A DNA stretch of 64,000 bases, taken from Nonomuraea corallina. Lineage in GTDB: Bacteria > Actinomycetota > Actinomycetes > Streptosporangiales > Streptosporangiaceae. The stretch covers positions 1 through 64,000 of the forward strand of contig NZ_JAPNNL010000017.1 of the NCBI RefSeq assembly GCF_027620315.1. Reading direction: 5' to 3'. Positions 1-64,000 of the stretch are shown piece after piece. Each line of letters starts with the position of its first letter. Position 1 is the stretch's first letter. Both the position numbers and the translations under genes were made by a program. The notes below the pieces were generated by a model. It did no database searches. It worked only from the letters and a program-made list of their open reading frames with translations, and was not told where the DNA came from.

Positions 1-788
1 GTGAGGTACAGAACGAAGCCAAAAAGGGTCGAGAAGGCCTTCTCCGTCAACTTGCGAACGATTACGGAGTTTGGTACGCGGAAGCCTTGACCGTAATCCC
101 ACTCGACCACATCGAGGTTTTCCGCAAGGAATATGAGGGAGGATTTCCGAACTACAAGATCAAGCACTTTCTACAAGCCGGGATCGAGCTCAATAGCATG
201 TTCGCGGAGTTGGCCGCACAGGGCACGATATCCAAATGGTTATACCCGGCCAAAAGCGCATTTCTTGCACCCCTGTCCGAGCAGAAGCAAATCCTACGGA
301 ACGTCGCGGCCCTCGCCGGTGGGCACCCCGGGGTCCTGGCCACACTTGATACCCTCGAAGACGTCTTCCGTAGACTTCCGACCGCGCTGGCCATTCTACG
401 CCAGGACGTCCGCGGACGGCCAGGCATCGCGATCAACGACGAGTACGACCTGCAGAGAGTCGTGCACGCTGTTCTGTGTCTGCACTATCTCGACGTGCGC
501 CCGGAAGAGTATGCCCCAAGCAGGGCAGGCGCTCATCCCCGCCTCGACTTCCTTCTCAAGGACGAGCGGATCGCCGTAGAAACAAAGATGACCCGAAGCA
601 ACCTGGGACCACGGCGACTTGGGGATGAGCTTGCGCAGGACATCCTGCGCTACAGGAAACACGACCATGCAGATGCATATTTCGCGCTCGTATATGATCC
701 GGAGAAGCACATCATCAACGCGTCCGGCTTCGAACGAGACTTCCCCGCAGAAGCTGCGTTCCCGGTTCGAGTTGTGATCATCCAGTAG
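1..788 (+). CDS. C-terminal part of a protein with a DpnII/MboI-type PD-(D/E)XK nuclease domain (5' end outside window)
   Basis: The frame is open to the left edge (in-frame codons from base 3), so the gene starts outside the window; the TTG at 87 is internal. The last ~110 residues resemble the REase_DpnII-MboI domain: an aspartate (RLDFLL, codon near 546) followed by an E-T-K motif near 579-587, the D...ExK arrangement of PD-(D/E)XK nucleases. The rest, with long helical stretches, is not recognised. A rare TTA leucine codon lies at 240-242, and base composition is lower in GC than the core genes to the right, which suggests acquired DNA. The activity is inferred from the motif only; it may belong to a restriction or defence-type protein whose N-terminal domain is not visible. 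Confidence 0.7.
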   Translation, partial: EVQNEAKKGREGLLRQLANDYGVWYAEALTVIPLDHIEVFRKEYEGGFPNYKIKHFLQAGIELNSMFAELAAQGTISKWLYPAKSAFLAPLSEQKQILRNVAALAGGHPGVLATLDTLEDVFRRLPTALAILRQDVRGRPGIAINDEYDLQRVVHAVLCLHYLDVRPEEYAPSRAGAHPRLDFLLKDERIAVETKMTRSNLGPRRLGDELAQDILRYRKHDHADAYFALVYDPEKHIINASGFERDFPAEAAFPVRVVIIQ

Positions 789-964
789 AAACCGAGACAC
801 CACTGCGAGCGGCTTCCAGTGGCTACGCACGGCTCGGAACCTCTGGAATGCATCCCCAGAGCAGGATGCTCATGCCACGGGCCGACGCCTACTCACCCAG
901 GGCCGCCGTTCAGGCGCTGGCAGGAGAACCGGCTGAATTCTCCGCCACTGGATGGCGTCACAGT
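789..964. other. Gap with no recognisable gene
   Basis: Between the nuclease-domain gene and the msrA remnant. No ORF with a ribosome binding site, repeat or stem-loop was recognised here; short open frames look random. Confidence 0.4.
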
Positions 965-1094
965 TCACTCACCGGCCGGCGCGATACCCACCGGACAGGA
1001 GACTCCGATACCACCGATGCCGCAATAGCCGTCAGGCACCTTGAATAGGTACTGCTCGTGGTAGCGCTGCAGTTCGGGCGATAGACGCAGACCC
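965..1094 (-). pseudogene. Fragment of a second msrA: 3' end of peptide methionine sulfoxide reductase
   Basis: Read on the minus strand, this segment encodes [20 protein letters not shown] and continues to a [10 protein letters not shown] ending and a TGA stop at 965-967. It aligns with the last ~35 residues of the intact MsrA at 5154-5813 ([28 protein letters not shown], stop). The catalytic GCFWG part and the rest of the gene are absent, so it is a remnant. The DNA is clearly diverged from the intact copy, so this is not a recent duplication. Both copies point the same way and bracket the Fic/XRE/IS segment. Confidence 0.75.
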
Positions 1095-1126
1095 ACGCCA
1101 TCGAGAGGGGAAGCACCCGCTCACGG

Positions 1127-2176
1127 TCACGACCGGCGATGCCTTGACTTGAGATAGTCATCCACCCACTTCTTGCTACTGCGCCACAGACCGTCGTCCC
1201 CTTTGACCGCACGCAACCGTCCCCGCGCGGCAGCTACTCGAAGTGCGTTCTCGGTCACGCCAGGGGTCGCGAGTGCGGGTAGAGGGACGAGCTTGACAGG
1301 ACCGGCCACCGCCGGCATGACGAAGCGGTACAGATTCGTCGTCACGCTACGGGCGATCAGCTCACCCAGCGGACCGAACTCGTCGCCGTCGGCTCGACGC
1401 ATGGCTTGGAGGTACTTGTCGCGGTCACGTTTGTAGATGATCGCCGGAGGATACCCCGTTCGGCACAGCATCAAGTTGAGCACCAACCGGCCGGTACGTC
1501 CGTTGCCATCTAGAAATGGATGTATCTGTTCGAACCGGTTGTGCAGGCGGGCCAAACGTTCAGGAAGCGCCTCATCCGAATCGACACGAAGGGCGTCGAC
1601 AGCCTTCACCCAGTCCCGCATCTGAGGGTCGACCTCCGGCCACGGCGGCGGCTTCATGCCTCCGGGAAACTTGGCGATCTCGTGCTGGCGGAAATTGCCT
1701 GGCTCTTCGGCAGCGGTCGCATGCGGGTGGGGTGCCACAGCCCAGGCCAGCGACATGGCTGAGTGGTGGATCTGCCGGATCTCCTGGAGAGTGATGAGTT
1801 CGCCGTTCTGCCAGTCTCCCGGCTCCAGCGCCTGCCCATATACCCACTTCGCCGCGTCGCCGTAGCCCTTCACTTCCATGTAATCGCTGAGCGGTTTGGC
1901 GCCGACGGCCCGCCCCTCTTCCAGGAGCTTCTCCACCTCCTGCAGAACAAGGGTGTTGCCTTCGATCGCGGTGCTGTTGTGGACCTCTTGATGCCAGATG
2001 TCGGACCAGATGTCCTCGGCCTCAGCGGGGGACGGAAGACCACCCAGACGGTCACGCAGTTCTCGAACGGCCTCCTCCAAGCGCTGATACACCGTTGCCC
2101 TGGACGGCCTGCCCGGACCTGACACCTGCACCCCCAAGATCTTGTTCGGCTCAGCCAGATTAACTGTACCGAACAA
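1127..2176 (-). CDS. Fic-domain protein (probable AMP-transferase, class II autoinhibited)
   Basis: Fic enzymes transfer AMP or another nucleotide-derived group to target protein hydroxyls. The core motif HPFLDGNGRTGR is at residues ~219-230, with the catalytic His and the phosphate-binding GNGR. Upstream, STAIEGN (residues ~68-74) fits the inhibitory helix motif (S/T)xxxE(G/N), placing it in the N-terminally autoinhibited class, so no separate antitoxin is needed. The last ~50 residues look like a small winged-helix DNA-binding segment (inference). The longest frame starts with TTG at 2176, inside an inverted repeat; a GTG at 2125 preceded by a G-rich stretch is an alternative that would leave the repeats wholly upstream. 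It follows the XRE gene on the same strand with a 59-bp gap. Confidence 0.85.
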   Translation of the reverse strand: MFGTVNLAEPNKILGVQVSGPGRPSRATVYQRLEEAVRELRDRLGGLPSPAEAEDIWSDIWHQEVHNSTAIEGNTLVLQEVEKLLEEGRAVGAKPLSDYMEVKGYGDAAKWVYGQALEPGDWQNGELITLQEIRQIHHSAMSLAWAVAPHPHATAAEEPGNFRQHEIAKFPGGMKPPPWPEVDPQMRDWVKAVDALRVDSDEALPERLARLHNRFEQIHPFLDGNGRTGRLVLNLMLCRTGYPPAIIYKRDRDKYLQAMRRADGDEFGPLGELIARSVTTNLYRFVMPAVAGPVKLVPLPALATPGVTENALRVAAARGRLRAVKGDDGLWRSSKKWVDDYLKSRHRRS

Positions 2177-2223
2177 AATCGATGGTAGTTGTTCGGATCG
2201 GCAAGAATAAGTGAACCGAACAA
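2142..2223. repeat. Four-arm inverted-repeat array (two copies of TTGTTCGG-N19-CCGAACAA)
   Basis: Two units, 2142-2176 and 2189-2223, each have perfect 8-base arms TTGTTCGG and CCGAACAA with exactly 19 bases between, repeating with a 47-bp period. The inner arms form CCGAACAA-N12-TTGTTCGG. Spacers differ in sequence while the arms are identical, as expected of protein-binding sites. The array lies between the XRE gene and fic and reaches the predicted fic start, so it is a likely operator for the XRE regulator or for fic itself. Confidence 0.7.
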
Positions 2224-2235
2224 GACTGCCGTTGA

Positions 2236-2841
2236 TCAGGCATTCGGGTTGTGCACTCGAAGCGGCAGCCGGCTGCGCAGTGCCGCGGCCCAGCCGGTGG
2301 CGCGCAGGCCGAGCTCTTCCCGCCGCATAAGGAAGTTCGCATGCGGAGATCGCGACGCGCGGCCAAGAACACGGCTCGCGAGATCGACCTGCGCCACAGC
2401 GGGCCGGGCGAGTTCACGAGCGGGCGTGACGGCCTCCAACCGCCGCTGGGCGCCAGTGATGCTGGTCAGCGTGGCGGCCGTCGTCTCGTCCACATCCGGA
2501 CGCTTGGGCAGAGCCACCCCCGCCAGCGCGGTCAACGCCACCGCCTTGCCGAAATCTCTGCGCTTCGTCGGATCGTCATCCCCTCGGGCTCCGAACCGGA
2601 GCAAGTGAAGCGGCACCCCGATCTGGATGGATATCTCCCGGACCTGGTCCACGGTGAGCGGCTGACGGCCACGCAACACCTTGGACACCCAGCTCTGGGA
2701 GTAGCCGACCGCCTCAGCCAACTGGCCCTGCGTCCAACCGTTCGCCCGCCGCACCTCTTCGAGGATGGTCGGTAGATCGCACTTGGCGAGAGCGGCGGCC
2801 ACAACTGGCACGGACCAGAACTGCGGCGGTATCTGGGTCAC
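2236..2841 (-). CDS. XRE-family helix-turn-helix regulator, probably truncated
   Basis: Residues ~24-78 form an XRE/HTH_3 domain (WTQGQLAEAVGYSQSWVSKV, then a recognition-helix region and GVPLHLL). The next stretch, RRDFGKAVALTALAGVAL and a segment about GAQRRLEAVTPARELARP, is typical of long actinobacterial XRE regulators that continue into a TPR-like region, usually about 400 residues in total. Here the protein ends at 201 residues with an Arg-rich tail, so the C-terminal sensor region appears lost, perhaps by frameshift. It is transcribed toward fic and ends 12 bp from the inverted-repeat array. Role: probable repressor of fic and/or itself (inference from position). Confidence 0.75.
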   Translation of the reverse strand: MTQIPPQFWSVPVVAAALAKCDLPTILEEVRRANGWTQGQLAEAVGYSQSWVSKVLRGRQPLTVDQVREISIQIGVPLHLLRFGARGDDDPTKRRDFGKAVALTALAGVALPKRPDVDETTAATLTSITGAQRRLEAVTPARELARPAVAQVDLASRVLGRASRSPHANFLMRREELGLRATGWAAALRSRLPLRVHNPNA

Positions 2842-2877
2842 AACGCTAGGTTAAGCCGCCGACCTCGACCGCACCGA

Positions 2878-2894
2878 TATTCGTAACGGGAATA
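2878..2894. promoter_or_regulatory. Possible operator between divergent XRE and small-protein genes
   Basis: TATTC and GAATA flank a 7-base spacer in the 114-bp gap between the XRE gene (minus) and the gene at 2956 (plus). It is a short symmetrical element in the right place for control of both genes, but the match could be chance. Confidence 0.25.
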
Positions 2895-2955
2895 GCCGTA
2901 CCACCAGCAGCACTAGGCCGTTCACCTGCGGTTTCGTGACAGCAACGCTCAGTAC

Positions 2956-3276
2956 ATGAACGCACTGCTGCTTCACCCCCTGGCCGCCGCACAACAACTG
3001 GCCGCCACCCTTGCGGAGGAGGGAATCACTGCCGACGTCCATCACGACTACGGCACGCCCATGGTGTCGGTCTGGGTCGGCCTGATCGTTTGGTGCGCGG
3101 ACGGCACATACTGGTGGCGCACCGGCTGGAACCCACGCAGACACCGACCGATCTACGCAAGACACCCCTTCACCCAGCCGACCCGCGCCGCCCGCCGAGT
3201 CGCCCTCCGCTACACGCAACTGCGCATGTCGCATCCGCTCTCGCCACTGATCGCCGGAGCACAGCCGTGCCCCTGA
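2956..3276 (+). CDS. Small conserved-looking protein of unknown function (106 aa)
   Basis: Starts with ATG and is divergent from the XRE gene. It has a helical N-terminus (LAAAQQLAATLAEEG), a middle rich in Trp and Tyr (VSVWVGLIVWCADGTYWWRT) and a basic C-terminal half with RRHRP and AARRVALRY. No signal peptide or known motif is seen. Its end overlaps the next gene by 10 bases, suggesting co-translation. Divergent pairs of an XRE regulator and one or two small proteins like this are common in actinomycetes; the function is not known to me. Confidence 0.6.
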   Translation: MNALLLHPLAAAQQLAATLAEEGITADVHHDYGTPMVSVWVGLIVWCADGTYWWRTGWNPRRHRPIYARHPFTQPTRAARRVALRYTQLRMSHPLSPLIAGAQPCP

Positions 3277-3506
3277 CCGTGCAGCAAGTGCTCAACAGAT
3301 TCCCCGGCTGGCAGATCACCGACATGTCTGGAGGCTGGGTCGCCATGCGAGTCAACTTCATGCCCAAGATCAGCGGACTCTCCAATGTACGTTGCGGAGA
3401 AACGTTGGAGGAACTGGCCGGCAATCTACACGCCGAGATCAGGCTCCAGAGGTCACGGACACCTCTTGCGCGGGTCTGTCCAGTCTTCGGTGTAACTGAT
3501 TTCTGA
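3267..3506 (+). CDS. Small protein of unknown function with 3' end replaced by an IS element
   Basis: The GTG at 3267 overlaps the end of the preceding gene and opens a 79-codon frame. The first ~68 residues (start MPLTVQQVLNRFPGWQITD, a WVAMR segment, then LEELAGNLHAEIRLQ) read as a compact domain. The IS256 element begins at 3472, so the last 11 codons and the stop come from the IS terminal repeat. The original C-terminus is therefore lost. It may still make a product, but it is best seen as an interrupted gene. Function is not recognised. Confidence 0.55.
   Translation: MPLTVQQVLNRFPGWQITDMSGGWVAMRVNFMPKISGLSNVRCGETLEELAGNLHAEIRLQRSRTPLARVCPVFGVTDF
3472..3497. repeat. Left terminal inverted repeat of the IS256 element
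   Basis: Twenty-six bases starting GGGTCT and ending CGGTGTAACT; the inverted partner is at 4857-4882. It supplies the last codons of the interrupted small gene at 3267-3506. Confidence 0.75.
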
Positions 3507-3511
3507 TGGTT

Positions 3512-4810
3512 CTATCGGCGGGCGGCGGACAGGCGGCCTTCGAAGGCGATCTCGAAGGCGTTCAGAGCGGGCTTCCAGCGGGTGATCCAGCGTTTCTGGC
3601 CCGTGCCGGTGGGGTCGAGGCTCATGATCGCCAGGTAGACGCATTTGAGGGCGGCCTGCTCGTTGGGGAAGTGTCCGCGCGCGCGGACGGCCTTGCGGAT
3701 GCGGGCATTGACGCTTTCGATGGCATTCGTACTGCACACGACGCGTCTGATCTCCGGGTCGAACTGCAGGAACGGCACGAACTCGGCCCAGCTGTTCTCC
3801 CACAGCTTGACGATCGCGGGATACCTGTCGCCCCATGCCTCGCAGAACTCCAGGAAGCGGTCCTCGGCCGCGTCGGCGGTGGGGGCGGTGTAGACCGGCT
3901 TGAGCGCCCTGGCGATGGCGTCCCAGTGCTGGCGGGCGGCGTAGCGGAAGCTACCGCGCAGCAGATGGATCACACACGTCTGGGTCAGCGCCCGCGGCCA
4001 GACCGTCTCGATCGCGTCCGGCAGGCCCTTCAGCCCGTCGCAGACGACCATGCACGCATCGGCCACGCCCCGATTCTTGATCTCGGTGAGCACCTGCAGC
4101 CAGTACTTGGCGCCCTCGCCGCCGTCGCCGGTCCACAGCCCCAGGATGTCGCGCTTACCCTCACAGGTGACGGCCAGGGCGACGTAGATGGGCCGGTTCG
4201 CGACATGCCCGTCGCGGATCTTCACGTTGATCGCGTCGATGAAGATCACCGGATAGACCGCATCCAGCGGCCGGTTCTGCCACTCGGTCATGCCCTCCAT
4301 CACCCGGTCGGTGATCGCGGAGATCGTCTGCTTCGACACGTTCGCGCCGTATACCTCGGCCAGGTGCGCACTGATCTCGCCGTGGGTGAGCCCCTTGGCC
4401 GACAGCGACAGCACCATCTCATCGACCCCGGACAGGCGCCGCTGCCGCTTCTTGACCAGCTGCGGCTCGAAGCTGGCATCGCGGTCGCGGGGCACCGTGA
4501 GCTCGACCGGCCCGACCTCGGTGATCACCGTCTTGGCCCGCCGACCGTTACGCGAATTGCCCGAGTTGTCCCCGCTCGCATCGTGCTTGGCATAGCCCAG
4601 GTGGGCGTCCATCTCGCCCTCCAGCGCCGACTCCAGGAAAATCTTGGTCAGCTGCCGCAGCAGCCCGCCCTCACCGCTCAGCTCCAGACCCTGGCCACGC
4701 GCTTGATCGGCCAGCCGCCGCAGCAACTGCACATCCAACGCGCCGACCTCGCCAGCCGGTGCCGATCCGGCCGCCGGCTCGGCTGCCTCCTCGATCGTCA
4801 TCTCATTCAT
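3512..4810 (-). CDS. IS256-family transposase (Mutator-type DDE)
   Basis: Catalyses cut/copy transposition of the surrounding element. The DDE residues are visible: D192 in PVIFIDAINVKI, D258 in MVVCDGLKGLPDAI, and E365 in NAIESVNARIRKAV, followed by the characteristic RGHFPNEQAALK block. The N-terminal part has the family's FLESALEGEMDAHLGY segment. I chose the ATG at 4810 because AAGGAG lies 9 bases upstream; a longer frame from 4837 lacks a better site. The length of 432 residues is normal and the frame is intact, so the element may be active. Confidence 0.92.
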   Translation of the reverse strand: MNEMTIEEAAEPAAGSAPAGEVGALDVQLLRRLADQARGQGLELSGEGGLLRQLTKIFLESALEGEMDAHLGYAKHDASGDNSGNSRNGRRAKTVITEVGPVELTVPRDRDASFEPQLVKKRQRRLSGVDEMVLSLSAKGLTHGEISAHLAEVYGANVSKQTISAITDRVMEGMTEWQNRPLDAVYPVIFIDAINVKIRDGHVANRPIYVALAVTCEGKRDILGLWTGDGGEGAKYWLQVLTEIKNRGVADACMVVCDGLKGLPDAIETVWPRALTQTCVIHLLRGSFRYAARQHWDAIARALKPVYTAPTADAAEDRFLEFCEAWGDRYPAIVKLWENSWAEFVPFLQFDPEIRRVVCSTNAIESVNARIRKAVRARGHFPNEQAALKCVYLAIMSLDPTGTGQKRWITRWKPALNAFEIAFEGRLSAARR

Positions 4811-4856
4811 CGGGGGTGTCTCCTTCCGGAGGAACATCAGTCCCTCACGTCTCCGG

Positions 4857-4882
4857 AGTTACACCGTTGATCGTATAGACCC
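4857..4882. repeat. Right terminal inverted repeat of the IS256 element
   Basis: Inverted partner of 3472-3497, starting AGTTACACCG and ending AGACCC; 20 of 26 positions match. Confidence 0.75.
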
Positions 4883-4887
4883 CCGCC

Positions 4888-5058
4888 GGACTTGCGATGG
4901 CGTTCAAGCTGATCGAGTCCGCCCAGGCCCGCTGGCGCGCGGTCAACGCACCCCACCTCGTCGCCCTGGTCCGCGCCGGCGCGACATTCCTCGGCGGCAA
5001 ACTCGTCGAACGCCCCGAAGAGACACCGGCTACCGAGGAGACTACGGCCGCCGCCTAA
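4888..5058 (+). pseudogene. Tail of a second IS256-type transposase, opposite orientation
   Basis: The plus strand encodes GLAMAFKLIESAQARWRAVN followed by a PHLVALVRAG segment and ends at TAA 5056-5058. The pattern (M-x-FKL-x3-AQ-x-RWR) resembles the C-terminal end of IS256-family transposases found in actinomycetes. The upstream part is missing because the intact IS256 element abuts it at 4882. It points the other way from the intact transposase, so it is a different, older element broken by the newer one. The following ~35 bp (GATCTTGATCCACAGGTATT and on) may be that older element's end. Confidence 0.6.
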
Positions 5059-5153
5059 AGATCTTGATCCACAGGTATTGACGATTGCTCCGGGGAACGG
5101 CAGGCCCATGTGCTCCGCCCAGAGCACACAGACCTCGTCGAAAACCGCCGCCT

Positions 5154-5813
<660 letters not shown>

Positions 5814-5832
5814 CGCACACCTCCGCAGTCCC

Positions 5833-5860
5833 ACTCTACAGACGGTGTAACCGTTAACAA
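5833..5860 (-). promoter_or_regulatory. Predicted vegetative promoter of msrA
   Basis: On the minus strand TTGTTA (5855-5860) and TAGAGT (5833-5838) are 16 bases apart, close to the main sigma factor consensus. Transcription would start near 5826, leaving a short leader with the GGAGG site. Confidence 0.5.
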
Positions 5861-5919
5861 ACGCTACACATTTCCGTGAAGAAACCCGCATTTGTGTTTA
5901 AAGGTGGTCATGCCCGAAG

Positions 5920-6849
5920 ATGGGTTTCATGCCTGAACTACGGCGCGGTGTTCTCTTCGGTGTGGCCGCGTATGTGATGTGGGGTCTGTTCCCTCTCTAC
6001 TGGCCGCTGCTCAAGCCCGCCGGCGCGGTCGAGATCCTGGCCCACCGGATGGCCTGGTCGCTGATCACTGTCATCCTGGTGCTGGCCGTACGCAGGCACT
6101 GGTCGTGGATCAAGGAGATCGTGCGGCAGCCGCGCAAGCTCGGCCTGCTGGCCCTGGCCGCCGCGGTCATCACGGTCAACTGGGGGACCTACATCTACGC
6201 GGTCAACTCCGGTCACGTGGTGGAGAGCGCGCTGGGGTACTTCATCAACCCGCTGGTGAGCGTGCTGTTCGGGGTGGTGCTGCTGCGCGAGCGGCTGCGG
6301 CCGCTGCAGTGGACGGCGGTGGGGTTCGGCACGCTGGCCGTGATCGTGCTGACGGCCGACTACGGCCGGCCGCCGTATCTGGCGCTGGCGCTCGCCTTCT
6401 CGTTCGGCCTGTACGGGCTGATCAAGAAGCACGCGAACGTGGGCGCGGCCGAGAGCCTGACGGTGGAGACGCTGGTGCTGCTGGCTCCCGCGCTGGCGTA
6501 CATCGGGTTCCTGCAGGTCAGCGGCGAGGCGACGTTCGGGCACCAGGGCGGCTGGCACGTGGCGCTGATGATCGGCGCCGGGGTGATCACGGCGGTGCCG
6601 CTGCTCTTCTTCACCGCCTCCGCCATCCGGGTCCCGCTCAGCACGATCGGGCTGTTGCAGTACATCGCGCCGGTGCTGCAGTTCCTCTGCGGCGTGCTGG
6701 TCGCGAAGGAGACCATGCCGCCGAGCCGGTGGATCGGCTTCTCGATCGTGTGGCTGGCGCTGGCGATCTTCACGTACGACAGCTTGCGGGCGGCGCGGGC
6801 CGCCCGCGTCGGCAGGTCAGCCCGACCGCTCGACCACGTAGTCACATAG
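5920..6849 (+). CDS. rarD: RarD-like EamA/DMT-family permease
   Basis: A hydrophobic 309-residue protein with about ten membrane segments. The beginning (RRGVLFGVAAYVMWGLFPLYWPLLKPAGAVEILAHR, split here into the opening GVAAYVMWGLFPLYW and AGAVEILAHR) and the later NWGTYIYAVNSGHVVESALGYFINPL region are hallmarks of the RarD subgroup (EamA domains). RarD proteins are predicted drug/metabolite transporters; the substrate is unknown. The start at 5920 is preceded by AAGGTGG at 5901-5907 with a rather long 12-base spacer; an ATG at 5929 is also possible. Its 3' end overlaps the convergent polyprenyl synthase gene by 33 bases. Confidence 0.88.
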   Translation: MGFMPELRRGVLFGVAAYVMWGLFPLYWPLLKPAGAVEILAHRMAWSLITVILVLAVRRHWSWIKEIVRQPRKLGLLALAAAVITVNWGTYIYAVNSGHVVESALGYFINPLVSVLFGVVLLRERLRPLQWTAVGFGTLAVIVLTADYGRPPYLALALAFSFGLYGLIKKHANVGAAESLTVETLVLLAPALAYIGFLQVSGEATFGHQGGWHVALMIGAGVITAVPLLFFTASAIRVPLSTIGLLQYIAPVLQFLCGVLVAKETMPPSRWIGFSIVWLALAIFTYDSLRAARAARVGRSARPLDHVVT

Positions 6850-7806
6850 CGTCAGGAACGCCGCCTTGGCCGGGATGTCCGGCAGGCCGTCGATGTCGGC
6901 CCTAGCCCGGTCGACCCAGGCGGCCAGGTCGCTCCGGGCCCGCAGCATCGCCGGGTGGGCGCGCAGCAGGGTCAGCGCCTCGTCGAGGTCCTCCTCCGCG
7001 ACCGGCCCCGCGAGCAGCTTCGCCAGCCGCGACTCCGGGTCGCCTGACAGGACGTACAGCACCGGCAGGGTCCTGATGCCCTCACGCAGGTCGGTGCCGG
7101 GGGTCTTGCCCGACTGCCGGGAGGACGAGGCCACGTCCAGCAGGTCGTCGCCGAGCTGCCAGGCCACGCCGATCGCCTCACAGGCCCGGCTGAGCCGTTC
7201 CTCGACGTCGCCGGTCGCGCCCGACAGCAGCGCGCCGAAGCGGCCGGCCGCCGCGATCAGCGAGCCGGTCTTGTCGGCGAGCACGTGGATGTGGTGGGCG
7301 ATGGGGTCGTCGTCGGCGCGCGGCCCGATCGTCTCGCGGATCTGCCCCCGCACCAGGCGGGAGAACGTCTGCGCCTGGATCCTGATCAGCTCCGGCCCGA
7401 GGTCGGCGAGCAGGGCGGAGGCCTGGGCGAAGAGGTAGTCGCCGGTGAGGATGGCCACGGTGTTGTCCCACCGGGCGTTGGCGGAGGCCGAGCCGCGGCG
7501 CACCCGGGCCTCGTCCATGACGTCGTCGTGGTACAGCGAGCCGAGGTGGGTCAGCTCGATGACCACGGCGCCGGGCACCACGCCCGGCGCCGACGGGTCG
7601 CCGAACTGCGCGGCCAGCAGCACCATCAGGGTGCGGAACCGCTTGCCGCCGGCCTCGATGAGGTGCTTGGACGCCTCCGTGACGAAGGCGTCCTCGCTCT
7701 CGACCGACGAGCGCAGCAGCTTCTCCACCGCGGCCAGGCCGTTGGCCACGTCCTGCGCCAGCCGCTCATCGTCGATAGGAAGGTCAACAACGGGAGGCGC
7801 GGACAT
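6817..7806 (-). CDS. Long-chain polyprenyl diphosphate synthase (menaquinone side chain)
   Basis: Builds the isoprenoid chain used for menaquinone. Both aspartate-rich motifs are present: DDVMD at residues ~94-98 and DDLLD at ~220-224, with GGKRFR near 53-58 and the RRG motif. At 329 residues it fits the trans-prenyltransferase family (hepT/ispB/grcC type). The start at 7806 gives MSAPPVVDLP; the long frame running back to 9114 is a shadow of nuoN. It begins 11 bp after nuoN ends, same strand, so it is very likely the last gene of the nuo operon. Chain length cannot be read from sequence alone. Confidence 0.92.
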   Translation of the reverse strand: MSAPPVVDLPIDDERLAQDVANGLAAVEKLLRSSVESEDAFVTEASKHLIEAGGKRFRTLMVLLAAQFGDPSAPGVVPGAVVIELTHLGSLYHDDVMDEARVRRGSASANARWDNTVAILTGDYLFAQASALLADLGPELIRIQAQTFSRLVRGQIRETIGPRADDDPIAHHIHVLADKTGSLIAAAGRFGALLSGATGDVEERLSRACEAIGVAWQLGDDLLDVASSSRQSGKTPGTDLREGIRTLPVLYVLSGDPESRLAKLLAGPVAEEDLDEALTLLRAHPAMLRARSDLAAWVDRARADIDGLPDIPAKAAFLTLCDYVVERSG

Positions 7807-7817
7807 ATGGTTTCCCC

Positions 7818-9404
7818 TTATCTGACGAAAAGGCTGGAAGCAGCCGTGTTGGCGAGCTGGAGTACGGGCTCCGGGAACAACCCCACTCCTACCGTAACGA
7901 GCAGCGAGAGCGCGATGACGGCCACGGTCCCCGTACTCGGCACCGCGATCGTCGGTCCGTCCGCCACCGGCTCGCTGAAGAACATCAGCACGATCACGCG
8001 GACGTAGAAGAACGCCGCGATGGCCGAGGCGATGACGCCGACCACGACCAGTCCGGTCATCCAGGCGCCGAGCGCGTCGCCGGCCTCCCTGCCGCTGCCG
8101 ATCGCCGCCGTGAACAGCGCGTACTTGCCGAAGAACCCGCTGGTGAGCGGGATGCCGGCGAAGGCGAGCAGGAAGAAGGCGAACACTCCGGACAGGATCG
8201 GGGCCCGCTTGCCCAGGCCGGCCCACCGGGAGAGGTGGTTGGCCTCGCCGCCGGCGTCGCGCACGAGCGTGACGACGGCGAACGCGCCCACGGTCGCGAC
8301 GCCGTACACCAGCAGGTAGAACAGGATCGCCTGCAGCGAGACGACGTTGCCCGCCCCGGTGTCGTACGTCGCCAGCACGCCCACCAGCAGGAAGCCGGCG
8401 TGCGCGATGGAGGAGTAGGCCAGCATGCGCTTGATGTCGGTCTGCGTGATGGCGATCACGGCGCCGACGATCATCGTCAGCGCGGCGACGACCCACAGCA
8501 CCGGGCGCCAGTCCCAGTCGAGGTTGCCCAGGCCGACCCAGAACACCCGCAGCAGCGCGCCCACGGCCGCCACCAGCGTGCCGGAGGCCATGAGGGCGGT
8601 GATCGGCGTGGGCGCGCCCTGGTAGACGTCCGGCTTCCAGGCCTGGAACGGCGCCGCGCCGATCTTGAACAGCAGGCCCACGCCGAGCAGCGAGGCCCCG
8701 AGCAGCAGCAGCGGGTCGAGCAGCGAGCCCTGAGCCAGCGCCTGGTTGATCCCGGCGAAGGACACCGTGCCGGCGTAGCCGTAGAGCATGGCGGCGCCGT
8801 ACAGGAAGAACGCCGAGGAGAACGCGCCGAGCAGGAAGTACTTCATCGACGCCTCCTGCGACAGCAAGCGGCGCCGGCGGGCCAGGCCGCACAGCAGGTA
8901 GAGCGGCAGCGACATGACTTCCAGGCCGACGAACATCGTCAGCAGGTCGTTCGCGGCGGGGAACATGAGCATGCCGCCCACGGCGAACAGCACCAGCGGG
9001 TAGATCTCGGTGTGCTCGTGCCCCGCCTTCTCGGACGCCTCCTCGTCGGAGCTGCCGGGCACGGACGCGGCCGAGGCGACGAAGTGGCCCTCGTCGTTGA
9101 TCAGCAGCACGCACACGGCGGACAGGACGAGGATGACGCCCCAGATGAACAGCGCGGGCCCGTCGACGGCGAGCGCGCCCATGGCGACCGGCCCGGTCTC
9201 CACGTCGCCCCTGACGACCTGCACGATGACCAGCGCGAACGCGCCGATCAGGGACAGCAGCGTGAGCGGCACCTGGAAGGAGCGGCGCAGGTAGCGAGGC
9301 GCGAACGCCTCCACGAGCACGCCGATGATCGCCGCGCCGAACACCAGCAGCAGCGGCGCCAGGGTCGCGTACTCGATCGTCGGCATCTCGATGGTCGGGT
9401 TCAC
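7818..9404 (-). CDS. nuoN: NADH-quinone oxidoreductase subunit N
   Basis: Antiporter-like membrane subunit of complex I that takes part in proton pumping. It is 528 residues long with about 14 membrane segments; the conserved core with LFKIGAAPFQAWKPDVYQGA and ITQTDIKRMLAYSSIAHAGF is clear, and carries the lysines of the proton channel. An acidic/Ser-rich loop near residues 115-135 is typical of actinobacterial NuoN. Its start overlaps the nuoM stop by four bases (ATGA), indicating translational coupling. Confidence 0.97.
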   Translation of the reverse strand: MNPTIEMPTIEYATLAPLLLVFGAAIIGVLVEAFAPRYLRRSFQVPLTLLSLIGAFALVIVQVVRGDVETGPVAMGALAVDGPALFIWGVILVLSAVCVLLINDEGHFVASAASVPGSSDEEASEKAGHEHTEIYPLVLFAVGGMLMFPAANDLLTMFVGLEVMSLPLYLLCGLARRRRLLSQEASMKYFLLGAFSSAFFLYGAAMLYGYAGTVSFAGINQALAQGSLLDPLLLLGASLLGVGLLFKIGAAPFQAWKPDVYQGAPTPITALMASGTLVAAVGALLRVFWVGLGNLDWDWRPVLWVVAALTMIVGAVIAITQTDIKRMLAYSSIAHAGFLLVGVLATYDTGAGNVVSLQAILFYLLVYGVATVGAFAVVTLVRDAGGEANHLSRWAGLGKRAPILSGVFAFFLLAFAGIPLTSGFFGKYALFTAAIGSGREAGDALGAWMTGLVVVGVIASAIAAFFYVRVIVLMFFSEPVADGPTIAVPSTGTVAVIALSLLVTVGVGLFPEPVLQLANTAASSLFVR

Positions 9405-10966
9405 TGCCCGGCTCCCTTCTCAGCGACGCCCGGGATGTCCACTTGGACGTTCGTCAGGGTGGAGGTGACGGCCGGGTTGATCACGTCAAGCAGCGGCTTG
9501 GGGAAGAACCCGAAGCCGATGATCAGCGCGACGAGCGGGGCCAGGACCCACACCTCGCGGGCGTTCAGGTCCTTGAACGCCTTGACCGGCTCGGCGGTCG
9601 GGCCGTTCATCGCCCGCTGCACCATCCACAGGATGTAGACGGCGGCCAGGATGACGGCCAGCGCGGAGACGATCGCCGCCGCGGCCAGCGCGCCGGAGCC
9701 GAACGCGTCGCTGGAGTACGTGCCGATCATCACCATGAACTCGCTGACGAACGACGACAGCCCCGGCAGCGAGAGCCCGGCCAGACCGGCGACCAGGAAG
9801 AAGCCGGCGAGCACCGGCGTGACCTTCTGGACGCCGCCGTAGTCGGCGATGTGCGGCGAGCCGCGCCTGGCGATGAGGAACCCGGCGGCCAGGAACAGCG
9901 CGCCGGTCGCGAAGCCGTGGTTGACCATGTAGAGAGCCGCCCCGGCCTGGGCGACCTGCGACATGGCGAACACGCCCATGACGATGAAGCCGAAGTGGGA
10001 GATCGACGTGTAGGCGATGAGCCGCTTCATGTCGGTCTGCCCGATGGCCACGATCGCGCCGTAGATGATGCTGATGACCGCGAGCACGATGATCGGCGTG
10101 GTGAACGCCTTGGCCGCGTCCGGGAACAGCTCCAGGCAGAAGCGGAGCATGCCGAACGTGCCCACCTTGTCGAGCACGCCGACGAGCAGCACGGCGGCCC
10201 CGGCGGGCGCCTGCGCGGCGGCGTCGGGCAGCCAGGTGTGCACCGGCCAGAGCGGCGCCTTGATGGCGAAGGCGATGAAGAACCCGGCGAACAGCCACTT
10301 CTGCGTGGCCGGGTCCTGGATGGCCCCGACGAGCTCGGGGAACATGAACGTCCCCTTGCCCGCGACCACGTACAGCCCGATGACCGCGACCAGCATGAGC
10401 AGGCCGCCGAAGAGCGAGTACAGCAGGAACTTGACGGCCGCGTAGGACCGCTGCGCGCCGCCGTACGACCCGATCATGAAGTACATCGGGATCAGCATGG
10501 CTTCGAAGAAGACGTAGAACAGGAAGACGTCGGTCGCCGCGAAGACGCCGATCATCATCGCTTCCAGCACGAGCAGCAGCGAGAAGTACGTCTTCACCGA
10601 CCGCTTGGGCGCGATCACGGTGCCGTCGGCGGCCTTGACCCCGTCGGCGTCGTGCCAGGAGGCCAGCACCACGATCGGCACCAGCACCGCCGACAGCGCG
10701 ATCAGCACCAGCGCGATGCCGTCGACGCCGACGCCGAAGTGCACCCCGAAGCTCGGGATCCAGTCGTACGTGGCCTCGAACTTGAAGCGGTCACCGGCGG
10801 CGTTCGGGAACTGGAACGCCATCACCAGCGTCAGGGCCAGCACCACCAGGGAGACCAGCAGCGTGACCTGCTTGGCCAGGGTGGTGCCGCCCTTCGGGAG
10901 CAGGGCCACCACGACGGCGCCCAGCACGGGCACCGCCATGAGTATTGGGAGCCAGAGTGACGACAT
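9401..10966 (-). CDS. nuoM: NADH-quinone oxidoreductase subunit M
   Basis: Proton-pumping antiporter-like subunit of complex I, 521 residues. Conserved stretches include FFEAMLIPMYFMIGSYGG, AFAIKAPLWPVHTWLPDA and IGQTDMKRLIAYTSISHFGF. The start is the ATG at 10966, which shares one base with the nuoL stop (TGATG); the frame extends upstream only as a shadow of nuoL. Part of the nuoA-N operon. Confidence 0.97.
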   Translation of the reverse strand: MSSLWLPILMAVPVLGAVVVALLPKGGTTLAKQVTLLVSLVVLALTLVMAFQFPNAAGDRFKFEATYDWIPSFGVHFGVGVDGIALVLIALSAVLVPIVVLASWHDADGVKAADGTVIAPKRSVKTYFSLLLVLEAMMIGVFAATDVFLFYVFFEAMLIPMYFMIGSYGGAQRSYAAVKFLLYSLFGGLLMLVAVIGLYVVAGKGTFMFPELVGAIQDPATQKWLFAGFFIAFAIKAPLWPVHTWLPDAAAQAPAGAAVLLVGVLDKVGTFGMLRFCLELFPDAAKAFTTPIIVLAVISIIYGAIVAIGQTDMKRLIAYTSISHFGFIVMGVFAMSQVAQAGAALYMVNHGFATGALFLAAGFLIARRGSPHIADYGGVQKVTPVLAGFFLVAGLAGLSLPGLSSFVSEFMVMIGTYSSDAFGSGALAAAAIVSALAVILAAVYILWMVQRAMNGPTAEPVKAFKDLNAREVWVLAPLVALIIGFGFFPKPLLDVINPAVTSTLTNVQVDIPGVAEKGAGQ

Positions 10967-12864
10967 CAGATGTTCCCAACGAGGAGCAGGGCGCCGGTCA
11001 GGATGGCGGCGCCGAACAGGATGGACAGCGCGTAGGTTCTGGCGAAGCCCGTCTGGAGCCTGCGCAGGCGCCCGGAGCTGCCGCCGATGCCCGCCGCCAG
11101 CCCGTTGACCACGCCGTCGATGCCGCGGTTGTCGAAGTACACCGCGAGACGGGTCAGCCACTGGCCGGGCCGCATGATCAGCGACTCGTTGAGGGCGTCA
11201 CCGTACAGGTCGCGCCGGGCGAACGTGGTGAGGAACGAGCCGCGCGGCTGCACGGCGGGCACCTCGGCGCGCCCGTACTTGAACCAGGCGAACGCCGCGC
11301 CGACCGCGACCAGCGCCAGCGTGGAGAGGCCGGGGACGCTGAAGGGGTGGAAGCCCGGCAGCTCCGCGGGACGGCCGACGGCCGGGGCCAGCCACAGCAG
11401 GAGCGTGTTGCTCAGCACCAGGTAGCCGCCCAGGAAGATCGACCCGATCGACAGCACGATCAGCGGCACCGTCATGACGGCCGGCGACTCGTGCGGGTGG
11501 GCCTCCTTGTCCCAGCGCTTCTCGCCGAAGAAGGTCATGAAGACCATCCGCGACATGTAGAAGCCGGTGAGGCCCGCGCCGAGCACGGCCAGCCAGCCGA
11601 GGACCGGCTCGGCGTGGATCGCCGACTCGATGATGCCGTCCTTGGTGAAGTAACCGGACAGCAGCGGGAACCCGATGATCGCCAGGTAGCCGATGAAGAA
11701 CGTGGCGAAGGTGATCGGCATGTACTTGCGGAGCCCGCCGTACTTGCGCATGTTCACCTCGTCGTTCATGGCGTGCATGACCGAGCCGGCGCCGAGGAAC
11801 ATGTCGGCCTTGAAGAAGCCGTGCGTGATCAGGTGGCCGATGGCGAAGGCGTAGCCCACCGGGCCGAGGCCCGCGCCCAGCATCATGTAGCCGATCTGCG
11901 ACATCGTGGAGCCGGCGAGGCCCTTCTTGATGTCGTCCTTGGCGCAACCGATGATCGCACCGGCGAGCAGCGTGGCCGCGCCGACGATGGCGACGGCGAG
12001 CGCGGCGCCCGACCCCTCGGGGAAGAAGAACGCGCCGGAGCGGACCACCAGGTAGACGCCGGCGGTGACCATGGTCGCCGCGTGGATCAGGGCCGAGACC
12101 GGGGTCGGGCCCTCCATGGCGTCCAGGAGCCAGGACTGCAGCGGGAGCTGGGCGGACTTGCCGCACGCGCCGAGCAGCAGGAGCAGGCCGATGGCCAGCG
12201 TGGTCGGGTTCTCCGAGGTGATGGGCTTCAGCTCGGCGAAGGCGAGCGTGCCGAACGTGGTCCAGATCAGGAACATGCCGACCAGCAGGCCGAAGTCGCC
12301 GACCCGGTTGACCACGAACGCCTTCTTGGCCGCGACCGCCGCCGACGGCTTGAACTGCCAGAACCCGATCAGCAGGTAGGAGGCGAGACCGACGCCCTCC
12401 CAGCCGATGAACAGGGCGAGGTAGTTGTCGGCCAGGACCAGCAGGAGCATGGCCGCGACGAACAGGTTCAGGTAGGCGAAGAACCTGCGCCGGTCGGGGT
12501 CGTGCGCCATGTAGCCGATCGAGTAGATGTGGATCAGCGATCCGACACCGGTGATCAGCAGCGCGAACGCGATCGACAGGGGGTCGACGAGCAACCCCAT
12601 GTCCACCATGCCCGGGATGAACTCCCACAGGTGCACCGCCTGGCGGCGCTGCGCCTCGGGCAGCCCGAGCAGTTGGACGAACGCCAGCACCGCCACGACG
12701 AACGAGGCGAGGGACATGGCCACGCCCAGCAGATGGCCCCACCGGTTGGTGTAGCGGTTGAACACCAGCAGGATGGTCGCCCCCAGCAGCGGGAAGGCGA
12801 TCATCAGCCAGGACATTCCGATCACGCCACCGGCGGTGTGCTGGATGATCTCAACGGGATCCAC
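10966..12864 (-). CDS. nuoL: NADH-quinone oxidoreductase subunit L
   Basis: The largest antiporter-like membrane subunit of complex I, with the long lateral helix at its C-terminus. 632 residues; conserved [33 protein letters not shown] and [14 protein letters not shown] are all present, as is the [13 protein letters not shown] block. It starts 10 bp after nuoK ends. The C-terminal ~60 residues carry the final membrane helix and match the family's usual length. Confidence 0.97.
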
Positions 12865-12874
12865 CAGTCACCTC

Positions 12875-13171
12875 TTAGTACTTCAGCAGGTTGGCGTCGT
12901 CGACGGACGCGGACCTGCGGGTTCGGAAGATCGTCACGATGATGGCCAGGCCGACCACGACCTCGGCCGCGGCCACCACCATCACGAAGAACGCGATGAT
13001 CTGGCCTTCCAGGTTGCCGACTTGCCTGGCGAACGTGACGAAGGCGAGGTTGCAGGCGTTGAGCATGAGCTCGACGCACATGAACACCACGATCGCGTTG
13101 CGCCGGATCAGCACGCCGACCGCGCCGATCGCGAACAGCAGGCCGGACAGGATGAGGTACTGCGTGGTCAC
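12875..13171 (-). CDS. nuoK: NADH-quinone oxidoreductase subunit K
   Basis: Small membrane subunit with three membrane helices, 98 residues. The motif [16 protein letters not shown] carries the conserved membrane glutamate, and a second glutamate lies in the [11 protein letters not shown] helix; both belong to the proton path in characterised complex I. The start overlaps the nuoJ stop by four bases. Confidence 0.97.
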
Positions 13172-13929
13172 TCGGACTCCTCCTCGGCCCGGGCCCGGAT
13201 GGCCTCGGCGAACTTGGGATCCGAGGGCAGCCGGTCCTGCTCGACGTCATAGCGCGCGATGTAGGGGTTGACCGACTCCTCGGACACCGACCCGTCCGGG
13301 AGCAGCGCCGGCATGTCGACCGCGTTGCCCCTGGCGTACGTGCCGGGCCCCGGCAGCGGCGTCGGCCGGTCGCTGAGGAACCGCGCCCGGGACAGGTCCT
13401 TCTGCGTGGCCTTCTTGGCGACCCGCTCGCGGTGCGCCAGCACCATCGCGGCGAGCGCGGCGGTGATGAGCAGCGCCGAGGTGACCTCGAAGGCGAACAC
13501 GTACTTGGTGAACAGCAGCAGCGCGATCGAGCGGACGTAGCCGCCGCCCTGCGCGGTGGCCGCGGCGAGCCCCGCCTGCGAGCCGAAGGTCGCGTTGCCG
13601 ACGGCCAGCACGATCAGCGAGGCGAAGCCGATCCCGGCGATGACCGCCCAGAACCGCTGCCCGCGCAACGTCTCGACCAGCGAGTCGGAGCTGTCGACGC
13701 CGACCAGCATGAGCACGAACAGGAACAGCATCATGACGGCGCCGGTGTAGACGATGATCTGCACCGCCGCCAGGAAGGGCGCTTCCTGGACCGCGTACAG
13801 GACCGCCAGGCAGAGCATCACGGTGCCGAGCATCAGCGCCGAGTAGACGGCCTTCCTGTTGAAGACCATGCCGAGCGCGGCGCCGACGGACACGACGGCG
13901 AGCACCCAGAACGTGATGGTCTCACCCAT
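13168..13929 (-). CDS. nuoJ: NADH-quinone oxidoreductase subunit J
   Basis: Membrane subunit with five helices; [20 protein letters not shown] (residues ~48-67) is the family signature. It has 253 residues, longer than the ~170-200 of many bacteria because of a hydrophilic C-terminal tail of ~90 residues ([20 protein letters not shown] and on), as usual in actinobacteria. Its start overlaps the end of nuoI by eight bases. Confidence 0.96.
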
Positions 13930-14437
13930 TGGTCCGTCCCAGCCGGTAGTAGTCCTCTTCGGTCTCGCCCAGGCGCATGGGGTGCGGCGGCTGCTCCATG
14001 CCCTGCGTGAGCGGGGCCAGGAGCATCTCCTTGGTGAAGATCAGCGCCTCACGACTGCTGTCGGCGAGCTCGTACTCGTTGGTCATCGTGAGCGCCCGCG
14101 TCGGGCACGCCTCGATGCACAGCCCGCACAGGATGCAGCGCAGGTAGTTGATCTGGTAGGTGCGCCCGTAACGCTCGCCCGGAGAATAGCGCTCCTCCTC
14201 GGTGTTGTCCGCGCCTTCGACGTAGATCGCGTCGGCCGGACACGCCCAGGCGCACAGCTCGCACCCCACGCACTTCTCCAGGCCGTCGGGCCAGCGGTTG
14301 AGCTGGTGGCGACCGTGGAAGCGCGGAGCCGTCGGCTTCTTGACCTCCGGGTAGTTGGTCGTGACGGGCTTCTTGAACATCGTGTGGAAGGTGACCCCGA
14401 AGCCCTTGACGGGGTTCAGCCAATCAGTTAGTCCCAC
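13922..14437 (-). CDS. nuoI: NADH-quinone oxidoreductase subunit I
   Basis: Peripheral-arm subunit that holds two [4Fe-4S] clusters (N6a and N6b). Both ferredoxin motifs are visible: [12 protein letters not shown] and [13 protein letters not shown] chose the GTG at 14437 (protein begins [14 protein letters not shown]) because AAGGAG lies just upstream; the frame upstream to 14503 lies inside nuoH. The start overlaps the nuoH end by 14 bases. Length 171 residues. Confidence 0.96.
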
Positions 14438-15740
14438 TGGGAATCTCCTTGTGCTGCGCCCCGTGGTAGTGCGGCAGGTCGAGCGGCGGCACAGGGAAGC
14501 CACCGGCTGCCGGCTCCTTGGACAGCGTCTCGAACTCGGCTTCGACCTCCGCCTTCGTGGCCTCCTTGCGCCGCTGGTTGACGGTGTCGAACCGCATCCA
14601 GATCGCCATCGCGCCGATCACGACGATCGCGCCGAGGCCGGCGGCGATGTAGAGGTCGCCCTCGAAGGTGCCGTTGTTGACGAAGATCACGTTGCGCACG
14701 GCGGCGACGAGGAGGATCCAGGCCAGGTTGACCGGGATCAGCACCTTCCAGCCCAGCGACATCAGCTGGTCGTAGCGGACGCGCGGCAGCGAGGCCCGCA
14801 CCCACACGATGAAGCAGAACGTGAGCACGAACTTGATGAGGAACCACAGCACCGGCCACCAGCCCGCGTTGGCGCCCTCCCACAGCGAGATGGGGAACGG
14901 CGCCCGCCAGCCGCCGAGGAACAGCGTCACGGCGATGCCGGAGGCGGTGAAGGTGTGGACGTACTCGCCCATCATGATCAGCGCGAACTTCAGCGAGGAG
15001 GAGTACTCCGTCTGGAAGCCGCCGACCAGCTCGCCCTCGCCCTCGGGCAGGTCGAACGGGATGCGGGCCGCCTCGCCGAACATGCAGATCACGTAGACCA
15101 GGAACGACGGGATGAGCAGCACGGCGTACCAGGTCTGCTGCTGCGCCGCGACGATCTCCGAGGTGGACAGCGTCCCGGCGAACAGGAAGATGGCCACGAA
15201 CGACAGGCCCATCGCGATCTCGTACGAGACCACCTGGGCCGCCGAGCGCAGGCCGCCGAGCAGCGCGTACGGCGAGCGCGAGGACCAGCCGGCGAGCACC
15301 ACGCCGTAGACGGACACGGCGCCCATGGCGAGCATGAACAGCACCGCCACCGGCAGGTCGACCAGCTGCAGCGGCGTCTGCACGCCGAACAGGTTGACCA
15401 TCGGCCCGAACGGGATGATGGAGAAGGCCAGGAAGGCCGGCACCACCATGATGATCGGGGCCAGCAGGTAGAGCACCTTGTCCACGGTCCGCGGGAACAG
15501 GTCCTCCTTCAGCCCCATCTTCAGGCCGTCGGCGACGGACTGCAGGATGCCGAACTTTCCCGCCCGGTTCGGGCCGTAGCGGTGCTGCATCCTGGCGATC
15601 AGCTTCCGCTCGAACCAGACGCCGAGCAGGATGCCCACCATGATGAAGGCGAAGAGCATCACGGCCTTGATGATGATGATCCAGAGCGGGTCCTTGCCGA
15701 AGTCGGCGAGGGTCGGATCGGCCGCGAGAACGAGGGTCAT
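14424..15740 (-). CDS. nuoH: NADH-quinone oxidoreductase subunit H
   Basis: Membrane subunit that forms much of the quinone-binding cavity. 438 residues; conserved [20 protein letters not shown] near the N-terminus, and [20 protein letters not shown] with the quinone-site residues in the middle. A charged C-terminal tail of ~60 residues is normal for actinobacterial NuoH. The start overlaps the nuoG stop by four bases. Confidence 0.97.
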
Positions 15741-18121
15741 GAGGCGCTCCCGATCGTGACGATGTCGCCGGCCACCGCGCCCAGGTCGCGGGTGACCGAG
15801 CAGCCGCCCGAGTTCGACGGCACCCAGACCACGCGGTCCGGCAGGTCGGCGATGCGGACGGGCAACGTGACGGCGTTGGGGCCGCGGCCCCCGACGACGA
15901 GCTTGTCACCGTCGGCGACGCCGATCTCCGCCGCCGTGCTCGCCGAGACCAGCGCCTCTGGCGCGCGGGCGGTGCCGGCGAGGTACGGCTCGCCGTCCTG
16001 GAGCCGGCCGTCGTCGAGCAGCAGGTGCCAGGTCGCCAGCAGGGCCTCGCCGGCGCCGGGCACGGGCCTGGCCCGGGTGGCGACGGACGGGGCGGCGACA
16101 CGGCCGCCGCGCCAGGCGCCGATGGACGTCAGCTCCCGGCGCGCGGCCTGCGCGTCGGGCAGTCCCAGGTGGACGTCCATCCGGTCGGCCAGGTTGCCGA
16201 TCACGGCCAGGTCGCTCTGCAGGCCGGGCACCTTGAGCGGCGCGCCGAACGAGCGGCCCCTGCCCTCCCAGTTGACGAACGTGCCGCCCTTCTCCTGGAC
16301 GGTGGCGACCGGCAGCACCACGTCGGCCCGGTCGGTGACCGCGCTGGCGCGGGTCTCCAGGCTGACGATGAACGGCATCCGCTCCAGCGCCTCCAGCGCC
16401 AGCGCCGGATCGGGCAGGTCGTACGGGTCGACTCCGGCCACCACCAGCGCGTCGAGCTCGCCCTCCAGGGCGGCGGCGAGGATGCCCGCGGTGTCGAGGC
16501 CCGGCTCGGCCGGCAGCGAGGCGACGCCCCACACGCGGGCGACCTCGGCCCTGGCGGCCTCGTCCTCGACCGGCCGGCCGATCGGCAGCAGGTTGGGCAG
16601 CGCGCCCGCCTCGACGGCGCCGCGCTCACCGGCCCGGCGCGGGATCCAGGCGACCCTGGCGCCGGAGGAGGCCAGCCGCACCAGCGCGGACAGCGCGCCG
16701 GGGACCGTGGCCAGCCGCTCGCCGGCCAGCACGATCGTGCCGGGGGCCAGCGTGGCGGCCAGTTCGCCGAGCGCGTCGGCCTCGCCGCCGGGGGCGGTGC
16801 GGATGAGCGTGCCGCCCATCTTGGCCAGGCTCTTGGTGGCGAACGGGGCGATCGAGGTGACCTGGAGCCCGCGCTTGCGCCACGCCTTGCGCAGGCGCAG
16901 GAAGACGATCGGCGACTCCTCCTCGGGCTCGAACCCGGCGAGCACCACGGCGGGAGCGCTCTCCAGGTCGGCGTAGGAGATCTCGATGCCCGTGCCGGCG
17001 ACCGCGTGCGCGAGGAAGCTCGCCTCCTCGGCGGAGTGCGGCCGGGCGCGGAAGTCGATGTCGTTGCTGCCGAGCGCGATGCGGGTGAACTTGGCGTAGG
17101 CGTAGGCGTCCTCGACCGTGAGCCGGCCGCCGATCAGCACGCCGGCCTTGCCGCGGGCGGCCGTCAGGCCCTGCGCGGCCACGCTCAGCGCCTCCGGCCA
17201 CGAGGCGGGCACGAGCACGCCGTCCTCGTCGCGGACCAGCGGCGTCCTGAGCCGGTCGGGCTGGGTGGCGTAGGTGAACGCCCAGCGGCCCTTGTCGCAG
17301 TTCCACTCCTCGTTGACCTGCGGGTCGTTGCCCGCCAGGCGGCGGGTGACCCGGCCGCGCCGGTGGTCGGTGCGCTGGGCGCAGCCGGAGGCGCAGTGCT
17401 CGCACGCGCTGGGCGTGGAGACCAGGTCGAACGGGCGGGCCCGGAACCGGTAGGCGGCGCCGGTCAGCGCGCCCACCGGGCAGATCTGCACCGTGTTGCC
17501 GGAGAAGTAGGACTGGAACGGCTCGCCGTCGGCGACGCCGACCTGCTCCTTGGCGCCCCGCTCGAAGAAGTCGATGAACGGGTCGCCGGCGATCTGGTCG
17601 GAGAAGCGGATGCAGCGCGCGCACTGGACGCAGCGCTCGCGGTCGAGCAGCACCTGCGTGGACAGGGGCAGCGGCTTGGGGAAGGTCCGCTTGCGCTCCT
17701 GGAAGCGGGACTCGCCCTGGCCGTTGGACATGGCCTGGTTCTGCAGCGGGCACTCGCCGCCCTTGTCGCACGTCGGGCAGTCGAGCGGGTGGTTGATGAG
17801 CAGGAACTCCATCGCCCCGCGCTGCGCCTTCTCGGCGACCGCCGAGGTGAGCTGCGTCTGCACGACCATGCCCTGGGCGACCTCGATCGCGCACGACGGC
17901 TGCGGCTTGGGAAAGCCGCGGCCGTTGCCCGCGTCGGGGATGTCGACCAGGCACTGGCGGCAGTTGGCCGCCGGGTCGAGCAGCGGGTGGTCGCAGAACC
18001 TGGGGATCTGGATGCCCAGCAGCTCGGCCGCCCGGATGATCAGCGTGCCCTTCGGGACGCTGATCTGGAACCCGTCGATCGTGCAGGTCACCAGGTTCGT
18101 CTCTACAGCGGTTGTGGTCAC
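15737..18121 (-). CDS. nuoG: NADH-quinone oxidoreductase subunit G
   Basis: Iron-sulfur subunit of the peripheral arm, 794 residues. The N-terminal [2Fe-2S] domain ends in CRQCLVDI; the NuoG-type cluster motif includes [17 protein letters not shown], and a [4Fe-4S] pair includes [18 protein letters not shown] starts the molybdopterin-oxidoreductase-like part, which no longer binds molybdenum in this family. It overlaps nuoF by four bases at its start, with ATGA coupling. Confidence 0.97.
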
Positions 18122-19407
18122 CGGTCACCCCACACAGTGGACTTTTTCGGGTCGAACGGGCAGCCGCCGACCTCGAAGTGCTTGAGGTACTCCTCGCGGA
18201 AGTACTTCACAGACGAGTGGATCGGGCTGGTCGCGCCGTCGCCGAGGGCGCAGAAGGAGCGGCCGAGGATGTTGTCCGCGATGTCGGTGATCGTGGACAG
18301 GTCCTCCTCGGTGCCCTGGCCGGCCTCCAGGCGCTTGAGCACCTGCTTGAGCCAGTAGGTGCCCTCGCGGCACGGCGTGCACTTGCCGCACGACTCGTGG
18401 GCGTAGAACTCGGTCCAGCGCAGCACGGTGCGGACCACGCAGGTGGTCTCGTCGAAGATCTGCAGCGCTCGGGTGCCGAGCATGGAGCCCTTCGCGCCGA
18501 CGGCCTCGAAGTCGAGCGGGACGTCGAGGTGCTCGTCGGTGAAGATGGGCGTGGACGAGCCGCCCGGGGTCCAGAACTTGATCTGGTGCCCCTCGCGGAC
18601 GCCGCCCGCCATGTCGAGCAGCTCGCGCAGCGTGATGCCGAGCGGGGCCTCGTACTGGCCGGGCCGCGTGACGTGGCCGCTCAGCGAGAAGATGCCGAAG
18701 CCCTTGGACTTCTCGGTGCCCATCCCGGCGAACCAGTCGGCGCCGTTGGCGATGATGCTGGGAACACTCGCCACAGACTCCACGTTGTTCACAACAGTAG
18801 GCGAGGCGTACAGGCCCGCCACGGCCGGGAACGGAGGCTTGAGCCGCGGTTGACCCCTGAAGCCCTCCAGCGAGTCGAGCAGCGCGGTCTCCTCGCCGCA
18901 GATGTAGGCGCCCGCCCCGCTGTGCACGACGAGCTCCAGGTCGTAGCCGGAGCCGAAGATGTCGGTGCCGAGATAGCCCTTCTCGTACGCCTCGCGCACG
19001 GCCGCGTGCAGCCGCCGGATGACGTGCAGCACCTCCCCGCGCACGTAGATGAAGGCGTGGTTGGCCCGGATCGCGTACGAGGTGATGATGACGCCCTCGA
19101 CCAGCGAGTGCGGGTTGGCCATCATCAGCGGGATGTCCTTGCAGGTGCCCGGCTCCGACTCGTCGGCGTTGACGACGAGGTAGTGCGGCTTGCCGTCACC
19201 CTGGGGGATGAACCCCCACTTCATGCCGGTGGGGAAGCCCGCGCCGCCGCGGCCGCGCAGTCCGGAGTCCTTGACGGCCTGGATGACCGCGTCGGGGTCC
19301 ATGCCCAGCGCCTTCTTGGCCGCCTCGTACGGGCCGTAGCCGTCGATGGTGAAGGAGTCGGGCCTGTCCCAGCTCGCGGTCAGAACCGGAGTAAGGGTAG
19401 TGCTCAT
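18118..19407 (-). CDS. nuoF: NADH-quinone oxidoreductase subunit F
   Basis: NADH- and FMN-binding subunit with the N3 [4Fe-4S] cluster; it is where NADH is oxidised. The glycine-rich [18 protein letters not shown] binds NADH, and [12 protein letters not shown] gives the cluster cysteines. I chose the ATG at 19407 (MSTTLTPV), which overlaps the nuoE stop as ATGA, rather than the frame's longer start at 19425. Length 429 residues. Confidence 0.97.
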
Positions 19408-20060
19408 GCCTCTGGGGCCTTCCATCCGTTGGCCTTGGCGACCTTGAGCCCTTCGAGCGAGGCGCCGGCGGCCGAGGGGCCTTCACCGGCCAGGTCGTCG
19501 GGCAGCCCGGCCAGCACGCGCGAGGCCTCCTTGAACGTGCACAGGCGCTTCGGCCCGCGGGTCGGCCGCACGTCCTTGCCGTCGCGCAGGTCGTCGACGA
19601 GCTGCTTGGCCGACTCGGGCGTCTGGTTGTCGAAGAACTCCCAGTTGACCATCATGACCGGGGCGAAGTCGCAGGCCGCGTTGCACTCCAGGCGCTCCAG
19701 CGAGACCTTCCCGTCAGGGGTGGTCTCGTCGTGGCCGACGCCGGTGTGCTGCGACAGCTCCTCCCAGATCTCGTCGCCGCCCATGACCGCGCACAGCGCG
19801 TTGATGCACACGCCGACGTGGTAGTCGCCGGCGGGCTTGCGCTTGTACATCGTGTAGAACGTCGACACGCCGACGACCTCGGCCTTGCTGAGGCCGAGCA
19901 TCTCCGCGCAGAACTCGTGGCCGTCGTCGGAGACGTAGCCGTCCTCCGACTGCACGAGGTGGAGCAGCGGCAGCAGGGCCGAGCGCGACTTCGGGTAGCG
20001 GCCGATGATCTCCTTGGCGTCCCTTTCCAGACGCTCCCGGACTTCCGGTGCGTAGCTCAC
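19404..20060 (-). CDS. nuoE: NADH-quinone oxidoreductase subunit E
   Basis: Thioredoxin-fold subunit that holds the N1a [2Fe-2S] cluster. The cluster cysteines are in [14 protein letters not shown] and [13 protein letters not shown]. The GTG start at 20060 has GGGAGGTG upstream and overlaps the nuoD stop (GTGA). It has 218 residues including an actinobacterial C-terminal tail rich in Ala/Gly. Confidence 0.96.
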
Positions 20061-21382
20061 CGGTCCACACCTCCCATGACGGGGTCGATAGATGCCACCG
20101 CGGCGATCACGTCGGCGACCTGCCCGCCCTCCGCCATGGCGGGGACGGCCTGCAGGTTGTTGAAGGACGGCTCGCGGAAGTGGACGCGGTAGGGGCGGGT
20201 GCCGCCGTCGCTGACGACGACCGCGCCGAGCTCGCCCTTGGGCGACTCGATCGGCGCGTACGCCTGCCCGGCCGGCACCCGGAAGCCCTCGGTCACCAGC
20301 TTGAAGTGGTGGATGAGGGCCTCCATGGAGCTGCCCATGATGTGCGCGATGTGGTCGGGGGAGTTGCCGAGCCCGTCGGGGCCGAGCGCGAGCTGCGCCG
20401 GCCAGCCGATCTTCTTGTCCTCGATCATCACCGGGTCGCCCTTGAGCGGACCGGCGATGCGGTCCAGGGCCTGCTCGATGATCTTGAGGGACTCCTCCAT
20501 CTCCTTCATGCGGACCAGGTAGCGGGAGTAGACGTCGCAGCCCCGCTCGACCGCGACGTCGAACTCGTACGTCTCGTAGCCGCAGTAGGGCTGCGACTTG
20601 CGCAGGTCCCACGGCAGGCCGGCGGCCCGCAGGATCGGCCCGGTGACGCCGAGCGCCATGCAGCCGGTCACGTCGAGGTAGGCCACGTCGCGCGTGCGGC
20701 GGACGTACACAGGGTTCTCGTCGAGGAGCTTGCGGATGCCGTGGATCCGCTTGGGCATCTCCTTGAGGAACTCGCCGACCTTGTCGACCGCGCCCGCGGG
20801 CAGGTCGACGCTCACGCCGCCGGGCCGCACGTAGGCGTGGTTCATGCGCAGGCCGGTGATGTACTCGAACAGGTCCATGACCATCTCGCGGTCACGGTAG
20901 CCGAACAGGAACGGCGTGGTGGCGCCCAGCTCCATGCCGAACGTGCCCATCGCGACCAGGTGGGAGGAGATCCGGTTGAGCTCCATCATCATCACGCGGA
21001 TCGCCTGGGCCCGGTCGGGCACCCGGTCCTCGATGCCCAGCAGCTTCTCGACGCTCAGGCAGTAGGCCGTCTCGTTGAAGATCGGCGACAGGTAGTCCAT
21101 GCGAGTGACGAACGTGGTCCCCTGGGTCCACGTGCGGTACTCCATGTTCTTCTCGATGCCGGTGTGGAGGTAGCCGATGACGCTGCGCGCCTCGGTGACC
21201 GTCTCACCGTCGAGGGTGAGGACCAGACGGAGCACGCCGTGGGTCGACGGGTGCTGCGGGCCCATGTTGACGACCAGGCGCTCGTCGTCGCCCTCGCGGA
21301 CGCCGGTGACGACCTCGTCCCAGTCGCCGCCGGTGACCGAGTAGACCTTGCCTTCTGTCGCCTCGTCATAAGCGGTGCTCAT
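20057..21382 (-). CDS. nuoD: NADH-quinone oxidoreductase subunit D
   Basis: 49-kDa-type subunit that forms the quinone-reduction site with Nuo[16 protein letters not shown] contains the conserved quinone-site His; [12 protein letters not shown] and the C-terminal [10 protein letters not shown] block are present. The ATG at 21382 has AGGAGGAG just upstream; the frame reaching 21667 is a nuoC shadow. 441 residues. Confidence 0.97.
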
Positions 21383-22083
21383 GAGTAGCTCCTCCTGTGA
21401 TCCGGCGAGGGGATCGTCGCGCCGCGGTACTCGACCGGGATGCCGCCCAGCGGGTAGTCCTTGCGCTGCGGGTGGCCGTCCCAGTCGTCGGGCATCATGA
21501 TGCGGGTCAGCGCGGGGTGACCGTCGTAGACGATGCCGAAGAAGTCGTACGCCTCGCGCTCGTGCCAGTCGTGCGCCGGGTAGACGCCGACGGTCGACGG
21601 GATGTGCGGGTCGGCGTCGGGGCAGCTCGTCTCGACGCGCACCCGGCGGTTGTAGGTCAGGGAGCACAGGTGGATGAGCGAGTGCAGCTCCTCGCCCTCC
21701 AGGTGCGGGTAGTGCACGCCGCTGACGCCGAGCGACAGCTCGAAGCGGAGCGCCGGGTCGTCGCGGAGCTTCTGGCAGACCTCGACCAGCCGCTCCCGCT
21801 TGACGTGCAGGGTCAGCTCGCCGCGGTCGACGACCACGCGCTCGACGGCGTCGTCCATGGCGAGGGCGTCGACGATCTCGTCGAAGTAGCCGCCGTACGG
21901 GCGCGGCGTGGAGAGCTGCGGCGGACGGCGGACGACCAGCCCGCCGAAGCCGGAGGTGTCGCCGGAGTCGTGCGTCCCGAACATGCCGTGCCTGATCACC
22001 GGCGCCTCGACCGGCTGCGGCGTCCGCGCCTCCTCGGGCACGTCGGCGTCGGGGACCTCGGGAAGGTTGTCGGGCGAGGTCAC
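21379..22083 (-). CDS. nuoC: NADH-quinone oxidoreductase subunit C
   Basis: Peripheral-arm 30-kDa-type subunit. The signature [20 protein letters not shown] is present near the C-terminus, followed by RKDYPLGG. The GTG at 22083 ([10 protein letters not shown]) overlaps the nuoB stop as GTGA. The N-terminal ~60 residues are Pro/Glu-rich and variable, as usual in this phylum. Separate nuoC and nuoD, not fused as in enterobacteria. Confidence 0.96.
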
Positions 22084-22631
22084 TTGGTCGCCCCCTGGTC
22101 GATCAGCGGCAGCGTACGCAGCGCCCGCAGTTCGAGCTCGTCGATCTGCTTCGCGCGGTGCGCGCCGAACTTCATGTTCTGGATCTTGTCGTGCAGCTTG
22201 ACGATCGCGTCGATGAGCATCTCCGGGCGCGGCGGGCAGCCGGGCAGGTAGATGTCGACCGGCACGACGTGGTCGACGCCCTGGACGATCGCGTAGTTGT
22301 TGAACATGCCGCCGCTGGAGGCGCACACGCCCATCGCGATGACCCACTTGGGCTCGGCCATCTGGTCGTAGATCTGGCGCAGCACCGGCGCCATCTTCTG
22401 CGACACCCGGCCGGCGACGATCATCAGGTCGGCCTGCCGGGGAGACGCCGAAGCGCGCTCCATGCCGAAGCGCGCGAGGTCGTAGTGGGAGGCGCCGGTG
22501 GCCATCAGCTCGATGGCGCAGCAGGCGAGGCCGAACGTGGCCGGCCACACCGAGTTCTTACGGGCCCAGCCGGCGGCCTGCTCGACCGTGCTGAGGATGA
22601 ACCCGCTGGGGAGTTTCTCTTCGAGTCCCAT
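22080..22631 (-). CDS. nuoB: NADH-quinone oxidoreductase subunit B
   Basis: Carries cluster N2, the last iron-sulfur cluster before the quinone. [12 protein letters not shown] has the adjacent cysteines; further ligands are in GVCASSGG and [10 protein letters not shown]. 183 residues. It begins 1 bp after nuoA ends. Confidence 0.97.
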
Positions 22632-22632
22632 G

Positions 22633-23028
22633 TCAGTCCCACTCCAGACCCTTGCGGCGCCATACGTACGCGTAGGCGACCAGGACGGTGACGATGAACA
22701 GCAGCATCTCCACGAGCGCGAACACGCCCAGGCCCGAGGCGATCACCTGTCCGGCGTCGTTGGTGAGCGGCGCGAAGGAGACCGCCCACGGGTAGAGGAA
22801 AATGATCTCGATGTCGAAGACGATGAAGAGCATCGCCGTGACCATGTATTTCAGCGGGAACCGTCCGCCACCGACTGGCTGGGGCGTCGGCTCGATGCCG
22901 CATTCGTACGCGTCGAGCTTGGCGCGGTTCCAGCGCTTGGGACCGGTGAAGGGAGCGATGGCGACCGAGAAGATCGCGAAGCCCCCCGCGAGAACGGCGA
23001 GCACCAGGATGGGCACGTACAGGTCCAT
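22633..23028 (-). CDS. nuoA: NADH-quinone oxidoreductase subunit A
   Basis: Small membrane subunit with three helices; [15 protein letters not shown] holds the conserved quinone-channel loop cysteine and [13 protein letters not shown] is the family signature. 131 residues. It starts 76 bp after menJ ends on the same strand; I see no strong promoter in that gap, so it may be read from upstream of menJ. Confidence 0.97.
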
Positions 23029-23104
23029 CGCTACGCCTCCTCTTGCGCCGCCGCGCTCCCGGGCGCGTGGCGAGATCTATGGGTTTGCCGGGTGATGGTG
23101 GGAA

Positions 23105-24361
23105 TCATGCTCGTGGCGCGACCTTCGAGAGTGCGTTGATGATGGTGTCTGACGCATCGCCTCGCCGGTCGGTGAGATTACCAAGGAGTTTGAGCGCGAA
23201 GCGCATCAGCCTGGGGTGGGGAAGTCCGTGCCTGGTGGCGAAGCTCATCACGCCCGGCTTCCCGATCGCCTCGACGAACACCCTGCCCAGGGTGAAGTAG
23301 CCGCCGTAGGCGTCCTTCAGCACGCGCGGATAGTCGCGCAGGGCGCGTTCGCGCTGGGCGGCGGTGGTGCGGGGGGAGAGCGCCCTGGCGATCACCTCGG
23401 CGGCGATCTCGCCGGTCTCCATCGCGTAGGCGATGCCCTCGCCGTTGAACGGGTTGATCGCGCCGCCGGAGTCGCCGACCAGGACGAGGCCGCGGGTGTA
23501 GTGAGGCTGCCGGTTGAAGGCCATGGGGAGGGCGGCGCCGCGGATCGGGGCCGTCATGTTGTCCTCGGTGAAGCCCCACTCGGCGGGCATGGCCCGGCAC
23601 CACCGCTTGAGCAGCTCGCGGTAGTCGATGTTGCCGAAGTGGGCGCTGGTGTTGAGCAGCCCCAGGCCGACGTTGGCGGTGCCGTCGCCGACGCCGAACA
23701 CCCAGCCGTAGCCGGGCAGCAGCGTCTCCTCGTCCCACAGCTCCAGCCAGGTCTCGAGGTAGTCGTCGTCGTGGCGAGGGCTCTCGAAGTAGGTGCGCAC
23801 CGCCACGCCCATCGGGCGGTCCTCGCGCTTGTGAAGCCCCATGCCGAGGGCCAGGCGGGTGCTGTTGCCGTCGGCGGCCACCACCAGGCGGGCGCGGTGG
23901 ACCGTGCCGTCCTTGGTGGTCACGCCGGTGACGTGGCCGCTGCGGTCGTCGAGGACCGGGCCCGTGACGGTGACGCCCTCCATCAGGCGCGCGCCGGCCT
24001 TGACCGCGTGGGCGGCGAGGATCTGGTCGAAGTCCTGGCGGGTGCGGACGAGACCGAAGTCGGGGAAGCGCTCCAGCCGGGGCCAGTCGAGCTCGAACCG
24101 CAGGCCGCCGCCGACCACGCGCAGGCCCTTGTTGCGCACCCAGCCGGGGGTGTCGACGTCGACGCCCATGTTGAGCAGCTGCTTCACGGCGCGCGGGGTC
24201 AGGCCGTCGCCGCACACCTTCTCCCTGGGGAACCGGGTCTTCTCCAGCACGAGGACGTCGAGCCCGGCCCTGGCGAGATAGAAGGCGGTCGCGGAACCGG
24301 CGGGACCGGCGCCGACGACGATGACGTCGGCGTCAGCCTTGCGGGCTGCTGGCACGGTCAC
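23105..24361 (-). CDS. menJ: Geranylgeranyl reductase family protein, probable menaquinone reductase MenJ
   Basis: FAD-dependent reductase, predicted to saturate one isoprene unit of the menaquinone side chain. The N-terminal FAD site is VIVVGAGPAGSATAFYLARAG; CGDGLTPRAV and VLVGDSGGAINPFNGEGIAY are the other family blocks. 418 residues with a GTG start at 24361. Position right before nuoA and after menG fits a role in the quinone that complex I uses. A perfect Rex operator lies 44 bp upstream of the start. The exact substrate is inferred from family and context. Confidence 0.88.
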   Translation of the reverse strand: MTVPAARKADADVIVVGAGPAGSATAFYLARAGLDVLVLEKTRFPREKVCGDGLTPRAVKQLLNMGVDVDTPGWVRNKGLRVVGGGLRFELDWPRLERFPDFGLVRTRQDFDQILAAHAVKAGARLMEGVTVTGPVLDDRSGHVTGVTTKDGTVHRARLVVAADGNSTRLALGMGLHKREDRPMGVAVRTYFESPRHDDDYLETWLELWDEETLLPGYGWVFGVGDGTANVGLGLLNTSAHFGNIDYRELLKRWCRAMPAEWGFTEDNMTAPIRGAALPMAFNRQPHYTRGLVLVGDSGGAINPFNGEGIAYAMETGEIAAEVIARALSPRTTAAQRERALRDYPRVLKDAYGGYFTLGRVFVEAIGKPGVMSFATRHGLPHPRLMRFALKLLGNLTDRRGDASDTIINALSKVAPRA

Positions 24362-24404
24362 GGGCCTGGTCCTGTCCTACACGGGGTGTTTTCCGAGGTG
24401 GTCC

Positions 24405-24424
24405 TTTGTGAACCTCTTCACAAA
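24405..24424. promoter_or_regulatory. Rex operator (perfect palindrome) before menJ-nuo
   Basis: TTTGTGAA and TTCACAAA flank CCTC, matching the Streptomyces Rex operator pattern TTGTGAA-N4-TTCACAA without a mismatch. Rex is encoded in this window at 43670-44347. It lies in the 146-bp gap between menG and menJ, so it most likely controls menJ and the nuo operon according to NADH/NAD+ ratio. Confidence 0.85.
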
Positions 24425-24507
24425 CTTTCCGGCCCGTCAGTCTAACCCTTTTCCAGGACATAGTGGCAGCCGGGGGGCCGTCATGCCCCAGTAGATCATG
24501 CCCGCGG

Positions 24508-25236
24508 TCACTCTTTCGAGACGGGCGGCTTGAAGCCCCGGTGAACGGCCACGATGCCGCAGGTCAGGTTGCGCCAGGCGACGCGCTGCCAGCCGGCATC
24601 TTGAATCGTACGCGCCAGCGTCCGCTGGTCGGGCCAGTCCCTGATCGACTCCGCGAGATACTCGTACGAGTCGTCGTTGGAGCCGAAGACCCGGGCGACC
24701 TTCGGCAGCAGCCGCATCAGATACTCGCGATAGACGCGGTCCAGCGAAGGCGCGGTCACGTGGGAGAACTCCAGGACCACCAGCCGCCCGCCGGGCCTGG
24801 TCACCCTGAGCATCTCGCGCAGCGCCTGCCCGGTGTCGTGCACGTTGCGCAGCGCGACCGAGATCGTCACCGCGTCGAAAACGCCGTCGGCGAAGGGCAG
24901 CCGCAGCGCGTCGCCCGCGATGAACGGGATGCCGCCGCCCGTCAGCCCGTTGCCGCCGCGGCGGCGCACCCCCACCTGGAGCATGCCGAGCGAGAAGTCG
25001 GAGGCGATCGCCCGCGCGCCCAGCTCGGTGAAGGACTCGGTGGACGTGCCGGTGCCGGCCCCGAGGTCGAGGACGAGCTCGCCGGGACCCGCGTCGACGG
25101 CGCGGGCCACGGCCTTGCGCCACAGTCTGACCTGCCCGAGGGAGATCACGTCGTTGACCAGGTCGTAGCGCCGGGCGGTGCGGTCGAACATCGCCGCGAC
25201 CTCGTCCGGCTTCTTGTCAAGCTGCGCGCGCGTCAT
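24508..25236 (-). CDS. menG: Demethylmenaquinone methyltransferase MenG (UbiE family)
   Basis: Methylates demethylmenaquinone with S-adenosylmethionine, the last ring step of menaquinone synthesis. SAM site [14 protein letters not shown] near residues 54-67; the UbiE signatures [17 protein letters not shown] and [20 protein letters not shown] are present. 242 residues. Same strand and just upstream of menJ-nuo, with the Rex operator in the gap. Confidence 0.95.
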
Positions 25237-25293
25237 GTCCCCAAGCCTAGGGCCATCCCGACAAGTGACGGAAAGTAGCCGCGAGACTACCTA

Positions 25294-26520
25294 ATGTCTG
25301 CTATGAATTGTCGAATGCTTGCCCGAGTCGCCCTGGCGGCGATCATCGCCTCGGCCCCCACCGCGCATTCCGGCGTGGTCTCGGCCGACCCTGTCGACAG
25401 CACCCCTCACGTACTGGACGGCATCGTCAACGCCATCACCGTGATCGGCGACACCGTCGTCGTCGGCGGCTCCTTCAGCGAGGTGGCCGACGCTTCCAGG
25501 ACCGTCAGGTACGCCCGCGCCAACCTGTTCGCCTACGAACTCAAGACCGGCCGGGTGCTGACCCGCTTCTCCCCCGACGTCCGCGGAACGGTCCACAGCC
25601 TCGCTCCCGGCCCGGACGCCACGGTCTACGTCGGCGGCGACTTCTCCGCCGTCGGCTTCACCCCGGCCCGCGCCCTGGCCCGCGTCGAGCTGGCCACCGG
25701 ACAGGCCGTGCGCTCCTTCTCGCCCGGCGTGTCCGGCGGCGCCGTCGCCACGCTCGCCCGCAGGGGCTCCCACCTCTACGTGGGCGGCGACTTCACCAGC
25801 CCGCGCGTCGCCCTGGCCCGGCTCGACGCGGTCACCGGCGCGGCGGACGCCGACTTCCGCGTCGTCCCCGCCAGGCCGCTCACCCGGAAGGTGCGGGTGC
25901 ACGCGCTCGCCGTGGCCGGCGACCGGCTCGTGCTCGACGGCAGCTTCACCACCCTCAACGGCCGCTCCCGGCCGCAGGTCGGCGTCGTGGACGTGAGCCG
26001 CCCGGTCGCCGCCGTCGCCCCCTGGCGCACCGGCGTCTACGCGGCCGAGTGCAAGGACGTGTTCCCCTCGTACGTGCGAGGGCTCGACATCTCGCCGGAC
26101 GGCCGCTACTTCGTGGTGGTGACCACCGGCGGGCCGCGCCGCGGCATGTGCGACACCGCCGCCCGGTTCGAGACGTACGCGAGCGGCGAGGACATCGAGC
26201 CCACCTGGGTCAACCACACCGGCGGCGACTCGCTCTACTCGGTCGCGGTCACCGGCGCCGCCGTGTACGTGGGCGGTCACCTGCGCTGGCTGCACAATCC
26301 GCGAGGCCGCGACTCCGCTGGTCCGGGGGCCGTGGCGCGCGAGGGCATCGCGGCCATTCATCCGCGTACGGGAAAGGCCCTGAGTTGGAATCCGGGACGG
26401 GAGCGCGGCATCGGCGTGAAGGCGTTTTTCACGCATAGCAGCGGACTACTTGTCGGTAGTGACACAACGAGACTCGGGCGGGAGTACCATGCCCGGATTG
26501 GCATGTTCCCGCTGCCCTAG
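25294..26520 (+). CDS. Secreted beta-propeller protein with repeated VGGxF motifs
   Basis: Begins with an export signal (positive N-terminus, LARVALAAIIASAPTA, likely cleavage near residue 30). The mature part has at least five repeats ending VVVGGSF, VYVGGDF, LYVGGDF, LVLDGSF and VYVGGHL, about 45-60 residues apart, as in the DUF5122-type beta-propellers. The protein is 408 residues with no membrane anchor at its end, so it is probably released or wall-associated. Ligand or activity unknown. It is divergent from menG and its end overlaps the convergent DUF4229 gene by four bases. Confidence 0.8.
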   Translation: MSAMNCRMLARVALAAIIASAPTAHSGVVSADPVDSTPHVLDGIVNAITVIGDTVVVGGSFSEVADASRTVRYARANLFAYELKTGRVLTRFSPDVRGTVHSLAPGPDATVYVGGDFSAVGFTPARALARVELATGQAVRSFSPGVSGGAVATLARRGSHLYVGGDFTSPRVALARLDAVTGAADADFRVVPARPLTRKVRVHALAVAGDRLVLDGSFTTLNGRSRPQVGVVDVSRPVAAVAPWRTGVYAAECKDVFPSYVRGLDISPDGRYFVVVTTGGPRRGMCDTAARFETYASGEDIEPTWVNHTGGDSLYSVAVTGAAVYVGGHLRWLHNPRGRDSAGPGAVAREGIAAIHPRTGKALSWNPGRERGIGVKAFFTHSSGLLVGSDTTRLGREYHARIGMFPLP

Positions 26521-26735
26521 TCGTCCTGCGGCTTGGGACGGTCCAGCCTGTCGGTGAGGCGGGCGCTCATCGCGTCCCGCTGCTTGGACAGCAGGACCAA
26601 ACTGGCGAATCCACTGACCAGGAACGCCCCTCCGATCAGCAGCACGGGGTGTTCCAGCCCGGTCAGCCACAACACGCCGAGGGCAATGATGAACAGGCCG
26701 ATCCGCGACGCGGTGTAAACGAGAACGGGATGCAC
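26517..26735 (-). CDS. DUF4229 small membrane protein
   Basis: A 72-residue protein with two membrane helices (LVYTASRIGLFIIALGVLWL and LLIGGAFLVSGFASLVLL) and a charged C-terminus with a conserved-looking KQRDAMSARL. This layout matches the actinobacterial DUF4229 family, often found near menaquinone genes. Function unknown. Confidence 0.75.
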   Translation of the reverse strand: MHPVLVYTASRIGLFIIALGVLWLTGLEHPVLLIGGAFLVSGFASLVLLSKQRDAMSARLTDRLDRPKPQDD

Positions 26736-26810
26736 GAGGTCGAGATTACTCGGCCCGTCGGACCGCTCGCTCTTCGCATCGGGCGCGAGCGCTGCTACTG
26801 TTCCCAGTTA

Positions 26811-26855
26811 GGGTGTTTCGTAAAGAAACACCCACGAGAGCCCCAAAGAGGCTCT
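26811..26855. other. Two adjacent stem-loops in an AT-rich leader between DUF4229 gene and bldC
   Basis: GGGTGTTTC and GAAACACCC form a perfect 9-bp stem around GTAAA (26811-26833); AGAGCC and GGCTCT form a 6-bp stem around seven bases (26837-26855), followed by ATCATATAACAAT. The whole 26736-26992 gap is low in GC. It lies between divergent genes and ahead of bldC, so it may be an RNA leader, a terminator of antisense transcription, or a protein-binding region. Confidence 0.6.
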
Positions 26856-26992
26856 ATCATATAACAATCGGGCAGTCAGCTGATAACAACCCGTGATCTT
26901 TGCACAAAACCACGGATAAATCAGGCTTCGCTCGACACACTGGTTACCTGTCCGCCCGCTGGCAGGAAGCGGGATGCGAGGGGGAGAGATTG

Positions 26993-27214
26993 GTGGAGAG
27001 TAGCAGCGAGCGTCTGCTGACCCCTGGAGAGGTTGCCGCCCTCTTCCGGGTAGACCCAAAGACGGTTACGCGCTGGGCTGCGGCAGGCCGAATCAGCAGT
27101 ATCCGCACCCCCGGAGGGCACCGGCGCTTCCGCGAATCGGAAGTGCACGCCCTCCTCCGAGGCGAGGACGTTCTTACGGCCGACAGGCCGGCAGGTGAGT
27201 CCCCGCGCGTCTGA
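26993..27214 (+). CDS. bldC: BldC-like MerR-type developmental regulator
   Basis: Small DNA-binding protein with one winged helix-turn-helix and no effector domain. LLTPGEVAALFRVDPKTVTR and then IRTPGGHRRFRESEVHALL match Streptomyces BldC closely. BldC delays differentiation in Streptomyces by binding direct repeats cooperatively. I chose the GTG at 26993, with GGGGGAGAG upstream, giving 73 residues as in known BldC; a longer frame from 26900 lacks similarity. The C-terminal ~15 residues are variable. A strong terminator follows at 27227. Confidence 0.88.
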   Translation: MESSSERLLTPGEVAALFRVDPKTVTRWAAAGRISSIRTPGGHRRFRESEVHALLRGEDVLTADRPAGESPRV

Positions 27215-27226
27215 CGTGCCGTCCGG

Positions 27227-27255
27227 TCGGTGATCCTGCCCGTCAGGATCACCGA
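27227..27255 (+). terminator. Strong stem-loop terminator after bldC
   Basis: A perfect 12-bp stem (TCGGTGATCCTG / CAGGATCACCGA) around a 5-base loop begins 12 bp after the bldC stop. There is no U-run, as is usual in high-GC actinomycetes. Confidence 0.8.
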
Positions 27256-27380
27256 GACGGGACCTCCGTCCGCGTGCCCACTGGTCCAACCCGCGGCCGA
27301 GCACGGTGAAAGGCGCCAACCGCCGATCGTGGCTGGCGCCTGCCAGGCTGCCGAGCCCGCTCTCCCCATCTCCCGGGCTC

Positions 27381-27623
27381 TCACGCCTCGTCCTGGTCCG
27401 CCTTGAAAGCCAGGAACTCCCGCTCCAGCGCGTCGTTCTCCTCCACCCAGCGGCGCCGGCGCTCGGCCGCCTCCTCCTCGGTCACCGACTCGGGCAGCCA
27501 CCGGACGTACTCGGGGTCGTCCGGCCCGACCTCCACGTAGCCGTTGCCGATCAGGCGCCGGTCCTCGCTGGCCAGGCTCCGCGGCACCCTGAGGGTGCCG
27601 TCAGCGAGCCGGATGACGTACAT
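27381..27623 (-). CDS. Small acidic protein, partner of the zincin gene (80 aa)
   Basis: Starts 10 bp after the metallopeptidase gene ends, so the two are probably co-transcribed. The N-terminal half (MYVIRLADGTLRVPRSLASE, GYVEVGPDDPEYVRWLP) looks like a small beta domain; the second half is a charged helix, likely coiled coil (TEEEAAERRRRWVEENDALE). No known motif. It could bind or inhibit the peptidase, but that is inference from position only. Confidence 0.65.
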   Translation of the reverse strand: MYVIRLADGTLRVPRSLASEDRRLIGNGYVEVGPDDPEYVRWLPESVTEEEAAERRRRWVEENDALEREFLAFKADQDEA

Positions 27624-27633
27624 GGCCTACCAC

Positions 27634-28707
27634 CTAGATTCCGTAGCGCCTGTTGAAGAACAGCATGACGTCCAGCGCCATCCGCGTGTTGCCGCCGAGC
27701 ATGTCGACCAGGGCCGGACGCTGACGCGCGGCGATCGCGGCGAAGGCGTCGGCGAAGAACTCCTTGCGGCCCAGCCCGCCGCCCTGCCGGTGGAACGAGG
27801 ACACCAGCAGCGGCTCCACCCTCCGGAACAGCGCCGCGAACTCCGGCGAGTCCGACACCCACTCGCCGAACGCCGAGTCGATGTCGTCGATGGCGTGCCC
27901 CACCTCGTGCATCATCACGTCAGGCGTGGGCGATGGCCGGTCGCCCACCACGATCTTGCGCTCCCCGTACGCGCCGGCGCAGATGTCCCACGTGGCGCGG
28001 CCGGACGGCAGCGGCGCGCCGCGCAGGTAGCCCATGTCGTCCAGGTCGGGGACGCCGCCGGGCCCGACGTAGATGCCCTCCAGGCCCGCGGCCAGTTTCT
28101 CCTTGAGCCGGTCGGGCAGCCGGGCCAGGCTCTCCACCGCCCGCACCACCTCGGGCGGCGGCGGCCCCAGCCGGGAGTCCCACTGGCGGTGCAGAATGCG
28201 TTCCAGCTTGCCGCAGTGACTGAGCCCGTCGCCCATCGGCGGCAGATCGGGCCGGTTGGGCCGCGCCCGGGGCACGGCGTCCTGCAGCTCGAAGTCGTAC
28301 CAGGTGTAGCGCGGCTCCTCGACGACCGCCGCCGACAGCCGCTCACGCCCTTCCCAGCGCCGCGGCCGGTCCTTCTCCCACGCCTGGTCCCACGCCCGGC
28401 CCCACGCCCGGTCACGACTCCTGGCACGGTCCTTCTCCAAGCGGTCCTTCTCCGAGCGGCCCACCTCCGGGCGGCCCACCTCCGGGCGGCCCTTGTCCGG
28501 GCGGCGCGTCCGTCCCGGCTCGTCGCGGGGCTCGCGGTCGGGGTCGTCGGCGCCCGGCCGACCGGCGTCGCGGGACCGCCTCACGCGGCTGGCCCAGAAC
28601 GAGCGCTCGGCCTCGGGAGGAGCCTCGGTGCGCCGGGAGAAGAGGTAGGAGCCGCGCCGCCACCATCGGCCCCGCCGATGGCGTCCCTTGTCACTGGAAA
28701 TGGCCAT
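27634..28707 (-). CDS. Zincin-like metallopeptidase domain protein with a repeat-rich basic N-terminus
   Basis: The C-terminal half has the zinc motif HEVGH (residues ~267-271) in DVMMHEVGHAIDDID and a downstream KEFFADAFAAI whose Glu (~316) could be the third ligand. This HExxH...EFFAdaF arrangement recalls the lethal-factor-like (ATLF) zincins. The N-terminal ~120 residues are highly charged and built partly from tandem repeats (PEVGR, EKDR, AWGR/AWDQ/AWEK units). No signal peptide is seen, so it may act in the cytoplasm. I chose the ATG at 28707 with GAGAGGTG upstream. Substrate unknown; it forms a two-gene unit with the 80-residue protein downstream. Confidence 0.7.
   Translation of the reverse strand: MAISSDKGRHRRGRWWRRGSYLFSRRTEAPPEAERSFWASRVRRSRDAGRPGADDPDREPRDEPGRTRRPDKGRPEVGRPEVGRSEKDRLEKDRARSRDRAWGRAWDQAWEKDRPRRWEGRERLSAAVVEEPRYTWYDFELQDAVPRARPNRPDLPPMGDGLSHCGKLERILHRQWDSRLGPPPPEVVRAVESLARLPDRLKEKLAAGLEGIYVGPGGVPDLDDMGYLRGAPLPSGRATWDICAGAYGERKIVVGDRPSPTPDVMMHEVGHAIDDIDSAFGEWVSDSPEFAALFRRVEPLLVSSFHRQGGGLGRKEFFADAFAAIAARQRPALVDMLGGNTRMALDVMLFFNRRYGI
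28376..28411. repeat. Three 12-bp tandem repeats inside the zincin gene
   Basis: Three units close to TCCCACGCCCGG follow each other without gaps and encode the AWGR-AWDQ-AWEK series on the minus strand. Unit length is a multiple of three, so copy changes keep the frame. Confidence 0.75.
28426..28500. repeat. Five 15-bp tandem repeats inside the zincin gene
   Basis: Five units of the type GCGGCCCACCTCCGG (two identical, the others 1-6 differences) encode PDKGR, PEVGR, PEVGR, SEKDR and LEKDR. Again a multiple of three bases. Confidence 0.8.
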
Positions 28708-28825
28708 CGCACCTCTCGCCTGCCGGTGAGAACCGGGTTCCACGGTACGACGCAGATCTTCCTCAGTCACCTGGAATGGGGCATCAGATGGCACGATCAG
28801 TCTGAAGATGGCTTACAGTTCGGGC

Positions 28826-29122
28826 ATGGCAGGTGTTCTAATCGGCCTGGCTCTTCTGGCCTTCTGGCTGTTCTCGCTGTTCGACGTCATCACCACCCCC
28901 GAGGAAGAGGTCCGGCACTCCCCCAAGGCCGTATGGCTGATCATCGTGGCGGCGGTCCCCCTCGTCGGGGGCGCTTTCTGGATGATGCGCGGCCGTCCCA
29001 GGACGGTCGTCACGGCGGGTCCGGCGCCCGTCGAAAGCGGCCCGGCGCCGAAGGGCCCGGATGACGACCCCGACTTCCTGCAGGAGCTCGACCGCCGCCT
29101 CCGCGGCGAGTCCGAGGCCTGA
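28826..29122 (+). CDS. Small membrane protein with PLDc_N-like domain
   Basis: Two membrane helices (VLIGLALLAFWLFSLFDVI and AVWLIIVAAVPLVGGAFWMM) separated by a short charged loop, then a soluble acidic tail of ~45 residues (PDDDPDFLQELDRRLRGESE). The helix pair resembles the PLDc_N domain, the N-terminal anchor of cardiolipin synthases, here standing alone. The start could be 28808 or 28826; neither has a strong ribosome site, and 28826 starts at the helix. Function unknown, perhaps a membrane scaffold. Confidence 0.75.
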   Translation: MAGVLIGLALLAFWLFSLFDVITTPEEEVRHSPKAVWLIIVAAVPLVGGAFWMMRGRPRTVVTAGPAPVESGPAPKGPDDDPDFLQELDRRLRGESEA

Positions 29123-29241
29123 CACCCCCTCCGGCCGCCTTCCCGGGACGCCCTTCGGGGCCCCCTGGGTCGGCCTGGACCCACGCCGGCCCGCGCCTCG
29201 TCAACGGGCCGGGCGTTCCGTGCGCGGCGGCCCCTCACGGC

Positions 29242-29267
29242 CGTGCCCGGGTAGCCCCCCGGGCACG
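29242..29267. terminator. Stem-loop between convergent genes (PLDc_N protein and ccsB)
   Basis: CGTGCCCGGG and CCCGGGCACG form a perfect 10-bp stem with a 6-base loop just past the ccsB stop; it can serve both directions. Confidence 0.7.
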
Positions 29268-29270
29268 AGG

Positions 29271-30290
29271 TCAGCCGCCGACGTCGGCGTAGCTGTGCAG
29301 GCCGGGGAAGAGGATGTTGACCCCGAACAGGTTGAACAGCAGGCACGCGAACCCGATGAGCTGGACGACGGTCGCGCGGTTGCCGCGCCAGCCCGCGGTG
29401 ACGCGGGCGTGGAGGTAGGCCGCGTAGCCGATCCAGGTGATGAACGACCAGACCTCCTTGGGGTCCCAGCCCCAGTAGCGGCCCCACGCCTTGTCCGCCC
29501 AGAGCGCGCCGGCGATGACGGCGAACGTCCACAGCGGGAAGGCCACCACGATGGCCTTGTGGGCCACCTTCTCCAGGTCGGCGCGGGACGGCAGCCGCGA
29601 CAGCCCGTCCCCGCGCACCAGGTAGAGGATGCCCGCCGCGCCGGCCAGCGTGAACAGGCCACCCGCCAGGATCGCGGCCGAGACGTGGATGGCGAGCCAG
29701 TACGAGTTGAGCGCCGGCACCACCGGCCCCGCCGCCGTGTAGAACTTGAGCACCGCCAGGCCGAGCCCGAGCGCGGCCGAGACCATGACGAAGGCCCCGA
29801 CGAAGCGGATGTTCTGCCGCGCGTTGGTGATCAGGAACGCGCTCACGGCGGCGAAGCAGATGGCCACCACGAACTCGTACATGTTGCCCCACGGCCACCG
29901 GTCCGCCGCCAGGCCGCGCGTGGCGATGGCGGCGAGGTTGGCGGCCCAGCCGAGCCAGGCGACGGCCACGGCGACCAGGCCGGCCGTACGGGCCCAGGCC
30001 GGCGGCTCGGGACCCTCCGCGGCCGGGACGACGTCGCCGGCCGCAGGCCCGCCGGGGGACGCCAGGACGTCCGTCGTACCCTCGGGCGCCGGGTCCGGTC
30101 CGCTCTCGCCCGGCTCCGCGGCCGCGCCGACGCCCACCGTGACCCGGGCGCCGGCCCGCGACCTGGCAGTGTCGGCACGCGCCTTGCCGAACGCGAGCTC
30201 CACCGCGAACCCGATCATGGCCCCCAGATAGAGCAGGACAGCGGAGAGCACGAGCAGGTCGCTCAGCTCTGCGAGTGTCTCAGCGGACAT
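29271..30290 (-). CDS. ccsB: Cytochrome c biogenesis protein CcsB (ResC/CcsA type)
   Basis: Haem-handling membrane subunit of system II cytochrome c maturation; with ResB it carries haem across the membrane and attaches it to apocytochrome c. The tryptophan-rich WGRYWGWDPKEVWSFITW signature is near residue 270, with about eight membrane helices. A Pro/Gly-rich insert of ~60 residues lies after the first helix, at about residues 35-95. 339 residues; it overlaps the resB end by 11 bases. Confidence 0.95.
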   Translation of the reverse strand: MSAETLAELSDLLVLSAVLLYLGAMIGFAVELAFGKARADTARSRAGARVTVGVGAAAEPGESGPDPAPEGTTDVLASPGGPAAGDVVPAAEGPEPPAWARTAGLVAVAVAWLGWAANLAAIATRGLAADRWPWGNMYEFVVAICFAAVSAFLITNARQNIRFVGAFVMVSAALGLGLAVLKFYTAAGPVVPALNSYWLAIHVSAAILAGGLFTLAGAAGILYLVRGDGLSRLPSRADLEKVAHKAIVVAFPLWTFAVIAGALWADKAWGRYWGWDPKEVWSFITWIGYAAYLHARVTAGWRGNRATVVQLIGFACLLFNLFGVNILFPGLHSYADVGG

Positions 30291-31839
30291 CCTTGTCTCC
30301 TGCCAGTTGCTTCACGATGTCGTCGAACTCCTCGGCGAACCCGGCGGCGGACCCTTCGGTCCTGGTGAGCCCGCCCACGTCGGCCGTGCCGTCCTTGATC
30401 CGTACCCACACCCGCCGGCGGCGGATGGTGAGCGAGAACACGATGGCGATGGTGGCCGTGGCCGCCGCCAGCAGGGCCGGGAGCCTGCCGGGGTCGTAGG
30501 CGATCTGGAGGGTGATCCACTCCTTGACGCCGGTGAACTCCAGTTTGCCCGCCCCGTCGGGCAGCTCCAGCGCCTTGCCCACGGCCAGCGGGTCGCCCGC
30601 GGCCTCGCCCATCACCAGAGGCTTGAGCTTCTTGAGGATCTCGGGAGGGGCGAGCTCGTACACGGACTGCGGGGTGCCGGAGCGCAGCCCGAGGTCGCCG
30701 CTGAAGGCGCCGAGGACCTGCACCTCGGGGACGACGGCCCCGGGGAAGGACGAGGCGTGACCGCCGTCCTTCAGCGGGGTGCTGGTCGGCAGGAACCGCA
30801 GCAGGAACCCGAGCTGCGACGGCTCGGCGTCGGGCACCTTGACCACGCAGCCGGAGGTGAGCGTGGGCTTGTCCTCGATGAGGCAGGGCACCGGCCCGTC
30901 GAAGGCGACCTGCCCCTTGCCGTCGGTGACCCGGAAGACGGGGGCGTAGCCGTGGCCGATGAGGTAGGTCTGGGTGCCGTTGACCACGAGCGGCTCGTTG
31001 ACCTTCAGCTCGTAGTCGCGGGCGGGCGCGCCGGGCGAGTCGTTGACCTTGAGGTGGGCGGAGTAGTCGAGCTCCTGGCCGGAGTTCCGGCCGCCGACCT
31101 GGTAGGTGGCCTGGAAGTCGCTCAGCTCGAACGCGAACGGCTCCAGCGACTCGGCGTTGACCCGCGCCCCCGGCATGTAGCGGTCGTAGGCGGCGACGGT
31201 GTTGGCGAACCCGTCGCCCTCGACCACGAGCACGTTGCCGCGGTAGCCGTAGACGGAGCCGACGCCGACGGCCGCCAGGAGGCCGAGCAGCGCGATGTGG
31301 AAGAGCAGGTTGCCGGTCTCGCGCAGGTAGCCCTTCTCGGCGGCCACCCAGCCGTCGCCGGCGCGGACGCGGAAGCGCAGCTTGCGCAGCCGCCTGACCG
31401 CCTCCTCGACGGTCAGGTCGCTCGCGAAGGACGCGTGGTGCGGCAGCCGGGACAGGTTGCGCGGCGCCGCGGGCGGCTTGCGGCGCAGCTCGCGCAGGTA
31501 GGCGCCGGTACGCGGGATGATGCAGCCGATCAGCGAGGTGAACAGCAGCAGGTAGATGGCGGCGAACCAGACGGAGCTGAAGACGTCGAAGAGCTGGAAC
31601 CGGTCGTACACCTCGGCGAGCGCGGGGTTCTGCTGGTAGAACTGCGCCACCCGTTCGGGCTCGACGCCGCGCTGCGGGAGCAGCGAGCCGGGGATGCTGG
31701 CCAGCGCGAACAGGAACAGCAGGATCAGCGCCGTCTTCATCGAGGTGAGCGTGCGCCAGCCCCAGCGCAGCCAGCCCAGCGGGCCGACCCCGGCCGGTCG
31801 GCGCTGCTCGCGCTCGCGCTCCAGCTCGGAGATCGTCAT
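30280..31839 (-). CDS. resB: Cytochrome c biogenesis protein ResB
   Basis: Partner of CcsB in system II. Membrane helices near the N-terminus (LTSMKTALILLFLFALASIP, WFAAIYLLLFTSLIGCIIPR, LLFHIALLGLLAAVGVGSVY), a long extracytoplasmic domain, and one C-terminal helix. LPQRGVEPERVAQFYQQNPA after helix 1 is a typical ResB feature. The ATG at 31839 shares one base with the ccdA stop (TGATG). 519 residues. Confidence 0.95.
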   Translation of the reverse strand: MTISELEREREQRRPAGVGPLGWLRWGWRTLTSMKTALILLFLFALASIPGSLLPQRGVEPERVAQFYQQNPALAEVYDRFQLFDVFSSVWFAAIYLLLFTSLIGCIIPRTGAYLRELRRKPPAAPRNLSRLPHHASFASDLTVEEAVRRLRKLRFRVRAGDGWVAAEKGYLRETGNLLFHIALLGLLAAVGVGSVYGYRGNVLVVEGDGFANTVAAYDRYMPGARVNAESLEPFAFELSDFQATYQVGGRNSGQELDYSAHLKVNDSPGAPARDYELKVNEPLVVNGTQTYLIGHGYAPVFRVTDGKGQVAFDGPVPCLIEDKPTLTSGCVVKVPDAEPSQLGFLLRFLPTSTPLKDGGHASSFPGAVVPEVQVLGAFSGDLGLRSGTPQSVYELAPPEILKKLKPLVMGEAAGDPLAVGKALELPDGAGKLEFTGVKEWITLQIAYDPGRLPALLAAATATIAIVFSLTIRRRRVWVRIKDGTADVGGLTRTEGSAAGFAEEFDDIVKQLAGDKDVR

Positions 31840-32561
31840 CAGATCACCGGCCTGAAGCTGCCGATCAGCCCTTGCATGGTCGCGATCATCTCTCCCCACA
31901 GGCCCGTCACCAGGGCCACGCCGACGACCACCATCATGCCGCCGCCGACCCTGGTGATCAGGAGGGAGTGCCGGCGGATCGCGCGGAAGGTGCGCAGCGC
32001 CTTGCTGTAGGCCAGGGCGGCGGCGACGAAGGGCAGCCCGAGCCCCAGCGCGTAGGCGACGGCCAGCAGCGCGCCGCGCGAGGCGCTGCCCTCGTTGAGC
32101 CCGAGGGTGAGCACCACGGCCAGGGTGGGCCCGATGCACGGCGTCCAGCCGAGACCGAACACCACGCCGAGCAGCGGCGCCCCGGCCAGTCCCGCGGCGG
32201 GCAGCTTGTGGACGCGCACGTCGCGCATCAGCCACGGGAACACGCCCATGAAGACCAGCCCGAGCAGGATCGTCAGCACGCCGAGCACCCGCGTGATCAC
32301 GTCGGCGTTGACCAGCAGGACCTGGCCGAGCTGCCCGAACAGCGCGCCGCTGAGCACGAACACCGCCGCGAACCCGGCCACGAAGAGCGTGGCGCCGAGC
32401 ACCAGCCGCCCCCGCTTGGGGTCGTCGCTCATGCCCGTCACGTACGAGAGGTAGCCCGGGACCAGCGGCAGCACGCACGGCGACAGGAACGACACCAGCC
32501 CCGCCAGCGCGGCGATCGGCACCGCCAGCAGCAGGGAGCCGGAGGCGACGACGTCATTCAT
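31839..32561 (-). CDS. ccdA: Cytochrome c biogenesis protein CcdA (thiol-reducing membrane protein)
   Basis: Passes electrons from cytoplasmic thioredoxin across the membrane to the TlpA/ResA-like protein, keeping apocytochrome cysteines reduced. 240 residues with six membrane helices; FLSPCVLPLVPGYLSYVTG has the first redox cysteine and GWTPCIGPTLAVVL the second. It overlaps the tlpA-like gene by eight bases. Confidence 0.95.
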   Translation of the reverse strand: MNDVVASGSLLLAVPIAALAGLVSFLSPCVLPLVPGYLSYVTGMSDDPKRGRLVLGATLFVAGFAAVFVLSGALFGQLGQVLLVNADVITRVLGVLTILLGLVFMGVFPWLMRDVRVHKLPAAGLAGAPLLGVVFGLGWTPCIGPTLAVVLTLGLNEGSASRGALLAVAYALGLGLPFVAAALAYSKALRTFRAIRRHSLLITRVGGGMMVVVGVALVTGLWGEMIATMQGLIGSFRPVI

Positions 32562-33120
32562 CGCGCACCTTGATCACCGCGTTCTTCAGGTCGGTGTAGC
32601 GGACCGCGCCGAGCGCCCTGGCGGCGATCCTGCCCTGCCTGTCGATGATCAGCGTGGACGGGATGGCGGCGGGCGGGACCGTGCCCTGGAAGGCCAGCGC
32701 GACCTTGCCCGGCTGGTCGTAGATGCTCGGGTAGCCCGGCTTCTCGGTGCGCTCGAACGCCAGCGCGTCGGCCTTGCGGTCCTTGAAGTCGACGCCGATG
32801 AACTCCACGCCGCCGGCCTTCGTCTCGGCCGCGACCTCCTTGAGCACGGGGGCCTCGGCCCGGCAGGGGGCGCACCACGACGCCCAGAAGTTGAGCACGA
32901 CGACCTTGCCCTTGTGGGCGGCCAGCGAGACCGTGCCACCGTCAAGGGCGGGGCCTTCGATCGCGGGCGCGGGCTTGCGCTCCGCGGCCTCGAACACCTG
33001 CATCTTCCCGTCACCGGCGACGAACCGGGTGTCGCCCGCCTGCGGCTGCCCGCTCTGGCTGCCGGCGCACCCCGTCACCAGAGCAGCGATAAGGAGCAGG
33101 GAGATGGACTTCGCGCGCAC
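32554..33120 (-). CDS. TlpA/ResA-like thioredoxin-fold lipoprotein
   Basis: Extracytoplasmic thiol-disulfide reductase for cytochrome c maturation. A lipoprotein signal ends in LVTGCAG (lipidated Cys ~18). The thioredoxin motif WASWCAPCRAE is near residues 99-109, and a cis-proline-like TVPPAAIPSTLIID block follows. 188 residues with a GTG start at 33120 and GGAG upstream. It is the first gene of the tlpA-ccdA-resB-ccsB operon; a 24-bp palindrome lies just upstream. Confidence 0.92.
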   Translation of the reverse strand: MRAKSISLLLIAALVTGCAGSQSGQPQAGDTRFVAGDGKMQVFEAAERKPAPAIEGPALDGGTVSLAAHKGKVVVLNFWASWCAPCRAEAPVLKEVAAETKAGGVEFIGVDFKDRKADALAFERTEKPGYPSIYDQPGKVALAFQGTVPPAAIPSTLIIDRQGRIAARALGAVRYTDLKNAVIKVRDE

Positions 33121-33146
33121 GGAAGGAAGATCTCCTTGTACTACAA

Positions 33147-33170
33147 CCGGTAGAGTTGCAACTGTACCGG
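33147..33170. promoter_or_regulatory. Near-perfect 24-bp palindrome upstream of the cytochrome c maturation operon
   Basis: The outer arms CCGGTA / TACCGG and the core AGTTGCAACT are symmetrical; 11 of 12 base pairs match, the one exception being a G facing G. With no loop it looks like a dimeric repressor site rather than a terminator. It lies 27 bp before the tlpA-like start, where it would cover promoter elements. The regulator is not identifiable from this window. Confidence 0.6.
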
Positions 33171-33175
33171 CGACA

Positions 33176-33817
33176 TCAGGCGCCCGGGACGCTGGGTCCC
33201 CTCTGCAGCGACCCGGCGGGCTCGCTGTAGCCGACGCTGACGAGCCGGTCGCCCTCGAACGTGAAGGTGGTCAGGCTGGCCAGGCCGCACTGCCGTCGCC
33301 TGGGGTCGTGCCACAGCCTGCGGCGGCCCTCCGCCGCCATCCTGACGGCCCAGATGGGCAGCTGGTGGCTGACCATGACGACCTCGTGGCCGCGCACCGC
33401 CTCCCTGGCGTCGTCGATGGCCGCCCGCATGCGCGCGACGATCACCGGGTAGGGCTCGCCCCAGGAGGGGCGCATCGGGTTCCAGAAGTAGCGGTAGTTG
33501 CGCGGACTGCGCAGGATGTGCAGCCCCTGCCCAACGGTCCGGCCTTCGAGCAGGTTGCCGGCCTCCACCAGCCGCTCGTCGATCTGGATCTCCAGCCCGT
33601 GCGCGGCCGCCACGGGCGCCGCGGTCTCGCGCGCGCGCTCCAGCGGCGAGCTGTAGACGGCCGCGATGTCGCGACCGGACACCGCCTTGGCGACGGTCTT
33701 GGCCATGAGCTCGCCGGTCTCGGACAGGTGATAGCCCGGCAGCCTGCCGTAGAGGATGCCGCCCGGGTTGTGCACCTCACCGTGGCGCAGCAGATGAACG
33801 ACGGTGGTTTCAGCCAT
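33176..33817 (-). CDS. Histidine phosphatase superfamily protein (phosphoglycerate mutase-like)
   Basis: The phospho-acceptor motif LLRHGEV is at residues ~9-15; YSSPLERARETA and HEVVMVSHQLPIWAVR give the other catalytic Arg, Glu and His. 213 residues. In this family, broad phosphatases are more common than true mutases; the substrate cannot be set from sequence. It precedes the cytochrome c operon on the same strand with a 55-bp gap that holds the palindrome. Confidence 0.88.
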   Translation of the reverse strand: MAETTVVHLLRHGEVHNPGGILYGRLPGYHLSETGELMAKTVAKAVSGRDIAAVYSSPLERARETAAPVAAAHGLEIQIDERLVEAGNLLEGRTVGQGLHILRSPRNYRYFWNPMRPSWGEPYPVIVARMRAAIDDAREAVRGHEVVMVSHQLPIWAVRMAAEGRRRLWHDPRRRQCGLASLTTFTFEGDRLVSVGYSEPAGSLQRGPSVPGA

Positions 33818-33906
33818 GGTGGCCTCAGCTTAACCGCTCGGCCGCACCTGATCGCCAGGGGCGATCGCCCGGGGAGTAGAGTCTGGCTCCGGAAGGAGCC
33901 GTCCGA

Positions 33907-34767
33907 TTGGACCCGTTAGCCCTCGCGCTCGTCCTGACAGCGGCCGTGGCGCACGCGTCGTGGAACCTGCTGAGCAAGAAGGCCGCCCACGTCGACAGCC
34001 TGGTCTTCGTCTGGCTCGTGGCGGCGGCGGGCGCGGTCGTGTGGAGTCCCCTGTTCGCCGGGTTCCTGCTGGTGGCGCGGCCCCGGCTGGGGTGGCAGGA
34101 CCTGGCGGTGATCGGGGTGAGCACCGCGATCCACCTGGGGTACTTCGTGCTCCTGCAACGCGGGTACGGCAGCGGCGACCTGTCGGTCGTCTACCCGGTG
34201 GCGCGCGGCACGGGCCCGATGCTGGCGAGCCTGGTGGCGGTGCTGTTCCTGGGCGAGCGGCCGTCGCCGGTGGGCATCGCGGGGATCCTGCTGGTGGGCG
34301 CCGGCGTGTTCCTGATGAGCGGGGGCGTCGGTCAGGCCAACCTGAAGGGCGTGGCGTTCGGGCTGGTCACCGGCGTGTTCATCGCCGCCTACACGGTCTG
34401 GGACTCGCGGGTGGTGAGCGCCTTCGCGGTGGCGCCGATCCTGCTGAACTACCTGGGCGAGGCGGGCCGGGCGATCGCGCTGGCCCCGTTCGTGCTGCGC
34501 GGGCGGCGGCGGGCGCTGGTGGCGCCCGCCTGGCGGGCGCACCGGCGCACGATCGTGGCGGCCGCGGTGCTGGCGTTCGTGTCCTACCTGCTGGTGCTGG
34601 TGGCCTTCACCAGGGCTCCGGTCAGCCTGGTCGCGCCCGCGCGTGAGATCAGCGTGCTGATCGCGGTCGTGCTGGGCGGGCGTCTGCTGGCCGAGGACGG
34701 GCTGCGCCATCGGCTGGCGGCCGCGGGCGTGATCGTCGGTGGCGTGGTGGCCATCGCGCTCAGTTGA
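33907..34767 (+). CDS. EamA-family (DMT) permease
   Basis: Hydrophobic, about ten membrane helices, 286 residues. The repeat halves each carry EamA features: YPVARGTGPMLASLVAVLFLGERPSP in the first half and SLVAPAREISVLIAVVLGGRLLAED in the second. The start is a TTG at 33907 with AAGGAG nine bases upstream. Likely exports or imports small metabolites; substrate unknown. It ends convergently with the LysR gene, overlapping by eight bases. Confidence 0.85.
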   Translation: MDPLALALVLTAAVAHASWNLLSKKAAHVDSLVFVWLVAAAGAVVWSPLFAGFLLVARPRLGWQDLAVIGVSTAIHLGYFVLLQRGYGSGDLSVVYPVARGTGPMLASLVAVLFLGERPSPVGIAGILLVGAGVFLMSGGVGQANLKGVAFGLVTGVFIAAYTVWDSRVVSAFAVAPILLNYLGEAGRAIALAPFVLRGRRRALVAPAWRAHRRTIVAAAVLAFVSYLLVLVAFTRAPVSLVAPAREISVLIAVVLGGRLLAEDGLRHRLAAAGVIVGGVVAIALS

Positions 34768-35680
34768 CCGCCCAGCCGTTCTCCTCGCCGCTGCTGGCCT
34801 GGACGAGCGCGTCGACCGTGGCCCGGATGGCGGGGCGGCGGGCGGCGTCGTTGCGCCAGAGCGCGTAGATCCGGCGGCTCTGCCGGGGCAGCAGGGGCAC
34901 CATCCGGACGCCCGGCGGCACCAGGTCGCGGCCCAGCCGGGGCACGATCGCGCAGCCGAGCCCGGCGGCGACCAGCGCGAGCTGGGTCGGGTACTCGTCG
35001 GCCATGGCGGTGATCACGGGCTCCAGCTCGGCGCTGCGCAGGGTGAACACCAGCCAGTCGTGGCAGACGGTGCCCGGCGCGGAGCTGATCCACCGCTCGC
35101 CGCAGAGGGCGGACAGCTCGACCTCCTTGCCGGCGGCCAGCGGGTGGTCGGCGGGGAGCGCCACGTCCGCGATGTCGTCGAGCAGCGTCTTCCTGGACAG
35201 GCCGTCGGGGATCGGCATCGGCCGGTTGATCCAGTCCTGCACGAGCACCAGGTCGAGCTCTCCCCTGGCCACTTCGCGGATCATCCGTTCGGGCTCGCGC
35301 TCGTACAGGTTCACCGAAAGGTCGGGGTGGCGCCGGCGGAGCGCGGCGAGCGCGCCGGGCATCAGGCCGCGGGCGGCGGTCGGGAACGCGGCCACGTTGA
35401 GCCGGCCGACGACCTCGCCGCGCAGCGCCTCGAAGTCGGCCTCGGCGGTCTCGACCAGGGCGAGGATGCGTTCGGCGTGCTCGGCGAGCAGTCCGGCCGC
35501 GTCGGTCAGCCGGACCCCGCGCCCGTTGCGCTCGACCAGCCGGGCGCCGGTCTCCCGTTCCAGCTTGGCGATCTGCTGCGACACGGCGGACGGGGTGACC
35601 ATCAGCGCGTCGGCGGCGGCTCCCACCGAGCCGTACACGTGCACCGCGTGGAGGGCCTTCAGCCGGTTCAGGTCCAACAT
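34760..35680 (-). CDS. LysR-family transcriptional regulator
   Basis: N-terminal winged helix-turn-helix (MLDLNRLKALHAVHVYGSVG, then AADALMVTPSAVSQQIAKLE) followed by the substrate-binding-type effector domain from ~residue 88. The ATG at 35680 starts at the family's usual MLDLxRL; the frame extends 9 codons further without support. 306 residues. It is divergent from a small ORF and an EamA permease, which are its likely targets, as LysR regulators often control a divergent exporter. Confidence 0.92.
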   Translation of the reverse strand: MLDLNRLKALHAVHVYGSVGAAADALMVTPSAVSQQIAKLERETGARLVERNGRGVRLTDAAGLLAEHAERILALVETAEADFEALRGEVVGRLNVAAFPTAARGLMPGALAALRRRHPDLSVNLYEREPERMIREVARGELDLVLVQDWINRPMPIPDGLSRKTLLDDIADVALPADHPLAAGKEVELSALCGERWISSAPGTVCHDWLVFTLRSAELEPVITAMADEYPTQLALVAAGLGCAIVPRLGRDLVPPGVRMVPLLPRQSRRIYALWRNDAARRPAIRATVDALVQASSGEENGWAVN

Positions 35681-35723
35681 GTAAGCGAGTCTAAAGCGTG
35701 AACCCAAGAAAGTCTCGCTTGTC

Positions 35724-35736
35724 CTTCATTCTGAAG
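35724..35736. promoter_or_regulatory. Possible LysR-type binding site
   Basis: CTTCA and TGAAG flank TTC in the gap between lysR and the divergent genes; length and position fit a T-N11-A type LysR box. Confidence 0.35.
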
Positions 35737-35753
35737 CGCTGGAAAATAGTTGC

Positions 35754-35861
35754 ATGCGAATCCTTAAGCAGAAGAAGCAGCCGTACCGATCCACCTCCTA
35801 CCTGAAGACCCTCGCCGACCAGGCCCGGCAACAGCGCGCCCGCCACCGCAGAGCCGCCTGA
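35754..35861 (+). CDS. Possible small basic peptide (35 aa)
   Basis: ATG to TGA frame encoding a peptide that begins MRILKQKKQPYRSTSYLKTL and ends in an Arg-rich ARHRRAA. It lies between lysR and the EamA gene, 23 bp before the latter's GTG. No clear ribosome site is seen. It may be a leader peptide or a real small protein; equally it may be noise. Confidence 0.4.
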   Translation: MRILKQKKQPYRSTSYLKTLADQARQQRARHRRAA

Positions 35862-35884
35862 GCCTCGCCCCGGTCAGGGTCTCG

Positions 35885-36781
35885 GTGACCACCCTCCGCC
35901 CCCTCCACCTGGCGCTCGCCATCGGGCTCGCCGCCGTGTGGGGCGTGAACTTCGTCGTCATGCAAGTGGGGCTGGAGCACTTCCCTCCCCTGCTCTACGC
36001 CGGCCTGCGCTTCGCGCTGGCGGCCTTCCCCGCCCTGCTCCTCGTCGGCCGTCCGGCGGTGCGGTGGCGGTGGATCGCCGCCGTCGCGGCCACGCTCGGC
36101 GCCGGGCAGTTCGCCCTGCTCCTGGTGGGCATGCGAGCCGGCATGCCCGCCGGGCTGACCTCACTGGTTTTGCAGATGCAGGTGCTGTTCACGATCCTGT
36201 TCGCGGTGACGCTTCTCGGCGAGCGGCTCACCGCGCGCCGCGTGACCGGGCTGGCCGTCGCCTTCGGCGGCCTGGCCCTGGTCGCCGCCGACTTCGGCGG
36301 CTCCGGCCCGATCGGCGCCTTCGCCCTGTGCGTCGCCGCCTCCGCGGCCTGGGGCCTGGGCAACGTCGCCCAGCGCAGGGCCGCCCCGCCCGACGCCCTC
36401 CGTTTCATGGTCTGGGTCAGCGCCCTGTCGTCCCCGCCGCTGCTGCTCCTGTCGCTCTGGCTGGAGGGCGTGCCCACGCTCGCCGCGCCGCTGGAGGGCT
36501 GGCTGTCCCTGCTGTACGTGGCCTTCGTCTCGACACTCGGCGGCTTCGGCGTCTGGGGCTTCCTGCTGCGCCGCTACGACGCCTCCACCGTCGCCCCGTA
36601 CACGCTCCTGGTCCCGGTCTTCGGCATGAGCACGGCCGCCCTCTTCACCGGTGAGCCCCTCACCTGGCCCCGCCTCGCCGCCGCCGTCCTCATCGTCACC
36701 GGCGTCCTGTACGCCGGCACCCGCCGCCGCATCCCCGAGCCACCGGCCCGCGAACCAGGGAAAACCGCCCTCGCGAAATAG
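35885..36781 (+). CDS. EamA-family (DMT) exporter next to LysR
   Basis: 298 residues, ten predicted membrane helices. AIGLAAVWGVNFVVMQVGLE starts the first EamA repeat and ALCVAASAAWGLGNVAQRRA the second; the sequence resembles amino-acid/metabolite exporters of the YdcZ/EamA (O-acetylserine exporter-like) type. GTG start at 35885. Divergent from a LysR regulator, which suggests inducible export. Confidence 0.87.
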   Translation: MTTLRPLHLALAIGLAAVWGVNFVVMQVGLEHFPPLLYAGLRFALAAFPALLLVGRPAVRWRWIAAVAATLGAGQFALLLVGMRAGMPAGLTSLVLQMQVLFTILFAVTLLGERLTARRVTGLAVAFGGLALVAADFGGSGPIGAFALCVAASAAWGLGNVAQRRAAPPDALRFMVWVSALSSPPLLLLSLWLEGVPTLAAPLEGWLSLLYVAFVSTLGGFGVWGFLLRRYDASTVAPYTLLVPVFGMSTAALFTGEPLTWPRLAAAVLIVTGVLYAGTRRRIPEPPAREPGKTALAK

Positions 36782-36925
36782 CGACTCCCCGCCCGGCGGA
36801 TCAGCGAAAAAGCCCGACCGCGAATCAGGGAATCGATCTCCGGCAGATCTGGGAGATTGTCGTTCGCAGCTCGCGAATGACCACGTGGGAGGCTCGATGG
36901 TTCTCGTGCCCCGGCCCGGTGGCCG

Positions 36926-38215
36926 TCAGAGGGCCGCGGCGGCGGCCTTGGCGGCGGCCGGGAGGGCGTCGGCGATCCTGGACAGAGCCTCGTCGTCGTG
37001 GGAGGCCGACAGGAACCACGCCTCGTACGCCGACGGCGGCAGATAGACGCCCTGGTCGAGCATGCTGTGGAAGAACGCCCGGTAGGCGGCCGTGTTCTGC
37101 GTCTGGGCGTCGGCGAAGGACGTCACCTGCCGGTCGGTGAAGAAGACGGAGAACAGGCTGCCCGCCGTCTGCAGCCGGTGCGGCACGCCGGCGGCCGTCA
37201 GCGCGGCGGTGGCGGCCCCGGCCACCGCGGCGGCGGCGGCGTCGACCCTGGTGTAGGCGTCGGCGTCGAGCGCCCGCAGCGTGGCCAGGCCGGCGGCGCA
37301 GGCCAGCGGGTTGCCCGACAGCGTGCCCGCCTGGTAGACGGGCCCCTCGGGAGCCAGGTAGGCCATGACCTCGGCCCGGCCGCCGAAGGCCGCCGCCGGG
37401 AGCCCGCCGCCCATGACCTTGCCGAACGTCATCAGGTCGGCGTCCACCGGGTCCAGCCCGTACCAGCCGGAGGGCGAGACGCGGAAGCCCGTCAGCACCT
37501 CGTCCACGATGAGCAGCGCCCCGTGCCGGGTGCACAGCTCGCGCAGGCGGCTGTTGAAGCCGTCGAGCGGCGGCACGATGCCCATGTTGGCCGGGCACGC
37601 CTCGGTGATGACGCAGGCGATCTCCGCCGCCTCGAAGGCCTGCTCGACCAGGTCGATCGCGTTGTAGGGCAGCACGATCGTGTCGGCCGCCGAGGCGCCG
37701 GTCACGCCGGGCGTGTCGGGCAGCCCGAACGTCGCCACCCCGGACCCGGCCGAGGCCAGCAGCGCGTCGACGTGGCCGTGGTAGCAGCCGGCGAACTTGA
37801 TCACCTTGGACCGGCCGGTGAACCCGCGGGCCAGCCGCACCGCGCTCATCGTGGCCTCGGTGCCGGAGCTGACCAGCCGCACCTTCTCCACGGGCGCCAC
37901 CCGGGCCACGAGTTCCTCGGCCAGCGCCACCTCCCCCGGGGTCGCGGTCCCGTACGAGAAACCGTGCGCGGCCGCCTCCGCCACCGCCTCCACGACCGCC
38001 GGATGCCGGTGGCCGAGGATCATCGGACCCCACGAGCACACCAGGTCGACGTAGCGGTTGCCGTCGGCGTCGGTGATGTAGGGCCCCTGGCCGGAGACCA
38101 TGAAGCGCGGCGTGCCGCCGACCGCGCCGAACGCGCGGACCGGCGAGTTCACCCCTCCCGGCACGACGGCGCAGGCGCGGGCGAACAGGTCCTCGGAGTT
38201 CTGTGTACGGCTCAC
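36926..38215 (-). CDS. hemL: Glutamate-1-semialdehyde 2,1-aminomutase HemL
   Basis: Makes 5-aminolevulinate from glutamate-1-semialdehyde with pyridoxal phosphate, the step after HemA. The PLP lysine is in [34 protein letters not shown] and [12 protein letters not shown] are family signatures. 429 residues. It lies downstream of the hemACDB cluster with one small gene between and 9 bp after that gene ends, so it likely belongs to the same transcript. Confidence 0.96.
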
Positions 38216-38224
38216 GCGAACAGG

Positions 38225-38854
38225 TTAGTCGGCCAGCAGCTCCAGGACGCGGAGCGGGTCGGGGAGCGGGCGGCCGTCGGGGGGCCGCAGCCAGGAGACG
38301 GGCTGACCGGTGGTGAGAGTGGAGGGCGGGGCCAGGACGTAGCTGTCACGGCAGTGCCAGCGCAGGCCGGGCGTGTCCTCGATGGTGGCCGGGTCGCAGT
38401 CGAGCTGACAGGACCACCATTCGTCCTCGTCCTCGGGGTTGCCCCGGGTGGCGACATAGAACAAGACCCGGTCGCCGTTGGCGGCGACCGGGCCTGAGGG
38501 GGTGTCGGTGGCGTCGATCCTGGCCAGGGCCGACAGTCCGGTGGACAGGGGTACGTCGAACACGTCGAAGACGCGGCCGGTGGGCAGGATGACGTTGGCC
38601 TCGGGGTCGTACCGCCACCAGCGGGTGAGCTGGGCCGTGTCGGTCGTGGCCTGGATGTTCCAGGCGGGCGAGACGGGGTGGGCGCCGGGATCGGGACAGC
38701 CGACGCGGTCGCACGAGCAGGCCCGGGGGCCGCTGCGCAGCGGGTGCGCGCCGGGCACGGCGGGCCAGCCCAGAGCGGCGTAGCCGAGCACGGCGTCCAA
38801 CCGGGTGTGCCGCGACCGTTTCCTGGTACGGCGAGCCAGAGGTACCCCCACCAT
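38225..38854 (-). CDS. Small prim-pol-domain protein between hemB and hemL
   Basis: 209 residues, related to the bifunctional DNA primase/polymerase N-terminal domain. The zinc-like CSCDRVGCPDPGAHPVSPAW near the start and GRVFDVFDVPLSTG (D-x-x-D, where the catalytic acids sit in the family) are visible. There is no helicase or other domain, and the acidic motif is minimal, so polymerase activity is doubtful. ATG at 38854 with GGGAG upstream. Actinobacteria often carry such stand-alone genes; why it sits among haem genes is unknown. Confidence 0.7.
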   Translation of the reverse strand: MVGVPLARRTRKRSRHTRLDAVLGYAALGWPAVPGAHPLRSGPRACSCDRVGCPDPGAHPVSPAWNIQATTDTAQLTRWWRYDPEANVILPTGRVFDVFDVPLSTGLSALARIDATDTPSGPVAANGDRVLFYVATRGNPEDEDEWWSCQLDCDPATIEDTPGLRWHCRDSYVLAPPSTLTTGQPVSWLRPPDGRPLPDPLRVLELLAD

Positions 38855-38984
38855 GGTGTCTCCCGTCACGATTACGTGCCCGAGGCAGCCCCGTTCTCCC
38901 GGCCTGACGCGCACGCGGGACACACCAGCACTTCTTATGGCACTCTAACGCACACGTCTCAGGAGTTGACGGGAAACCCCTGGG

Positions 38985-39968
38985 TTAGAGACGGCGCGCC
39001 ACCTCGGTCGCCCAGTAGGTGAGGATGAGGTCGGCCCCGGCGCGCTTGATGGACACCAGCGACTCCATGATCATGCGGTCGCGGTCGACCCAGCCGTTGG
39101 CGGCGGCGGCCTCGATCATCGCGTACTCGCCGCTCACCTGGTAGGCGGCGACGGGCACGTCCACCTCGTCGCGGAAGCGGCGGATGACGTCGAGGTAGGC
39201 CAGCGCGGGCTTGACCATGACGGCGTCGGCGCCTTCCGCCAGGTCGAGCCTGACCTCGCGGAGCGCCTCCTCCAGCGGTCCGGCCGGGTCCTGCTGGTGG
39301 CCGGCCCGGTCGCCGAACTGCGGCGCGCACTCGGCGGCGTCCCTGAACGGCCCGTAGAAGGCGGAGGCGTACTTGGCGGAGTAGGCCAGGATCGGCACCC
39401 CGGCGAACCCTTCGGCGTCGAGCGCCTTCCTGATGGCCGCGACCTGGCCGTCCATCATGCCGCTCGGCGCCACCATGTGGGCGCCGGCCCTGGCCTGCGC
39501 GACCGCGATGGCGGCGTAGCGCTCCAGGGTGGCGTCGTTGTCGACCTCGCCGCTCCCGGTGAGGATGCCGCAGTGGCCGTGGTCGGTGAACTCGTCGAGG
39601 CAGGTGTCGGCCATCACCACGAGAGCGTCGCCGACCTCGGCGGTCACGTCGCGCAGCGCCACCTGCAAGATGCCGTCGGGGTCATCGCCGGCCGAGCCGC
39701 GGGCGTCCTTGACGGCGGGCACGCCGAACAGGATGAGCCCGCCCACCCCGGCCTCGGCCGCCTCGTGGGCGGCCTTGCGCAGCGAGTCACGGCTGTGCTG
39801 GCTGACCCCGGGCATGGAGCCGACCGGGTGCGGCTCGGTGATGCCCTCCTTGACGAACAGGGGCAGGATCAGGTCGGCGGGGTGCAGCCTGGTCCCGGCC
39901 ATCATCGCGCGCAGCGCGGGGGTGCGGCGCAGCCTGCGCGGACGGGCCACGGGGAACTGGGCGCTCAC
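38985..39968 (-). CDS. hemB: Delta-aminolevulinic acid dehydratase HemB
   Basis: Joins two 5-aminolevulinates to porphobilinogen. The active-site lysines are in [16 protein letters not shown] and [13 protein letters not shown]. The metal motif [14 protein letters not shown] is a hybrid: the first and last cysteines of the zinc type remain, but the middle one is Asp, as in the magnesium type. GTG start at 39968, overlapping the hemD stop (GTGA). 327 residues. Confidence 0.96.
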
Positions 39969-41509
39969 TTGACTCTCCTCCTGGCGCCTCGGCGGGTCTG
40001 GGACGGCCGGCGCGGCGTGTCGCCCGCGGCGAGCGCCGCCGACCGCTGTTTGGCGCCGTACTCGGCCAGCGCCGCCGCCAGCGCCGAGGCGGAGGGCCGG
40101 TCGGCCATGACGTCCACGCGCAGCCCGAACTCCTCGGCGGTCTTCGCGGTCTGCGGCCCGATCACGGCGATGACGGTGACGTTGTGCGGCTTGCCGGCGA
40201 TGCCGACGAGGTTGCGCACGGTCGAGGACGAGGTGAACAGCACGGCGTCGAACCCGCCGCCCTTGATCGCCTCGCGGATCGGCGCGGGCGGCGGCGCGGC
40301 CCGCACGGTGCGGTAGGCCGTGACGTCGTCGCACTCCCAGCCGAGCTCGGTCAGCCCGGCGACGAGCGTGTCGGTGGAGATGTCGGCCCTGGGCAGCAGC
40401 ACCCGGTTGATCGGGTCGAGCATCGAGTCGTACGGCGGCCACTCGGCCACCAGGCCCTCCGACGACTGCTCGCCGGACGGCAGCAGGTCGGGCCTGACGC
40501 CGAACTCGACCAGCGCCCGCGCGGTGGCGTCGCCGACCGCGGCGACCTTGAGTCCGGCGAAGGCCCGCGCGTCGAGCCCGTACTCCTCGAACTTCTCGCG
40601 CACCGCCTTGACGGCGTTGGCGCTGGTGAAGGCCACCCACTCGTAGCGGCCGGTGACCAGGCCCTTGATGGCGCGGTCCATCTGCTGCGGGGTGCGCGGC
40701 GGCTCGACCGAGATGGTCGGCACCTCCTCCGGCACCGCCCCGTACGAGACGAGCTGCTCCGACAGCGACCGGGACTGCTCCTTGGTACGCGGGACCAGCA
40801 CCCGCCAGCCGAACAGCGGCTTGGTCTCGAACCACGACAGCGTGTCGCGCCGGCCGACGGCCTCGCCCACGACGATCAGGGCGGGCTCGGCCAGCCCGGC
40901 GTGTTTGAGATCGGCCTGCAACCTGCCGAGCGTGGACACCACGGTGTGCTGCTCGGTGGTGGTGCCGGAGGAGGTGACGGCCACCGGCGTGGTGTCGGGC
41001 TTGCCCCCGGCGACCAGCGCCTTGCCGATGGCCACGACGTCGGCCAGGCCGTGGTAGATGACGAGCGTGCCGGGGCAGGCGGCGTGGGACGCCCAGTCCT
41101 GCTCCCTGGCGGCGTCGACGACGCGGAACTCGGGCACCGACACCGCCGACGGGATGCCGGCGTAGGCGAGCACGGCGGTCGCGGACGGCACGCCGGGCAC
41201 GATCTCGAAGTCCACCTCCGCCGCGGCGCAGGCCGCGACCTCCTCGGCCACCGTGGAGAACAGCATCGGGTCGCCCTCGCACAGGCGCACGACGAGCCGG
41301 CCGGCGGCGGCGTGGCGGAGGTAGTCGCCCTCGGCCACCTCCACCTCGGGCCGGCTGTGGCGCAGCAGCGCGCGGTGCGCCTCCTCGCCGGGCACGACGA
41401 CGTCGGCCTTGGCGAGCAGCTCGGCGCCGCGCAGGGTGAGGAGATTGGGATCACCGGGCCCGGCGCCCACGAACGCGACGAAACCGGAGGTAGGACTATC
41501 GGAGCTCAA
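39965..41509 (-). CDS. hemD: HemD fusion: SUMT-like domain plus uroporphyrinogen-III synthase
   Basis: The C-terminal half (from ~residue 245, [19 protein letters not shown] through [15 protein letters not shown]) is uroporphyrinogen-III synthase, which closes and inverts ring D. The N-terminal half is like uroporphyrinogen-III methyltransferase ([14 protein letters not shown]), but the usual RLKGGDPFVFGRG motif is replaced by [13 protein letters not shown], so methylation is uncertain. This fusion and its altered N-domain are typical of actinobacterial hemD. 514 residues; ATGA overlap with hemC. Confidence 0.93.
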
Positions 41510-42416
41510 TGGGATTGCTCCCCCATCAATCTGTCGGCCCCTTCGTGAAGCATCTCGGCCGCGAGCCGGCGGCCCAGATCTTCCGCCTCCGAAGGAGAGC
41601 CGGCGGTGGACTTGCGCACCGCCTGACGGCCGTCGATGGCGACGACCGCGGCGGTCAGGTGAAGAGTCTGCCCGTCATCGAGCCCGAAAGCACCCACGGG
41701 GGCAGAACAGCCGGCTTCGAGCGCGGCCAGGATGGTGCGCTCGGCGGTCACCGCGGAGCGGGTCCGCGGGTCGTCGAGCACGGACAGGAACTCGACGAGG
41801 TCGGCCCGGTCCGAGAGGCATTCGACGGCCAGCGCGCCCTGGCCCGGGGCCGGCAGCAGCTGATCGATCCCGAAGAGGTCGGCGATCTCGGCGGTGCGCC
41901 CGATCCGGTTGAGCCCGGCGGCGGCCAGCACGACCGCGTCCAGCTCACCGGCGGCGATCTTGCCGATGCGGGTCTCGGCGTTGCCGCGGATCGGCACGTA
42001 CTCCAGGTCCGGCCGGAGCGCGCGGAGCATGGCGACGCGGCGCGGCGAGCCGGTGCCGACGCGGGCGCCCGCGGGCAGGTCGGCGAACGCGACCGGGCCG
42101 ACGAGCGCGTCGCGGTGGTCGTGGCGGGCGGGCAGCGCGACCAGCTCGATGCGCGGGTCCGCCTTGGTCGGCAGGTCCTTCAGCGAGTGGACCGCGAAGT
42201 CGATCTCGCCTTCGAGCAGCTTGTCGCGCAGCGCGCTGACGAACACGCCGGTGCCGCCGAGCTGGGCGAGGTGGGCCTTGCTCACGTCGCCGAACGTCGT
42301 GACGCCGACCAGCTCGATGGCGTGTCCGGTGAGCTCGGTGTAGGCGTCGGCCACCATCCGCGACTGCGTGGTGGCCATCAGGCTGCGACGGGTGCCCAGC
42401 TTCAGGGGCCGCGAGA

Positions 42417-42420
<4 letters not shown>
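41506..42420 (-). CDS. hemC: Porphobilinogen deaminase HemC
   Basis: Polymerises four porphobilinogens to hydroxymethylbilane. The cofactor-binding cysteine is in LEAGCSAPVGAFG; LGTRRSLMATTQSRMV and VHSLKDLPT are also clear. The GTG at 42420 with GGGAGG upstream overlaps the hemA stop. 304 residues. Confidence 0.96.
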
Positions 42421-43669
<1,249 letters not shown>

Positions 43670-43673
<4 letters not shown>

Positions 43674-44347
43674 TGCGTGTCCACTGCCATGAGTGGCCCC
43701 CCCGCCTTGCGTTGCTCGTGGAACGCGAGAATCTGCAGTTCGATGGAAAGGTCGACCTTCCGCACGTCGACGGAGCCGGGAACGGAGAGGACGACCGGGG
43801 CGAAGTTGAGGATGCTGGTCACCCCGGCGGCAACGACACGATCGCACACTTCCTGTGCGGCTGCCGCAGGTGTCGCCAGAACCACGATCGAAACTCCACG
43901 CCGCTTGATCACGGCTTCCAGTGCGTCAATATGTTCAACATTCAACCCCGCGATGGTGTCGCCCACGACGTCGGGGTCGGCGTCGAACATGGCGGCGACG
44001 TGGAAGCCCCTGGAGACGAACCCGCCGTAGTTGGCCAGGGCGCGCCCCAGGTTGCCGACGCCGACGATGGCCACGGCCCAGTCCTGGGTCAGGCCGAGCT
44101 CGCGGGAGATCTGGTAGACGAGATACTCCACGTCGTAGCCGACGCCGCGGGTGCCGTAGGAGCCCAGGTGGGAGAGGTCCTTGCGGAGCTTGGCCGAGTT
44201 GACCCCGGCCGCCGTGGCCAGGTCCTCGGAGCTGACCGTCGCGATCCCGCGCTCAGCCATCCCGTGCAGCGCCCGCAGGTAGAGCGGCAGCCTGGCGACC
44301 GTAGCCTCGGGGATGCCACGATCGCGGGGGTGGGACGGGCTCTTCAC
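43670..44347 (-). CDS. rex: Redox-sensing transcriptional repressor Rex
   Basis: Senses NADH/NAD+ and represses respiratory and haem genes when NADH is low. The N-terminal winged helix (IPEATVARLPLYLRALHGMA, SAKLRKDLSHLGSYGTRGVG) is followed by a Rossmann fold (VAIVGVGNLGRALANYGG) and the C-terminal swapped helix ELQILAFHEQRKAG. The frame runs upstream to 44458, across the Rex operator and promoter, so I chose the GTG at 44347 with GGAG upstream. 225 residues. First gene of rex-hemACDB. Confidence 0.95.
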
Positions 44348-44412
44348 GTGCGGGAGCTCCAGGGGAACGGGCGACCGTGGGCCGCGTGGCTTTGTATTCG
44401 AACCGCCTTTCA

Positions 44413-44441
44413 GGTTAATCCCTTTGTGAACCGATGCACAA
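44413..44441 (-). promoter_or_regulatory. Predicted rex promoter overlapping the Rex operator
   Basis: On the minus strand TTGTGC (44436-44441) and TTAACC (44413-44418) are 17 bases apart. The -35 hexamer lies inside the Rex operator, so bound Rex would block RNA polymerase: autoregulation. Confidence 0.5.
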
Positions 44442-44442
44442 A
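44423..44442. promoter_or_regulatory. Rex operator before rex-hemACDB
   Basis: TTTGTGAA-CCGA-TGCACAAA differs from the perfect palindrome at one position (TG for TT in the right arm). It sits between divergent rex and a glutaredoxin-like gene and may act on both. Confidence 0.8.
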
Positions 44443-44478
44443 GTAGGCACCCTGGCAAGTGGCGCTACGGTGGGTGAC

Positions 44479-44715
44479 ATGCATCGCATCACCCTCATCG
44501 GCAAGCCCGGTTGCCACCTCTGCGAGGACGCCCGGGAGATCATCGCCCGGGTGGCGGGCGAGCTGGGCGTCCCCTGGTCGGAGGTGGACATCGAGACCTC
44601 CGACGAGCTGCGCGAACGCTACGCGGAGATGATCCCGGTGACGCTGATCGACGGGGTCCAGCACGACTTCTGGCGCGTCTCCGAGGACCGGCTGCGCGCC
44701 GCCCTGGCCGACTAG
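44479..44715 (+). CDS. Glutaredoxin-like protein (DUF836 type)
   Basis: 78-residue thioredoxin-fold protein. The redox motif GCHLC near residues 10-14 (KPGCHLCEDAREII) and MIPVTLID with the cis-proline are visible. The ATG at 44479 begins the conserved MHRITLIGKPGC; the longer frame from 44434 would cross the Rex operator. Divergent from rex, an arrangement also found in Streptomyces. Partner substrate unknown. Confidence 0.88.
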   Translation: MHRITLIGKPGCHLCEDAREIIARVAGELGVPWSEVDIETSDELRERYAEMIPVTLIDGVQHDFWRVSEDRLRAALAD

Positions 44716-44718
44716 CGG

Positions 44719-46170
44719 CTAGAACATCACCGTCGGCAGCGGCACGACCTTGGCGGCGTTGATGTCGAGCTCGATGACGTTGGTGGCGAGCACCATGGCC
44801 TGGCGCTCGTTGATGAACCGCTCGACGTGCGGCTGGCGCTGGTGGTCGCGGTAGGCCACCTCGTCGCGGTAGATCTCGTAGACGATGCGCTGCAGGGGCG
44901 CCGACTTGACCGCGTGGCAGGCGTACACGAGGGTGTCCGGCTCGCCCCTGCGCACCGCCTCGACGGTCTGCTCGGCCAGCCGGTCGAAGGCGGCCCCGGC
45001 GCCGTCCATGAGCGTGAAGACCGTGAGCATGCCGTAGATCTTCGGCGACAGCTTCGCCGACGGGCCCTGCGGGGCCGGCGGGACGGCGGGCTGCGGGCCG
45101 GTCGCCGGCACGCGCGGGGTGAACACGTCGGCGGCCGGGTAGATCGCGCCGGTGGCGGGCCCGTCGGAGTCGGCCGCCGGCGTGGCGTGGCGGGTGTGGT
45201 GGCCGTTCATCACGTATCCGGTGGACGGGCCGGGGTCGGGCGGCTGCCTGCGCGAGGCGTACCCGGTCTCCCCGGTGGACGGGCCGCGGTCGCCCGGGGA
45301 CATCCGGGCCGCGTAGTCGGTCTCCCCCGTGGCGCGGTACTCGGCCACCAGGTCGCCCAGCCCCGACCGGCGCGGCGGGGCAGGCCCCGTGGCCGGGCCC
45401 TGCGGGCTCGCGGTGACGGGCTCGGGCTCCGCCCGGCGTCCCGTCGGCCGCCGTTCCTGGCTCGGCTCGGCGTCGAAGTCGTCGTACTCGTCGTCGTCCT
45501 CGTACGGGGCCAGGGGGCGCAGCACGGTGTACCAGATCGCGGCGGCGGCGACGATCAGCAGCACGGTCGTGAACACGCCGGGCACCGCGAACCGCATCGC
45601 CCCCATCAGGGCCAGCCCGGACGGCACGATCACCAGGCAGGCATGCAGGTTGTCGGTGTCGTACTCGTCGCCGTCGCGCCATCGGAGCGCGGCCACCAGC
45701 ACGGCGCCCGCCATGATGAGGGCGGCGATCGCGTGGGCGGCCAGCAGCAGGTAGTCGGGGATGATCGCCCAGTGTGCGCGCGCGTCGGGCAGGCTCTTGC
45801 CCATCTCCTCGGACTTGAGCGGGTCCATGAGGAGGATCACCGACGCGGTGACCGTGAAGCCGACGCCGAACAGCCACGCCCCGAACTTCGGCGGCGTCTT
45901 CTCCGCCAGGAGCTGGATCAGTCCGATGGCCAGCCAGAGCGGCGCCAGCAGCGACCCCGTCAGCTGGAAGATCTTGAAGGTGACCGTCCCGAACCCGATC
46001 AGGTGGCCGACGCCGATCACGCCGAGCGATAGGCAGAGCAGGCCGGCTGCGACGGCCCAGGCGATCAGCCAGCCCTCCGGCTCCTCATGCAACCGCCTGA
46101 CCAGGGCTCCGGCCGCGACGGCGGCCAGGAGCGCACCTGCGAAAGCGATGACGGCAACGAGGATCTCCAT
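44719..46170 (-). CDS. Seven-helix membrane protein fused to an ABM (monooxygenase-like) domain
   Basis: Residues ~3-225 form about seven membrane helices (first ILVAVIAFAGALLAAVAAGA). A Pro/Gly-rich cytoplasmic linker of ~130 residues with an acidic run (EDDDEYDDFD) and repeated GPSTG motifs follows. The last ~100 residues (YGMLTVFTLMDGAGAAFDRL through ERQAMVLATNVIELDI) have the look of an antibiotic-biosynthesis-monooxygenase (YgiN/IsdG-like) ferredoxin-like fold. I chose the ATG at 46170 with GGAG upstream. Function unknown; the neighbourhood of redox and haem genes suggests a quinol- or haem-linked role (inference). 483 residues. Confidence 0.7.
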   Translation of the reverse strand: MEILVAVIAFAGALLAAVAAGALVRRLHEEPEGWLIAWAVAAGLLCLSLGVIGVGHLIGFGTVTFKIFQLTGSLLAPLWLAIGLIQLLAEKTPPKFGAWLFGVGFTVTASVILLMDPLKSEEMGKSLPDARAHWAIIPDYLLLAAHAIAALIMAGAVLVAALRWRDGDEYDTDNLHACLVIVPSGLALMGAMRFAVPGVFTTVLLIVAAAAIWYTVLRPLAPYEDDDEYDDFDAEPSQERRPTGRRAEPEPVTASPQGPATGPAPPRRSGLGDLVAEYRATGETDYAARMSPGDRGPSTGETGYASRRQPPDPGPSTGYVMNGHHTRHATPAADSDGPATGAIYPAADVFTPRVPATGPQPAVPPAPQGPSAKLSPKIYGMLTVFTLMDGAGAAFDRLAEQTVEAVRRGEPDTLVYACHAVKSAPLQRIVYEIYRDEVAYRDHQRQPHVERFINERQAMVLATNVIELDINAAKVVPLPTVMF

Positions 46171-46280
46171 GGTGTCTCCAATGCTGCCGGACAAAGCCTC
46201 CGCGCCGGTAGCCGAAGAGGGAACGGGTTGGTCCACACCGTATCTGCCGCTTACTGGATGTCATGCCGGGGGCAAGTGGA

Positions 46281-46309
46281 TTGTGCAATTTACGGTTGAT
46301 TTCTAGAGT
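46281..46309 (+). promoter_or_regulatory. Predicted vegetative promoter of bldN
   Basis: TTGTGC (46281-46286) and TAGAGT (46304-46309) with a 17-base spacer; start of transcription would be near 46316, leaving a ~33-base leader. Confidence 0.55.
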
Positions 46310-46348
46310 GTTCGAGCACGCCGCACCCCTTACCCGTAGGGATACCGG

Positions 46349-46996
46349 ATGCCTGACTCGTGGCCGTTCTCCGGGTTGCTCGCGACAGCGGTCGCCGCGC
46401 CCACCCGGACGACCGAGCCTGACGTGCGCGAAGACCGTGACGCCGCCGACGACGATCTGCGTACCCTGGTGCTGCATGCCAAGACCGGGGACTCGGACGC
46501 CTTTGGCACGCTCTACGACCGATACGTGGACCTGGTCTACCGCTACATCTACTTCCGGGTCGGCTCCCACCCGCTCGCCGAGGATCTGACCAGTGAGACC
46601 TTCCTGCGGGCGCTGCGGCGGATCACCGACTTCACCTGGCAGGGCCGCGATTTCGGCGCTTGGCTCGTGACGATCGCCCGAAATTTGGTGACAGATCATT
46701 ACAAATCGAGCCGCTACCGGCTGGAAGTGTCCACCGGCGAGGTGATCGACGTCCCCCTCGACGGCCCCCACATCCCGGAGAACGCCGTGGTCAGCGCCAT
46801 CATCAACGACCGGGTGCTGCGCGCGGTCCGTGACCTCAACCCTGACCAGCAGGAGTGCGTGGTGCTGCGCTTCCTGCACGGCCTGTCCCTCGCGGAGACC
46901 GCGCTGATCATGGGGAAGAAGAGTGGAGCGATCAAAGCCCTCCAGTTCCGGGCCGTGCGCGCACTGGCCAGAGCACTCAAACACGACCTTGCGTAA
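46349..46996 (+). CDS. bldN: ECF RNA polymerase sigma factor, BldN-like
   Basis: Sigma-70 region 2 at residues ~53-121 (DAFGTLYDRYVDLVYRYIYF, LAEDLTSETFLRALRRI, WQGRDFGAWLVTIARNLVTD) and region 4 at ~150-205 (VLRFLHGLSLAETALIMGKK). The sequence and the gene order next to an RsbN-like protein match Streptomyces BldN, which drives aerial development (chaplin and rodlin genes). The N-terminal extension is ~40 residues, shorter than the processed pro-region in S. coelicolor. 215 residues. Confidence 0.85.
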   Translation: MPDSWPFSGLLATAVAAPTRTTEPDVREDRDAADDDLRTLVLHAKTGDSDAFGTLYDRYVDLVYRYIYFRVGSHPLAEDLTSETFLRALRRITDFTWQGRDFGAWLVTIARNLVTDHYKSSRYRLEVSTGEVIDVPLDGPHIPENAVVSAIINDRVLRAVRDLNPDQQECVVLRFLHGLSLAETALIMGKKSGAIKALQFRAVRALARALKHDLA

Positions 46997-47062
46997 CCCA
47001 CCGCCACCGACCGTCGTTAGGCAGGTGTCACGGCAGCGCCTCCAGGCGTCGAGGGAGCGGTC

Positions 47063-47920
47063 ATGAAAAGGGCGCGCAGATCGCGCGAACGGGTGCTCGG
47101 CCACCTCACCGGGCTGAGCGGGCTCCCCCTCGGAGGCGGCCCCGACCCGGCCTTCCGCGAGCGCCTGCGCGCCGAACTGGCCGCCGCCGGCCGCATCCCC
47201 GACCATCCCTTCGATCCCGCGTTCGACCGCGCCTTCGAGCGCGCCTTCGGCCCCGCTCGCATTCCCCCCGCCGACCACCCCCGCGACCACCCCGGCGACC
47301 ACCCCGGCGGCCGGCCCGCCGACCCGCCGGCCGACCGTGCCCGCGACCAACCCGGCGACCGTGCCGACGACCGTGCCGGCGACCGTGCCGGCGACCGTAC
47401 GGCGCAGCCCGCCGCCGGCTCGTCGCCCCGGCACGCCAGGCCCGCGCACCGCCGGCCGCGCCGCAGGCGGCGGCTGGCATCGCAGCTCGCCTCCAGCGGG
47501 GTGGCCGCCGTCCTGATGCTGTCCACGATCGCCACTTACCGGGCGGTGCCGGGCGACCCGCTGTACCCGCTCAAGCGCGCCACCGAGAGCACGCTGGTCC
47601 GGCTGAGCACCGACGACGTGGTACGGGCCGAGCGCGAGCTGGTGTCGGCCGAGACCCGCGCCAGGGAGGTGGCCCAGCTGCTCGGCGAGACCGGCGAGGG
47701 CGCCCTGGTGGGCAGGACGCTCAAGGAGATGGAGCAGTCGACCCGGGCCGGCATCACCCGGCTGGAACGGGCGGAACCCCGCTCCCCCAAGATCGGCGAG
47801 TTCGCCGAGACGCAGCGGAACATGGTCGAGCCGATGATCGAGAAGCTCGACGGGGACGAGCACGACCAGGCCGTCGGGTACCTCCACTACATCGAGGGGC
47901 TCGTCCCGCCGTCTAGGTAA
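47063..47920 (+). CDS. rsbN: RsbN-like membrane anti-sigma factor (DUF5667)
   Basis: Probable inhibitor of BldN. The N-terminal ~60 residues are cytoplasmic and would bind the sigma factor; one membrane helix lies at ~139-158 ([20 protein letters not shown]), and the outside part ([20 protein letters not shown] and on) is DUF5667. Between them is a repeat-rich segment, residues ~66-113, of D-H-P and D-R-A units. ATG at 47063 with GAGGGAG upstream. 285 residues. It follows bldN by 66 bp. Confidence 0.82.
47270..47404. repeat. Degenerate 12-bp tandem repeats in rsbN
   Basis: Repeated GACCACCCCGGC and GACCGTGCCGGC units encode (D-H-P-G) and (D-R-A-G) tetrapeptides. Copies near the end are almost identical, so copy number can change by slippage without loss of frame. 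Confidence 0.75.
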
Positions 47921-47930
47921 GCTGAAGCGC

Positions 47931-48803
47931 ATGTGGCGGGGAATACGACGACGGCACGAAGTCCAGGCCGAGATCGCCGGTGAGGCCGCGGCGGCGGCAG
48001 CGGTGGTCGTGCCGCCGAGCGAGCCCGACCTGGAGGCGGCGGCCTTCTTCGACGTCGACAACACGATGATGCGCGGGGCCTCGATCTACCACTTCGCCAG
48101 AGGACTGGCCACCCGCGGCATGTTCACCACGAGCGACCTGTTCAAGTTCGCGATCGGCCAGGCGGCGTTCCGGATGCGCGGCAGCGAGAACCCCGAGCAC
48201 ATCGCGGTCGCCCGCGAGACCGCGCTGGCGTTCGTCGCGGGCGCGAAGGTCGACGACGTGGTGCGGCTCGGCGAGGAGATCTACGACGAGGTCATGGCCG
48301 ACCGCATCTGGGCCGGCACCCGATCGCTCGCGCAGAGCCACCTCGACCGGGGCCAGCGCGTGTGGCTGGTGACCGCGACCCCGGTCGAGCTGGCCCGGGT
48401 GATCGCCCAGCGCCTGGGCCTGACCGGCGCGCTCGGCACCGTCGCCGAGACCAGCGAGGGCGTCTACACCGGCCGGCTGGTCGGCGACCTGCTCCACGGC
48501 CCGGCCAAGGCCGAGGCGGTGCGGGCGCTGGCCCGCCGCGAGGGCCTCGACCTGACCCGCTGCACCGCCTACAGCGACTCGTCCAACGACCTGCCGATGC
48601 TGTCGCTGGTCGGCAGCCCGGTGGCCATCAACCCCGACAGCGAGCTGCGCGAGCACGCCAGGAAGCACGACTGGCCGATCAAGGACTTCCGCACCGGCCG
48701 CAAGGCCACGATGACGGCGCTGCCGATCGCCGCCGGGCTGGGCGCGGTGGCCGGCGGGGTCGCCGCCGGCATCGCGCTGCGCAGGCTCTACCGCGACCGC
48801 TAG
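47931..48803 (+). CDS. HAD-IB family hydrolase (phosphoserine phosphatase-like)
   Basis: Catalytic DVDNTMM (D-x-D-x-T) near residue 39 in [13 protein letters not shown]; motif II in [15 protein letters not shown] and motif III/IV in [18 protein letters not shown]. The C-terminus has a short hydrophobic stretch ([20 protein letters not shown]) that could touch the membrane. 290 residues. Related actinobacterial proteins act on phosphorylated lipids or serine; the substrate here is not certain. Starts 10 bp after rsbN. Confidence 0.85.
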
Positions 48804-49804
48804 CGCAGCGAGGCGAACAACCGCTCGGCGTCGGGCTGCTTCCACGCGATCCGGTTCGGATCGGCCGGATGCGGGCCCCACGGCACCGTCACCAGTTTCA
48901 GGTCCCTGCCCTCCAGGGTCTCGGCGATCGCGATCATCCGTTCCAGGTCGAGCGCGCTGTCGGTCGTGACCGACTCCGCCACCACGGACACGAACCGCCG
49001 AAGCCGGTCCGGATCGGCGAGGACCTCTTTGGCCTTCCTCACCATGGCCGCGACGAGGATCTGCTGGCGCCTGATCCGGGCGACGTCGGAGCCGTCGCCG
49101 TAGTTGCGCAGCCGCATGTAGCCGACGGCCTGCTCGCCGTTCAGCAGGCTCCTGCCCGCCGGCAGCGTCAGCTTGGACCTCGGATCGTCGACGGCCCGCT
49201 TCAGCGTGACCTCGATCCCGCCGAGCGCGTCGACGAGCCGTGCGAACCCGGCGAAGTCCACCTCCACCATGTGGTCGATCCGCACGTCCGTGAGGCTCTC
49301 CACGGCCTGCAGGGTGCAGGTCAGCCCTCCTTCGCCGTACACGGAGCCGATCAGGCCGGTGCGGGCGGGCGCGGGTCCGCAGGTGGGGAGCTCGACCAGC
49401 GAGTCACGCGGGATGCTGACCGCCGTGGCCCGCTTCCGGTCGGCGGGCAGGTGCAGCAGGACGATGAGGTCGGTGCGGCCGGGATCGTCCGGCACGCCCC
49501 GGTTCGCCTCCTTGTCGGTGCCCACCAGCAGCACGTTCATCGCCTCTGTCACCTTGGCGGGCCGGCCCCCCACCGGATGCGCCACCGTCCGCTGGGAGTC
49601 TCCGAGCAGCAACGCCGGCACCGCCACGGCGGTGACCGTGGCCACGGTGGCGACCGCGACCAGCCCGGCCGCCATCCAGCCGAACCAGCGCCGGCGCGAC
49701 CCGGCCCTGACCAGCCGCTCCCGCTGGCGGGCCAGCGTCGCCGGGGGCTCGTGCTCCAGCCGCCCGCCGAGGTCCCTGAGCATCCGCAGGTCGTCCATCG
49801 TCAC
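48800..49804 (-). CDS. LytR-CpsA-Psr (LCP) family protein with a short cytoplasmic N-terminus
   Basis: LCP proteins attach glycopolymers to peptidoglycan. One membrane helix at ~41-67 ([20 protein letters not shown]), then the LCP domain: [46 protein letters not shown] and the RIRRQQ arginines. The 40 residues before the helix ([20 protein letters not shown] and on) resemble the N-terminus of proteins encoded after ECF sigma factors in this group. The GTG at 49804 overlaps the sigma-factor stop as GTGA, so the two are translationally coupled. 334 residues. Confidence 0.88.
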
Positions 49805-50385
49805 TCCTCTCCCAGCATCGGGTTGGTGTCACCGAGGGCCGCGCGGACCTTCCGCCTGCCCCGGTTGAGGCGGGAGCGCACGGTGCCGATCGGGATGCCG
49901 AGCGCCCGCGCGGCCTCCTCGTACGTGAGATCGCCCCACGCGACGAGCAGCAGCACGTCGCGGTCCTTGGCGGGCAGCGCGGCCAGCGCGCCGGCCAGGC
50001 GGGGCCGGGTGGCCTGCGCGGTCACCCCGGCGGCCACCCGGTCGGCCGGCGACTCCACGTCGGGGTCGACGGGGGCGCGCAGCAGGGCCCGGTAGCGGGC
50101 TGCCTCGGTGCGGTGGTGCCGGGAGACGAGCTTGGTGAGGATGCCGAACAGCCACGGCCTGGCGTCGGGATGGGCGAGGTCGTAGCTCCGGCGGCGGGAG
50201 AAGGCGACCAGGAACGTCTCGCCGACGAGATCCTCGGCGGTGGGGCCGGGGCCCAGGCGGCGCGACACGTACCGGTAGAGCATGCCCGAGTAGCGGTCGA
50301 ACAGCTCGGCGAAAGCCTCGGGTTCGGTCAGCGAGGCGCTGATGAGCGCGGCGTCCGCATCCCGGGTGGCGGGTTGAGTGATCAT
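49801..50385 (-). CDS. ECF RNA polymerase sigma factor coupled to the LCP gene
   Basis: Region 2 at ~25-90 (EAFAELFDRYSGMLYRYVSR, AEDLVGETFLVAFSRR, ARPWLFGILTKLVSRHHR) and region 4 at ~135-185 (LPAKDRDVLLLVAWGDLTYE, IPIGTVRSRLNRGRRKVRAA). 194 residues; start ATG at 50385. No separate anti-sigma gene is adjacent; the coupled LCP protein may supply that role through its cytoplasmic segment (inference). Target genes unknown. Confidence 0.88.
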   Translation of the reverse strand: MITQPATRDADAALISASLTEPEAFAELFDRYSGMLYRYVSRRLGPGPTAEDLVGETFLVAFSRRRSYDLAHPDARPWLFGILTKLVSRHHRTEAARYRALLRAPVDPDVESPADRVAAGVTAQATRPRLAGALAALPAKDRDVLLLVAWGDLTYEEAARALGIPIGTVRSRLNRGRRKVRAALGDTNPMLGEE

Positions 50386-50453
50386 CTCCGCCCTTCTGTG
50401 GGGGATCGGTCGGAGATGTCTCGCCACTACCCCCCGTCGGGGTTCACGCCGGG

Positions 50454-51374
50454 CTAGAGGAACGGCGGGAAGGCGTGGCCGCGCCGCAGCCTGAGCTGGT
50501 CGAGCATCTGCTGGATGACCTCGCGGACCCGGTCGGTGAGGTTGAACACCAGCATCGGGTCGTCGGCCGCGCCGGGATCGTACTCGTCCGTACGGATCGG
50601 CTCGCCGAACTCGATCAGCCACTTCGACGGCAGCGGCACCAGCCCGAGCGGACCCAGCAGCGGAAAGAACGGGGTGATCGGCACGTAGGGCAGCCCGAGC
50701 AGCCGCGCCACGAACGGCACCTCGCCGATCTTCGGGTAGATCTCCTCCGAGCCCACGATCGCCGTCGGCACGATCGGCACCCCGGCCCTGATGGCGGAGG
50801 CGACGAAGCCGCCGCGGCCGAACCGCTGCAGCTTGTAGCGCTCGGAGAACGGCTTGCCGACGCCCTTGAAGCCCTCGGGGAACACCCCGACCAGCTCGCC
50901 CCTGCGCAGCAGCCGGTCGGCGTCCTCGCGGCAGGCCAGGGTGTGGCCGGTCTTGCGTGACAGGTGGCTGAGCAGCGGCAGCCTGTAGACCAGGTCGGCG
51001 CCGAGCAGCCGCAGCGCCCTGCCCGCCTCGTCGTGCAGGGCCACCTGCATCATCAGCGCGTCGACCGGGAGCGTGCCTGCGTGGTTGGCCACGACCAGCG
51101 CGCCGCCCTCCTCGGGGACGTTCTTCAGCTCCAGCGCCTCGACCCTGAACCAGTGGTGGTAGAGCGGCCGCAGCAGCTCCAGCAGCACCTTGTCGGTCAG
51201 CTCGGCGTCGTAGCCGAACTCGTCGACCTCGTAGTCGCCGGTCACCCGCCGCCGCAGGAACGCCAGCAGCTCCGCGACCGGATCGGGGGCGTCGCCGCCG
51301 CCGTCCGCGGAGTAGGAAGGGGCCGCGCTGATCGGGACGACCGGGGCCTGCCCGTCGTCGCGGGGAACGCTCAC
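50454..51374 (-). CDS. Lysophospholipid acyltransferase family protein (PlsC-like)
   Basis: Acyl transfer motif NHAGTLPVDALMM (N-H-x4-D instead of the common HxxxxD with H in NHAG...D) near residue 112, and FPEGFKGVGKPF for glycerol-phosphate binding. 306 residues, no obvious membrane helix. GTG start at 51374 overlaps the epimerase stop (GTGA). Likely acts at the membrane on phospholipid precursors; the exact acceptor is unknown. Confidence 0.85.
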   Translation of the reverse strand: MSVPRDDGQAPVVPISAAPSYSADGGGDAPDPVAELLAFLRRRVTGDYEVDEFGYDAELTDKVLLELLRPLYHHWFRVEALELKNVPEEGGALVVANHAGTLPVDALMMQVALHDEAGRALRLLGADLVYRLPLLSHLSRKTGHTLACREDADRLLRRGELVGVFPEGFKGVGKPFSERYKLQRFGRGGFVASAIRAGVPIVPTAIVGSEEIYPKIGEVPFVARLLGLPYVPITPFFPLLGPLGLVPLPSKWLIEFGEPIRTDEYDPGAADDPMLVFNLTDRVREVIQQMLDQLRLRRGHAFPPFL

Positions 51375-52366
51375 CGGCGCGCACCTCCGAGCGCGTACAG
51401 CCCGCGCGAGCGCAGGAAGTCGTCGAACGCCGCGGCCGTGGTGAACTTGGGCCGCCGGCCCAGCTCGCGCTCCAGCGCGCTGGTGTCCACCGTGCGGCCG
51501 TGGCTCATCAGCCGCAGCTGCTCGGGCGAGTACTCGACCAGCCCGGCGCCACGCACGGCGTTGCCCAGCAGCCGGAACGCGGGCGACGGCAGCGGCAGGG
51601 CGGGCCGCCCCGCCCTGCGCACGCACTGCGACAGCAGCAGCACGCCCGCCCCGGCCACGTTGAACGTGCCGGGATGGTCCTCCGTCGCCATCCGGCTCAG
51701 CACCTCGACCGCGTCGTCCTCGTGGACGAACTGCAGCCGCGGGTCGAAGCCGAGCACCGTCGGCAGCAGCGGCTGGGTGAAGTAGCGGGTCAGCGGCGAG
51801 TCGACGCCCGGACCCATGAAGTTGGCGAAGCGCAGCAGCGACACGCAGACGTCAGGACGCCGGCGCGCGAAACCCCGCACATAGCCCTCGACCTCCACGG
51901 CGTCCTTGGCGTATCCGTGGTCCGGGCTGTGGTGCGGCTCCAGATCCTCGGTGAACACCGCGGGATCGTACGGCGAGGAGCCGTAGACGGCCGTCGTCGA
52001 ACGGACCACCACGCGCCGCACGGTCGCCGACCGCTGGCAGGCGCCGAGCAGCTGCATGGTGCCGATGACGTTGTGCTCTTTCATGGCGGCCCGGCCGGTG
52101 CTCCTCGACGGAGCGCTCACCAGGCTCATGTGCACGACGGTGTCGATGTCGGCGGCCGCGATCACCTGGGCGATGTCGGGGCTGCGCAGATCCACCCGGA
52201 CGAACTCGGTCCGGCCGAGGGGGATGCCGCCGTCTCGGGTGAGCGAGGGGGGCGGCACGGTGTCCACTCCGATGACACGGCCGATCTCGGGATCAGCGGC
52301 CAGAACGCTCGCCAGCCGGGCGCCGATGTGGCGCGAGACCCCGGTGACGAGCACGGTGTGGGTCAT
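51371..52366 (-). CDS. NAD-dependent epimerase/dehydratase family protein
   Basis: Extended short-chain dehydrogenase fold: VLVTGVSRHIGARLASVLAA is the NAD-binding start, VDTVVHMSLVSAPSRS and YGSSPYDPAVFTED-(Y/K region HGYAKDAVEVEGY) hold the catalytic region. 331 residues. Co-transcribed with the acyltransferase, a pair found widely in actinomycetes; substrate may be a lipid-linked or sugar compound, not settled. Confidence 0.85.
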   Translation of the reverse strand: MTHTVLVTGVSRHIGARLASVLAADPEIGRVIGVDTVPPPSLTRDGGIPLGRTEFVRVDLRSPDIAQVIAAADIDTVVHMSLVSAPSRSTGRAAMKEHNVIGTMQLLGACQRSATVRRVVVRSTTAVYGSSPYDPAVFTEDLEPHHSPDHGYAKDAVEVEGYVRGFARRRPDVCVSLLRFANFMGPGVDSPLTRYFTQPLLPTVLGFDPRLQFVHEDDAVEVLSRMATEDHPGTFNVAGAGVLLLSQCVRRAGRPALPLPSPAFRLLGNAVRGAGLVEYSPEQLRLMSHGRTVDTSALERELGRRPKFTTAAAFDDFLRSRGLYALGGARR

Positions 52367-52388
52367 CTGCGCCTCGCAGCTGCCTCGT

Positions 52389-52487
52389 CTACTTCTTGTT
52401 ACGCCGCTGGATGCGCGTCTTCTTGAGCAGCTTGCGGTGCTTCTTCTTGGCCATCCGCTTGCGGCGCTTCTTGATCACAGAGCCCAC
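52389..52487 (-). CDS. Ribosomal protein bS22 (AURKAIP1/COX24-like), 32 aa
   Basis: Too short for usual ORF cut-offs. GTG start at 52487; the protein reads [20 protein letters not shown] and ends [10 protein letters not shown]. This matches the tiny basic protein seen in mycobacterial ribosomes and named bS22. It binds the small subunit. A G-rich stretch lies upstream of the GTG. It sits alone between the epimerase gene and the small HTH gene, same strand. Confidence 0.9.
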
Positions 52488-52663
52488 GGGACCCCCAGGT
52501 CTTGGTAGCACGTCAGAGTCGCGTGCGAGCGCACGCAGGCTCACAGACTACCGGCGATCCATGGTAGATCGCCCCTCGGGGGTGAGTGCCCGGCCGCGCG
52601 CCGCGACCGGGCCTCTCCCGCGCCTGCACTCACGGCGCGCCGTGGCGCGCCGCTACCCGTGAC

Positions 52664-52867
52664 TCACCCGGCCTCGATGTAGGCCTCGCGAAGATAGTCG
52701 TGCACCGCCTGCTCCGGCACTCGGAACGAGCGGCCGACACGGATGGCCGGCAGCTCTCCCGAGTGCACCAGTCGGTAGACAGTCATCTTCGACACTCGCA
52801 TGACCGTGGCCACTTCAGCCACCGTCAGGAACTTCACCTCGCTGAGAGGTCTTTCGCCTGCACCCAT
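52664..52867 (-). CDS. Small excisionase-like helix-turn-helix protein
   Basis: 67 residues made of one winged helix-turn-helix: FLTVAEVATVMRVSKMTVYR, LVHSGELPAIRVGRSFRVPE, then HDYLREAYIEAG. Similar proteins (BldC/excisionase-like) lie next to the bS22 gene in Streptomyces. ATG at 52867 with AGAGG upstream; the longer frame from 52915 is unsupported. Probably a regulator or chromosome-associated DNA-binding protein. Confidence 0.82.
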   Translation of the reverse strand: MGAGERPLSEVKFLTVAEVATVMRVSKMTVYRLVHSGELPAIRVGRSFRVPEQAVHDYLREAYIEAG

Positions 52868-53179
52868 CGGACGCCTCTTCCGCACGTGTTTCCGGGTTAT
52901 CCCCACTGGTGCCATTGCTCACGCACGTGTACTGCCGTCAGCGTAAGTCGGGACTCGGAGTGCGCAAACCCCCCAGTTTCCCAGTCGGAGGATCCATCTG
53001 TCAGGAGAATCCACGAAAACGCTGGCCAGCCACGGTTTCCGGCTGCTCAGCCAGTCGCTGGAACTGTCCAAACTGTCATACATAAGAGTCGCCCAGGTCG
53101 CATCACAAGTTGGCGAAGGGACTGCGAGTCTCTCGGAATGCAGGCGCGAAACGACGGTATGAGGATGACCGATTTCGAC
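52868..53179. other. 312-bp intergenic region, likely promoter space
   Basis: Lies upstream of the small HTH gene and downstream of the gene at 53180, both minus strand. CACGTGT and CACGTGTAC occur 38 bp apart (52883-52889, near 52924-52932). No stable stem-loop or conserved ORF was recognised; a 15-codon plus-strand frame near 53139 is probably chance. Confidence 0.4.
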
Positions 53180-53962
53180 TCATAGGGCTGTTGTGACTCG
53201 TGTGACGAGGCGCTGTGTGAGCGGCTGGTAGTAACGCGGTAGCACGTTGTCATCAAGCGGCACCACCACTTCGATCTTGCCCTCGGCCTCTCCCACGAAG
53301 AGCCCGGGGTCGTTGCTGTCGGCGAAAGCCACAGTGGGCACTCCCGCCTCTCCAGCTGCCCCTGCCCACCCGTGGTCGGCGATAACCAGATCAGGCCGCT
53401 CGTCTCCCAGCTCGGCCAGCATGTGCTCCATAGGCGCCGCGTCGTGGGTGTGCACGAAGGCGCCCTTGTCATCGAGCATGGCCACCTCGCCGAGGTAGCG
53501 CAGGCGGCGCGGGCGGCCGAAGCCGGACCCCGCGTAGGTCCAGCCCTCCGCCGGGGCCAGCAGCGTCGCGCCGTGCTCCAGCGCCATCTGGGCCAGCGGC
53601 AGGTGGACGGCCAGCAGGCCGGTGGGGTGGCCGGTGGCGAACAGCAGCCGGGGGTTCGGCCCGGACAGCGCGGCGGCGATCCGGTCGGCCATGGCGTCGA
53701 GCGCGTCGATGGTGAGATCGGGGTCGATCGTGTCCTGCCCCCAGCGGTGGCCCGGGTCGGCGACCACGCCGGCCGCCTTGGACATGAGCGCGAGCACGTC
53801 GCGGAAGCGCCACGGCTGCTCGAAGGTCAGCCCGAGCATGTAGTAGGGGTCGCGGTTGGCGAGCGAGCTGTAGTGGTCCAGGTTGTTCTCGCGGGAGGTC
53901 GCGACGTTCCCGGCGATGCGGGTCTGGACGAGATGCTCACGGAGTCGATCGCGGCTCAGCAC
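53180..53962 (-). CDS. Conserved actinobacterial protein, often labelled phosphatase; function unknown
   Basis: 260 residues, soluble. Conserved-looking blocks: VATSRENNLDHYSSLANRDP and PYYMLGLTFEQPW near the start, LLFATGHPTGLLAVHLPLA in the middle, and DLVIADHGWAGAAGEAGVPT near the end, with GWTYAGSGFGRPRRLRYLG between. His and Asp residues in GHPTG, HTHDAAP and ADHGWAG could bind metal. I know no assigned reaction. It lies 9 bp after acuC on the same strand, so they probably form an operon. Confidence 0.7.
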   Translation of the reverse strand: MLSRDRLREHLVQTRIAGNVATSRENNLDHYSSLANRDPYYMLGLTFEQPWRFRDVLALMSKAAGVVADPGHRWGQDTIDPDLTIDALDAMADRIAAALSGPNPRLLFATGHPTGLLAVHLPLAQMALEHGATLLAPAEGWTYAGSGFGRPRRLRYLGEVAMLDDKGAFVHTHDAAPMEHMLAELGDERPDLVIADHGWAGAAGEAGVPTVAFADSNDPGLFVGEAEGKIEVVVPLDDNVLPRYYQPLTQRLVTRVTTAL

Positions 53963-53971
53963 TGGTCTTCC

Positions 53972-55135
53972 TTAGGGCATCGGATCGAGGCCGTGCAGAG
54001 GGAACACCGCGTTCCTGGTCGCCATGATCGCACGGTCGATGGGGTCCGCTGGGTCATAACCTCCGGAGAGATCCTGGAATTCCGCGCTGCGCCCGTCGGT
54101 CATGGTGAGCGGCGGCAGCTCGCCCGTGCGCTCGCGTACGAGACGGCGCCAGGCCTCGCTGGTCGGCGTGGCCGGGTCGACCGGGTGACCCGAGACCTCG
54201 GCGATCAGATGGGTCCAGATCCTGGGCACCACCTGGACCAGCTCGTAGCCCCCGCCGCCGGTCGCGATCCAGCGGCCGCCCGCCGTCTCGTGGGCCAGCC
54301 GGTGGAGGTGGGAGTAGGCGGTGCGCTGGCCGTCGACGCTGAGCATCAGGTGGGCGAGCGGGTCGAGGGCGTGGCTGTCGCAGCCGTGCTGGGTGACCAG
54401 GACGTCGGGCCTGAACTCGCGCAGCAGCGGCGGCACCACCGCGTGGAAGGCGCGCAGCCAGCCCCCGTCGCCGCAGCCGGCCGGGAGCGCCACGTTGACC
54501 GCGGTGCCGTCGGCGCCGGTCTCACCGGGGAACCCGGTGCCGGGGAAGAGCGTGCGGGGGCTCTCGTGCAGGCTGATCGTCAGGACCCGCGGGTCGTCGT
54601 AGAACAGCGCCTGCACGCCGTCGCCGTGGTGGACGTCCACGTCCACGTACGCGACGCGGGACGCGCCCTGCCGCAGCAGCCAGGCGATGGCCAGGGCGGG
54701 GTCGTTGTAGACGCAGAACCCGCTGGCGGTGGCGGCCATCGCGTGGTGGAGGCCGCCGGCCACGTTGACCGCGTGCTCGGCGGCGCCCTCCCAGACCGCG
54801 CGGGCGGCCGCGAGCGAGGCGCCGGCGATCAGCGCGGACGCCTCGTGGACGCCCGCGAAGGCGGGGTTGTCGGTGGTGCCGAGCCCGGCCGACAGGTCGG
54901 GCCGCCCGGTGGCGGAGACGCGCTTGACGGCCTCGACGTAGCCGGGGTCGTGCACCATCGCCAGCTCGTCGTCGGTGGCGGGCGCGCAGGGCGTCACCTC
55001 GACCTTGTCGAGCACGCCGAGATCCCGCGCCAGCGCCATGGTGAGCTCGACCCGGACGGGCGCGAGCGGATGGTCGGGGCCGAAGTCGTAGGAGGTGAGG
55101 GCGTCGTCCCAGATGACCCGCGCCGACTGGCTCAT
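53972..55135 (-). CDS. acuC: Acetoin utilization / histone deacetylase-like protein AcuC
   Basis: Zinc-dependent deacetylase of the class I/II HDAC fold; in Bacillus and other bacteria AcuC deacetylates acetyl-CoA synthetase. The active-site motif YVDVDVHHGDGVQALFY holds two zinc ligands and tandem-His neighbours; TISLHESPRTLFPGTGF and the C-terminal GGGGYELVQVV block follow. 387 residues. ATG at 55135. Confidence 0.93.
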   Translation of the reverse strand: MSQSARVIWDDALTSYDFGPDHPLAPVRVELTMALARDLGVLDKVEVTPCAPATDDELAMVHDPGYVEAVKRVSATGRPDLSAGLGTTDNPAFAGVHEASALIAGASLAAARAVWEGAAEHAVNVAGGLHHAMAATASGFCVYNDPALAIAWLLRQGASRVAYVDVDVHHGDGVQALFYDDPRVLTISLHESPRTLFPGTGFPGETGADGTAVNVALPAGCGDGGWLRAFHAVVPPLLREFRPDVLVTQHGCDSHALDPLAHLMLSVDGQRTAYSHLHRLAHETAGGRWIATGGGGYELVQVVPRIWTHLIAEVSGHPVDPATPTSEAWRRLVRERTGELPPLTMTDGRSAEFQDLSGGYDPADPIDRAIMATRNAVFPLHGLDPMP

Positions 55136-55242
55136 GCATGCTCCCGATTCCCTCGCCTTGAGGTGACGTTACCGCAGCGTCAACGGCGGCGGTCCAGCCG
55201 CCTTCCCCGCAATACCGTAGAAATTTCCCCTAACCTCAGATC

Positions 55243-56385
55243 ATGAGGATTCGGCGGCGAATCGGGGACGCCTGGCTGTTCCTCCGGCGCCCGCGGGTCT
55301 TCGACGTCGCCCTCGTGGTCGTGCTCGCCGTGCCGGGAGTCGTCGGCGGCGTCTCCACCTGGGTCCTGGGCGGCGACCTGTCCTTCTCCGCGCTCTACCT
55401 GGGCACCGTCCTGCCGCTGCTGATGCGGCGCGAGCGGCCGATCCTCACCGTCGCCCTGCTGCTCGGCCTGGAGATCGCCGCCTCGTACGTCCGGGTCCCC
55501 TTCAGCGGCAACCCGATCGTGATGATCGGCCTCTACAGCCTGGGCCGTTACTGCGACGGGCGCAGGGCGGCCATTGCCGGCGGCGCCGGCGCCCTCCTGT
55601 ACGCGGCCGGGATCAACCTCACGGCCGTGCTGAACCCCGAGCCCGACCCGCTGGGGCTCTGGGTGGTCGGTGTGACGTTCGTCGCGATCCCGGTGGGGCT
55701 GGGGCAGTTCGTCCGGGTCCGCGCCGAACTGCGGGAGCGGGCGCAGCGGGAGGCCGCCGACGCGGCGGTGCGCGCCGAGCGGCGGCGGATCGCCCGCGAG
55801 CTGCACGACGTGGTGGCCCACCACCTGAGCGTGATCAACGCGCTGGTGGGCGGCGCCAGGGCCACGCTCCCGCCGGGGCAGGACGTCGCCAGGGAGGCGC
55901 TCCAGGGCGCCGAGCAGACGGCCCGCCAGGCGCTGGCGGAGATGCGCCAGCTCCTCGACGTGCTGCGGGCCGACGACGGCGGAGGCGCCGACGCGGCGAC
56001 GGGGGTGGGCGCCGCCCGGCTGCCGGCGCTGGTCGAGGAGGCGGGGACCGCGGGGCTGCCCGCCCGCCTGACGGTGCTGGGCGAGCCGGTGCCGCTGCCC
56101 ACCGCGGTCGACCACGCCGTGTACCGGATCGTGCAGGAGGCGCTCACCAACACCCGCAAGCACGCGACCGGCGCCCGCGCGACCGTGCGCCTGTCGTACG
56201 AGCCGGCCGCGATCGAGGTCGAGGTGCTCGACGACGGCACGGCCCCGCCGTCACCCGGTCCGACCGGCTTCGGGCTCGGCGGCATGGCCGAGCGCGTGGC
56301 ATTGTGCGGAGGGCTGTTATCGACCGGCCCCCGCGAGGAGGGCGGTTTCCGTGTGCACGCCCGCATCCCCCTGGAGAAGACGTGA
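55243..56385 (+). CDS. Two-component sensor histidine kinase (HisKA_3/NarL type)
   Basis: About five membrane helices in residues 1-150, then a coiled segment and the kinase: RRRIARELHDVVAHHLSVIN with the phospho-accepting His (~188), and a C-terminal HATPase (VQEALTNTRKHATG, EVEVLDDGTAPPS, GFGLGGMAERVALCGG). 380 residues. The stop overlaps the response regulator start as GTGA. With the ABC exporter downstream, it fits a detoxification or envelope-stress module. Confidence 0.93.
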   Translation: MRIRRRIGDAWLFLRRPRVFDVALVVVLAVPGVVGGVSTWVLGGDLSFSALYLGTVLPLLMRRERPILTVALLLGLEIAASYVRVPFSGNPIVMIGLYSLGRYCDGRRAAIAGGAGALLYAAGINLTAVLNPEPDPLGLWVVGVTFVAIPVGLGQFVRVRAELRERAQREAADAAVRAERRRIARELHDVVAHHLSVINALVGGARATLPPGQDVAREALQGAEQTARQALAEMRQLLDVLRADDGGGADAATGVGAARLPALVEEAGTAGLPARLTVLGEPVPLPTAVDHAVYRIVQEALTNTRKHATGARATVRLSYEPAAIEVEVLDDGTAPPSPGPTGFGLGGMAERVALCGGLLSTGPREEGGFRVHARIPLEKT

Positions 56386-57044
56386 TCTCGGTCCTGCTGG
56401 TGGACGACCACGCCCTGGTCCGCAAGGGCTTCCGGCTGATGCTGGACGCGCAGCCCGACCTCACCGTGGTGGGCGAGGCGGGCGACGGCGCGGAGGCGGT
56501 GCGGCTCAGCGCGGAGCTGCGGCCCGACGTGGTGGTGATGGACCTGCACATGCCCGAGCTGGACGGGGTCCGCGCCACCGAGCTGATCGCCGAGGCGCTG
56601 CCGGACGTGCGGGTGCTCGCGCTGAGCACGTTCGACCTCGACGAGAACGTGGTCGCGGCGCTGCGCGCGGGCGCCTGCGGCTTCCTGCCCAAGGACGTCT
56701 CGCCCGAGGAACTGGTCGAGGGCGTACGGGTGGTCCACGCCGGTGAGGCGGCCCTGGCGCCCCGGCTGCTGACCCGGCTGATCGGCACGTTCGTGCGGGC
56801 GCCCGAGCCGCCGCGCGCGGCCCGCCGGTCCCTCAGGCTGGACGCGCTCACCGACCGCGAGCGGGAGATCCTCAGGCTGATCGCGCGCGGCCTGTCCAAC
56901 GCGGAGATCGCCGGTGAGCTGGCCGTCTCCCCGTCCACGATCAAGAACCACGTGACGAGCCTGTTCGCCAAGATCGGCGCGCGGGACCGGGCGCAGGCGG
57001 TGATCTTCGCGTACGAGGCCGCGCTGGTCAGTCCCGGAGAGTAG
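56382..57044 (+). CDS. Two-component response regulator (NarL/FixJ family)
   Basis: Receiver domain with acidic pocket LLVDDH and phospho-acceptor Asp in VVVMDLHMPELDG (~52); LALSTFDLDENVV and FLPKDVSPEELVEG with the conserved Lys; LuxR-type helix-turn-helix LTDREREILRLIARGLSNAE near 150-170. GTG start at 56382. 220 residues. Likely controls the ABC genes 80 bp downstream. Confidence 0.95.
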   Translation: MISVLLVDDHALVRKGFRLMLDAQPDLTVVGEAGDGAEAVRLSAELRPDVVVMDLHMPELDGVRATELIAEALPDVRVLALSTFDLDENVVAALRAGACGFLPKDVSPEELVEGVRVVHAGEAALAPRLLTRLIGTFVRAPEPPRAARRSLRLDALTDREREILRLIARGLSNAEIAGELAVSPSTIKNHVTSLFAKIGARDRAQAVIFAYEAALVSPGE

Positions 57045-57124
57045 GACCAGGGTCCTACGAGGACGGTCGCGGACCGTACCCCGGGGTGAGGACAACGATC
57101 TTCATGGCGATCATGCTGGGACCC

Positions 57125-58015
57125 ATGACCGCTATCCGGACAACCGACCTGACCAAGCACTACGGCAAGACCACGGCCGTGGCCGGCCTGTCGTTCGACG
57201 TGGAGCCCGGCCAAGTGACGGGGTTCCTGGGGCCCAACGGCGCGGGCAAGTCGACGACCATGCGCATGATCCTCGGCCTCGACCACCCGTCGGGCGGGTC
57301 GGCGCTCGTCGACGGCACGCCCTACCAGGAGCTGCGCCACCCCCTGCGCAAGGTCGGCGCGCTGCTGGACGCCAAGGCCGTGCACGGCGGCCGCAGCGCC
57401 CGCAACCACCTGCTCGCCATCGCGGCCAGCAACGGCATACCGGCCGTCCGCGTCGAGGAGGTGCTGGAGATCGTCGGCCTGGCCGCAGTCGCCCGGCGCC
57501 GCGTCGGCGGCTTCTCGCTGGGCATGGCGCAGCGCCTCGGCATCGCCGCCGCGCTGCTCGGCGACCCGGAGATCCTGATCTTCGACGAGCCGGTCAACGG
57601 GCTCGACCCCGACGGCATCCTGTGGATCCGCACGCTCATGCGCGACCTCGCCGCCGAGGGCCGCACCGTGTTCGTCTCCAGTCACCTGATGAGCGAGATG
57701 GCGCAGACCGCCGACCATCTCATCGTCATCGGCAAGGGGCGGATGATCGCCGACACGAGCGTGCGGGAGTTCATCGGGCGCAGCTCGCAGAGCTACGTGC
57801 GGGTCCGCTCACCCCGGCTGGCCGAGGTGGCCGAGCTGGTCAAGGTGGGCGAACTCCACGCCGACCACCTGCGGGTGACCGGGGTCTCACCGCTGGAGAT
57901 CGGCACGATGACCGCCAGGGCGGGACTGCCGCTGGAGGAGCTGACGTACGTCAAGCCCTCGCTCGAAGCCGCCTACATGGAGCTCACCAAGGACAGCCTG
58001 GAGTACACCTCATGA
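57125..58015 (+). CDS. ABC transporter ATP-binding protein
   Basis: Walker A GPNGAGKST near residues 39-47; signature GGFSLGMAQRLGIAAALLG and Walker B ILIFDEPVNGLDP follow, then switch region SSHLMSEM. 296 residues of the DrrA/CcmA type used by exporters. I chose the ATG at 57125 (MTAIRTTDLTKHYG) over upstream ATGs in the 80-bp gap, because the family begins here. Coupled to the permease by ATGA overlap. Confidence 0.93.
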   Translation: MTAIRTTDLTKHYGKTTAVAGLSFDVEPGQVTGFLGPNGAGKSTTMRMILGLDHPSGGSALVDGTPYQELRHPLRKVGALLDAKAVHGGRSARNHLLAIAASNGIPAVRVEEVLEIVGLAAVARRRVGGFSLGMAQRLGIAAALLGDPEILIFDEPVNGLDPDGILWIRTLMRDLAAEGRTVFVSSHLMSEMAQTADHLIVIGKGRMIADTSVREFIGRSSQSYVRVRSPRLAEVAELVKVGELHADHLRVTGVSPLEIGTMTARAGLPLEELTYVKPSLEAAYMELTKDSLEYTS

Positions 58016-58752
58016 TCGACGTCATCCGGTCCGAGTGGATCAAAATGCGGTCGGTGCGGTCCACGGTGTGGACCCTCGTCGGCACCGTGGTGCTGATGCT
58101 GGGCTTCGCCGCCCTGGCCGGCGCCTCCAACAGGAGCATGGCCGAAGGGCCGGTCCCGGGCGACGCGGCGGTCGGCGGCAGCCTGTCCGGCGGGCTGATC
58201 GCCGCGCTGACCATGGCCGCGCTGGGCGTCCTGATGATTTCCAGCGAATACCGCACCGAGGCCATCCGCGTCTCCCTCATGGCCGTGCCCCGGCGCCTGA
58301 CCCTGCTCAGCGCCAAGATCATCGTGTTCACCGCTGTCTCGCTGGTCGTCTGCCTGGTCGCGTCGGCCGGCGCGATCGCCGTCGGCCTGGCGATCATGCA
58401 GCCGCCGTCCGTCGAGGCGGCCGACGTGGCGCGGTCCGCGCTCGGCTCCGCCCTCTACCTGACCGCGTGCGGGCTGTTCGGACTCGGGCTGGGCACGCTG
58501 ATCAGGCACACGGCCGGCGCGATCGTGTCGGCCATCGCGCTGATGCTGGTGCTCCCTCCCCTGACGACCCAGCTGCCGGGTGCGTGGGGAGCCACCGTGT
58601 CCGACTACTTCACCACGAACGCCGGCCAGCTGATCGTCTCCAACCACGCCAACCAGTCCTTGGGTCCGTGGAGCGGGTTCGCGGTCTACCTCGCCTGGGT
58701 GGCCGTCGCCATGCTGGCGGGCGCCGTGCTGATGCGCCGCCGCGACGCCTAG
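58012..58752 (+). CDS. ABC-2 type transporter permease
   Basis: 246 residues with six membrane helices (for example TVWTLVGTVVLMLGFAALAG and LGSALYLTACGLFGLGLGTL). MIDVIRSEWIKMRSVRSTVW is a typical opening for exporters paired with DrrA-type ATPases. Start overlaps the ATPase stop (ATGA). Substrate unknown. Confidence 0.92.
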   Translation: MIDVIRSEWIKMRSVRSTVWTLVGTVVLMLGFAALAGASNRSMAEGPVPGDAAVGGSLSGGLIAALTMAALGVLMISSEYRTEAIRVSLMAVPRRLTLLSAKIIVFTAVSLVVCLVASAGAIAVGLAIMQPPSVEAADVARSALGSALYLTACGLFGLGLGTLIRHTAGAIVSAIALMLVLPPLTTQLPGAWGATVSDYFTTNAGQLIVSNHANQSLGPWSGFAVYLAWVAVAMLAGAVLMRRRDA

Positions 58753-58763
58753 AGTGCGGGCGG

Positions 58764-59558
58764 TCAGCCTGAGGCGAGCTCGCGGCCCCGGTCGCGGGCC
58801 GCCTCGATGGCCGCCAGGAAGGCCGCCCGCACGCTGTGGCGCTCCAGCTCGGCGATGGCCGCGATCGTGGTGCCGCCCGGCGAGGTCACCGCCTCGCGCA
58901 GGATCACCGGGTGCTCGCCCGAGTCGCGGAGCATGACGGCCGCGCCCACGATCGACTGGGTGACCATGTCGAGCGCCGCCGCGCGCGGCATGCCGAGCAG
59001 GATCCCGGCGTCGACCATCGCCTCCACCAGATAGAAGAAGTAGGCCGGCCCGCTGCCCGACAGCGCCGTGGCGGCGTCCTGCTGCGACTCGGGGATGCGC
59101 AGCACCTTGCCGACCGGCCGCAGCAGGTCCTCGGTGCGCCGCAGGTGCTCCTCCCCCGCGTACGCGCCCGCGGAGATCACGCTCATCGCCTCGTCGAACC
59201 GGATGGGAGTGTTGGACATGACCCTGACCACCGCCGTCTCGGCTCCCAGCCGCTGCTCGACGAAGGCCGTGGTGATGCCCGCCGCGGCGGTGATCACCAG
59301 GCGGCCGGGGGGCAGGTGGGGGGCGATCTCGGCGAGCAGCGCGCCCATGTCCTGCGGCTTGACGGCCAGGATGAGCGTGTCGGCCGACTTGGCCGCCTCG
59401 GCGTTGGAGACGGCCCGCACCCCGTAGCTCTCGGCCAGCGCCCGCGCCCGGTCCGGCCGGCGCACGGTGGCCAGCACGTCGCCTGGCTTGAACCCCGCGC
59501 GGAGCAACCCCGACAGCAGGGCCTCGCCCATCTTGCCGGTGCCGAGAATCGCGATCAT
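58764..59558 (-). CDS. proC: Pyrroline-5-carboxylate reductase ProC
   Basis: Last step of proline synthesis with NADPH. The Rossmann motif IAILGTGKMGEALLSGLL starts the protein; SGSGPAYFFYLVEAMVDAGI and SPGGTTIAAIAELE are the family signatures. 264 residues. The proline-degrading enzyme follows 52 bp upstream on the same strand, so synthesis and breakdown genes are adjacent. Confidence 0.95.
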   Translation of the reverse strand: MIAILGTGKMGEALLSGLLRAGFKPGDVLATVRRPDRARALAESYGVRAVSNAEAAKSADTLILAVKPQDMGALLAEIAPHLPPGRLVITAAAGITTAFVEQRLGAETAVVRVMSNTPIRFDEAMSVISAGAYAGEEHLRRTEDLLRPVGKVLRIPESQQDAATALSGSGPAYFFYLVEAMVDAGILLGMPRAAALDMVTQSIVGAAVMLRDSGEHPVILREAVTSPGGTTIAAIAELERHSVRAAFLAAIEAARDRGRELASG

Positions 59559-59610
59559 GTGTTGTCCTCACGCAGTAGACGCCCGGTCGCAGCCTACCGG
59601 CGCGCCGCGG

Positions 59611-60492
59611 TCAGCCCCGCGACAGCAGGGAGCGGGCGAAGAACGCCAGGTTGGCGGGACGCTCGGCCAGCCTGCGCATGAGGTAGGCGTACCAGTCGGC
59701 GCCGTAGGGGACGTACACCCGCATCCTGGCCCCCTGCGCGGCCAGCCGCTCCTGCTCGTCGGGCCGCACCCCGTACAGCATCTGATACTCGAACCCGTTG
59801 TGGTCGCGGCCCTCCAGGACGGCCAGGGTGGCGGCGACGGAGAGGAGCCGAGGGTCGTGGGTGGCGACCATCGGGTAGCCGGTGCCGCCCATCAGCACCC
59901 TGAGGCAGCGCGCGTACGAGCGGTCGATGTCGGCCGCCGAGGTGTGGGCGCCGGGCGCGGTGTAGGCGCCCTTGCACAGCCGCACCCTGGCCCCGTCGAG
60001 CTTGGCGCAGCGCTCGGCGGCGTCGCGCAGGTAGGCCTGGACCACGACGCCCACGCTCGGGTGCTCCTTGCGGAGGGTGGCGTGGACGGAGTGGAGGCCG
60101 GGGATGGTGTCGTGCTCCTCGGCGTCGAGGGTGAGCGTGATGCCCCGCGGCGCGGCGGCCTCGCAGATGGTGGCGGCGTTGTCGAGGGCGAGCTGCTCCG
60201 ACAGCCGCAGCCCGAGCGCGGTGAGCTTGACCGACACGTCCGAGCCCTCCGGCAGCACCCGGAGCAGGTCGAGATAGGCGCGCACGGCGCCCTCCGCCTG
60301 CGCCCTGTCGTGGACGTCCTCGCCGAGGTGGTCGACGGTGACGAGCAGGCCCCTGCGGGTCAGCTCGGCGACCGTGCGGGCGATGTCGTCGGCGACGTAG
60401 CGCCTGACGACGGGGCGGGTCAGCGGCGAGGTGGAGATGACGCGCTCGGCGCGCGCGCTCCTGGAGACGGCGAGTAGGGCCTGACGCAGCAC
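59611..60492 (-). CDS. Proline dehydrogenase (monofunctional PRODH)
   Basis: FAD enzyme that oxidises proline to pyrroline-5-carboxylate and passes electrons to the quinone pool. TIM-barrel motifs: LLVTVDHLGEDVHDR, VSVKLTALGL, VRLCKGAYTAPG, VATHDPRLL and FEYQMLYGVRPDEQ; the C-terminal substrate part YGADWYAYLMRRLAERPAN is present. 293 residues, the usual size for a single-domain enzyme without the P5C dehydrogenase part. Confidence 0.93.
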   Translation of the reverse strand: MLRQALLAVSRSARAERVISTSPLTRPVVRRYVADDIARTVAELTRRGLLVTVDHLGEDVHDRAQAEGAVRAYLDLLRVLPEGSDVSVKLTALGLRLSEQLALDNAATICEAAAPRGITLTLDAEEHDTIPGLHSVHATLRKEHPSVGVVVQAYLRDAAERCAKLDGARVRLCKGAYTAPGAHTSAADIDRSYARCLRVLMGGTGYPMVATHDPRLLSVAATLAVLEGRDHNGFEYQMLYGVRPDEQERLAAQGARMRVYVPYGADWYAYLMRRLAERPANLAFFARSLLSRG

Positions 60493-60625
60493 GGCTCAAC
60501 CCTACTCACCCGGACTCCACCCGCCGCCCCTCCCGCCAGGACCCGCGCGCCCGGGTTTCCTGGGGTGCCCCGCCTCGGGAACCCGACCGGCTGAACCGGA
60601 GACCTGTCATATCCGTCGTAAGGGT

Positions 60626-61102
60626 ATGCGCACAGCGACAGCGACTCTCATGGCCGGATGTCTCCTCCTCACCGCCGGGTGCGGCGCGGAGCGGCCCGCG
60701 GAGCAGGCCGCGTCCCAGGGCCCCGACACGCCGGTGTCCAGCTCGCCGGTGGCGGACGCGGTGACGCCCGCGCCGACGACCGCGCCGACGACCAAGCCCA
60801 AGCCGGTGAAGCCGACAGGTGACGCGGTCAACCCCCGGAAGGTGCGCTTCACCAAGGCGACACCGGTGTCGAAGGGCCGCCAGGTCCGGCTGACCTGGTG
60901 GTCGGGCGTGGAGCCGTGCACGGTGCTGGACCGGGTGAAGGTCAAGGAGACGAGGAAGCGGGTCACGATCACCCTGTACGAGGGCCCGTCGCCGAAGGCC
61001 GAGAACGTCTCCTGCATCATGATCGCTATCGAGAAGACCACGACGGTCAAGCTCAAGTCCCCCATCGGCAAGCGGAAGATCGTCGACGGCGCGAAGAGCT
61101 GA
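60626..61102 (+). CDS. Small secreted lipoprotein of unknown function
   Basis: Signal ends in LLTAGCGAE (lipidated Cys ~19). A Pro/Thr-rich spacer (TPAPTTAPTTKPKPVKPTGD) leads to a compact domain of ~95 residues with two cysteines (GVEPCTVLDRVKVKE and ENVSCIMIAIEK) that may form a disulfide. No known domain recognised. 158 residues. Confidence 0.8.
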   Translation: MRTATATLMAGCLLLTAGCGAERPAEQAASQGPDTPVSSSPVADAVTPAPTTAPTTKPKPVKPTGDAVNPRKVRFTKATPVSKGRQVRLTWWSGVEPCTVLDRVKVKETRKRVTITLYEGPSPKAENVSCIMIAIEKTTTVKLKSPIGKRKIVDGAKS

Positions 61103-61199
61103 CACCCTTTCCCCGCCCTCCGCTCCCGGGAGGCCCGCCCCGCACGGCGTACCCGGAGGCGGACCCCTAAGGGACATCTCAGGGAACAGAACGCCCTAG

Positions 61200-63775
<2,576 letters not shown>

Positions 63776-63794
63776 CAAGGACGAAGGGCCGTAG

Positions 63795-64000
63795 ATGAGC
63801 ACCAAGGACTACCTGGAGAAGGACTACTACGCCGTCCTTGGTGTGCCCAAGTCAGCCACCGCCGACGAGATCAAGAAGGCGTACCGGAAGCTGGCCAGGC
63901 AGTACCACCCCGACACCAACCAGGGCGACTCGGCCAAGGAGAAGAAGTTCAAGGAAGTCTCCGAGGCCTACGACGTCCTGTCCGACAGCAAGCGCCGCAA
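63795..64000 (+). CDS. dnaJ: Co-chaperone DnaJ, first 68 codons (cut by window end)
   Basis: The J-domain is clear: [33 protein letters not shown] with the HPD motif that stimulates DnaK, and [16 protein letters not shown] at 63795 with GAAGGG upstream, 19 bp after grpE. The rest, and the expected hspR gene, lie beyond the window. Confidence 0.97.

What the first reader, a model, noticed from the sequence alone, without database searches (positions are those of the whole stretch)
2142..2223. Four-arm operator array linking a truncated XRE regulator and a Fic enzyme
TTGTTCGG and CCGAACAA alternate four times: N19, N12, N19 between arms, 47-bp period, with perfect arms and unrelated spacers. 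Seen directly. Such strict geometry suggests cooperative binding of two dimers on the same face turn after turn. One unit overlaps the long-frame fic start, so either binding blocks translation-start DNA or the true start is downstream (GTG 2125). A class II (self-inhibited) Fic with a dedicated multi-site switch is not a standard toxin-antitoxin layout.
Basis: partly seen in the sequence, partly recalled or inferred. Interest (0 to 1): 0.7.

Follow-up and report, generated by a model that had tools for sequence, protein, structure and literature searches.

The report
Self-regulating toxin gene's paired DNA switch
Two copies of a paired DNA signal sit just in front of a Fic toxin-like enzyme gene in a soil bacterium; comparison with relatives suggests that the enzyme itself reads the signal to keep its own gene quiet, and that the neighbouring regulator gene is only a broken leftover.

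Summary
The array is real: four 8-bp arms, N19/N12/N19, two 35-bp units 47 bp apart, the only such pair in the 7.56-Mb genome (a Nonomuraea). It belongs to fic, not to the XRE gene. Both units stand at the same place before all nine intact fic relatives of 90-93% identity found in the family and before a 74% relative in Actinoplanes. In a scan of 84,980 genomes all 8 arrays with two units 46-47 bp apart abut fic. Fic relatives of 56-66% carry an inverted repeat there with different arms (35 of 42 rows significant). The XRE gene is a fragment of a ~416-aa regulator cut at 2338/2339 and was not found beside the other fic loci searched.

Best reading: an autorepressor operator bound by Fic's own C-terminal excisionase/HTH_17-like domain, as shown experimentally for CccR, another class II Fic. 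True start: GTG 2125. New here: the tandem 46-47-bp double operator, its spread through the phylum, and arms that vary with Fic clade.

Side finding: this fic looks like a cassette in arrays bounded by copies of the msrA 3' end, mixed with toxin-antitoxin-like genes; the boundary motif is in 47 of 345 genomes of the order. Binding, promoter and recombinase remain unshown.

The parts
2189..2223 (-). distal operator unit: TTGTTCGG-N19-CCGAACAA, core GTTC..TT beside the 5' arm
   Evidence: a distal unit with right arm CGAACAA stands in all nine intact close relatives
2142..2176 (-). proximal operator unit: TTGTTCGG-N19-CCGAACAA, core GTACAGTTA beside the 5' arm; 16 bp before the fic start codon
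   Evidence: present in all nine intact close relatives (L016 has one changed arm base)
1127..2125 (-). fic: class II Fic enzyme, 332 aa, start GTG 2125, ribosome-binding-like GGGGG at 2131-2135
   Evidence: PF02661 9.3e-18; ATG in place of GTG in L021 and L039; sequence
1958..1975 (-). inhibitory motif STAIEG (residues 51-56), N-terminal to the Fic motif, i.e. class II
   Evidence: fits (S/T)xxxE(G/N) as written in PMC9755527; A53 and G56 invariant, S51, T52, E55 nearly so among 25 relatives
1487..1522 (-). Fic motif HPFLDGNGRTGR (residues 202-213), intact
   Evidence: sequence
1130..1300 (-). C-terminal domain (about residues 276-332), excisionase/HTH_17-like; proposed DNA-binding part
   Evidence: at E up to 0.5, 5 of 18 homologous domains match HTH_17 (best 1.6e-4) and 3 of 18 TIGR01764 (best 9.4e-4); the window's own copy matches none
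2236..2841 (-). truncated XRE ORF; homology to intact regulators stops at 2339; not a part of the switch
965..1086 (-). copy of the msrA 3' end with a cassette-type leader, 40 bp after the fic stop; proposed boundary of the fic cassette
   Evidence: its leader is too divergent for the pattern
5154..5891 (-). msrA, proposed anchor gene of the cassette array
   Evidence: PF01625 7e-62
3512..4837 (-). IS256-family transposase, lying with the XRE fragment between msrA and fic

Best explanation
The array is the operator of a self-repressing fic gene. The Fic protein is a class II (self-inhibited) Fic enzyme whose C-terminal excisionase/HTH_17-like domain most likely binds the arms; a Fic dimer would bridge the two arms of one unit (28 bp centre to centre of the 7-bp half-sites), and two dimers would fill the tandem units 47 bp apart, covering -98 to -17 before the start codon and shutting off transcription when Fic is plentiful. 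SHOWN here: position, conservation, association with fic and not with the XRE gene, arms that differ between Fic clades with the layout kept. INFERRED: that Fic is the binding protein, that binding represses, where the promoter lies, and that the enzyme is active and toxic.
For: (1) The window and all nine intact relatives at 90-93% carry both units at the same place, period 46 or 47, although the DNA upstream of the array does not align. (2) Of 86 exact single-unit matches in genome contigs, the 8 with a second unit (at most one changed arm base) 46-47 bp away are all at a fic start: 6 by tblastn, 2 with the first 11 fic codons at a contig edge. (3) No other copy of the paired motif in the genome, so no visible regulon. 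(4) Relatives of 56-66% identity in order, class and phylum have an inverted repeat in the frame TTG-N4-GTNC with other N4; of 42 rows (all clades, two genomes twice) 31 beat all 60 shuffles and 4 have p 0.033-0.049. L133 has its own tandem pair, period 46, with other arms. (5) Arm distance correlates with recognition-helix distance after allowing for the rest of the protein: partial r 0.36, permutation p 0.0002, 22 representatives. (6) Some of the C-terminal domains match HTH_17/excisionase models. (7) Precedent: CccR, a class II Fic with C-terminal HTH, represses its own promoter by binding AGATAATCAT-N26-ATGATAATCT (reporter, EMSA, footprint, ITC; PMC9755527).
Against: No binding data. In the covariation scan the helix windows rank 4th and 5th of 62; windows 256-275, 251-270 and 6-25 score higher, and the rest of the protein also correlates with the arms once the helix is allowed for (r 0.20, p 0.03), so shared ancestry is not excluded; four half-sites in that test were set by hand. 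L138 has an A-type right arm with a C-type helix. 7 of 42 rows show no significant repeat: all three homologues near 41-42% identity (L038, L147, L148) and four at 61-63% (L131, L134, L139, L140); in L133 and L141 the pair that the script found is not the repeat seen by eye. The window's own C-terminal domain matches no HTH family by itself, and both structure predictions were of low confidence. No sigma-70-like promoter was found. Spacing differs from CccR.
Confidence: 0.72

Rival explanations
1. The arms are bound by an unlinked, host-encoded regulator that controls fic.
For: No binding data exclude it; the C-terminal domain of the window's protein alone has no HTH match.
Against: The paired motif occurs nowhere else in the genome, and the 8 double arrays found in genome contigs are all at fic; arms differ between Fic clades; the array follows fic across genera and into Actinoplanes.
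Confidence: 0.13
2. The repeats act in the mRNA: hairpins in the fic leader control translation or transcript end.
For: The proximal unit folds very well as RNA (43 nt, -22.8 kcal/mol, z -6.6), as does the L076 array (z -7.2); the unit ends 6 nt before the GGGGG run.
Against: Of 18 left/right differences in 18 distinct half-site pairs, 4 would be G-U pairs in RNA, close to the 1 in 6 that I would expect by chance; three of these 4 come from hand-set half-sites. The core GTNC..TT lies on one side only; no Rfam match; no terminator-like site; L132 folds at z -1.7 only.
Confidence: 0.08
3. The XRE regulator upstream binds the array.
For: It is the adjacent upstream gene in the window.
Against: It is a truncated copy; intact homologues occur in genomes without any unit (for example G001, G019, G020, G022, G047); none was found beside other arrays.
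Confidence: 0.02
4. The array is a recombination site of the cassette rather than an operator.
For: This fic looks like a cassette, and the relic in L006/L163 keeps the array and loses fic from just after it.
Against: Five loci of other Fic clades without an msrA-end copy within 450 bp after fic also carry the repeat; the msrA-end boundary is a different sequence.
Confidence: 0.05

Closest known systems
CccR of Yersinia pseudotuberculosis (PMC9755527; section 9 and part 1 of section 10 read, other passages seen)
   Same: Class II Fic with N-terminal inhibitory motif and C-terminal HTH domain that represses its own promoter through widely spaced inverted repeats.
   Different: Arms AGATAATCAT with N26, one pair; here TTGTTCGG with N19, two pairs 47 bp apart. 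CccR is a secreted T6SS effector; no sign of that was sought here. The C-terminal domain here resembles excisionase/HTH_17 models; similarity to chain 7xux (380 aa, presumed by length to be CccR) covers the Fic part only.
SoFic / EcSofic anti-phage Fic (PMC12249575; abstract, Results and Discussion read)
   Same: Class II Fic with a C-terminal domain; PADLOC SoFic model matches residues 28-262 of the 349-aa frame (2e-27).
   Different: The PADLOC match leaves out the C-terminal domain; NCBIfam SoFic equivalog score 33 against a cut-off of 550. EcSofic has a small antitoxin gene AS1 downstream; here an msrA-end copy begins 40 bp after fic. No operator is described in the sections read.
CbFic2 of Coxiella burnetii (PMC10628234; passages seen)
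   Same: Fic with C-terminal HTH whose DNA binding affects enzyme activity.
   Different: Bound random DNA with high affinity in that study; DUF4172 N-terminus; no promoter operator in the passages seen.
Chromosomal integron cassette arrays (recalled; search listing only)
   Same: Tandem small cassettes, many with toxin-antitoxin genes, each ending in a conserved site.
   Different: The site here is the 3' coding end of msrA with a ~25-bp leader; no integrase stood out by eye among the cassette ORFs listed, not tested with a profile.

Membership tests
Class II Fic enzyme | Fic motif HPFx(D/E)GN(G/K)R | tested here: met
   HPFLDGNGR at residues 202-210; PF02661 9.3e-18; motif as given in the abstract of PMC2686095 (listing)
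Class II Fic enzyme | inhibitory motif (S/T)xxxE(G/N) N-terminal to the Fic motif | tested here: met
   STAIEG at residues 51-56
Class II Fic enzyme | AMP-transferase activity | not testable with these tools
   needs an assay
Autoregulated Fic (CccR type) | C-terminal DNA-binding HTH domain | tested here: inconclusive
   at E up to 0.5, 5 of 18 homologous domains match HTH_17 and 3 of 18 TIGR01764; the window's own matches none; structure models poor
Autoregulated Fic (CccR type) | widely spaced inverted repeats immediately upstream of fic | tested here: met
Autoregulated Fic (CccR type) | protein binds the repeats and represses | not testable with these tools
   needs gel shift, footprint, reporter
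SoFic (NCBIfam equivalog NF046030) | score above the curated cut-off | tested here: not met
   33.1 bits, cut-off 550
Type II toxin-antitoxin pair (XRE + Fic) | conserved adjacent two-gene unit | tested here: not met
   this XRE protein was found beside fic in the window only, not in 54 other fic-locus stretches; it is truncated

The most novel reading that the evidence does not exclude
The Fic gene with its paired operator is a complete one-gene toxin module (toxin, built-in inhibitor and repressor in one polypeptide) that travels as a cassette. In Streptosporangiaceae such cassettes, mixed with toxin-antitoxin cassettes, stand in tandem behind msrA, each closed by a ~120-bp copy of the msrA 3' end with its own conserved leader: an integron-like capture system, anchored on a protein-coding gene, whose recombinase is unknown.
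Probability: 0.45. Interest if true: 0.82.

Novelty: new variant of a known kind. Interest (0 to 1): 0.58.

Why it matters
A Fic toxin that carries its own inhibitor and reads its own operator would need no partner antitoxin or host regulator, which would explain how it can sit in many genera as one gene. Because the arms differ between Fic clades while the frame stays, the family offers a natural set for learning how a small winged-helix-like domain picks its site. One experimental case of Fic autorepression was found in the papers searched (CccR); this would make it a general property of a large actinobacterial group. The msrA-bounded cassette arrays seen on the way would, if real, be a way of stockpiling toxin-antitoxin and defence genes that I did not find described.

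Tried and rejected
XRE as binding protein: rejected. Chance: rejected. RNA element: kept as a rival; Rfam gave nothing for 1000-3600 and wobble counts did not favour it. Same-face phasing: rejected by arithmetic. Terminator or sigma-70 promoter at 2000-2450: none found. Phage or plasmid carriage: no match to six peptide patterns in viral contigs; plasmids 420 records and phages 31 records, all under 60% identity. AlphaFold of the whole protein (pLDDT 46) and of the C-terminal 65 residues (pLDDT 62, no wing) were too poor to search. In the PDB profile search of the C-terminal domain the best hit was 4o60, an ANK-named protein with repeat matches (0.043), the second 4j2n (0.24).

Literature: 1,082 papers hold one of the two arm strings; the 20 listed are on unrelated subjects by title and none was opened. 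For Fic autoregulation: (at least 4 of 5 terms) 3 papers; (3 of 5) 334, 20 listed; (3 of 5) 147, 15 listed; (2 of 3) 84, 10 listed; (4 of 5) only CccR. For msrA-anchored cassettes: 161 papers, 10 listed; 105 papers, 12 listed; no listed title fitted. All cover open-licence PMC papers only.

Rows dropped: one search used loci aligned from residue 8 or earlier over more than 300 residues (42 rows; L045 and L118 are the genomes of L018 and L017 again); partial genes L034-L037, L039-L041, L080, L129, L137, L144-L146 and L049, L084 (repeats of other genomes) were not in it. One search dropped L038, L139, L140, L147, L148; half-sites of L131, L133, L134, L141 were set by hand. The scoring frame was designed after seeing the sequences, so its p-values are optimistic. 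One search left out decayed msrA-end copies without CCAGCA/CGAGCA.

Full report
OBSERVATION. TTGTTCGG occurs nowhere else in the window; shuffles give 0.85 copies on average. In the 7.56-Mb genome the paired motif with any spacer of 8 to 30 occurs only here. Read in the fic direction the two units agree at 29 of 35 positions and the spacers at 13 of 19, so the array is a duplicated 35-bp site rather than four arms with unrelated spacers.

THE GENE IT SERVES. The gene after the array is a 332-aa Fic protein (PF02661, 9.3e-18) with an intact Fic motif and the N-terminal inhibitory motif STAIEG, hence class II. The start is GTG 2125: L021 and L039 have ATG at that codon, and a GGGGG run lies at 2131-2135. 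The array therefore covers -98 to -17 before the start, and the longer frame from TTG 2176 is probably not the gene.

THE XRE GENE IS DEBRIS. The 201-aa XRE ORF matches the first ~173-185 residues of proteins with open frames of mostly about 416 aa in other Nonomuraea (21 of 53 genomes searched have a match, own genome included). For six of those loci the DNA was compared: in five, 86-94% identity runs from window 2339-2342 to 3454-3464; in the sixth a 78% match covers 2411-2935. The fragment thus breaks off at 2338/2339, and an IS256 transposase follows at 3512-4837. In 54 other fic-locus stretches no homologue of this XRE protein was found at E 0.001. Genomes G001, G019, G020, G022 and G047 have an XRE homologue in an open frame of 416 aa and no unit with up to one mismatch.

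CONSERVATION OF THE ARRAY. In 297 genomes of the family 30 have a Fic match at E 1e-40 or better. The window and all nine intact relatives at 90-93% identity carry both units, period 46 or 47, while the DNA upstream does not align. In all nine relatives the distal right arm is CGAACAA preceded by another base than C. A scan of genome contigs for the exact unit gave 86 stretches. Eight have a second unit 46-47 bp away with at most one changed arm base: L045, L060, L076, L080, L084, L118 have fic right after it, and L056 and L072 end at the contig edge inside the first codons of fic. L076 is Actinoplanes solisilvae with a 74% Fic. L049 has one unit and a fic start; L061 and L093 are units without a whole fic gene. 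The other 75 show no fic match at 1e-5 and no second unit at this distance.

OTHER FIC CLADES. Relatives of 56-66% identity in the order, class and phylum carry an inverted repeat at the same place but with other arms: TTGATAA, TTGTTGY, TTGCGTC and others in place of TTGTTCG, mostly followed on the 5' side by a core like GTWCAATTA. A search in the frame TTG-N4-GTNC..TT with a matching right half gave, for 42 rows, 31 that beat all 60 shuffles, 4 at p 0.033-0.049 and 7 that failed, including all three near 41-42% identity. The outer length is 35-37 bp in 33 of the 35 significant rows (L143 has 32; in L133 the pair found is not the repeat). L133 has a tandem pair of left half-sites with period 46, L130 one with period 56. 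Twelve proximal and twelve distal clade-A units, some from broken genes, give the consensus TTGTTCGGTACagTTA..tcg.ctcAGCCGAACAA and TTGTTCGGTTcg.TT..TT..gc.gag.CGAACAA.

WHO BINDS. The C-terminal domain of these Fic proteins looks like an excisionase/HTH_17 winged helix: at E up to 0.5, 5 of 18 domains match HTH_17 (best 1.6e-4) and 3 of 18 TIGR01764 (best 9.4e-4). The profile's second-best PDB chain is 4j2n, Gp37 (E 0.24), which I recall as a phage excisionase. The window's own domain matches nothing by itself. Arm differences follow recognition-helix differences beyond the rest of the protein (partial r 0.36, p 0.0002, 22 representatives), but three other windows score higher and the rest of the protein keeps some correlation of its own (r 0.20, p 0.03), so this is moderate support. 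The closest experiment is CccR: a class II Fic with C-terminal HTH that binds AGATAATCAT-N26-ATGATAATCT before its own gene and represses it, as a dimer (PMC9755527, section 9 and part of 10). I take autorepression by Fic as the most likely mechanism (0.72).

RNA ALTERNATIVE. The proximal unit is a strong hairpin as RNA (z -6.6), so an mRNA role is not excluded. Left/right differences are G-U compatible in 4 of 18 cases, about what I would expect by chance, and the one-sided core argues for DNA.

CASSETTE CONTEXT (found on the way). A copy of the msrA 3' end lies at 965-1086, 40 bp after the fic stop, and msrA itself (PF01625, 7e-62) at 5154-5891. Such copies recur in tandem in relatives; 14 stretches were examined, 11 of them (window included) with msrA in the stretch. 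Of 29 detached copies aligned, nearly all share a leader of about 25 bp, TATTGCctgargYgaagcgCTACC, that the 11 msrA ends lack, then the msrA codons from ACCAGCA on; two copies in L190 lack the leader, and decayed copies were left out. Between copies lie stretches of 0.6-7 kb. Of 10 proteins from them, 7 match a Pfam family at 0.001; four pass the curated cut-off (ParE toxin, Gp49-like, PIN, HTH_3 with IrrE-like peptidase) and three fall short of it (PhdYefM antitoxin, DUF3368, DUF6247). An msrA-end copy clearly follows fic in 6 of 12 clade-A loci (window included) and weakly in 2 more; not in the other 4, and in 0 of 5 loci of other clades. The tail pattern, which can also hit msrA itself, is in 40 of 53 genus genomes, 16 with two or more matches. 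With the leader it is in 47 of 345 genomes of the order, 9 of 70 genera; the window's own copy is too divergent to be among them; the reversed control pattern matched in none. No integrase stands out by eye among the cassette ORFs listed; this was not tested with a profile. The pattern suggests site-specific capture at the end of msrA, and would favour a fic gene that brings its own operator.

PRECEDENTS CHECKED. EcSofic is a toxic class II Fic in anti-phage defence, with antitoxin AS1 (PMC12249575). CbFic2 binds DNA by a C-terminal HTH (PMC10628234, passages). A 2026 review mentions CccR's self-repression and no other Fic operator in the passages seen (PMC12894286). The listings showed no report of this operator; they cover open-licence PMC papers only.

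VERDICT. A real, conserved regulatory site of fic, most likely an autorepressor operator: new variant of a known kind. Binding, promoter and toxicity remain to be shown.

Noticed in passing
window 965-1086 (-), 5154-5891 (-); L185-L194, L151, L049, L154: Tandem copies of the msrA 3' coding end, nearly all with a shared ~25-bp leader that msrA lacks, separate small modules with toxin-antitoxin-like genes: an integron-like array in Streptosporangiaceae (leader motif in 47 of 345 genomes of the order, not counting the window's divergent copy).
   Followed up: partly
L006 1452-1576 (same place in L163); L008 1501-1535; L061 3124-3206: Relics: array or part of it without a fic gene; in L006 the array runs into the last ~15 codons of fic.
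   Followed up: partly
L035, L036, L037, L039, L041: Partial matches to close fic copies (76-93% identity over 95-187 residues) are common in the family, as if the gene were often broken; contig ends and frames were not checked one by one.
   Followed up: no
window 3-788 (+): DpnII/MboI-type restriction-enzyme domain (PF18742, 1.3e-33; PADLOC Aga_Helical-REase 5.2e-20) lies beyond the msrA-end copy, open at the window edge.
   Followed up: no
fic residues 5-9, window 2099-2113: Well conserved N-terminal GRPSR (R6 invariant, G5 and R9 nearly so in 25 relatives), reminiscent (recalled) of an AT-hook; window 6-25 is among the three best covarying with the arms.
   Followed up: no
L034 upstream of the aligned part: TTGGTATGTTCAATTA...GTACCAA before a fic of 64% identity: a further arm variant in the same frame, seen by eye and not counted.
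   Followed up: no
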